DNA from: an uncultured Collinsella sp.
Lineage (GTDB): Bacteria > Actinomycetota > Coriobacteriia > Coriobacteriales > Coriobacteriaceae
Assembly (NCBI GenBank): GCA_949287065.1
Contig: CASEEV010000079.1
Location: forward strand, 1-35,623
Direction: 5' to 3'
Length of the DNA stretch: 35,623 nucleotides
Shown: positions 1 through 35,623 of the stretch, piece after piece
How the letters are laid out: each line of letters starts with the position of its first letter
Position numbering within the stretch: the first letter of the stretch is position 1
Position numbers and translations under genes: made by a program
Notes under the pieces: generated by a model
The model's input: the letters and a program-made list of their open reading frames with translations, nothing else
Databases searched by the model: none
What the model was told of the DNA's origin: nothing

Positions 1-1
1 G

Positions 2-346
2 GGCGGCGAGGTCACGCCGCTGTTCTGCATCGGTTCTTCTCTGGGCGGATGGATCGGCGCGGTCTCGGGCATCGAGCCGAGCTTTTTGGCCGCGCTCGGC
101 CTTGTCTCGGTCTTTGGCGCCGCAACCAACGCGCCGCTCACCACCATCATGCTCGGCATCGACATGTTCGGCGGCGAGGCGGCGCCCTGGTTTGTGATGT
201 CGGCCTTCGTCAGCTACTTTGTGGCGGGCCACCGCGGCATCTACCCGGCGCAGCGCATCTTGGCCCCCAAGCGGCGCTCGCTTGCCGGCGACGCATCGCT
301 CACCGTAGGCCAGGCCATTGAGCGCCATGATCAGGAGCAGCTATGA
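2..346 (+). CDS. CLC-type anion channel/transporter, C-terminal part (5' end outside window)
   Basis: Only the last 114 codons are present, open from the window edge. The fragment begins with GGEVTPLF, at the place of the CLC family's GxFxP selectivity motif, and has hydrophobic helices around the conserved NAPLT segment and a GHRGIY tail. The GGEVTP form and the GHxGIY tail are what I recall from the bacterial CLC subfamily that includes the fluoride/proton antiporters (CLC-F). Fluoride specificity is therefore possible but unproven, because the gating glutamate region and N-terminal half lie outside the window. It would act in the cytoplasmic membrane. Its stop overlaps the next start as ATGA, so the two genes are translationally coupled. 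Confidence 0.85.
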   Translation, partial: GGEVTPLFCIGSSLGGWIGAVSGIEPSFLAALGLVSVFGAATNAPLTTIMLGIDMFGGEAAPWFVMSAFVSYFVAGHRGIYPAQRILAPKRRSLAGDASLTVGQAIERHDQEQL

Positions 347-1293
347 TCACGGAATTTGGACGTACCCGCATCATCGCAAATCCGCGTGCCCAGAGCGGCC
401 AGGGAGAGGCCGCCGCCCAGCGCCTGCAGAGGTTCCTGTCGCTCTACCTTCACGACGCAGAAGCCTTTGACCTGGTCTTTACCGAGAGGCCTCGCCATGC
501 CACCGAGCTGGCGGCGGCCTCGACCGACGTCGACACCGTCTGCGCCCTCGGCGGCGACGGCGTGATCCACGAGGTCGTGTGCGGCCTCATGCGCATACCC
601 GCCGCGCAACGCCCCGCGCTCGCGCTTCTCCCCGTTGGGTCGGGCAACGACTTTGCCCGCACGCTCGGCATCGAAGACTGGCACGGCAGCGACCTTGCGG
701 CGCTTCTGAGCTGCAAGAAGACTCGCGTCGACCTGATCCGCATCGAGCACGAGAGCGGTCTTGAGTTTGCCGTCGAGACCTTTGCCATCGGGCTCGACGC
801 CACCATTGGGCTCGGCGCCAACGAGGTCCGCAAGGGCTCCAAACTCGCGGGCGCGCCGCTTTACTTTGCAAGCGCGGCGAATGCCTTTGGCAAGAACTAC
901 CGCACCTACCCCATGACCGTGACGTTTGACGACGAGGAGCCGCGGCGCCTGCAGAGCATCGTCATGGCGGTGCAGAACGGCCCCACCTACGGCTCGGGAT
1001 TCCGCATCTGTCCCAGCGCCGACCCTGCCGACGGCCTCCTAGACGTCTGCTACGCCTGCGGCCCCTTCCCCCGGGCAAAGGCGCTCGGCATCTTTCTCGC
1101 CGCCAAACAAGGGCTTCATACGCGCTTCAAGCGCATCGAGATGCGACGGGTCAAGCGCGCTTCGTTTGATCTCGAAGCGCCCGACTACCCCATCGAGGCC
1201 GACGGGGAGCGCGTTTGCGCCCAGCATCTCGACGTCTCGGTCATGCCGAGTGAGCTCGTAGTCTTTCGCCCCCGCTCCGCCAAGCGCACCTAG
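343..1293 (+). CDS. YegS/DgkB-like lipid (diacylglycerol) kinase family protein
   Basis: This 316-residue protein has the size and order of the bacterial diacylglycerol-kinase-like family (YegS, BmrU, DgkB). An N-terminal IIANPRAQSG segment is followed by the nucleotide-binding GGDGVIHEVVCGL near residue 70 and PVGSGNDFARTLG near residue 98. The C-terminal half is the usual beta-sandwich. The family phosphorylates diacylglycerol or related lipids with ATP at the inner face of the membrane; the substrate here cannot be read from sequence. The ATG lies inside the upstream stop (ATGA), which implies coupled translation with the CLC gene. No terminator is obvious directly after it; an inverted repeat array begins about 30 bp downstream. 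Confidence 0.88.
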   Translation: MITEFGRTRIIANPRAQSGQGEAAAQRLQRFLSLYLHDAEAFDLVFTERPRHATELAAASTDVDTVCALGGDGVIHEVVCGLMRIPAAQRPALALLPVGSGNDFARTLGIEDWHGSDLAALLSCKKTRVDLIRIEHESGLEFAVETFAIGLDATIGLGANEVRKGSKLAGAPLYFASAANAFGKNYRTYPMTVTFDDEEPRRLQSIVMAVQNGPTYGSGFRICPSADPADGLLDVCYACGPFPRAKALGIFLAAKQGLHTRFKRIEMRRVKRASFDLEAPDYPIEADGERVCAQHLDVSVMPSELVVFRPRSAKRT

Positions 1294-1320
1294 CATCTGC
1301 ACGACACCCTGCCCATGTCC

Positions 1321-1454
1321 TACGCACCCGCGATCGCTCTACGCATCCCCGATCGCTTGACGCAAACGCGATCGCTTACGGACGTTTTTCTCGCCCTAAG
1401 CGATCGTAGTTGCGTCAAACGAACGTAAGTGCGTAGAGCGACCGTATTTGCGCA
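1321..1454. repeat. Inverted array of 19-bp tandem repeats (two ~61-bp arms)
   Basis: The left arm (1321-1381) holds tandem 19-bp units starting at 1330, 1349 and 1368, with core CGATCGCTTGACGCA plus a variable 3-4 bp joint. A half unit precedes them. The right arm (1394-1454) holds three units in the opposite orientation at 1398, 1417 and 1436. Aligning one arm with the reverse complement of the other gives 45 matches in 61 positions by hand; mismatches fall mainly in the joints. The 12-bp centre contains TTTTT. The element could form a large cruciform or RNA hairpin. Function unknown. Confidence 0.8.
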
Positions 1455-1532
1455 GAACCTGAGGCTGCATCCAATCTCAGCACCGCCGGGCAACTGGATA
1501 CCGGTCGAGAAGCGCAAGCCTCGCACGCAACG

Positions 1533-1567
1533 CAAAAGAGGCCGGCCTCATAAGAAGCCGGCCCCTT
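1533..1567 (-). terminator. Intrinsic terminator of ptsI
   Basis: Read on the - strand, an 11-bp stem ending GGCCGGC/GCCGGCC with a 10-nt loop is followed by CTCTTTT. It starts about 35 bp after the enzyme I stop codon. Confidence 0.85.
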
Positions 1568-1597
1568 GGGGCAACCTATGCGAGCCGAGAAGCGCTC

Positions 1598-3310
1598 TTA
1601 GCGAGCGGCCTCCATAAGGGCTGCCTTGACCTCGTCGGCCGTGTCGAGCTGCATGACCTTGGCCTCGAGGGCGTCGGCGTCGGCCTTGGACCACTGCGAG
1701 ATGGCCTTGCGGGTCTTGAGGACGCTCGGAGCGGAAACCGAGAACTCCTCCATGCCCCAGCTGATCAGCAGCGGGGTGAGCAGCGGGTCAGCCGCGGCCT
1801 CGCCGCACATACCGACCATGATGCCTTCCTTGACGCCGTTCACGATGATGTTCTTGATGGCGCGCAGGACCGCCGGGTAGTACCAGCTGTAGAGATAGGC
1901 GACCTTGTCGTTGCCGCGGTCGGAAGCCATGGTGTAGCCGGTCAGGTCGTTGGTACCGATGGAGAAGAAGTCGGCCTCCTTGGCGAGAATGTCGGCGATG
2001 TTGGCGGCGGCCGCCGTCTCCATCATGATGCCGACCTCGATGTTCTCGTTGAACTTGCGACCCTCTTCGGCGAGCTCCTTCTTGCAGGTCTCGACGAGCT
2101 CCTTGACCTGGCGCAGCTCCTCAACGCAGGTCACGAGCGGCACCATGATCTTGATGTCGCCGAAAGCGCTGGCGCGCAGCAGAGCGCGGAGCTGGACCTT
2201 GTACTCGTCGGCGTTGTCGAGGCAGTAACGCACGGCGCGGTAACCCATGAAGGGGTTGTCTTCCTTCTGCAGCTTGAGGTACGGGATCTCCTTGTCGCCG
2301 CCCACGTCGAGCGTGCGGATGATAACCGGGGCGCCCTTGAGGGTCGTCGCGACCTTGCGATAGGCGTCGAACTGCTCGTCCTCGCTCGGGAGCTCCTTGG
2401 CGTCCATGAACAGGAACTCGGAGCGGAAAAGCCCGATGGCCTCGCAGTCATGGTCGACCGCGGTCTTGGCGTCCTCGGGGTTGCCGATGTTGCAGGCGAG
2501 GGTCTTCTTGTCGCCGTCGGCGGTCACCGTGGGCTTGCCGCGATACGCCTCGAGCGCGCGCTTCTCGTCGGCGTAGTCCTGAGCGCGCTTCCGGTAGTCC
2601 TCGAGCATCTGGTCGTCGGGATCGTGGATGACGTGCCCGTTGATACCGTCGACGATGACCGTGTCTCCGTTGAGCAGGGCGCCGCAGGCGTTGGCAACCG
2701 AGAGAACCGCCGGGATCTCGAGAGCGCGGGCGATGATGGCGGAGTGCGACGTACGGCCGCCGACCTCGGTGACCACACCGGCAACGTTCTCTTTGTCGAT
2801 GGTGGCGGTCATGGACGGCGTGAGGTCGTGCACGACCACGATGCTACCCGCAGGCAGAACCGACAGATCGACAACGTCCTTGCCGAGCAGCTCGGCGAGG
2901 ATGCCCGTGCGAATATCGGCGATGTCAGCAGCGCGCAGGCGGAACATCTCGTCCTCCATGCTGAGGAACATGTTCTCGAACATGGTGCTGGTGTCAACCA
3001 GGGCCTTCTCGGCGCAAGCACCGCCGTCGATGGCGGTGTTGATGCCGTCGACGAGACCCGGATCCTGAGCGAGCATGATGTGGCCCATCATGATCTCGGC
3101 CTCGTTCTCGCCGACCGTCACCTTCATGCGCTCAGCCTGGGCCTCGGTCTTCTTGCAGAAGACCTCGAGGGCCTGCTGATAGCGGGTCTTCTCCGCCGCA
3201 GTGTCCTCAACCGCATGCGGCTCGAAGCTCAGGTCGGGCTCGACGGCTAGCACAACTTTGCCGATGCCAATGCCCTCGGAGGCGTTGACGCCCTCGTACA
3301 TGCTGTACAT
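1598..3310 (-). CDS. ptsI: PTS enzyme I (phosphoenolpyruvate-protein phosphotransferase)
   Basis: This cytoplasmic enzyme takes phosphate from phosphoenolpyruvate and passes it to HPr, the first step for all PTS sugars. The 570 residues match the family length. The phosphorylated histidine is His189 in GGRTSHSAIIARA. The PEP-binding signature FFSIGTNDLTGYTMASDRG and the catalytic cysteine in MVGMCGEAA lie in the C-terminal barrel. I start at the ATG encoding MYSMYEGV because GGAGAGGA sits just upstream; an in-frame ATG 45 bp further up falls inside the preceding terminator. ptsH lies 100 bp upstream with an intrinsic terminator between, so expression presumably depends on read-through. Confidence 0.96.
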   Translation of the reverse strand: MYSMYEGVNASEGIGIGKVVLAVEPDLSFEPHAVEDTAAEKTRYQQALEVFCKKTEAQAERMKVTVGENEAEIMMGHIMLAQDPGLVDGINTAIDGGACAEKALVDTSTMFENMFLSMEDEMFRLRAADIADIRTGILAELLGKDVVDLSVLPAGSIVVVHDLTPSMTATIDKENVAGVVTEVGGRTSHSAIIARALEIPAVLSVANACGALLNGDTVIVDGINGHVIHDPDDQMLEDYRKRAQDYADEKRALEAYRGKPTVTADGDKKTLACNIGNPEDAKTAVDHDCEAIGLFRSEFLFMDAKELPSEDEQFDAYRKVATTLKGAPVIIRTLDVGGDKEIPYLKLQKEDNPFMGYRAVRYCLDNADEYKVQLRALLRASAFGDIKIMVPLVTCVEELRQVKELVETCKKELAEEGRKFNENIEVGIMMETAAAANIADILAKEADFFSIGTNDLTGYTMASDRGNDKVAYLYSWYYPAVLRAIKNIIVNGVKEGIMVGMCGEAAADPLLTPLLISWGMEEFSVSAPSVLKTRKAISQWSKADADALEAKVMQLDTADEVKAALMEAAR

Positions 3311-3327
3311 CTTTAGTCCTCTCCCTA

Positions 3328-3369
3328 AAGAAAAAATGAACGGGCGTCCACGCATGCGCGGACGCCCGT
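3328..3369 (-). terminator. Intercistronic intrinsic terminator between ptsH and ptsI
   Basis: On the - strand the inverted repeat ACGGGCGTCC/GGACGCCCGT (10 bp, loop of about 10) is followed by TCATTTTTTCTTT. The T-tract ends about 18 bp before the ptsI start, leaving little room for a separate promoter. It would let HPr be made in excess over enzyme I. Confidence 0.85.
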
Positions 3370-3410
3370 ACCAAAACCTGGTTTAACGCAGCGAGGCCAC
3401 GCTCAGAGAG

Positions 3411-3674
3411 TTACTCGCCGAGACCGCTCTTGATGAGCTCGATGGCGGAAGCCAGAGCCTCAGCCTCGTCAGCGCCGTCGCAGCGAACCTCAACCTCAGT
3501 GCCACAGGGGATGCCAGCAGCCATGAGAGCCATGGGGGACTTGCCGTTGACCTCCTTGTCGGGCGTGACGACGGTCACGTCGCAGGAGAACTTGCCCATA
3601 GCGGAAGCGAACATACCAGCAGGACGCATGTGGAGACCCTGGGGGTTGACGAGCGTAACCTTCTCAGAAACCAT
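3411..3674 (-). CDS. ptsH: Phosphocarrier protein HPr
   Basis: This 87-residue protein accepts phosphate from enzyme I on His15 (context NPQGLHMRPAG) and hands it to EIIA domains. Ser46 (GKSPMALM), the regulatory site of HPr kinase in Gram-positive bacteria, is present, although the following residue, usually hydrophobic (Ile or Leu), is Pro here. The ATG at 3674 is preceded by AAGGAG at the right distance; the open frame upstream codes for nothing HPr-like. It is followed by a terminator and ptsI and preceded, after about 255 bp, by the PfkB kinase gene with its own terminator. Confidence 0.96.
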   Translation of the reverse strand: MVSEKVTLVNPQGLHMRPAGMFASAMGKFSCDVTVVTPDKEVNGKSPMALMAAGIPCGTEVEVRCDGADEAEALASAIELIKSGLGE

Positions 3675-3853
3675 CTTAAACTCCTTCGTTGCACTTTCGA
3701 TCGCCATAAGGGGCGTATGCCCCGATGACACCTGGGGACACTCCGTCCCGCACTCCTATAGAATAAACCGTACGTCAAGATCCATCCCTGTCATTTCTTT
3801 GCAAGGACGGTTACGCACGGGGAACGGCGCGGGCCGTAGGAACCACCGTGCAT

Positions 3854-3895
3854 AAAAGAAGACGCACAGCGGCAATTTTACCCGCTATGCGCCTT
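3854..3895 (-). terminator. Intrinsic terminator of fruK-like gene
   Basis: Stem CGCATAGCGG/CCGCTGTGCG with one G-T pair and a 9-nt loop, followed on the - strand by TCTTCTTTTATG. On the + strand the stem is followed by CCTTTTTAT, so it may act both ways. It separates the kinase from ptsH. Confidence 0.8.
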
Positions 3896-3930
3896 TTTAT
3901 GCCGATATTTTAGAAAAAGGGCGGCGAAAC

Positions 3931-4839
3931 TTACAGCCCCTGCTCCTCCATCATCTGGCAGACCTCTTCGATCTTCTCGCGCGTGGCCATCCCCTGGCTG
4001 AACGCCGTAGCGGAGCCGCAGGCAGAGGCGTAGCGGAGAGCCTCCTCGTAGGACTTGCCCCAGTCAACAGCTGCCAGGAAGCCCGCGAGAACCGCGTCGC
4101 CGGCACCGGTGGTGTTGACGACCTCGCCCTTGACGGCGCGCACGATATGCTCCTTGCCGTCGGAGTCGACCAGGCAAGAGCCAAGGCCGCCGCAGGAGAC
4201 GATGACGTTCTGGGCGCCCATCTCATGCAGCTTGTGGGCGTAGGGCAGGCACTCCTCGGGGGTGTCAATGGCAACCTCGAAGATATCGCCGACCTCATGG
4301 TTGTTCGGCTTGATGAGGAAGGGCTTGCACTTGAGCGAGCGGACCAGCAGGTCGCCCACGGCATCGACGACGTAGCGGATGCCGCGGCCATCGAACTGCT
4401 CCATGATGCTCGCGTAGGTGTCCTGGGGCAGCGAGCTGGGAACCGAGCCGTTGAGCACGAGGGTGTCGCCCTCGATAAGACGCTCGAGCTTGTCCATCAG
4501 GACGCCGTACTTCTCGTGGCTGATGTGCGGGCCCGCGCCGTTGATGCGGGTCTCGTCGATCTTGATGTTGATGCGCGTAGCGCCCTCGTCGAGCCAAATC
4601 AGGTCGGTGACCATGCCGGCCTCGTGCAGGGTGTCCTCGATGAAGCGGCCGGAGAAGCCGGCGATGAAGCCCATGCAGATGTTCGGAACGTTGAGGTTCG
4701 ACAGAACCGCCGAAACATCGAGGCCCTTGCCGCCGAACGAGAAGTCCTCGTGGGTCGAGCGGTTAGTGCGCCCCACCACGAAGGTCTTGGGGTGCATAAC
4801 GTAGTCGATGGCCGGATTGAACGTAACGGTGTAAATCAC
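3931..4839 (-). CDS. fruK: 1-phosphofructokinase/tagatose-6-phosphate kinase (PfkB family)
   Basis: The PfkB-family kinase (302 residues) phosphorylates a sugar phosphate with ATP; the MIYTVTFNPAIDYV start is typical of 1-phosphofructokinase (FruK) and LacC. The substrate loop reads FGGKGLDVS, where FruK usually has GGKGINVS. The ATP/anion site NTTGAGDAVLAGF carries the catalytic Asp248. I chose the GTG start because GGGAGGA lies 5 bp before it and the protein then begins exactly at the family's N-terminus; the open frame reaches an ATG 33 bp upstream. An orphan EIIA gene is the nearest upstream neighbour, which fits a fructose or tagatose role, but no matching EIIBC is in view. Confidence 0.88.
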   Translation of the reverse strand: MIYTVTFNPAIDYVMHPKTFVVGRTNRSTHEDFSFGGKGLDVSAVLSNLNVPNICMGFIAGFSGRFIEDTLHEAGMVTDLIWLDEGATRINIKIDETRINGAGPHISHEKYGVLMDKLERLIEGDTLVLNGSVPSSLPQDTYASIMEQFDGRGIRYVVDAVGDLLVRSLKCKPFLIKPNNHEVGDIFEVAIDTPEECLPYAHKLHEMGAQNVIVSCGGLGSCLVDSDGKEHIVRAVKGEVVNTTGAGDAVLAGFLAAVDWGKSYEEALRYASACGSATAFSQGMATREKIEEVCQMMEEQGL

Positions 4840-4986
4840 TTTGTCCTCCCGCAGACGTGATTTATGGTTCATCGGACATTATGCCCAAACAAACGTACTC
4901 GTAAGATTCTAATGAAAAAGAATCGGCAGTACCAGCATTAATTATGGCGAACGGCGGCATTTTTACCCGTAGCTTACGCCTGAGCC
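4840..4986 (-). promoter_or_regulatory. fruK upstream gap with weak promoter-like and dyad elements
   Basis: On the - strand there is a 6-bp dyad (GATTCT, 8-nt loop, AGAATC) and, nearer fruK, a -10-like CATAAT in an AT-rich stretch. No convincing -35 box at normal spacing is visible. It may be only the spacer of an EIIA-fruK operon. Confidence 0.3.
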
Positions 4987-5439
4987 CTACAGGCACGACG
5001 CTACCACGCGGGCTACCTCCATAGGCGTTGCCGCTGCCTTGAGGCGGGCGCGAAAATCGGCGTCGAGCAGCTCAACGGCAATGGGCGAAAGCAGCGTGCG
5101 CGACTCCTCGGGAGCTGCTCCGCCCGGGATGAAGAGCGCCACGACCGTGTCGACGGGCGTGCCGTCGAGGGTCGACCACGAGCTCATGCCCTCGGGGATC
5201 CGCACGACGAAGATCGCCGGATGCACAACGGCGTCGGTGTAGGCATGGGGAATGGCCACGCCCTCCATGAGGGCCGTGGATCCCTCTTCCTCGCGCTTGA
5301 GAAGCGACGCGAGCACGGAGGCAGTGTCAGTTGCGACGCCGAGCTTGGCCGCCTGCTCAGAAAGGAACGTGAGCAGGGTCAACGGCGTTGCGAACGACTG
5401 ATTCATAAAGATCTGCGCGGTATCTACCACATGCTCCAC
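4987..5439 (-). CDS. Orphan PTS EIIA protein, fructose/mannitol type (PTS_EIIA_2)
   Basis: A single EIIA domain of 150 residues. The phosphorylated histidine is His65 in GVAIPHAYTDAV, the motif of the fructose/mannitol/nitrogen-PTS family. It would take phosphate from HPr and pass it to an EIIB, or act as a regulator, since no EIIB or EIIC is adjacent. I start at a GTG preceded by GAGGGGAG; an in-frame ATG at 5502 lies nearer the tRNA with no good ribosome site, and an internal ATG (5406) is also possible. It follows tRNA-Arg on the same strand and precedes the PfkB kinase by 147 bp. Confidence 0.85.
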   Translation of the reverse strand: MEHVVDTAQIFMNQSFATPLTLLTFLSEQAAKLGVATDTASVLASLLKREEEGSTALMEGVAIPHAYTDAVVHPAIFVVRIPEGMSSWSTLDGTPVDTVVALFIPGGAAPEESRTLLSPIAVELLDADFRARLKAAATPMEVARVVASCL

Positions 5440-5515
5440 GAGGCGTCTCCCCTCTTCACGGATGACGGAGTACGCCGCGCGGCACACACGCGGCGCGGGC
5501 ACGGCAAAAAGCCGC

Positions 5516-5592
5516 TGGTGCGCCCGGGGAGATTCGAACTCCCGACCTTGAGATTAGAAGTCTCCTGCTCTATCCAGCTGAGCTACGGGCGC
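5516..5592 (-). tRNA. tRNA-Arg (anticodon TCT)
   Basis: On the - strand the acceptor GCGCCCG pairs with CGGGCGC. The D-arm begins GCTCAGCTGG, the anticodon loop is CTTCTAA (TCT) and the T-loop is TTCGAAT. Discriminator A and CCA are encoded (5516-5519). No clear terminator separates it from the downstream EIIA gene; a GC-rich dyad lies at about 5471-5497 without a T-tract. Confidence 0.95.
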
Positions 5593-5602
5593 AGACTATT
5601 CC

Positions 5603-5608
5603 ATTATA
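5603..5608 (-). promoter_or_regulatory. -10 box for tRNA-Arg
   Basis: A perfect TATAAT on the - strand lies 11 bp before the mature tRNA 5' end. A weak -35 (TTCGGG) lies 17 bp further up. Confidence 0.6.
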
Positions 5609-5911
5609 GCCAAGTTACGGCCAAGCCCGAAGAGAGATCTAAGAAGACTCGGTTCTCCCGAGCCGACAGACAGATGGCGCCGCCCCGGTTCTTGCCGCGG
5701 TCCTTGTCTCGCCAAGGGCGGCGAGCGCCGGCATTACCGGAAGGCGTGCTGCCCTGCCCCTTGCGCGACATCGTAAGATCGGCGACCGTGCGACATCGTG
5801 CAAGCCAACGCGGATGTGAAGACCGTTGCCGCAAGACTCACCTTTGCCTCATGGCCCGTGCAGGACAGGGCGGACGATAGGATCCCACCGCTGAACAGAC
5901 AGTAAGAAATT

Positions 5912-6034
5912 CTCGTTTTTCTCGATCGAATAACAACAGACATGAGCAGATGCTCGTTTTTCGACAGAAAAGTGAGGTTTTGCCAATGTCTATGAGATAT
6001 TCAGGCTGCAAAACGAGGTTTTCTCAATGTCTGT
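5912..6034. repeat. Degenerate 41-bp periodic repeat
   Basis: CTCGTTTTTC occurs at 5912 and 5953, and GAGGTTTTnnCAATGTCT (two mismatches) at 5974 and 6015; both pairs are exactly 41 bp apart. AAAACGAG, the inverted form of CTCGTTTT, occurs at 6010, and ACAGACATGAG near 5938 resembles the reverse complement of the CTCAATGTCTGT at 6023. This looks like a decayed, rearranged intergenic repeat. Confidence 0.6.
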
Positions 6035-6223
6035 CTTGCGAGGCCTCGCACCCCCACGCCCATCGTCCCCTCTTGGGAGAGATGCGCACAGATGCCCCCT
6101 GCCCGCCGCAAGCAGTTCTCGTATCCTCCCGCTTTGGGTGAGAGTAACGCACGCAAGATCCTCAAACTCCTGAAATGAGGAGAAATAGCCGTCGTATACG
6201 CCCGTATATTTTCGAGATCATAA

Positions 6224-6260
6224 CAAAAAAGCTCAGGCACCTTAACAAGGTGTCTGAGCT
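6224..6260 (-). terminator. Strong intrinsic terminator after tRNA remnants
   Basis: A 14-bp stem from AGCTCAGACACCTT to AAGGTGCCTGAGCT (one G-T pair) with a 3-nt loop, followed by TTTTTTG on the - strand. It lies just beyond a truncated copy of the tRNA-Lys 3' end. Confidence 0.85.
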
Positions 6261-6268
6261 GCTGTTTC

Positions 6269-6293
6269 AATGGGTGGGCCGTCAGGGGTTCGA
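6269..6293 (-). repeat. 25-bp duplicate of the tRNA-Lys 3' end
   Basis: The 25 bp are identical to 6454-6478, covering the acceptor 3' strand and part of the T-arm of tRNA-Lys plus 6 bp outside. The copy stops inside the T-loop (GGTTCGA) and continues into unrelated GC-rich DNA, so it is a fragment and not a tRNA. It resembles the att-type footprint left when an element integrates at a tRNA 3' end, or a decayed tandem duplication. Confidence 0.75.
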
Positions 6294-6378
6294 CGTGCGC
6301 CTGGCGGCGCCCGCGGCCGCTCAGGCGCTCCGCGCCCTCGCGCGCTCGCTGCGGATGCTCCGCATCCGCTTTACGCTC

Positions 6379-6414
6379 GCGCCCCCAGTGGGGTTCGAAC
6401 CCATGGTAGGGCGC
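6379..6414 (-). pseudogene. tRNA 3'-half remnant (T-arm with paired flanks)
   Basis: On the - strand the segment contains a T-arm (TGGG, TTCGAA loop, CCCA), enclosed by GCGCCC and GGGCGC which also pair. No D-arm or anticodon arm precedes it, so it is not a tRNA gene. The T-arm differs from those of the three complete tRNAs here, which suggests it came from another tRNA. Confidence 0.55.
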
Positions 6415-6420
6415 AATAAA

Positions 6421-6445
6421 GAAAAAACCTCGCCAGAAGCGAGGT
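6421..6445 (-). terminator. Intrinsic terminator of the tRNA-His/tRNA-Lys unit
   Basis: Stem CCTCGC/GCGAGG with a 5-nt loop, followed by TTTTTTCTTT on the - strand. It begins about 15 bp after the 3' end of tRNA-Lys. Confidence 0.85.
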
Positions 6446-6459
6446 GGTAATCAAATGGG

Positions 6460-6532
<73 letters not shown>

Positions 6533-6550
6533 ATATGTTGCAAACGATAC

Positions 6551-6627
6551 TGGGGTGGGTACAGGGACTCGAACCCTGGACCTACGGGACCACAACCCGT
6601 CGCTCTGCCAACTGAGCTACACCCACC
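6551..6627 (-). tRNA. tRNA-His (anticodon GTG)
   Basis: The anticodon loop TTGTGGT gives GTG. The acceptor GTGGGTG pairs with TACCCAC. The discriminator is C and the base before position 1 is G, matching the extra G-1:C73 pair specific to tRNA-His. CCA is encoded. Confidence 0.95.
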
Positions 6628-6660
6628 GTGTGGAACACCCCAGCGCGATTGCGCTTGATC

Positions 6661-6689
6661 ATTATTGACCAGACGCCCGCATAACGCAA
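6661..6689 (-). promoter_or_regulatory. Promoter of the tRNA-His/tRNA-Lys operon
   Basis: On the - strand TTGCGT is followed after exactly 17 bp by AATAAT. The -10 box lies about 33 bp before the mature end of tRNA-His. Confidence 0.65.
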
Positions 6690-6763
6690 GACCTTTTTTC
6701 GAGAAACTTTGCCCGTCTCTACAGGTCCACCATACGGCCAGCTCAGACGGGGCGACCACCCGC

Positions 6764-6809
6764 AAAAAGACGCCGCGCTCCGTGCGTGCGGGCACGAAAG
6801 CGCGGCGTC
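6764..6809 (-). terminator. Intrinsic terminator of galU
   Basis: Stem GACGCCGCGC/GCGCGGCGTC with a 21-nt loop, then TTTTT on the - strand, 26 bp after the galU stop. Confidence 0.85.
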
Positions 6810-6834
6810 GTGCAAGCGAGAAGAGCGGATTCCC

Positions 6835-7752
6835 CTACTCGGCCTCGGGGCGCTTAAGACCGCCGCGAGCGTCGACCGCCTCCCAGAACGCCGGAGCAAG
6901 CTCCGGATCCTCAGCAGCCATGAGAGCGTTTGCAGCGATCCATCCAGAAGGCGTGCCGGTGTCGAGACCCTCGAGCGGGTCGATAACCACAGCGTACATG
7001 ACCTCCTGGTCGAGCGAGCGCTCAAGCGCGTCGGTGAGCTGCACCTCGCCACCGGCACCGGGCTCCTGGGTCTGCAGCAGATCCATTACGCGCGGGCTCA
7101 GCAGGTAGCGGCCAACGATGTAAAGATTGGACGGAGCGTCCTCGGGCGCGGGCTTCTCGACAGTACCCGAAACGCGCCACACGGCACCAGGCTCGGTATC
7201 GCTTACGCCCTCACAGCCGGGGAGCGAGCCGATGCGCGTACCGCCGATAACGCCGTAACGGCTGACCTCATCGGGAGAGCACGGAGCAACGGCGATGACC
7301 GACGCGCCGCTGTGCGCCTCGGAAACCTCGATCATCTTGGGCAGAATCGACTTGGAGGGCACCACGTAGTCGCCGAGCAGCACGAGGAAGGGCTCGCCGG
7401 CGCAGGCGTCGGCAGCGGAGCGGATGGCGTGGCCGAGGCCGCGCGGCTCGTACTGGTAGCGGAAGTCAACCGGCATGGAGCCCGCCCCGGCAACCGCGTC
7501 GGCGTACGCCTCCTTGCCGCGCTCGCGCAAAAGCGTCTCGAGCGAGCGGTCGGGCTGGAAGAAGCTCAGGAGCTCGGGCTTGCCCGGAGAGGTGACGATA
7601 ACCACGCCGTCGACCTCGTCGGGAGCGAGCGCCTCCTCCGCCACGTACTGAATCACCGGCTTATTGAGCACCGGGAGCATCTCCTTGGGAGTGCACTTGG
7701 TGGCGGGCAAGAAGCGGGTGCCAAGGCCCGCGGCCGGAATAATGGCCTTCAT
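6835..7752 (-). CDS. galU: UTP-glucose-1-phosphate uridylyltransferase
   Basis: GalU joins UTP and glucose-1-phosphate into UDP-glucose for polysaccharide, glycolipid and galactose metabolism. The 305-residue protein starts MKAIIPAAGLGTRFLPAT, the nucleotide-binding loop of the family, followed by PKEMLPVLNKPVIQYV. YEPRGLGHAI and LLGDYVV carry the uridine- and metal-binding region, and GGEVQLTDAL and GLDTGTPSGW are characteristic C-terminal motifs. AAAGGATTTGCC precedes the ATG. A hairpin followed by a T-rich stretch lies in the leader. The gene is monocistronic, with its own terminator and a divergent carboxypeptidase gene upstream. Confidence 0.94.
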   Translation of the reverse strand: MKAIIPAAGLGTRFLPATKCTPKEMLPVLNKPVIQYVAEEALAPDEVDGVVIVTSPGKPELLSFFQPDRSLETLLRERGKEAYADAVAGAGSMPVDFRYQYEPRGLGHAIRSAADACAGEPFLVLLGDYVVPSKSILPKMIEVSEAHSGASVIAVAPCSPDEVSRYGVIGGTRIGSLPGCEGVSDTEPGAVWRVSGTVEKPAPEDAPSNLYIVGRYLLSPRVMDLLQTQEPGAGGEVQLTDALERSLDQEVMYAVVIDPLEGLDTGTPSGWIAANALMAAEDPELAPAFWEAVDARGGLKRPEAE

Positions 7753-7774
7753 GGCAAATCCTTTCGGTTAAAGA

Positions 7775-7807
7775 AAAGCTACCGTTTGGCACAGCGCGGC
7801 CAAACGG
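7775..7807 (-). promoter_or_regulatory. Hairpin in the galU leader (possible attenuator)
   Basis: On the - strand a perfect 9-bp stem CCGTTTGGC/GCCAAACGG with an 8-nt loop is followed by TAGCTTTTCTTT, 30 bp before the galU ATG. The T-run is short and offset, so termination would be weak. A possible -10 box TAGAAT lies upstream at about 7827-7832. Confidence 0.4.
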
Positions 7808-8157
7808 GCAAAAGCGCTACCGGCATTCTACCAGTCTCGCTTCAGATTACCCACACTTGCCCGAACCCTAACATGAGGCACGTAATTTGTTCATAGGCAT
7901 TACTTTTTACTTAAGAGGCAACCTTCGAGACATCCGCAGCTCAGAGAGGCTGTTTTCCGCACGCTGTCGCCCAGCCTGCGCCATCGCGCACGCCAGACGC
8001 CTCAGCATGAACGGCTTTCAACCAGTCATGAGCCTCGTGCCGAAACGCTGAAATACGGCCGCTGCGTCGCCCTTGCCCGAACGTCATGAGATAATGCAAG
8101 GCGTCACATACCGCACCCCGGACATCCGGGTACCCATAGTCACTTAAAGGAGGCATC
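7808..8157. other. Intergenic region between divergent galU and dacA-like genes
   Basis: It holds the start signals of both genes. On the + strand a -10-like GATAAT (8090-8095) lies about 65 bp before the carboxypeptidase start without a clear -35. The rest (about 7920-8080) has no coding signature or repeat that I can support. Confidence 0.4.
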
Positions 8158-9843
8158 ATGGCACGCGCCTCGTTATCGTCCCTAAACACCGCCGCGCAGC
8201 TCGCGCCGGTGCGTCCCCACAGCCCCCGTCGCCTGCGCCGAGCCGTTGCGTCCGCGCTTGTCGCGCTTGCCCTGTGCGCGCAGGGCGCCGTTCTCGCTCG
8301 GCCCGCTGCCGCGCTCGATGACCCCGCTATCGAGGCCAGCTCGGTTCTGCTCGTAGACCCTGAGTCGGGCGTCACCCTCTACGAGAACAACGCCGACGGC
8401 ACCGCCTACCCCGCGTCGCTCACCAAGATCATGACGGCGCTCGTGGTTCTCGAGAACGCCGACCTCTCCACGCAGGTCACCGTGACCAAGGCCGACCTCG
8501 AGCCCGTCACGCCCGAAAGCTCCGTCGCCGGCTTCAAAGAAGGCGAGGAGCTCACCATCGAGCAGCTCCTCTACGGCCTTCTGCTGCCCTCCGGCAACGA
8601 CGCGTCCTACATCCTCGCCCGCGCCGTGGGCGGCACGGTCGACAACTTCGTCGCCATGATGAACGAGAAGGCCGCTGAAATCGGCTGCACGGGCACGCAC
8701 TTCTCGAACCCCTGCGGCCTGCACGCCGACGACCACTACACCACCGCGCGCGACCTCTACCTCATGGAGACCGCCGCCATGGCAAACGAGACCTTCGCGC
8801 AGATCGTCTCGACCCCCTCTTACGACATGCCCGCCACCAACAAGCAGGATGCGCGCGAACTCGAGAACACCAACCAGCTGCTCGACTCCTCGTCGTCGGT
8901 GTACTACGAGCCGTGCACGGGCATCAAGACGGGCAACACCGACGAGGCGGGCCGTTGCCTTGCCGGATCCGCCGAGCAGGACGACGTGACGCTCTACTCT
9001 GTGGTGCTCGGCGCTGCCGACGCCGACATCCCCGAGAGCCTGACCGAGACCAAGCGCCTCTTTGAGTGGGCGTATGCGAACTTCTCGATGACCGACCTCG
9101 TTGACCGCGGCGAGGCAGTTGAGACGGTCGACGTGGTTGACGCCGAGAACGACGAGCAGCTCGAGATCGGCGCCGCAACCGCCCTCGAGGGCCTTCTGCC
9201 CAACGACGTTGCCCCCGAGGACATCGAGGCCACCTACGACCTTCCCGAGACGATCGAGGCGCCGGTAGCACAGGGCGAGAAGCTCGGCACCGTGACCTAC
9301 TCCTACAACGGCCAGACCTACGGCACCGTCGAGCTCGTTGCCAACAACGACGTCAACATCGCCCCGCTCGCCTGGCTGCGCAACACCGCCCAGGAGCTCA
9401 TCGCCATCCGCGAGGTCCGCATCGGCCTTGCGGTCGGCGGCTGCGCGTTTATCGCGCTTATCGTCTTCCTTATCGTGCGCGGCGTGCGCAAGCGTCATGC
9501 GCGCCAGGAGTACGAGAAGCGCCTGGCCGACATTCCCTACGGCATGTACGGTGCCGCCGGCAGCGCGCCCTATGCGCCCGGAGCCCCGGTGGGCGTAGGC
9601 GATGACGCGCACCTCGTTCCCATCTCGGACCAGCAGAGCGAGGACGCTGCACCCGACCCGACGCCGCAGCACATCAAGAGCAGCGCCGCCGAGACCGCGC
9701 CCGCGCCCGCGAGCCAGCCCACTGGCGCCGAGACGCCGCTCGAGGGCAGCACGCAGGCCTACACCTACGAGAACCCTGCGCCCGAGGCACCCAAGGCCCC
9801 GCCCTCGGCCAAGGACCGCGTCAAGCGCATCCCCGAGATCTAG
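8158..9843 (+). CDS. D-alanyl-D-alanine carboxypeptidase (peptidase S11, low-molecular-weight PBP)
   Basis: This cell-wall enzyme trims the terminal D-Ala from peptidoglycan pentapeptides outside the cell. The start has an ideal AAAGGAGG site. Residues about 25-52 form a signal peptide: arginines, a hydrophobic core and an AAA-type cleavage region. The three penicillin-binding motifs are present: SLTK (Ser87, Lys90), SGN (Ser145-Asn147) and KTG (257-259). After the catalytic domain and the PBP5-type C-terminal domain, one transmembrane helix (about 423-442) is followed by a basic stretch and a roughly 115-residue Pro/Ala/Glu-rich tail that would lie in the cytoplasm. That tail is longer than in classical DacA (561 residues overall), and its role is unknown. 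Confidence 0.92.
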   Translation: MARASLSSLNTAAQLAPVRPHSPRRLRRAVASALVALALCAQGAVLARPAAALDDPAIEASSVLLVDPESGVTLYENNADGTAYPASLTKIMTALVVLENADLSTQVTVTKADLEPVTPESSVAGFKEGEELTIEQLLYGLLLPSGNDASYILARAVGGTVDNFVAMMNEKAAEIGCTGTHFSNPCGLHADDHYTTARDLYLMETAAMANETFAQIVSTPSYDMPATNKQDARELENTNQLLDSSSSVYYEPCTGIKTGNTDEAGRCLAGSAEQDDVTLYSVVLGAADADIPESLTETKRLFEWAYANFSMTDLVDRGEAVETVDVVDAENDEQLEIGAATALEGLLPNDVAPEDIEATYDLPETIEAPVAQGEKLGTVTYSYNGQTYGTVELVANNDVNIAPLAWLRNTAQELIAIREVRIGLAVGGCAFIALIVFLIVRGVRKRHARQEYEKRLADIPYGMYGAAGSAPYAPGAPVGVGDDAHLVPISDQQSEDAAPDPTPQHIKSSAAETAPAPASQPTGAETPLEGSTQAYTYENPAPEAPKAPPSAKDRVKRIPEI

Positions 9844-9875
9844 CTCGGCGCCCCGAGCGCGCAACGGTTAAACAT

Positions 9876-9923
9876 AGCGCCCCCGCATCCTGAGCCTCAC
9901 AGCGAGGATGCGGGGGCGCTTTT
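9876..9923 (+). terminator. Intrinsic terminator of the carboxypeptidase gene
   Basis: A perfect 16-bp stem (9876-9891 with 9905-9920, core GCGCCCCCGCATCC) with a 13-nt loop, ending in CTTTTC on the + strand. Confidence 0.88.
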
Positions 9924-10026
9924 CGTAGAGCCCGGCGGCGCTCAAGCCTGCGGCAACGACGAGGGCGACAGGGCGGGCAGGCCCCGCCTCCGCCGGCGCA
10001 ATAGCCTCGCCGCCCCGCCCGAACGT

Positions 10027-11061
10027 CTAGCGGTTGGTGATCTTGCCGATGTTCTTGAGCTCGATCGAAATGAGTCCGTTGGGGTTGTTGACGAACTCGA
10101 TGTAGTCGGCGTTGTCGCAGTACTCCGACGGGAACGTGACCTCGATGCCGGTATCGGTGCGGATGCGATGGTTGCGCGCACGGCGCTCGGCCACGGCGTG
10201 CTCCACCGGCACGCTCTGGGGCAGCTCTTCCTTGGCAGCCTCCTCGGCAAAGCGCTCCTGCAGCTGGGGCGCATCCTCAAAGATCTCGCGGCCAAGGCGT
10301 TCGGGCGAGAACGACTCCCCCTCCTCCGCCTGCTCCACAAGCGAGTTCTTGGCGCGGGAGAGCGCCACGGCGGAGTTGGTGCCGAACTCCTCGGCAACCT
10401 CCTCGACGATGCGCGTCACCGTGTCGATAGCCTCCTTGGCCGACACGCCCGCCTCGCACTGAAGAAGCCCGTCGGGAATGAGCATCACGTCCTCGCCGTT
10501 GATGACGCGCTTTTTGTCGGCGTACGCAACCGCCATGCCGCGAGCGCGCACGACCGCGTACGACGCGACCTTCTGTGACGGGTTGGGGAGAATGGCGTAG
10601 TGCCGGGCGATCTCGGCGCCCACGCGTCCGTCGTCGGAGCGCACCTCGTGCATAAAGGCCTGACGGCTTGCCAGGAGCAGCACGGCGAAGAAGCGCTGAC
10701 CCGTCCCGTCGTCGGTCGCGTCTTCCCCCGCCAGCTCGTCGTCCTCAAAGTCCGCCACGAGCACGTCGGCCGACTCGGGTTTCTCGGCACGGCCCAGCTC
10801 TGAGGCCAGAAAGTCGGCGATCTGCGTCGACATGCCGATAAAGTCGCGCTCGCCGAAGAAGTACGAGCGCAGCTCCGCGGCAAAAGAGCTGTCGGCGGCA
10901 AAGGATCCGCGGCGGGCGGCCTCGTCGCGGCGGACCTTGCGCAGGTGCTTCTCGACGAAACCGCGCACCTGGCGGCTTTCGAGGTCGAGCTCGCGCTGCG
11001 AGAACACGGTCACGCCCGACGTAAAGTCGAGCACGTGCAAAACGGCATGGTTGATCTTCAT
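10027..11061 (-). CDS. 37-kDa nucleoid-associated protein family (YejK/NdpA-like)
   Basis: The protein (344 residues) has the layout of the NA37 nucleoid-associated family. It begins MKINHAVLHVLDF and has a long helical middle with a LLLASRQAFMHEV-type segment. The C-terminal part carries DTGIEVTFPSEY and ends ELKNIGKITNR. E. coli YejK of this family binds the nucleoid; the molecular role is poorly defined. AAGGAG lies just before the ATG at 11061; the open frame further upstream contains the divergent promoter region and is not family-like. It faces the carboxypeptidase gene convergently and rnhA divergently. Confidence 0.82.
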   Translation of the reverse strand: MKINHAVLHVLDFTSGVTVFSQRELDLESRQVRGFVEKHLRKVRRDEAARRGSFAADSSFAAELRSYFFGERDFIGMSTQIADFLASELGRAEKPESADVLVADFEDDELAGEDATDDGTGQRFFAVLLLASRQAFMHEVRSDDGRVGAEIARHYAILPNPSQKVASYAVVRARGMAVAYADKKRVINGEDVMLIPDGLLQCEAGVSAKEAIDTVTRIVEEVAEEFGTNSAVALSRAKNSLVEQAEEGESFSPERLGREIFEDAPQLQERFAEEAAKEELPQSVPVEHAVAERRARNHRIRTDTGIEVTFPSEYCDNADYIEFVNNPNGLISIELKNIGKITNR

Positions 11062-11130
11062 AACGCTCCTTCGGGGCGCGCGGACAGTCGATGGGCGGCG
11101 CAAAGCCGCGTGAAAAGCTTGCCGCTCCGT

Positions 11131-11138
11131 GCTACTAT
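11131..11138 (+). promoter_or_regulatory. Extended -10 promoter element for rnhA
   Basis: TGCTACTAT fits the TGn plus -10 pattern and lies 45 bp before the GTG start. No strong -35 is seen at 17-18 bp. Confidence 0.4.
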
Positions 11139-11182
11139 CGTCAAGCCTTACCCGACCGAGACAAGCGACCCGAGGAGGAACC

Positions 11183-11680
11183 GTGGCAAATGGCGAGCGC
11201 ATGCACGTGACCGTGTACACCGACGGCTCCTCGCGCGGCAACCCCGGTCCCGGCGGCTACGGCGCCGTGCTTCTCTACACGGACCCTGCCGGCACCACGC
11301 ACAAGCTCGAACTCTCGCAAGGCTACGACCGCACCACCAACAACCGCATGGAGCTTTTGGGCGCCATCGCCGCCTTCGAAGCGCTCAAGCGACCCTGCAC
11401 GGTGGAGGTGCACTCCGACTCGCAATACGTGGTGAACGCCTTCAACCAGCACTGGATCGCAGGCTGGCTCAAACGCGGGTGGAAAAACGCCAAGAAGGAG
11501 CCGGTCAAGAACGTCGACCTCTGGAAGCGGCTGATCGCGGCCGTAGAGCCGCATGCCGTGACCTGGCACTGGGTCAAAGGGCACGCCGGCCATGCCTACA
11601 ACGAACGCTGCGACGCCCTCGCCACCGCCGCCGCCGACAACCCCGCAGGCCGCATCGCCGACACCGGCTTCACCGAGTAG
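11183..11680 (+). CDS. rnhA: Ribonuclease HI
   Basis: The enzyme cuts RNA in RNA-DNA hybrids, such as R-loops and primers. All four metal-binding carboxylates are present: Asp14 ([16 protein letters not shown]), Glu57 (NNRMELLGA), Asp79 (HSDSQYVV) and Asp144 (NERCDALA). His134 lies in [10 protein letters not shown], and the basic [15 protein letters not shown] handle is present. I use the GTG at 11183 because GAGGAGG lies 4 bp upstream, giving 165 residues, the usual size; the longer frame from 11129 would start inside the promoter. The gene is followed by a pair of 32-bp palindromes. Confidence 0.95.
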
Positions 11681-11763
11681 CGACGCTGCTCCGTTTTTTC
11701 TCCCCTTCCCTTCTCTCCAGCCCTCCCGCTTCCGACGATCCGTCCTTCTCCCCACCCCACTCT

Positions 11764-11888
11764 GCCAAATAACGCTGTTAACGCCGTTTTTTGGCCACCC
11801 TCATTGAGCTGGGCATATAATAAGAACAAGCTGGTAGGCACGGGTGTTTGTCCCTTGCCAAATAACGCTGTTAACGGCGTTTTTTGGC
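11764..11888. repeat. Cassette of two 32-bp palindromes, copy A
   Basis: Palindromes at 11764-11795 and 11857-11888 are nearly identical, of the form GCCAAATAACGCTGTT followed by its near-complement ending TTTTTTGGC. They start exactly 93 bp apart. The 61-bp spacer contains TATAAT (11816-11821), and CACCC and GGGTG near its ends can pair. The same cassette geometry occurs at 28437-28561. Confidence 0.85.
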
Positions 11889-11931
11889 CTGTGGGCCAAC
11901 GCCGTCACACGCAAATTCGGAGAGGCGCGAC

Positions 11932-12285
11932 ATGAGGGCAGCGGAGTTTTGCGAGCAGGTGAGAAGTACCGAGGTCGTGCGCCTTCACGTGTTCTTTACC
12001 GGATACGTGCAGGGCGTAGGATTCCGCTGGACCATGCAGACCTTCGCCCGCGACGAGGGCGTGACCGGTTGGGTCAAGAACCTTCCCGACCGCATTACCG
12101 TTGAGGCAGAGCTCCAGGGCACCGGGGACGCCGTTGCTGCCGTCGTGAGTCGCATGCACGCCCATTACCAGAAGTTCAACGAATGGTTTCCCTCGGGGTT
12201 CAGCGTGCGCAACTACGAGCGCCTCGAGCCCAACCCCAGCGAGCTCGGGTTTGAGGTGCGCACGCCTCAGGGCCGCTACCGTTGA
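11932..12285 (+). CDS. acyP: Acylphosphatase
   Basis: This small cytoplasmic enzyme hydrolyses acyl phosphates. The family signature is intact: GYVQGVGFRWTMQ with the phosphate-binding Arg32, and VTGWVKNLPD with catalytic Asn50. It has 117 residues, with about 15 extra at the N-terminus compared with minimal acylphosphatases. GGAGAGG lies about 7 bp before the ATG; an earlier in-frame ATG (11884) would lie inside the palindromic repeat and is unlikely. It is convergent with the ROK kinase gene. A second, diverged acylphosphatase lies at 25807-26181. Confidence 0.92.
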   Translation: MRAAEFCEQVRSTEVVRLHVFFTGYVQGVGFRWTMQTFARDEGVTGWVKNLPDRITVEAELQGTGDAVAAVVSRMHAHYQKFNEWFPSGFSVRNYERLEPNPSELGFEVRTPQGRYR

Positions 12286-12360
12286 GTCAGGTTGCGCGTC
12301 CATGAGAAGGACAGCCGCCGAGAAGCGCCATCTCCGGCGTCGATGAGAACACAGCCTTCG

Positions 12361-12402
12361 ATAAAACAAAAACGGGGCCGACGCCATACGACGTCGGCCC
12401 CG
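12361..12402 (-). terminator. Intrinsic terminator of the GH36-ROK operon
   Basis: Stem CGGGGCCGACG/CGTCGGCCCCG (11 bp, 8-nt loop) followed by TTTTTGTTTTAT on the - strand, after the ROK kinase stop. Confidence 0.88.
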
Positions 12403-12436
12403 CTCCGGAGAGGTTGTGCTAGGCAGAAAGAGTCGC

Positions 12437-13339
12437 CTACTGGGTGCGCTTCTTCTGCATGTAGAGGAAGTGCTGGTACGCGCCGATGAGGTTGGCGTCG
12501 TTGAAGAACTTGCACGCCATGATCTCGACCTCGGGGAACGGGTACTGCAGCTCGGCGTTGAAGCGCTTGTGCGCGGCGCGCACGCTTTCCACGAACAGCG
12601 GGTTCTTGCTGATGCCGCCGCCCAAGCAGATGCGCTCGGGGTCGAGCCAGCACTGGATGTTGTGGATCTGCATGGCAATGCCGTCGCACACGTCGTCGAA
12701 GATCTTTTGCGCGACCTCATCGCCGGCCTCGAGCCAGGCAAAGACCTCGCGGCCGTTGCACCTCTCGATGCCCTTGGCCTCAGCCACGCGACGGCACATG
12801 CCAAAGGTCGAGCAGTCGGTAGCCCAGGAGCCGTCGTCGCGCAGCGCGCTGTCTTTGTGCGGCATGCGCGAGTACATCATGCTCGCCTCGCCGGCGTAGA
12901 GATGCGCGCCCTTGTAGACCTCGCCGTTCACCACGGCGCCGCCGCCGATACCCGTACCGAAGGCGAGAACCACGCCGGTCTTGCAGCCCTGAAGATTGCC
13001 GACCGACAGCTCGGCCATGGCGGAGCAGCGGGCGTCGTTCTCGATCTCGATGGGAAGGCCGAGGCGCTTCTCCCAATCTTTGACGCTCACCTTGTAGTTG
13101 TACATGAGCGCGCCGCCGGTATGGAGGTACTTCTCGTCGACGTCGATGACGCCGGGCAGCGAGAACGCGATGCCCTCGACCTCGCCCATCTGCGCGAGGA
13201 CGCCCTCGAGCGCCTGAAGAAAGTCCTCCTGCGTCGTGGTGGGCGTGGGCACCTCGCCTTGGCAGGTGAGCTCCATACCCTCCATCACGCAGTACTTGAT
13301 GGCCGTACCGCCTACGTCGAACACCGCGAGCTTCGTCAC
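12437..13339 (-). CDS. ROK-family sugar kinase (glucokinase or beta-glucoside kinase type)
   Basis: A 300-residue ROK kinase that would use ATP to phosphorylate a sugar or glycoside in the cytoplasm. The phosphate-1 motif is FDVGGTAIKYCV, the catalytic Asp102 lies in IENDARCSAMAE, and the phosphate-2 loop is LAFGTGIGGGAVVNG. The CxCGxxGC zinc-binding cluster of most ROK glucokinases is missing; at that place it reads AGEASMMYSRMP, as in BglK-type ROK kinases. The GTG start is set by GGAAAGGAG upstream and gives the family N-terminus. It lies 141 bp downstream of the alpha-galactosidase gene, so galactose, glucose or a beta-glucoside are possible substrates. Confidence 0.85.
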   Translation of the reverse strand: MTKLAVFDVGGTAIKYCVMEGMELTCQGEVPTPTTTQEDFLQALEGVLAQMGEVEGIAFSLPGVIDVDEKYLHTGGALMYNYKVSVKDWEKRLGLPIEIENDARCSAMAELSVGNLQGCKTGVVLAFGTGIGGGAVVNGEVYKGAHLYAGEASMMYSRMPHKDSALRDDGSWATDCSTFGMCRRVAEAKGIERCNGREVFAWLEAGDEVAQKIFDDVCDGIAMQIHNIQCWLDPERICLGGGISKNPLFVESVRAAHKRFNAELQYPFPEVEIMACKFFNDANLIGAYQHFLYMQKKRTQ

Positions 13340-13480
13340 AACGGACTCCTTTCCTTTCGCGTCGCTCAGATGAGCGGGGCAATTCGTTGAGACCATCGTA
13401 GCGCACTCGCCGAGGCGCGTTCGTCTCGGCCGCTTCCCCTTCCCCCAAACGGCAGGAGCGGGCAAGCGGCCGGGTACGCC

Positions 13481-15727
13481 TTACTCCTCCACGCGCTCGA
13501 CCACAAAGAGGCGCGAGCGGAAGTCGCCCTGCCCGTCGTGGTTCTGGCCGCAGGAGTGGTCGAAGAGGTCCAGACCGATCTGCATGAGCTCGGCGCCGCT
13601 CACCGTGCGACCGCACGGGTCGGCGTCCTCGGCGGCAACACCCTGCTCGGTTACGCGATAGCGGGCAGCAGCGTCGAGGCCGGCAAGCTTGATGCGGCGG
13701 TACGGCGCGTTGACTACCTGCAGCACGCGGTAGTAGGCCACGAGGGCCTCGGAGCAATCCTCAGAGACGGTCATCCACGCGCACTCGTTGCCCGCAAAGG
13801 GGCTCTTCAGACGGTAGAACGAGCCGAACTGAATGAGCTCGCGGTAGCGCTTCATAAAGGCGACCTGCTCGCGCACCTCGTCACGCTCCTCGGGCGTGAG
13901 ATGCGTGGCGTCGAGCTCGTAGCCGAAGGTGCCGAAGTACGCCACGTCGGCGCGCATCTTGAGCGAGGTGACGCGGTGGACCTGATGGTTGGGCACTGCC
14001 GACACGTGGCTTCCCATGGAGCTCACCGGGTACGCAAGCGACGTGCCGTATTGGATCTTGAGGCGCTCGACCGCGTCGGTGTCGTCGCTCGTCCATGCCT
14101 GCGGGGCAAACGCGAGCATGCCCGCGTCAAAGCGCCCGCCGCCGCCCGCGCACGACTCGAAGAGGATCTGGGGGAAGCGCTCGGTGAGACGGCGGTAGAG
14201 CTCGTAGACGCCCAGAATGAACGCATGGTAGACCCTCCCTTGTTCATGTGCGGGACGAGTCTGCGAGAACACGTCGCCGAGCGAGCGGTTCATATCCCAT
14301 TTGATGTAGGAGATGTTCGCAGAGCCGATGACCTTCTCGAGACGGTCATAGAGGTAGTCGACAACCGCAGGGTTGGACATGTCGAGCACGTACTGGTGGC
14401 GGCAGGGGCGCATGGGCTGCGCCGGGTCGTGCAGCACCCACTCGGGATGCTCCTCAAAGACCTTGGTGCCGGGGTTGACCATCTCGGGCTCGATCCACAG
14501 GCCGAACTCCATGCCGAGGTCGTTGATGCGCTTCGCGAGCCCCGAGATGCCGCTCGGGAGCTTGGTCGTGTTGACCTCCCAGTCGCCAAGGCCGCCGAAG
14601 TCGTCGTCGCGGTTGGTGAACCAGCCGTCGTCGAGCACGAAGAGCTCGATGCCGAGGTCGGCCGCTGCGCGCGCCACACTGAGGAGCTTTTCCTCGTCAA
14701 AGTCGAAGTAGGTGGCTTCCCAGTTGTTGATGAGGATGGGGCGCGGACGGTCGCGCCACGTGCCGCGCGCGAGTCGGCGGCCAAAGAGCCCGTGGAACGT
14801 GCGCGACATGCCGCCCAAGCCGCGGGCGCTGTAGACTGCCACGACCTCGGGAGCCTGGAAGCGCTCGCCCGGGGCGAGCTCCCACGAGAAGCCCTGCGGG
14901 TTGATGCCCGTCATCACGCGCACCGTGTCGTAGGCGTCGACGTCGGCGGTCATGGCGTGGTTGCCGCTGTAGACCAGGTTGAAGCCGTAGACCTCGCCTG
15001 CCTCCTCGGTGGCCTCGGGCCGCGCGAGGGCGATGAACGGGTTGAACTGGTGGCTGGAATGCCCGCGCAGCGAGTACACGCCCTGCACGCCGGGATGCAG
15101 CGGGTTGCGCACGACGCTGCGCTCGCGCGCCCAAGAGCCCACGAGCTCGATCATGTCGTAGCCGGCATCGGGAAGCTGGAAGGAGGCGCTGCGCGCCGCC
15201 TCGAGCGTGAGCGCCTCGGCCCCGCGGTTCTCGATCCGGACGCTGCGCGCAACAGCGGCGTAGTTCTCGAACACCGTGTAGGCGAGACGCACGGCAAGGC
15301 CGGTGGCACGGTCGGCGAGGTCGAGGTAGAGCGTCTCGGCCTCGTCGTCGCGCTCGGCATAGGTTGCCGGCAGGCCTTCGAGGGCGGGCTTGCCCGGCAC
15401 GACCTCGTGCCCCTGGTACACGAGGTCCATGACGCGGCTGCCGTTTGCCGCCACCGCCTCGATCATGGGCGTGCGCATGTCGCCGCTGCCGGCAAAGGGG
15501 CACTCGAGCGGCAGATGCTCCAGACTGCAGGCCTCGCGCTCAACAGAAACGCCTACCGAGGAGGCGCGCCAGGTATCGTGCAGCAGATAGCCGTACGACT
15601 CCTCGTCGGGCACGCGCTTGCCAAAGTACACGTTGACCGGATATCCGGCGCATACGGTAACGATGTAGCTGATCTCGTTGTTGTACAGATGAAAGGTTTG
15701 GCTCTCCGCATGAACGCGAATGGGCAT
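13481..15727 (-). CDS. Alpha-galactosidase, glycoside hydrolase family 36
   Basis: The enzyme releases terminal alpha-galactose from oligosaccharides such as melibiose and raffinose. At 748 residues it has the length of the group represented by Geobacillus AgaA. The nucleophile is Asp478 in YIKWDMNR and the acid/base is Asp548 in WTSDDTDA; these positions equal, as I recall, those in the Geobacillus enzymes. LFVLDDGWF and WIEPEMV in the barrel, and the FESCAGGGGRFD loop, are also present. There is no signal peptide, so it acts in the cytoplasm on imported sugar. AGGAGG precedes the ATG. It probably forms an operon with the downstream ROK kinase. No transporter for alpha-galactosides lies in the window. 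Confidence 0.94.
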   Translation of the reverse strand: MPIRVHAESQTFHLYNNEISYIVTVCAGYPVNVYFGKRVPDEESYGYLLHDTWRASSVGVSVEREACSLEHLPLECPFAGSGDMRTPMIEAVAANGSRVMDLVYQGHEVVPGKPALEGLPATYAERDDEAETLYLDLADRATGLAVRLAYTVFENYAAVARSVRIENRGAEALTLEAARSASFQLPDAGYDMIELVGSWARERSVVRNPLHPGVQGVYSLRGHSSHQFNPFIALARPEATEEAGEVYGFNLVYSGNHAMTADVDAYDTVRVMTGINPQGFSWELAPGERFQAPEVVAVYSARGLGGMSRTFHGLFGRRLARGTWRDRPRPILINNWEATYFDFDEEKLLSVARAAADLGIELFVLDDGWFTNRDDDFGGLGDWEVNTTKLPSGISGLAKRINDLGMEFGLWIEPEMVNPGTKVFEEHPEWVLHDPAQPMRPCRHQYVLDMSNPAVVDYLYDRLEKVIGSANISYIKWDMNRSLGDVFSQTRPAHEQGRVYHAFILGVYELYRRLTERFPQILFESCAGGGGRFDAGMLAFAPQAWTSDDTDAVERLKIQYGTSLAYPVSSMGSHVSAVPNHQVHRVTSLKMRADVAYFGTFGYELDATHLTPEERDEVREQVAFMKRYRELIQFGSFYRLKSPFAGNECAWMTVSEDCSEALVAYYRVLQVVNAPYRRIKLAGLDAAARYRVTEQGVAAEDADPCGRTVSGAELMQIGLDLFDHSCGQNHDGQGDFRSRLFVVERVEE

Positions 15728-15903
15728 GGCAGCCTCCTAGGATCCGTGAACGTTGCCCTAGTATGACCCATAAAGAAGGGTGACATGGCAACCAACCCAT
15801 AATAGGCAGCATATTGCAAACTCATAGGAAAATATATGCAGCATCATGGCATATGACTGTGTTGGACGCGTGAAGCTGCAAGCGCGTGGGATAAAACCCG
15901 CCG
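15728..15903 (-). promoter_or_regulatory. Upstream region of the alpha-galactosidase gene
   Basis: The stretch is AT-rich relative to its neighbours. On the - strand ATGCTGC occurs twice as a direct repeat, flanking TATATTTTCC, and a -10-like TATTAT follows. These could be a promoter and operator of the GH36 gene, but no clear -35 is seen and no terminator follows the upstream membrane-protein gene. Confidence 0.35.
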
Positions 15904-16761
15904 CTAGAACAGGGTAAAGAGCACCAGGCTCAGGCTGGCAATGGCCACCGCCGGCGGGTCGAGATGCGTGGCGCGCCCCGTGTTGATGCACGCCTGCACC
16001 ACAAGGCCCAAAAGATGGGCGATAAGGCCGAACGCCACCGCGAGAGCGCAATTGCCCGTCTCGACGAGCGCATAGGCGGCAACGAGCACCGTGTGGTGGC
16101 ACGCCGGGAAGCCCATGTTCATCATCAGCAGCAAGATGAGGGCTGCGGCCACGTAAAAGCCAAGCATGGTGTTGCCCGTTGCGTAGGCGCAGACCGTGCC
16201 CGCGCCCGCGAGCGCGAGCCCCTCCACCGCCTGGAAGGTCCAAAACGACACGCCCGCTCCGCCGAGGTCGCGCAGGATCTGGCCGACGCTGCGCGTTTCG
16301 CGCTCGTTCAAGGCGGCGCCCATGCCGCCGCTCTTGCTGCGCCCGAAGAGCGCGCGGATGACGATGCCGCCAGCCACCACCGTGACCGCGCCGGTATCCG
16401 CCGGAAAGCCGATGGCGTTGAGCAGCGTGACGACCACGTAGCCGAACACGGCGCCGACCGCCGCCACCAAAAGCACCGTCGTGCTGCCGAGCGATGCAAG
16501 CGAGTGGTTGATGTCCTGGCCCGACATGCGCCCGCGGTAGCCGGCATAGCCCGCCGCAGCGCACGCGCCGTTGAAGATCACGCAGGGAAGCAAGAAGCAG
16601 TTGAGCACGCCGTCCTCGAACACCGGCAGCACCACGCCGCATGCCTGAAGCAGCGTGTAGGCGAGACCGGCGATGCCGTACATGACGAACACCCCGTTGC
16701 CGCCGACGAGCGCCCCGCACATGCCCGCGAGCGCCGCGAGCCCTACCATCCCGAGATCCAC
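15904..16761 (-). CDS. Multi-pass membrane protein of unknown function
   Basis: I do not recognise a family with confidence. The 285 residues form about eight hydrophobic segments rich in Gly and Ala, joined by short loops. A longer polar stretch in the middle (GRSKSGGMG...LNERETRS) probably faces the cytoplasm. The start is uncertain: a GTG at 16761 has AAGGG at good spacing, whereas the ATG at 16767 is too close to that site and the GTG at 16776 has none. It lies between the 6-phospho-beta-glucosidase and alpha-galactosidase genes on the same strand, so a role in transport of a sugar or of a fermentation product is conceivable, but nothing in the sequence proves it. Confidence 0.7.
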   Translation of the reverse strand: MDLGMVGLAALAGMCGALVGGNGVFVMYGIAGLAYTLLQACGVVLPVFEDGVLNCFLLPCVIFNGACAAAGYAGYRGRMSGQDINHSLASLGSTTVLLVAAVGAVFGYVVVTLLNAIGFPADTGAVTVVAGGIVIRALFGRSKSGGMGAALNERETRSVGQILRDLGGAGVSFWTFQAVEGLALAGAGTVCAYATGNTMLGFYVAAALILLLMMNMGFPACHHTVLVAAYALVETGNCALAVAFGLIAHLLGLVVQACINTGRATHLDPPAVAIASLSLVLFTLF

Positions 16762-16797
16762 AAGCATTCCCTTCACATGGGCAAAGAACGAGCTACC

Positions 16798-16830
16798 GAG
16801 GGGCCCGGCTGCCCAAGAGCCGGACCCCTC
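16798..16830 (-). terminator. Strong hairpin upstream of the unknown membrane protein gene
   Basis: A 13-bp stem with one mismatch (GAGGGGTCCGGCT paired with AGCCGGGCCCCTC) and a 7-nt loop. On the - strand a T-rich stretch (TCGTTCTTT) follows only after about 8 bp, so it may be a weak terminator or leader hairpin. Confidence 0.45.
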
Positions 16831-17082
16831 GCATCAAAGGAGTGTGCGACAGAGTGTAAGGGCATCCGACCAGAGGATGGGGCTTTCAGGGTGCCCCAGG
16901 TTGGCCCGAAAGAGGAGGGCACAACCAGATGCGCGTCGGCGCAGAGCCCCTCTGCCGTGTGCCCGGGTTTCTGCAGTGCCCCAGATCGGCCTGAACGAGG
17001 AGGGCATAGACCTAGCGGTCATGCCCGACGAGTGAAGGCCGAGGTGGGGTGCTGCAGGAAGCCGCCCAGGTCTGGCAAGCCC
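16831..17082. repeat. Repeat-rich intergenic region with an 87-bp inverted repeat
   Basis: A 33-bp unit beginning GTGCCCCAG and ending GAGGAGGGCA occurs at 16891-16923 and 16976-17008 (28 of 33 identical). A third, degenerate copy in opposite orientation follows at about 17018-17055. Copies two and three form an inverted repeat from 16971 to 17057 with CTGCAG at both ends and the centre GACC-TAGC-GGTC. No reading frame is supported. It lies 3' of the 6-phospho-beta-glucosidase gene and could form a large hairpin in its transcript. Confidence 0.7.
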
Positions 17083-20197
<3,115 letters not shown>

Positions 20198-20202
20198 GGT
20201 GA

Positions 20203-20802
20203 CTACCTCCCTTTCGAGTCTTCAGCGTAGTCAAGCTGCATGAGGTAGAGGTTGTAGCGCTTCTTGTCGCGGCGGTCGCGCACCAAAACGATGCGCCAGA
20301 TGATGACCGCCTTGAGCACGATGAGAACTGCGAGCAACCCCATACCGATAGCGGAAGAAGAGAAGAACGGGAAGAACAGGTCCTTGCCCATGAACGCCGT
20401 CAGGGCAAGTTCCGCAAGCGAGCAAGCAACGGAGACCAGAAGCGTGCGATGCGAGACCTTGAGGTACTCGATATCGTGGGTGAGGACACGGTTGACCTCG
20501 AGCAGGACAACCAATCCCGTTGCGAAATCGACGATGGGGGCGATGAGCGCCGCCAGCGACGATCCCGTTGCAAAGAGCATCACGGTCCAATAGAGGCCGA
20601 TGAAGAACAGGCCCGAGTCGAGGTAGCGAATCAGCATGTAGCGATTCCACTTGGCCGTGGTAACCATCTGCTTGTGCTTGAACGCCTCTCGGTCGTCGGA
20701 GGGCCTCACCGCGCGCTTAGGCTGCCCTTTGAACTCCGCCTTGCGCTGCTCCTGGCTCGCGCGCTTGGCGCGCGCCTTCTCGATCTTCTGCTTCTTCTTC
20801 AC
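20203..20802 (-). CDS. Small membrane protein encoded between EIIB and EIIC
   Basis: I do not recognise this 199-residue protein. The first 45 residues are very basic (KKKQKIEKARAKRASQEQRK) and hydrophilic. Then come two hydrophobic hairpins (about residues 60-105 and 118-175), suggesting four membrane segments, and a basic C-terminal loop with RDRRDKKRYNLY. The start is a GTG; the ribosome site is weak (CAGG about 7 bp away). It sits 30 bp after the EIIB stop and 5 bp before the EIIC start, clearly inside the PTS operon. A role in assembly, stability or regulation of the EIIC permease is an inference from position only. Confidence 0.8.
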   Translation of the reverse strand: MKKKQKIEKARAKRASQEQRKAEFKGQPKRAVRPSDDREAFKHKQMVTTAKWNRYMLIRYLDSGLFFIGLYWTVMLFATGSSLAALIAPIVDFATGLVVLLEVNRVLTHDIEYLKVSHRTLLVSVACSLAELALTAFMGKDLFFPFFSSSAIGMGLLAVLIVLKAVIIWRIVLVRDRRDKKRYNLYLMQLDYAEDSKGR

Positions 20803-20832
20803 GCTTGAACCTGCTTATCCTTAGGAAACGGG

Positions 20833-21132
20833 TTAGCCGATCAGCTTGTGGATCTGGTCGAAGATCGCCGGGCAGTTCTGACGGCCGTAGTCCTTCATCG
20901 GGATGACGTCGACGGGCAGGCCCTGGGCCTTGGCGACGACCTTGTCCTTCTGATAGGAGATCTGCGGGCCAACGAGGATGACCTCGTAGCCGTCGTCGGC
21001 GGGATTCTTCAGCTCAGAGAAGCTGCGAGCGGCGATCTCGAGCTCGATGCCGTTCTCCTTGGCATAGGTATCCATCTTCTTCATGAGCATGCTGGTGGAC
21101 ATGCCGGCGGCGCAAACGAGCAGAACCTTCAT
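20833..21132 (-). CDS. celA: PTS EIIB component, lactose/cellobiose family
   Basis: This cytoplasmic protein passes phosphate from EIIA to the sugar on EIIC. It has 99 residues. The phosphorylated Cys7 lies in VLLVCAAGMSTSMLMKKM, the hallmark of the family, and VGPQISYQKDKV follows. AAAGGAG precedes the ATG at 21132; the longer frame upstream is the EIIA-EIIB spacer. EIIA lies 90 bp upstream, and a dyad GCGGGA/TCCCGC sits in that spacer. Confidence 0.94.
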   Translation of the reverse strand: MKVLLVCAAGMSTSMLMKKMDTYAKENGIELEIAARSFSELKNPADDGYEVILVGPQISYQKDKVVAKAQGLPVDVIPMKDYGRQNCPAIFDQIHKLIG

Positions 21133-21222
21133 TGCTAAACACTCCTTTGAAGTCGTGCGGGATTGGCTTCCCGCTCCCAAGGTAGAGGGGCCGGGCGCTT
21201 GGGACACCCGCCCCGCCAGACG

Positions 21223-21543
21223 TTATTTGTCTGCCTTGGTCTCGTACAGATTGATGATCTCCTCGGCCAGGTCCTGGCACAGCATGGCGGTCATCAGGTG
21301 GTCCTGCGAGTGGACCAGCAGGATGTCCACGGGTACGTGGTCACCGCCGGCCTCGCGGGAGAGCAGCTTGGTCTGCTCGTCATGAGCGGCGAGACCCGCC
21401 TCGCGGGACTCCTCCAGCATCTTGCGAGCGGCCTCGATGTCGCCCTCGCGGGCGGTCTTGATGGCCTCCATCGCCATGCTGCGAGCCTGACCGGCTGCGG
21501 CGACGATTCCGAACGAAATCATCTCCATGCTCTCTTCTGCCAT
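21223..21543 (-). CDS. celC: PTS EIIA component, lactose/cellobiose family
   Basis: This soluble trimer-forming protein receives phosphate from HPr. It has 106 residues, mostly helical, with the active histidine in LLVHSQDHLMTAM and the N-terminal ISFGIVAAAGQARS motif. The ATG at 21543 is preferred, with AGGAGG about 10 bp upstream; a TTG two codons earlier is the other option. It follows the regulator gene by 84 bp on the same strand with only a weak dyad between, so the regulator and the PTS genes may share a transcript. Confidence 0.93.
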   Translation of the reverse strand: MAEESMEMISFGIVAAAGQARSMAMEAIKTAREGDIEAARKMLEESREAGLAAHDEQTKLLSREAGGDHVPVDILLVHSQDHLMTAMLCQDLAEEIINLYETKADK

Positions 21544-21627
21544 ATGCAAAACACCTCCTCTAAAACCTTGCTCTCTCCTGCCTATCCATAAGGGCGGGCC
21601 GCACGCCCAACCCCATAGATACCTACA

Positions 21628-23646
21628 TCAGGCGCCTGACGCGGAACTCCCGTCCGCTTCGGCGGCCTCGTCCCGCCTTCCCTGCGCCTTTGCGAGAATC
21701 TCGGCGAGCGTCTCCCAGCTTTGGCGCTTCACGAGAAGCTCGATGGCATCGCGGTCCATGAGCACGCTTGCGAACGTGTCCATGAACTGGTGGAGGCTGC
21801 CGTCTTGCTCGGCGGCGAAGCCGAGGAGAAAGACCGCCTGAACCTCCTGGCCGTTGGTGTCCCACGCGACCGGATGGTCGAGCAGGCCCACGCAGATAAA
21901 CGTCTCGGAGCTCGCGGCTTCGAGCGGATGCGGAATGGCCACGTTGTTGCCGAATGAGGTCGAGATCATGGCCTCGCGCTTCCACACGAGCTCGCGGAAG
22001 TTGCGCGCGACCGGCTCGGAGGCGCACACCTGGTCGAGCAAAAAGTCGAGCGCGTCCTGCTTGCTCGTCTGCGTCATATGCGGGAAGAACAGCGAGGGCT
22101 TGAAGTACGAGGGCACCGGGCCGTATTCTCGCGCGCCGAGCAGCTCGCGCATCTCGACCACGTCCTCGTCGCCGAGGAAGTAGGTGACCTCGCGAACGGG
22201 AACCGGAAGCTTGCGATGGATCGGCACCGTGGTGAACACGTAGTCGACCTTGGAGAAATCGAAGGTCTCGAGGCCGAGAACGTCGCAGGTCATGACCTTG
22301 TCGACGTAGTCGGCAAACTCGCGACGGCAGCGGTACTCGAGCAGGCGTGCCGAGCCCGCGCCCGAGGCGCACACCACGAGGATGTTCTTCTTGGGTGCCT
22401 CGGTCTTCTGCCTCTCGAGGGCGAGCGCGAACGCGAGGGCGATGTAGCCCATCTCGTCCTCCGACAGGTCGGCGTCGTAAGCGCGCGCGAGCACCGTCGA
22501 GGCGTCGATGGCCATGGAGTACGCGAGCGCGTAGCGCGTCTTGATATCGGCGAGCAACGGGTTCTTGAGGTTCATGTGGTAGCGCAGGCGCACCGCCAAA
22601 GGCACGATGTGCCGCGCGAGGTTCATGCGCAGCTCGAGGTCGTTGCGGAAGTCGAAGCGGAAGGCGTTCCATACGCAGTCGAGCATCTCGGAGACCACGC
22701 GCCACACGCCGTCGGAGATCACGAGGCCCTCGTCTTCGGACGCGCCCGCGCCGAGCATGGTGCGCTTGCCGGCGAGATGGATCGCGATGTAGGCGATCTC
22801 CTCCTCGGGCAGCTGCACGCCCATCTCGCGGCTGATGGCGTCGGCGATCTTCTCGGCGACCTGGTACTCGCGCTGGCCCTTCATGCGCTCGAGGTGCTCG
22901 GTCTCCATGGGAACGTAGCAGTCCTCCTGGATGCGCACGAGCGCCACAGCTATGTGAATGAGCAGGTTCTGGTACGCCACGGCGTTGATCTGGAAGTTCT
23001 CGGCCACGGCAACGCTCTCGACGCAGTTGGAGATGGTGTCGAGCGTGGGGTTGTGGATGCCCACCTCGGAGCGGCGGCCGTAGTCCGAAAGCAGCGTGCT
23101 GATGGTGACGCCGGGGTCCGCCTCCGCCTCGGCGGCGCCGCTGAAGGCGTCCATGATGATGTTGGCGAGGCACAGCCTGCGGGCCATCTCGGAGCCGCTC
23201 ACGCGGATGCCGTAATGCGGGCGCATCTCGAGCGTGAGCCCGAAGCTCTCGAGCACGGACTGCACGCGCTTAAGGTCGTTGGAGATGGTGGAGCGCGATA
23301 CGAAGAGCACCTCGCGCAGATCGTCGAGGGTGATCCAGTCGGTGCGCATGAGCAGGTCGTTGAGCAGGTAGGACACGCGTGCCTGCGGCGTTTGCGGCAG
23401 GGCCTGCTTCTTCTCGCGGGAATCGGCGGTCCACGCCTCGTAGCGAGCCATGTCTTGAATCTCGAGATGGTAGCCGTTCTTGCGGCTCAGCTCGATACGG
23501 GCGAAGCCCTCCATGGCGCTGTTGGTCTGGTTCACATAGGTGCGGACGGTGCGAACACTCACATCGAGATGCTCGGCAACGCTTGTCGGCATCACGCCGG
23601 GATTTGCTTCAATGTACGCGGCAAGTACCGGTGCGTCTACACGCAT
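21628..23646 (-). CDS. PTS-regulated transcriptional activator (LicR/MtlR/ManR type, two PRDs with EIIB- and EIIA-like domains)
   Basis: This 672-residue regulator most likely activates the downstream PTS operon. In order: two winged helix-turn-helix domains (about 5-60 and 90-150), PRD1 (about 175-295) with His231 and His290, PRD2 (about 305-410) with His346, an EIIB-like domain with Cys426 in NILVVCASGAGSARLL, and an EIIA-like domain with His573 in NNVAIPHPLEA. In family members HPr and the EII proteins phosphorylate these sites to set activity. The second PRD2 histidine appears replaced: IALAFALALER where IALHF is usual. AAAGGGGG precedes the ATG at 23646; the upstream frame extension crosses the promoter region. 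Confidence 0.92.
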   Translation of the reverse strand: MRVDAPVLAAYIEANPGVMPTSVAEHLDVSVRTVRTYVNQTNSAMEGFARIELSRKNGYHLEIQDMARYEAWTADSREKKQALPQTPQARVSYLLNDLLMRTDWITLDDLREVLFVSRSTISNDLKRVQSVLESFGLTLEMRPHYGIRVSGSEMARRLCLANIIMDAFSGAAEAEADPGVTISTLLSDYGRRSEVGIHNPTLDTISNCVESVAVAENFQINAVAYQNLLIHIAVALVRIQEDCYVPMETEHLERMKGQREYQVAEKIADAISREMGVQLPEEEIAYIAIHLAGKRTMLGAGASEDEGLVISDGVWRVVSEMLDCVWNAFRFDFRNDLELRMNLARHIVPLAVRLRYHMNLKNPLLADIKTRYALAYSMAIDASTVLARAYDADLSEDEMGYIALAFALALERQKTEAPKKNILVVCASGAGSARLLEYRCRREFADYVDKVMTCDVLGLETFDFSKVDYVFTTVPIHRKLPVPVREVTYFLGDEDVVEMRELLGAREYGPVPSYFKPSLFFPHMTQTSKQDALDFLLDQVCASEPVARNFRELVWKREAMISTSFGNNVAIPHPLEAASSETFICVGLLDHPVAWDTNGQEVQAVFLLGFAAEQDGSLHQFMDTFASVLMDRDAIELLVKRQSWETLAEILAKAQGRRDEAAEADGSSASGA

Positions 23647-23965
23647 GCGAACCCCCTTTCCATCGCTTCTATCATAATATGTGTACAAACCGTGTAGTTC
23701 CAACGGAAGAAGTTCCGATGCAATTCGGAAGGAACTGGAAGAAAAAGGAAAGACTTGTGTGGAACTTTCCTCATAGCTTATTCTTGCACGCGGAAAAGAT
23801 CAATCGAATATATCTATTTGTGGCACTCGTTAGCGGCAAAAGCTGCCAAAACGCATGGCGAGAAACCCGGCTCATCGCTTAACTGGCCGCTTGGCGCTCT
23901 TTTGCCTGCAGCGCTTCCGCCTAGCCTCCGAGCAGAAAGGCATCCCCATCGCAACCGCATCTCTA
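23647..23965 (-). promoter_or_regulatory. Upstream region of the PRD regulator with TTCC/GGAA dyads
   Basis: A relatively AT-rich gap. At 23711-23736 AGTTCC and GGAACT enclose a second dyad, TTCCGA/TCGGAA. TTCC-AAC-GGAA lies at about 23699-23709 and GGAACTTTCC at about 23761-23770. A -10-like TATTAT/TATGAT lies near 23665-23680 on the - strand. The cluster may be an operator or activator site, but the -35 is not clear. The stretch 23780-23960 shows nothing I can support. Confidence 0.45.
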
Positions 23966-24002
23966 TATAAGAGAAGCGCGCCCCGCAAAGGGACGCGCTT
24001 CG
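23966..24002 (-). terminator. Intrinsic terminator of the XRE-aminotransferase gene
   Basis: Stem GAAGCGCG/CGCGCTTC extended by CCC/GGG across one G-T pair, followed by TCTTATAT on the - strand, about 30 bp after the stop. Confidence 0.78.
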
Positions 24003-24030
24003 GCAAAGATCGGTTGAGGGCAGCGGCTGC

Positions 24031-25644
24031 TTACGCCTGGCGGTAGTGAGCGAAGAAGTCCTTGAGGTCGCCCATAGCGTCGCGCAGGACCTCCATGCGC
24101 GGCAGGTAGACGATGCGGAAGTGGTCGGGCTTGCCCCAGTTGAAGCCGCCGCCGCGCGTGATGAGGATGCGCTTCTCGTGCAGCAGGTCGAGGGCGAACT
24201 GCTCGTCGTCGGTGATGTTGAACTTCTCGACGTCCATCTTGGGGAAGATGTAGAACGCGGCTTTGGGCTTGACCACCGAGATGCCCGGGATCTCTTTGAG
24301 CGCGTTGTACACGTACTCGCGCTGCTCGTAGATGCGGCCGCCGGGAACCACGTAGCTCTTGACGCTCTGGTGGCCGCCGAGCGCGGTCTGCACGATGGAC
24401 TGGGCGGGCACGTTGGAGCACAGGCGCATGTTGGACAGCATGTTGAGGCCGTAGATGAAGTCCTTCATGCAGCGCTTGTTGCCCGAGAGCACCATCCAGC
24501 CGATACGGTATCCGGCGATCATGTGGCTCTTGGAGAGGCCCGAGAACGTCACGCACGGCAGGTCGGGCGCGAGCGAGGCAATCGAGATGTGCTCGACGTC
24601 GTCCATGCACAGGCGGTCGTAGATCTCGTCGGAGAAGATCATGAGCTGGTGCTTGCGCGCGATCTCGACGATCTGCTCGAGGATCTCGCGCGGGTACACG
24701 GCGCCCGTGGGGTTGTTGGGGTTGATGATGACGATGGCCTTGGTGCGCGGGCTGACCTTGGCCTCGATGTCGGCGATATCGGGGTTCCACTCGGCCTCCT
24801 CGTCGCAGACATAGTGCACCGGCGTGCCGCCCGACAGCGTGGCGCACGCGGTCCACAGCGGGTAGTCGGGGCTCGGAATGAGGATCTCGTCGCCGTTGTC
24901 GAGAAGCGCGTTCATGCAGAGCTGGATGAGCTCCGAGACGCCGTTGCCGGTGTAGATGGTGTCCATGCTGACGTTGGGAAGGCCCTTGAGCTGCGAGTAC
25001 TGCATGATGGCTTTGCGCGCGGAGAACAGGCCGTGCGAGTTGGAGTAGCCCTCACAGTCGGGCAGCTGCTGGCGCATGTCCTGGATGACCTCGTCGGGCG
25101 TGCGGAAGCCGAAGGGCGCGGGGTTGCCGATGTTGAGCTTCAGAATGCGCAGGCCTTCGGACTCCATGCGGGCGGCCTCGTCGGCCACGGGACCGCGGAC
25201 GTCGTAGAGAACGTTGTCGAGCTTGGTGGACTTGTTGAACGTGCGCATAGGGGTGCTCCTTAGGTTGGATGCATGTCCAAAGGCATGCGAGAAAGACGGG
25301 GACGGATCGGCGGCCGCAGACCGCGCGGCGGCTCGCTTGCCCGGCGGCGCCGAGACAGATGCCGCGGCACCTGAGCCCGAGGCCTCCCCCGCCCCGGCGA
25401 GCCATGCGGCATCGACCGTCAGAAGGTCGGCGAGCAGGCGCATGACGTCGCGCCTGGGCACGGTCTTGCCGCTCACGTATTGGCTTACCTGGCTTTTGCC
25501 GAGCTTCTCGCCCCGCTCGGAGGCGGCGCGGATAAGGTCGGCCTGCTTCATGCCCGCGCGCTCCATGGCAGATTTGAGGCGCGTGGTGAAGATGTGCTCG
25601 GTTCGCTTGCTCATGGCACCGCCAAAAGCTCCGTAGTTCAACAT
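24031..25644 (-). CDS. XRE-type HTH domain fused to a class I/II aminotransferase (AlaT-like)
   Basis: One 537-residue frame joins an XRE/Cro helix-turn-helix (about 17-82) to a complete PLP aminotransferase (about 133-537) through a 45-residue Ala/Ser/Pro-rich linker. The PLP lysine is Lys372 in FSGLSKSHMIAGYRIGW; NPNNPTG (308-314) and SDEIYDRL (338-345) are typical of the AlaT-like group that makes alanine from pyruvate and glutamate. Starts are ATG at 25644 or 25614 (MSKRTEHIF), neither with a strong ribosome site. In contrast AAGGAG lies 7 bp before the internal ATG at 25248, exactly where the aminotransferase begins, so a 405-residue enzyme could also be made. A four-part operator precedes the gene. 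Confidence 0.88.
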   Translation of the reverse strand: MLNYGAFGGAMSKRTEHIFTTRLKSAMERAGMKQADLIRAASERGEKLGKSQVSQYVSGKTVPRRDVMRLLADLLTVDAAWLAGAGEASGSGAAASVSAPPGKRAAARSAAADPSPSFSHAFGHASNLRSTPMRTFNKSTKLDNVLYDVRGPVADEAARMESEGLRILKLNIGNPAPFGFRTPDEVIQDMRQQLPDCEGYSNSHGLFSARKAIMQYSQLKGLPNVSMDTIYTGNGVSELIQLCMNALLDNGDEILIPSPDYPLWTACATLSGGTPVHYVCDEEAEWNPDIADIEAKVSPRTKAIVIINPNNPTGAVYPREILEQIVEIARKHQLMIFSDEIYDRLCMDDVEHISIASLAPDLPCVTFSGLSKSHMIAGYRIGWMVLSGNKRCMKDFIYGLNMLSNMRLCSNVPAQSIVQTALGGHQSVKSYVVPGGRIYEQREYVYNALKEIPGISVVKPKAAFYIFPKMDVEKFNITDDEQFALDLLHEKRILITRGGGFNWGKPDHFRIVYLPRMEVLRDAMGDLKDFFAHYRQA

Positions 25645-25648
25645 AAAG

Positions 25649-25751
25649 CCGTCTGAATTGAACTTCTCCGATTACTGAGTGGTGAGTTCAATTTAGACGG
25701 CAGTATAACACAGCACAAGCTGTCTAGTTCAATTTTGGTTCAATTTTGAAC
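25649..25751 (-). promoter_or_regulatory. Operator array and promoter of the XRE-aminotransferase gene
   Basis: The half-site AGTTCAATTT occurs four times. 25649-25664 and 25685-25700 form an inverted repeat (15 of 16 pairs, 20-bp spacer). A third copy lies at 25726-25738. A fourth is the palindrome GTTCAA-TT-TTGAAC at 25738-25751. On the - strand the -10 TATACT lies at 25702-25707, so one pair covers the start site and the leader and the other sites cover the -35 region. This arrangement fits repression by a HTH protein, plausibly the product itself. Confidence 0.7.
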
Positions 25752-25806
25752 GGACGCTCCTGATCGCTGAGGAGCTATCGCAGCGGCCGACGGGCGGTGA
25801 AGCGCT

Positions 25807-26181
25807 CTAGTACGACGGCGTGAACCCCGAGGCGTTGGGCGACACCGGAATGGGATCGGCCGCTACAACGCGAAAGGAAGCGCCGAGCTTTTGATAATAC
25901 GCGTGGAGCGCCGCTACCATGCCCTGGATGTTGGCGCCTGTGCCCTGCCACTCGGCTTCTACGGAGCCGTCGGGCAGGTTGCGCACCCAACCGCTGATGT
26001 CGTACTCACTCGAGAGCTGCCATTGGGTGAAGCGAAAGCCCACGCCCTGCACACGGCCCTCAAAGCGCAGGTGCAAGCGCATGGTCTCATGCGGGTCGAG
26101 GGCGTCTATGAGCTCCTCACGAACAGGTCCGTACGGGGTGCTCGTGCGTCGGCTCTTGAAGAAGTTCTCGAACATGGACAT
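25807..26181 (-). CDS. Acylphosphatase family protein (second copy)
   Basis: The acylphosphatase domain is intact, with Arg50 in [14 protein letters not shown] and Asn68 in [11 protein letters not shown]. The 124-residue protein carries about 32 extra N-terminal residues ([18 protein letters not shown]...) absent from the minimal enzyme and from the copy at 11932. The core of the two copies is clearly related but diverged, so this is not a recent duplication. GAGAGGG is 5 bp before the ATG. A -10-like TATGAT (26334-26339, - strand) upstream may give it its own promoter. Substrate unknown. Confidence 0.88.
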
Positions 26182-26357
26182 GGCGTCCCTCTCGGTTTGC
26201 GCCGGGCGCGGCGCCCGACCTGCGGCAGACCAAAACGCGGCGACGCGGAACCGCGCGTGCAAGCCGCATGGCGCGCCGCCCCTTGCAGCGCCCGCGCTTG
26301 CCTGTATCCGACTCGTCTCAACGCTCAGTTGTCATCATACCTGATGAGACACGACAC

Positions 26358-26735
26358 TCACCATATGCGGCGACGCGATTCCTTGCGCTCCGCACGCAGA
26401 TGCTTGGCAGCGAGGCGCTTCTCGTTAACATGACGGGGCACCTTGGTTTTGCGGCGCTTCTTGGGCACCCGCGATCGGCGCTCGAGAATGGCGCGGATCT
26501 TTTTGAGGCAGGTCTCTCGGTTGCGCAACTGACTGCGCGACTCGCGCGCCACCACCGTAACGCCCGTGGGACCGTGGGTCATCCGCACGGCCGAGTCGGT
26601 GGTGTTGACGCCCTGGCCGCCGGGGCCGGTAGCCCTAAAGACCTGCACCGTACAGGCGCGGTAGAGCTCGTCGTCGGTCTGGCGCGCGTACCGCGCGTAC
26701 TCGGCAGGCGTGAGCTTGCGGTCGCTTGCCGTCAT
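26358..26735 (-). CDS. Class I release-factor-like GGQ protein (ArfB/YaeJ-like)
   Basis: The 125-residue protein consists of the GGQ domain of class I release factors ([20 protein letters not shown], Gly39-Gln41) and a very basic C-terminal tail ([13 protein letters not shown]...KESRRRIW). It lacks the codon-recognition domains. This is the layout of ArfB, which enters stalled ribosomes lacking a codon in the A site and releases the peptide; whether this protein does so is inferred. The first 25 residues resemble a short helical extension. The ATG overlaps the upstream CobA-HemD stop (ATGA), and AGGGGGAG within that gene is its ribosome site. Confidence 0.85.
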
Positions 26736-28339
26736 TGCTCCCCCTTGCTGTCTGCGAGCGCGCGTACGCACGCATCGGCCAAATCGGACATGGTGGCGGC
26801 CGAGGCGGTGGTGCACATGAAGCCAGCAGCCTCCGCGGCTGCGCGCGTGGGCAGCCCGAGGCATACCGCCTTGCGCGGGGCGTGAGCGGGGTCCGCACCC
26901 GCGGCCGTAAGCGCTTGCGCAAAGCCCTTCACCGTCGAGGCACTCGTAAAGGTCACAAGGTCAATGGTTCCGGCAGAGAGCTTCTCGACAAGCTCGGCAG
27001 GCACCGGCTCGGGCGCCGTTACGCTGCGGTACGCCTCGACCTCCTCGTACGCCACCCCCGCCTCCTCGAGCGCACGCGGCAGCACAGGCGATCCCTCCGA
27101 CGAGCGGAAGAGCATGACACGGGCAGGAGACGCGCCCTTCTCCCCTGCTGCGAGACGAGCGAGACCCGCGCCGAGATGAGCGCTGTCGTAAACCTCCGGC
27201 ACGTAGTCGGCACGGACGGCAAGCTCGCGCTCGAGGGCCGCGGCGGTTGCCGGGCCGATAGCGGCTACGCGCACGCCTGCAAGCGCACGGGCGTCGAGGC
27301 CGGCAGCGCGCACACCGCGCGCCAGGCACCGCGCGCCAAAGGGACTTGTGAGCGCAAGCCAACCGCAGGAACCGATGCGTCGCACAACCGAGGCAAGATC
27401 CTCGTCGGCGGCAGTGTACATCTCGACACACGGAAAGCAGAGCACCTCTGCCCCGAGGCGCGCGAGCTTCTCGGCCAGGCCTGCCGCACGGTCGCGCGGA
27501 CGCGTGACCAGAATCGTTTTGCCTCGCAGCGGGAGCCGGTCGTACCAAGCGAGCTCGGGGTCGAGCCCCGCCACGGCGCCCACCACAAGAACCGCGGGGC
27601 TCTGGATGCTTGTCTGCCGCGCCTTGCGCGCGATACCGACGACCGCGCCGCGCACCGTCCGCTGCCGCGCCGTGGTGCCCCGCTCGACAACAGCTGCAGG
27701 CGTGTCAGCCGGCATGCCCGCCGCGAGCAGGCCTGCGCAGATCTCGCCGAGCGTTGCGACCGCCATGAGAAAGACGAGCGTACCGCCTGCCTGCACGAGG
27801 GCGCCGAAGTCGATGTCGAGCGCACCGTTTTGTTGCCGATGACCGGTCACCACGTGCACCGAGGCCGCGGCGCGCCGATCGGTAACCGGAATGCCCGCAT
27901 AGGACGGAGCGGCAAACGCGCTGGTAATACCCGGTACGACCTCGAAGGGAACGCCGCGTTGAGCGAGATAGCTCGCCTCCTCGCCGCCCCGGCCAAAAAG
28001 ATACGGGTCGCCGCCTTTGAGACGAACCACCAAACCGCCCGCGCCGACGCGGCGGGCCTCCTCGACAAGGATCTCGTTGATGCGATGCTGCGGAACGGGA
28101 TGGCTCCCCTGCCGCTTTCCAACATCAATACGGCGCGCACGCACGGCAAGCTCCACGAGCTCAGATGCTACGAGCCGGTCGTACACCACGGCGTCGGCGC
28201 GGCAGAGAAGCTCCCGCCCCCGCACCGTAATAAGCCCCGGGTCTCCGGGGCCGGCACCCACGAGCGCCACGAGAGCGCAGCCGCCCCGTGCTTCTCCGGC
28301 AGCCTCCCCGGGCGCGCCTGCGCTTCTCGTCTCGTCCAT
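26732..28339 (-). CDS. cobA-hemD: Uroporphyrinogen-III C-methyltransferase/uroporphyrinogen-III synthase fusion (CobA-HemD)
   Basis: This 535-residue bifunctional enzyme closes hydroxymethylbilane to uroporphyrinogen III (HemD) and methylates it twice with S-adenosylmethionine to precorrin-2 (CobA/SUMT). The N-terminal half has [37 protein letters not shown] and [20 protein letters not shown], all SUMT signatures. The HemD half starts near residue 285 ([19 protein letters not shown]) and includes [13 protein letters not shown] and [26 protein letters not shown] precedes the ATG at 28339; the frame is open further upstream into the palindromic repeats. It supplies precorrin-2 for siroheme, matching the adjacent reductase and the Met8-like gene. 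Confidence 0.93.
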
Positions 28340-28436
28340 GCGCTTCCCCTTGTCTTTCTCGCCTTTGGCTGTGCGTAGCCTGGCAGTCTCTCCTGGTAGG
28401 TTCTTACCCCGTACGCCAACATCCGGCATCCCCTCT

Positions 28437-28561
28437 GCCAAATAACGCTGTTGACAGCGTATTTTGGCCGAGTGCATCTACCTGGGGATACGTCTGATTT
28501 GCGCAGGTAGATGGCCTTGCTGACCCCCTGCCAAAAAACGCCGATAACAGCGTTGTTTGGC
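28437..28561. repeat. Cassette of two 32-bp palindromes, copy B
   Basis: Palindromes at 28437-28468 and 28530-28561 are related to copy A at 11764-11888; the second is in opposite orientation. They again start exactly 93 bp apart. The 61-bp spacer differs from that of copy A but contains a perfect 10-bp inverted repeat, CATCTACCTG and CAGGTAGATG (28475-28484, 28504-28513). It lies between the reductase terminator and the cobA-hemD start. Confidence 0.85.
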
Positions 28562-28605
28562 AGAGAGGGAGGGAGGCTGACCTGGCGGAGGGGAATGAAC
28601 CGTCA

Positions 28606-28650
28606 GAGAAAGGGCGGCTCGCAACCCGGTATCGGGCTGCGAGCCGCCTT
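28606..28650 (-). terminator. Intrinsic terminator of the reductase fusion gene
   Basis: A 16-bp stem with one mismatch (GGCGGCTCGCA paired with TGCGAGCCGCC) and a short loop, then CTTTCTC on the - strand, about 30 bp after the stop. It isolates the reductase from cobA-hemD. Confidence 0.8.
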
Positions 28651-28680
28651 AAGCCTCAAACCAACGTAAGCCTCACGTCT

Positions 28681-31275
28681 TTAGCAGGTAGCGCCGCCGA
28701 CGACGGTCTTGCTGAGAATGGCGTCCTTGTCGATGGGGGCAGTAAGGAGCTTCTCCTCAACGTAGTCGAAGCCGAGACGCGCCACCGTGTCGGCAAAGCG
28801 CTCGCCCGAGATACCCTCGTCGCGGAAGAAGAGAATGGCGCGCTCCACGACGTCCATGACCTCTTCCTCGCTCGTAAAGACCTTGCCCAGCGCCTGGCCG
28901 TGCGCCGTCTTTTTGCCCCAGCGGCCGCCGATGTAGACCTTGTAGCCCACCTGCGACTCGGTCACGGCGCCAAAGGGGCAGGTGCCGATGCAGCGCCCGC
29001 AATGGTTGCAGAGCTCCTCGGCGATGCGGATCTTGCCGTCGGCGCCGATCTGCGCGTCGCCCATGGGGCAGGAATTCACAACCTGGCAGACCTTGCAGCC
29101 GCGGCACTTGGCCGCGCCGATCTCGGGAATGCGCTGGCCAACGATGCCCAGGTCGTTGAGGTCGGGCTTGACGCACATGTTGGGGCAGCCGCCCACGGCG
29201 ATCTTGAACTTGTGCGGCAGCTCCACGCCGTGGTAGCCCACGTAGAAGCGCTGATGCAGCTTCTCCGAGAGCGCGAACGTGTCGATGAGGCCGTACTGGC
29301 AGGTGGTGCCCTTGCAACTCACTACCGGGCGCACCTTAGAGCCGGTGCCGCCGGCGTCGAGGCCGGCGTCCTGCAAAAAGCCGATGCACGCCTCGATCTG
29401 GTCGTACTTCACGCCCTGGATCTCGAGCGTGAGGCGCGTGGTCATCGTGACCTCGCCGGAACCGAACTTCTCGCTCGCCTCGGCCACGACCTTCTGCTCG
29501 GCGGCGGTGAGCTTGCCGTTGCGCGTGATCACGCGGACGTTGAAGACGTCGTCAAAGCGCTTGTCCTGCAAACAGCCCAGACCCTTCAGGCGCTTGATCT
29601 CGGCGGCGGGCAGTTTCTTGCCAGCGGGCCGCGGCACGCGGACCTCGTTGAAGGTGGCGCCTCCCTCGAGCACGCGCGTGGCGGTGTAGCCTGCCGCCTT
29701 GAGGCGGTTCTGGGCAAAGTAGCCGCGCTTGCCCTTGGCGCACACGAGCAGCAGCTTGGCATCGCGCGGGATGCCCTCGATGCCGTTCTCGTCAATGCTC
29801 GCGAGGTTGACCCAGCGCGCGCCGGGGATCGTCGGCTCGGGAAGCACGTCGATAACCTCGTAGTCGCGCGCAGCGCCGGCGGCGTACTCCGCCGGCGTGA
29901 AGGTCTCGAACCGGCCCTCGACCTTGTTCTCGAGGATGTAGCACGCCGTCACGAGCGGATGGATGGCCGTGGAGAAGGGCGGCGCGTAGGCGAAGTCCAT
30001 GAGGTCGAGGTCGCCCAGCTTGAGGCCCTGGTAGAGAGCCACAACCATGACGTCGACGACCTTGTCGACCGCGCCCGAGCCGAAGAGCTGGACGCCGAGA
30101 AGCTTGCGCGTGGGACGGTCGGCCACGAGCTTGATGAAGAAGCTCGAGGCGCCCGGGTAGTAGTGCGCCTTGTCGTCGACGACGCAGGTGGCGCTCACCG
30201 GGTCATAGCCCGCCGCGCGCGCCGCCTCCTCGGTGAGGCCGGTGCGGCCGCCGTTGAGCGAGCCGGTGAGCCTGACCACGCCGGTTCCGAGCACACCGGG
30301 GTACGGCGTCGGCGTGCCCGTGAGCGTCTTGGCGAGCGCGCGGGCGCTGATGTTGGCGGTCGAGCCCATGGCGCTCCACTGCAAAGCGCCCGTGAAGGCG
30401 TTTTTGACCTCGGCGCAGTCGCCGGCGGCGTACACATCGGGGAGGTTGGTCTTGAGATACTCGTCCACCAAGATGGTGCCCTTGAGCATCTCGATCCCCG
30501 AGCCCTCGAGCCACTCCGTGGCAGGGCGGATGCCGATGGCGAGAATCACCAGGTCGGCGGGCAGCGTGCCGTTGGGCGTGACCACGGCGGCGGCGCGCCC
30601 GGCGGCGGCGCCCTCGCCCGGAAGGATAGCCTCGAGCGGCGTGGACGTCAGGACGCGCATGCCCGCCGCCTTGAGCTGCTTCTTGGCCCAGTCGGCCATC
30701 TCGGGATCAAAGACGTTCGGCATGACCTGCGACGCAGCGTCGATCACCGTGACCGAGAGGCCGCGCGCGGAGAGGTTCTCGGCAACCTCGAGGCCGATGA
30801 AGCCCGCGCCCACCACGACCGCGCGCCGGCAGCCGTTGGCATCGGCGTACGCGCGGATGCCCTCGGCGTCGTCGGGCGTGCGCACGCAAAAGACGCCCTC
30901 GAGGTCGCGCCCCTCGATGGGCGGGACAAACGGCGCGGCGCCCGTGGCTATGACAAGCTTGTCATAGCCCTCGGTGCCCGCAGAGCCGTCTGCCCGGCGC
31001 ACCGAGACCGTCTTGACTCCGGCGTCGAGCGCCGTGGCCTCGACGCCGGTCTCAACGTGCACGCCCGTAAGACCCTCGTACTTGGCGGGCGTGTTGACGA
31101 TAAGCTCGTCGCGCGTCTCGATGCCTCCGCCGATGTAGTACGGCAGGCCGCAGCCCGCGTACGATATGTCCTGATCGCGCGTAATGACGCGCACGTCTGC
31201 CGAACGGTCGCAGCGCTTGATTTTGGCGGCAGCCTTGGTGCCGGCAGCAACGCCGCCGACGATGAGGTACCTCAT
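28681..31275 (-). CDS. Fusion: CoA-disulfide-reductase-like flavoprotein, rhodanese, siroheme sulfite/nitrite reductase, ferredoxin
   Basis: One 864-residue frame holds four modules. Residues 1-450: an FAD/NAD(P) disulfide reductase of the CoA-disulfide-reductase type, with IVGGVAAGTKAAAK and Cys42 in SYAGCGLPYYIGG. Residues about 465-550: a rhodanese domain with Cys512 (LLLVCAKGKRGY). Residues about 570-715: a sulfite/nitrite reductase unit with Cys654, Cys659, Cys697 and Cys701 for the siroheme-iron-sulfur centre. Residues 720-770: two 4Fe-4S ferredoxin motifs (Cys724/727/730/736 and 756/759/762/766). Electrons could run from NAD(P)H through FAD and iron-sulfur clusters to siroheme, reducing sulfite or nitrite. 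GGGGAGG precedes the ATG. Soluble, no signal peptide. Confidence 0.9.
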   Translation of the reverse strand: MRYLIVGGVAAGTKAAAKIKRCDRSADVRVITRDQDISYAGCGLPYYIGGGIETRDELIVNTPAKYEGLTGVHVETGVEATALDAGVKTVSVRRADGSAGTEGYDKLVIATGAAPFVPPIEGRDLEGVFCVRTPDDAEGIRAYADANGCRRAVVVGAGFIGLEVAENLSARGLSVTVIDAASQVMPNVFDPEMADWAKKQLKAAGMRVLTSTPLEAILPGEGAAAGRAAAVVTPNGTLPADLVILAIGIRPATEWLEGSGIEMLKGTILVDEYLKTNLPDVYAAGDCAEVKNAFTGALQWSAMGSTANISARALAKTLTGTPTPYPGVLGTGVVRLTGSLNGGRTGLTEEAARAAGYDPVSATCVVDDKAHYYPGASSFFIKLVADRPTRKLLGVQLFGSGAVDKVVDVMVVALYQGLKLGDLDLMDFAYAPPFSTAIHPLVTACYILENKVEGRFETFTPAEYAAGAARDYEVIDVLPEPTIPGARWVNLASIDENGIEGIPRDAKLLLVCAKGKRGYFAQNRLKAAGYTATRVLEGGATFNEVRVPRPAGKKLPAAEIKRLKGLGCLQDKRFDDVFNVRVITRNGKLTAAEQKVVAEASEKFGSGEVTMTTRLTLEIQGVKYDQIEACIGFLQDAGLDAGGTGSKVRPVVSCKGTTCQYGLIDTFALSEKLHQRFYVGYHGVELPHKFKIAVGGCPNMCVKPDLNDLGIVGQRIPEIGAAKCRGCKVCQVVNSCPMGDAQIGADGKIRIAEELCNHCGRCIGTCPFGAVTESQVGYKVYIGGRWGKKTAHGQALGKVFTSEEEVMDVVERAILFFRDEGISGERFADTVARLGFDYVEEKLLTAPIDKDAILSKTVVGGATC

Positions 31276-31282
31276 AGTTCCT

Positions 31283-31330
31283 CCCCTTCTGTAGGGCGAG
31301 AAGCACCGGGGCGCGCCCCCCGAGCTTCTC
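31283..31330 (-). promoter_or_regulatory. Leader hairpin before the reductase fusion gene
   Basis: On the - strand GAGAAGC and GCTTCTC enclose GGGG/CCCC around a GC-rich loop. It lies between a -10-like TATGAT (about 31345-31350) and the ribosome site. No T-tract follows, so it would affect translation or stability more than termination. Confidence 0.35.
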
Positions 31331-31434
31331 TGGCGATACTCTCATCATAGCCGTTTTGCTCGCAGCTGAGCCACGGTGCCCACCCGAGGCACCGCCGCCG
31401 CCCGATGCGCAAAGCTCCTCTCCTGGTGCATACT

Positions 31435-31470
31435 TACGAGAAGAGCCGGCCGTACGAGAAGAGCCGCAAC
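31435..31470. repeat. 18-bp tandem direct repeat before the precorrin-2 dehydrogenase gene
   Basis: TACGAGAAGAGCCG occurs at 31435-31448 and 31453-31466, 18 bp apart, ending 18 bp before the GTG start and abutting the ribosome site. It could be a binding site for a regulator of siroheme genes or only a local duplication. Confidence 0.6.
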
Positions 31471-31484
31471 TAAGGGAGGGCGCC

Positions 31485-32051
31485 GTGGGAGCAGCACGCG
31501 AACCGCAAAGCCAGCATGCGCCGAACCTGGCACAGGGCGGAGAAGTACCCTCAGCAGCAGGAACTTCGTCCGAGGCAGCGCAGCAGCCGCAGGCAACAGC
31601 CGTGCCGCGCTTCCCGTTGTTCGTGGACCTCACGGGCGCCGACTGTCTCGTGGTGGGCGCGGGCGCCGTCGGATCGCGTCGGGCAGCGGTTCTCGCCCGC
31701 TACGGTGCGCGCGTGACCGTGATCGACCCGGCGGCGCCAACGTGCGAGGTGGCGGCGGAACTTCTCGCACGGGCGTACGAACCGGGAGACGAGCGCGGGC
31801 GCACCCTCGTGGTGGCCGCCACTAACAACCGCGCGGTAAACCGCCTCATAGGCGAGACGTGCCGGGCCGCGGGCGTGCCCGTGTCGGTTGCCGACGCGCC
31901 CGAGGAGTGCGCGTTCTTCTTTCCGGCGGTGTGCGCCACGGAGCACCTGAGCGCAGGCGTGGTCTCTACCGGAGCGGAGCACGCGCTCACGGCACGCGCC
32001 GCCGCTGCCGTGCGCCAGACCCTTGCCGCCTGCGAGCGCGCCGAAGCCTAA
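31485..32051 (+). CDS. Precorrin-2 dehydrogenase/sirohydrochlorin ferrochelatase (Met8/CysG N-terminal type)
   Basis: The enzyme oxidises precorrin-2 to sirohydrochlorin with NAD and, in family members, may insert iron to give siroheme. The 188-residue protein has the dinucleotide fold VDLTGADCLVVGAGAVGSRRAAVLARYGARVTVID in outline (glycines of GAGAVG about 55-60), then VAATNNRAVNRLI and CAFFFPAV. It corresponds to the N-terminal module of CysG. The GTG at 31485 is chosen because AAGGGAGG lies 5 bp upstream; the frame is open to 31356. The first 40 residues are a low-complexity Gln/Ala/Pro-rich extension. It is divergent from the reductase fusion and convergent with the Nudix gene (10-bp gap). 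Confidence 0.88.
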   Translation: MGAAREPQSQHAPNLAQGGEVPSAAGTSSEAAQQPQATAVPRFPLFVDLTGADCLVVGAGAVGSRRAAVLARYGARVTVIDPAAPTCEVAAELLARAYEPGDERGRTLVVAATNNRAVNRLIGETCRAAGVPVSVADAPEECAFFFPAVCATEHLSAGVVSTGAEHALTARAAAAVRQTLAACERAEA

Positions 32052-32061
32052 ATCCGCCGCC

Positions 32062-32586
32062 TTAGCTGTTCTCGTTCTCGGCGCAACAGAAGAGCGCTCG
32101 CGGGTTGCCCGCCGCCGACCTCGCGCGGTAACGCCGCACGCGCTGCAGACGCTCGACCGCCGAAGCCGCAAGCGGCTCGGGCAGATGGTCGGGCTCGAAC
32201 CACGCCACCTCGAGGCTCTCGTCGTCGTTGACGCGCGCCGCGCCCGCCGCGCCCTCGCGCGGCCGGCAGATGAAGAGAAGGTCCAGGTACATGGTGTTGT
32301 CGCCGTTGGCGTACGTCGTCACGCGCGTGCCCGCCTTGACGGCGGCGAGCTCGGTGGGCACCACTGCCACGCCCGTCTCCTCCATCACCTCGCGCACAAC
32401 GGTGTCGGCAGGCTCCTCCCCCGGCTCGTTGATGCCGTAGACCGGGGCCCACTCGCCGGTGTCGGCGCGGCGCCCGAGCAGGATGCGGCCCTCGTCGTCC
32501 TCGACGTACGCCGTCACGCCTATGAGCCAGAGCAGGTCGTGACCGATCTTCTCGCGAAGCTTCAAGATGAACTCAGGGGTAGCCAT
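32062..32586 (-). CDS. Nudix hydrolase
   Basis: A 174-residue Nudix protein that cleaves nucleoside-diphosphate-linked compounds; substrate unknown. The Nudix box fits Gx5Ex7REUxEExGU: it begins GINEPGE and continues to REVMEETGV. The N-terminal LLWLIGVTAYVEDDEGRILL and the C-terminal helix LAASAVERLQRVRRY are usual for the family. AGGGAG lies 5 bp before the ATG; the long open frame upstream overlaps the aldo/keto reductase gene and is a frame shadow. It lies 83 bp downstream of that gene, possibly in one operon. The tail ends CCAENENS. Confidence 0.9.
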   Translation of the reverse strand: MATPEFILKLREKIGHDLLWLIGVTAYVEDDEGRILLGRRADTGEWAPVYGINEPGEEPADTVVREVMEETGVAVVPTELAAVKAGTRVTTYANGDNTMYLDLLFICRPREGAAGAARVNDDESLEVAWFEPDHLPEPLAASAVERLQRVRRYRARSAAGNPRALFCCAENENS

Positions 32587-32669
32587 AGCCGCTCCCTTCC
32601 GCGCTGCGCACCACACGCCGCAATGCCGCAGCGCCGCGCCATGCCGTATATATGCCCTCAGGGCCCATC

Positions 32670-33875
32670 TTACCCGCGCAGGCGCCGCACCAGCCCAAAG
32701 AACGGCTCGACCACACGCGGCTGCAGGCGACGGCGCGCCTCGGCCAGGCGGTCGGGAACGGCAATGCCCTGCGGGCAGCGCTTGGCGCAGGCGCCACACC
32801 GCACGCACTGCGTGATGAGACGCGGGTGGTCGGTCAGGGCGCCGGAAGCGGTAAGGTACTGCTGCATGCCCGTCATGCGTCCGAGCGCAAACGAGGCGTT
32901 GTAGGCCGAGAAGCACCCGGGGATGTCGATCCCCTGGGGGCACGGCATGCAGTAGCCGCACCCGGTGCAGGGAACTTTGTTGGTACGTTCGAGAACCGCC
33001 AGGGCGTGCGCCACGGCGGCGTGCTCCCGCTCGGTCATGGTACGCGGCAGCGCGCGCTCGGCCACGGTGCAGTTGGCGGTTACCTGCTCGGGCGCGCCCA
33101 TGCCCGAAAGCACCATGGTGACCTCGGGGTGGTCCCATACCCATCTGAGCCCCCAAGCGGCGGGGCTCGACCAGAGAGCGTCCTCCTTGCCGCCGGGAGC
33201 GGCGGCGCGCAGAACCCCCTGCGCTTCGGGCGGCAGCCCTCCCGCAAGCTTGCCGCCGAGCAGCGGCTCCATCACAAACACCGGCAACCCGCGCGCGGCA
33301 GCGAGCTTCAAGCCGCGCGTTCCCGCTTGGTACGTCTCGTTGGCGTAGTTGTACTGGATCTGGCAGAAGTCCCAATCGTAGGCGTCGAGAAGCTCCTCGA
33401 AGTCGGCAAAAGACCCGTGGAACGAGAAGCCGAAGCTCCCGATGCGCCCCGCGGCCTTCTGACGCGCCGCCCACGTCTCGATGCCGAGCGCGCGCACGTG
33501 CTCCCACTGCGCGAGCGTCGAGAGGTTGTGCACGAGGTAGTAGTCCACATGGTCGGTGCGCAGGCGCTCGAGCGAGGCGGTAAAGATGCGGTCAAAGTCC
33601 TCGGGCGCGCGGCACGACCCGTGCGGCAGCTTGGTAGCGAGAAGCACGCGATCGCGCCAGCCGTTGCGCTCGACGAGCTTGCCCACCGCAGCTTCGACGC
33701 CGCGGTAGGTGTAGGCGCAGTCGAAGTAGTTCACGCCCTCGGCGATCGCCGTGCTGAGCACGCGCTCCGCCGCGCGCAGGTCGATGTGCCCCGAAAGGTA
33801 CCCGGGCAGGCGCATGCAACCGAGACCCAGCGCAGAGATGCGCGTGCCGGTGCGATGGTCGTCTCGATACTGCAT
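32670..33875 (-). CDS. Aldo/keto reductase with C-terminal 4Fe-4S ferredoxin domain
   Basis: A 401-residue protein with a TIM-barrel aldo/keto reductase. The catalytic tetrad is Asp52 and Tyr57 (YFDCAYTYRG), Lys82 (LLATKLPHG) and His116 (YYLVHNL). After the barrel come two cysteine clusters, CTGCGYCMPCPQGIDIP and CVRCGACAKRCPQGIAVP, able to hold iron-sulfur clusters. This iron-sulfur subfamily is common in anaerobes; its substrates are mostly unknown. The ATG at 33875 has AGGGGAG about 9 bp upstream. The upstream membrane-protein gene ends 24 bp away, so the two are probably co-transcribed. Confidence 0.93.
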   Translation of the reverse strand: MQYRDDHRTGTRISALGLGCMRLPGYLSGHIDLRAAERVLSTAIAEGVNYFDCAYTYRGVEAAVGKLVERNGWRDRVLLATKLPHGSCRAPEDFDRIFTASLERLRTDHVDYYLVHNLSTLAQWEHVRALGIETWAARQKAAGRIGSFGFSFHGSFADFEELLDAYDWDFCQIQYNYANETYQAGTRGLKLAAARGLPVFVMEPLLGGKLAGGLPPEAQGVLRAAAPGGKEDALWSSPAAWGLRWVWDHPEVTMVLSGMGAPEQVTANCTVAERALPRTMTEREHAAVAHALAVLERTNKVPCTGCGYCMPCPQGIDIPGCFSAYNASFALGRMTGMQQYLTASGALTDHPRLITQCVRCGACAKRCPQGIAVPDRLAEARRRLQPRVVEPFFGLVRRLRG

Positions 33876-33899
33876 GAGCCTGTGCTCCCCTTCCTCTCG

Positions 33900-35623
33900 C
33901 TAGGCTGCGGCGGCGTCCGCCTCGGCGGAAGCCTCGCCCGCGTCGGCAGCCGTATCCGCTTCCGCAACCTCGTCGTCGTTCTCGCTCGCGTCATGCGCCG
34001 CCACCGCGGCGCCGCCCTTCTCGGCAAGCTCCGTGGCGGTGCGCGACCCGTCCTCGGCCTCGGCGTAGCTGAACTCAATCTCGTCGCCCGTCTCGTAGGT
34101 CACGATGGGCAGCAGGCCCGGCAGGGCAAAGTCGTAGATGGCGGGGTCGTCTTCAAGCGTCACGTAGAAGTGCGAGTTGCCGTCGATCACCGCCTGCGCC
34201 ATCGTGGCGATGGTCCCGCTCGCCTCGGCCTCGGTCGACGCCGCCGCGGCCTCCTCCTCAGACAACAGCCCGTCCTCGGCGAGCAGCGCGAGGTAGTCGG
34301 CCTGGCACTGCTCGACCGTCTCGCCCGTGGCCACGCTCTGGTACTGCTCGACGTTGATCATGGCGTACATCTTCACGAGACCGGCGTCGTCTTTGAGGCT
34401 CATGAAGTACGTGGGGTTGCCCGCGACGTTCAGGAGCAGCGGATACGTTGCCTGGTAGCGCAGGTTCTGCAGCGCGCCCTCGGCGCTTGCCATGGCCGAC
34501 TCCTCCGTGGCGCCCGCCACGGCAAAGTAGCGCGAGTCGCCGGTGCGCTGGTTCACGAGGATGAAGCCGACGTTGGAGTTGTCGGCGGTGACCGAGGTCA
34601 CGCCCGCGTACAGGTAGATGTCGGAGCCCTGGGCAAGGTAGTTGTAGCCGAGCTGCTCGTCGGCGCCCGTCGACACGCGCACCACGCCCTCCTGCCCGAG
34701 CCACGAGTTGATCCAGCCGTTCTGGTAGGCACCGCTCCAGTTGTACTGTTGGATGATAAGGTCGCTCGGATAGGCGCGGTCGACCCATTCGGGGCAGTCC
34801 TCCACCGCGTAGTCCTCAGTCTCGCCGGTGCAGGCGTTCACGAGTACCACGCGCTGAATCGTGGCGCCGCCGAAAAGGCCGATGGTGCGACGCTGCACCG
34901 GGAACACCCACCAGGGCGTGCCCTCCTCGTCGAGCTCGAACGACTTCTGGTCGAACATGTAGGTGGGGTACTTGAGCTGCGCGTAGCGATCGATGTTGCG
35001 CGCGAGCGGCTCGGACTCCGAGTACATGATGCCCTGGTCGAGCCGCACGATCTCGGCCTTCTGCGTGACCATGTCGACCATGACGTAGGCAGGGATGCCC
35101 TGGTCGCGGTTGGAGAACCACTTGAACAGGTCGGCGTACACAAGCGGGCTCACGCGCACCGGGCGCCCCTGGTAGTTGATCTGGCTGTAGGCGCTCGAGA
35201 TCTCAAACTGGCTTACGTACTCGGGAATGGAGCCCATGGCGCGGTTGCCGAGAAGCACGGCCGAGTCGCGGTCGATCACGGGCACGTCGGCGTAGTCGAC
35301 CTCTTCGATCTCGTCGGCAAACGCGGCGTCCTGCGTGTCGAGCACGTTGGCGTAGCGCTCGGCGTTGCCGGGAATGAAGGGCTGGCTCAAGAGAAGCCCC
35401 GCGGCATAGACCACGATCACCGCGCCGGGCACGAGCATGAGCCGGCGCATGAGCTGCGCGCGGGCGGGATGGCGGATGCCGGCGATGCCGAGCGCCGCCA
35501 TGACGAGCACCGCGATGAGCACGAGCCAGTTCCAGACCTGTTGGCTGCGCAGGTTGATGGCCGGATGGAACCACCAGTAGCACGCAACGAGCGCGAGCAC
35601 CGCCACCACGGCGAGGACGATGA
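33900..35623 (-). CDS. Large conserved membrane-anchored protein, N-terminus beyond the window
   Basis: The frame is open to the window edge, so the start is missing; 573 codons with no stop are visible. The visible N-terminal part holds three hydrophobic segments (VAVLALVACYWWF, WNWLVLIAVLVMAALGIAG, LVPGAVIVVYAAGLLL). A long extracytoplasmic domain follows, with VDYADVPVIDRDSAVLLGNRAMG, WWVFPVQRRTIGLFGG and PTYFMSLKDDAGLVKMYAMINV. The C-terminal ~60 residues are Ala/Glu/Asp-rich and low in complexity. I recall similar uncharacterised membrane proteins in Firmicutes and Actinobacteria but cannot name a family or function. It precedes the aldo/keto reductase gene by 24 bp. Confidence 0.75.
   Translation of the reverse strand, partial: IVLAVVAVLALVACYWWFHPAINLRSQQVWNWLVLIAVLVMAALGIAGIRHPARAQLMRRLMLVPGAVIVVYAAGLLLSQPFIPGNAERYANVLDTQDAAFADEIEEVDYADVPVIDRDSAVLLGNRAMGSIPEYVSQFEISSAYSQINYQGRPVRVSPLVYADLFKWFSNRDQGIPAYVMVDMVTQKAEIVRLDQGIMYSESEPLARNIDRYAQLKYPTYMFDQKSFELDEEGTPWWVFPVQRRTIGLFGGATIQRVVLVNACTGETEDYAVEDCPEWVDRAYPSDLIIQQYNWSGAYQNGWINSWLGQEGVVRVSTGADEQLGYNYLAQGSDIYLYAGVTSVTADNSNVGFILVNQRTGDSRYFAVAGATEESAMASAEGALQNLRYQATYPLLLNVAGNPTYFMSLKDDAGLVKMYAMINVEQYQSVATGETVEQCQADYLALLAEDGLLSEEEAAAASTEAEASGTIATMAQAVIDGNSHFYVTLEDDPAIYDFALPGLLPIVTYETGDEIEFSYAEAEDGSRTATELAEKGGAAVAAHDASENDDEVAEADTAADAGEASAEADAAAA

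Follow-up and report, generated by a model that had tools for sequence, protein, structure and literature searches.

A fused flavin-rhodanese-siroheme reductase gene in Collinsella

The window, by which we mean the whole 35,623-nucleotide stretch of an uncultured Collinsella sp. contig analysed here, carries on its minus strand (28681..31275) an open reading frame that starts with ATG and encodes a fused flavin-rhodanese-siroheme reductase of 864 amino acids. The modules of this chain follow in the order CoA-disulfide/persulfide reductase, rhodanese, and siroheme reductase of the Fsr/AsrC/Dsr type with two ferredoxin clusters. The initial annotation had placed them in a single chain of this length, and its coordinates were exact, with only the strand missing. 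Pfam recognised Pyr_redox_2 at residues 2-291 (8e-60), Pyr_redox_dim at 343-439, a rhodanese domain at 474-539 whose match was weak (8e-5) yet above the curated cut-off, NIR_SIR_ferr at 577-631, NIR_SIR at 645-843 (2e-29) and Fer4 at about 719-772. An AlphaFold model of the full chain had a mean pLDDT of 86, and its top PDB matches were persulfide reductases.

The open reading frame is neither an assembly chimera nor a chance product: there are hundreds of related loci, and the architecture is kept full length, in the same domain order, by 88 distinct homologues from two phyla in which all of the cysteines checked are invariant. More broadly, all checked catalytic residues were invariant across 85-88 distinct fused proteins, so the catalytic residues expected of each module (C42, C512, the siroheme cysteines and R581/R649/K689/K691) are both present and conserved. 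Our search of the literature (openly licensed PMC full texts) found no published description of the fusion.

The flavin and rhodanese modules

Residues 1-445 (29941..31275, minus strand) form an FAD module of the CoA-disulfide/persulfide-reductase type, as identified by Pfam and by the structures 6pfz, 8a56 and 3icr. Its redox-active cysteine, C42, is kept in 88 of 88 sequences, and YY372-373 and the FAYAPPFS motif are also conserved. The rhodanese module follows at about residues 460-545 (29641..29898, minus strand; PF00581) and aligns with the rhodanese domains of EfCoAPR and AfNpsr; its active loop, CAKGKR, contains C512, which is again present in 88/88. When residues 2-542 were compared with the PDB, the best matches were Archaeoglobus fulgidus Npsr (6pfz), Enterococcus faecalis CoA-persulfide reductase (8a56) and Bacillus anthracis CoADR-RHD. 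The E. faecalis enzyme needs two cysteines (PMC9405070), and in the alignment C42 and C512 are the counterparts of both.

This half thus has the FAD/NAD(P) fold, active cysteine (Cys42) and dimerisation domain of a CoA-disulfide/persulfide reductase, together with the C-terminal rhodanese (PF00581, invariant C512) of the rhodanese-bearing type. Nevertheless, it scored below the NCBIfam cut-offs for CoA-disulfide reductases (TIGR03385, 353 bits against 579; NF007123, 354 against 458). The three known proteins (CoAPR 8a56, Npsr 6pfz and CoADR-RHD 3icr) have the FAD module and rhodanese in the same order and with both cysteines, at about 35% identity over some 545 residues, and the siroheme/ferredoxin module, roughly 310 residues long, and the C-terminal cysteine set the fusion apart from them.

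The siroheme module and its ferredoxin insert

The remainder of the chain, from about residue 560 to 864 (28684..29598, minus strand), is a siroheme sulfite-reductase module. Against the PDB, the last 300 residues matched F420-dependent sulfite reductases best (Fsr; 7npa, E=6e-35), with DsrAB and plant nitrite reductases ranking lower. The fold agrees with membership of the siroheme sulfite reductase family: the AlphaFold model of this domain (pLDDT 89.6) gave in Foldseek a TM score of 0.75 to Fsr, the best match, followed by DsrAB at 0.65-0.70. The cysteines that would hold the siroheme-4Fe4S centre, C654/659/697/701 (CX4C...CX3C), are invariant in 88 distinct sequences. In MjFsr, sulfite is bound by R355, R423, K460 and K462 (PMC10229431); the corresponding residues here, R581, R649, K689 and K691, are invariant in 49 rows of an alignment that includes distant relatives. 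The module thus carries both the cysteine signature and the four sulfite-binding Arg/Lys residues of a siroheme sulfite reductase.

Inserted within it, at residues 721-772 (28960..29115, minus strand; Pfam Fer4), is a ferredoxin domain with two 4Fe-4S motifs, C724/727/730/736 and C756/759/762/766, all eight cysteines of which are invariant in the 88 distinct sequences. The two motifs noted initially are thus of the ferredoxin type, and the siroheme-bridged cluster is a third.

The siroheme domain is under purifying selection, with dN/dS about 0.14: across 18 Atopobiaceae genes the median was 0.138, compared with 0.253 for the rest of the protein (the flavin half), and the cofactor and sulfite residues were all invariant.

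By curated cut-offs this module, too, falls outside the named families. AsrC was the best NCBIfam model, but TIGR02912 gave 100.7 bits against a cut-off of 324.1, and the NirB model TIGR02374 gave 233 bits against 578. Related to both the siroheme reductases and the CoA-persulfide reductases already known, the fusion is a variant of them and by these cut-offs a member of neither. Group I Fsr (7npa, 7np8) resembles it in the siroheme domain, the inserted two-cluster ferredoxin and the four sulfite-binding residues, and also in having electron donor and sulfite reductase in one chain. However, Fsr aligns with residues 572-842 only, at about 27% identity; its donor is an F420H2 oxidase with an N-terminal ferredoxin, whereas the N-terminal half of the fusion is of the CoADR type, an NAD(P)H flavoprotein with a rhodanese. 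AsrC, Dsr-like proteins and DsrAB share the siroheme family, but the fused donor module belongs to the fusion and not to AsrC. NirB likewise unites FAD and siroheme modules in a single chain; it is not known to have a rhodanese, and the fusion differs from it by its dimerisation-domain CoADR and its Dsr-type ferredoxin insert.

A C-terminal cysteine that travels with the flavin partner

The chain ends in a GGATC tail (28684..28698, minus strand) whose last residue is C864. The tail is conserved in 88/88 sequences and predicted to be flexible (AlphaFold pLDDT 44). It is common to the fused forms and to a split form described below (locus L181), and absent from three standalone siroheme homologues. 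Since the terminal cysteine travels with the flavin partner, its distribution suggests that it may visit the flavin or rhodanese site. A second candidate for a fusion-specific cysteine, C568, was rejected, being Phe in the fused protein of L188 and in the split L181, and Cys in the standalone protein of L183.

Distribution and history of the fusion

Full-length fusions were present in 35 of 298 sampled Coriobacteriia genomes, the window's own included. A scan of one genome per species returned 442 related stretches, the best 80 of which were all full length and came from Collinsella, Olsenella, Thermophilibacter, Blautia, Dorea, Schaedlerella, Sporofaciens, Pseudoflavonifractor and Eubacterium plexicaudatum. 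The hosts among these 80 are mostly animal-gut organisms, and the link to the gut drawn in the initial annotation is borne out by the carrier taxa (Collinsella, Olsenella, Lachnospiraceae).

In a tree of the siroheme domain, standalone siroheme proteins lie outside, followed by the split form and then by all fused forms as one group (96/90), although the deepest joins are less certain because the tree program flagged the long branches of the outgroup. The Coriobacteriia make up one clade (100/99). As this clade sits inside Bacillota lineages, the fusion was likely transferred from Bacillota into Coriobacteriia. The split form occurs in a Bacillota genome (G398), where a CoADR-rhodanese gene ends 30 bases before the siroheme gene. 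Together, this adjacent pair and the single well-supported fused clade indicate that the flavin-rhodanese and siroheme halves work together.

Genes for siroheme assembly around the fusion

Neighbouring genes were called with a codon-usage model, because plain longest-ORF calling picks antisense frames in these high-GC loci. Within the window the fusion is flanked, one on each side, by a CobA-HemD fusion (uroporphyrinogen-III methyltransferase and synthase; 26732..28270, minus strand; TIGR01469, 281 bits against a cut-off of 185) and by a SirC-like precorrin-2 dehydrogenase represented by its NAD-binding part only (31602..32051, plus strand; TIGR01470, 77.7 bits against 62.3). The CobA-HemD frame could be extended to 28477, and its product would serve the upstream siroheme steps. 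The SirC-like part is preceded, within 31278-32051 on the plus strand, by a Pro/Ala-rich stretch where some relatives carry an in-frame CbiK domain; the CbiK part of the window's frame appears to have been lost. A CbiK-SirC fusion protein is the neighbour in some Collinsella loci (L035, L040 and L048). In Olsenella and Thermophilibacter the neighbours are a CbiK-like protein and a NifX-like protein, and all 20 Atopobiaceae carriers have CbiK-like matches on the same contig, close to the fusion. Two conserved histidines are kept in every CbiK-like copy that spans them, although chelatase function is less sure in some Atopobiaceae because CbiK scores are weak, with L054 (from Thermophilibacter provencensis) and G189 below the Pfam cut-off. 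Siroheme as the cofactor is supported by these nearby assembly genes, which are SirC and CobA-HemD within the window and CbiK in relatives.

Other neighbours vary by lineage. The NifX-like protein (PF02579; 113-120 amino acids) is encoded upstream of the fusion in 20 of the 30 Coriobacteriia loci, in Atopobiaceae (for example L044:5446-5808, minus strand), and a DUF134-NifX protein lies upstream in one Lachnospiraceae-type locus (L097). In about 16 Lachnospiraceae loci a divergent LysR gene is found upstream, with the selenium-metabolism LysR as its best NCBIfam match and YeiE as the second; YeiE is sulfite-binding (PMC12880088). Several Lachnospiraceae loci (L080, L081, L100, L106, L109 and L110) have upstream an Rrf2 regulator and/or the cysteine desulfurase IscS with an IscU-type scaffold.

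Carriers with an eroded siroheme pathway

We examined the siroheme pathway by profile searches of the draft genomes of the 35 Coriobacteriia carriers, which are all at least 90% complete and some of which are in one to three contigs; absences refer to these searches, which covered HemB, HemC, CobA, SirC and, among chelatases, CbiK. HemB (PF00490) was found in none of the 35, but was detected in 11 of 14 controls and in the Bacillota carrier G301. HemC was detected in four (G116, G050, G263 and G283), and CobA methyltransferase in two of the ten tested; in the Bacillota carriers tested both HemC and CobA were present. SirC was found in 15 of the 35, comprising 13 of 15 Coriobacteriaceae and 2 of 20 Atopobiaceae, and no genome among the sampled Coriobacteriaceae had SirC without the fusion. 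Of the pathway, most Atopobiaceae carriers retain just the CbiK-like chelatase next to the fusion. A second, high-scoring CbiK (E ~1e-76 to 1e-79), seen mostly in fusion-free Coriobacteriaceae (G076, G100, G108, G132, G140, G142, G144, G150, G048 and G018), is another gene than the fusion-linked CbiK-like one.

This pattern looks like a stepwise loss of the upstream siroheme pathway while the siroheme enzyme stays. Maintenance of the enzyme where synthesis of its cofactor has eroded suggests tetrapyrrole salvage, and the Coriobacteriia carriers probably take up siroheme or a late precursor instead of making it de novo, many of them probably depending on neighbours for it. In the window's genome CobA-HemD and SirC were present, and profile searches found no HemB, HemC or CbiK, so that this organism apparently obtains siroheme, or a precursor, from outside.

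The source of sulfite was considered in the same genome (G000), where the PAPS/APS reductase CysH (PF01507) had no match and 14 of 14 controls were positive. Since this genome lacks PAPS reductase, the classical sulfate route would not supply the sulfite; sulfite or thiosulfate is probably drawn from outside or from organic sulfur. The absence of CysH also rules out a classical assimilatory sulfite reductase in the window's genome, although more distant relatives (about 36%) do occupy CysND/CysH sulfate-assimilation operons. Thus the description of the protein as a self-contained machine does not hold, as the genome lacks both CysH for sulfite and HemB, HemC and CbiK for siroheme.

Siroheme homologues of about 36-38% identity lie, in several Clostridia (L185-L192), beside CysND, CysH, ThiF-like, JAMM-like and homocysteine-synthase-like genes (named by sight), possibly a sulfur-carrier-linked sulfate assimilation operon.

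A proposed route from NAD(P)H to sulfide

From the domain identities and the conservation of residues we infer an NAD(P)H-FAD-Fe/S-siroheme route, a thiosulfate step and a role for C864. NAD(P)H would reduce FAD, whose electrons could then take two branches: to C42, which would reduce a persulfide carried on CoA or C864 to H2S, and across the pair of ferredoxin-type clusters to the siroheme-4Fe4S centre, where six electrons would reduce sulfite to H2S. The rhodanese would accept sulfane sulfur at C512, and the persulfide would pass from C512 to C42 on CoA or on C864; CoA has been argued to be the persulfide carrier of E. faecalis CoAPR (PMC9405070). If C512 cleaves thiosulfate, the siroheme could receive the sulfite and C42 the persulfide, and a single chain could then carry thiosulfate all the way to two sulfides. 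Such a scheme would explain why a persulfide reductase, a rhodanese and a sulfite reductase are joined. Similar chemistry has been proposed for thiosulfate reduction in Halanaerobium by a rhodanese and AsrABC, the rhodanese cleaving thiosulfate and the siroheme enzyme reducing sulfite (PMC5497025), but there by separate proteins, whereas the fusion has one chain that also includes a persulfide reductase.

Electron flow from NAD(P)H to sulfite, combined with an entry point for sulfane sulfur, is plausible, and on balance we lean towards reading the protein as a soluble sulfite reductase that depends on NAD(P)H, produces sulfide and has sulfane-sulfur entry built in. Several observations weigh against this reading. 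The rhodanese is short and its Pfam score weak, and most Coriobacteriia carriers are without most siroheme-synthesis genes. In addition, to our knowledge electrons in CoA-persulfide reductases go to C42 only, and we know of none with an Fe-S partner. NAD(P)H may not be the siroheme donor, because the standalone proteins from which the siroheme module descends probably take their electrons from ferredoxin.

In the main rival, two activities merely share a chain for co-expression or channelling, a CoA-persulfide reductase with rhodanese removing sulfane sulfur and a ferredoxin-dependent sulfite reductase, with no electron flow from flavin to siroheme. Standalone siroheme homologues do occur without a flavin partner, the families of the fusion carriers commonly have CoADR-Rhd proteins on their own, and the ferredoxin-type clusters could take electrons from ferredoxin. 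However, the invariant terminal cysteine is confined to flavin-linked forms, and the fusion is one clade that was kept through inter-phylum transfer. We regard this arrangement as rather unlikely.

It is less probable still that the siroheme centre acts physiologically on something other than sulfite, be it nitrite or a sulfur species bound to protein or CoA, with the C-terminal cysteine as a DsrC-like sulfur acceptor. The terminal thiol is indeed invariant and predicted to be flexible, and siroheme reductases often reduce nitrite as well. Fsr itself is reported to have nitrite reductase activity (PMC10202398). Against this, all four residues of the group I Fsr sulfite site are retained, and with sulfur modules attached the protein is unlikely to act mainly on nitrite. 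Finally, the C-terminal module might be a relic wherever siroheme synthesis is missing, leaving persulfide reduction alone. This would fit the lack of HemB in 35/35 and of HemC in 31/35 Coriobacteriia carriers, but is very improbable given that the siroheme domain is under tighter constraint than the flavin half, that its cofactor and sulfite residues are invariant and that a CbiK-like chelatase with both histidines conserved stays beside the fusion.

A possible shared cofactor in the gut

We tentatively put forward a wider picture that, as a whole, we consider possible but short of probable. Gut Coriobacteriia, having lost ring synthesis, would import siroheme or a late precursor (sirohydrochlorin or precorrin-2) from neighbours and finish it with the adjacent CbiK or CbiK-SirC, siroheme being a shared gut cofactor, and the enzyme may be a single-chain thiosulfate-to-sulfide reductase with a swinging C-terminal cysteine. 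The salvage is the most interesting point: if right, sulfide production in the carriers depends on a cofactor from other microbes, for which we found no earlier proposal in the searchable literature and which could be tested directly in culture. The fusion, which joins persulfide and sulfite reduction in one chain, would be an unrecognised, widely distributed sulfide-forming enzyme in common gut bacteria (Collinsella, Olsenella, Lachnospiraceae), and surveys that use AsrC or DsrAB cut-offs would miss it.

Elsewhere in the window, 17083-23535 on the minus strand holds an ordinary cellobiose-type PTS set, with a 6-phospho-beta-glucosidase, an EIIC and an antiterminator-like regulator with PTS domains.
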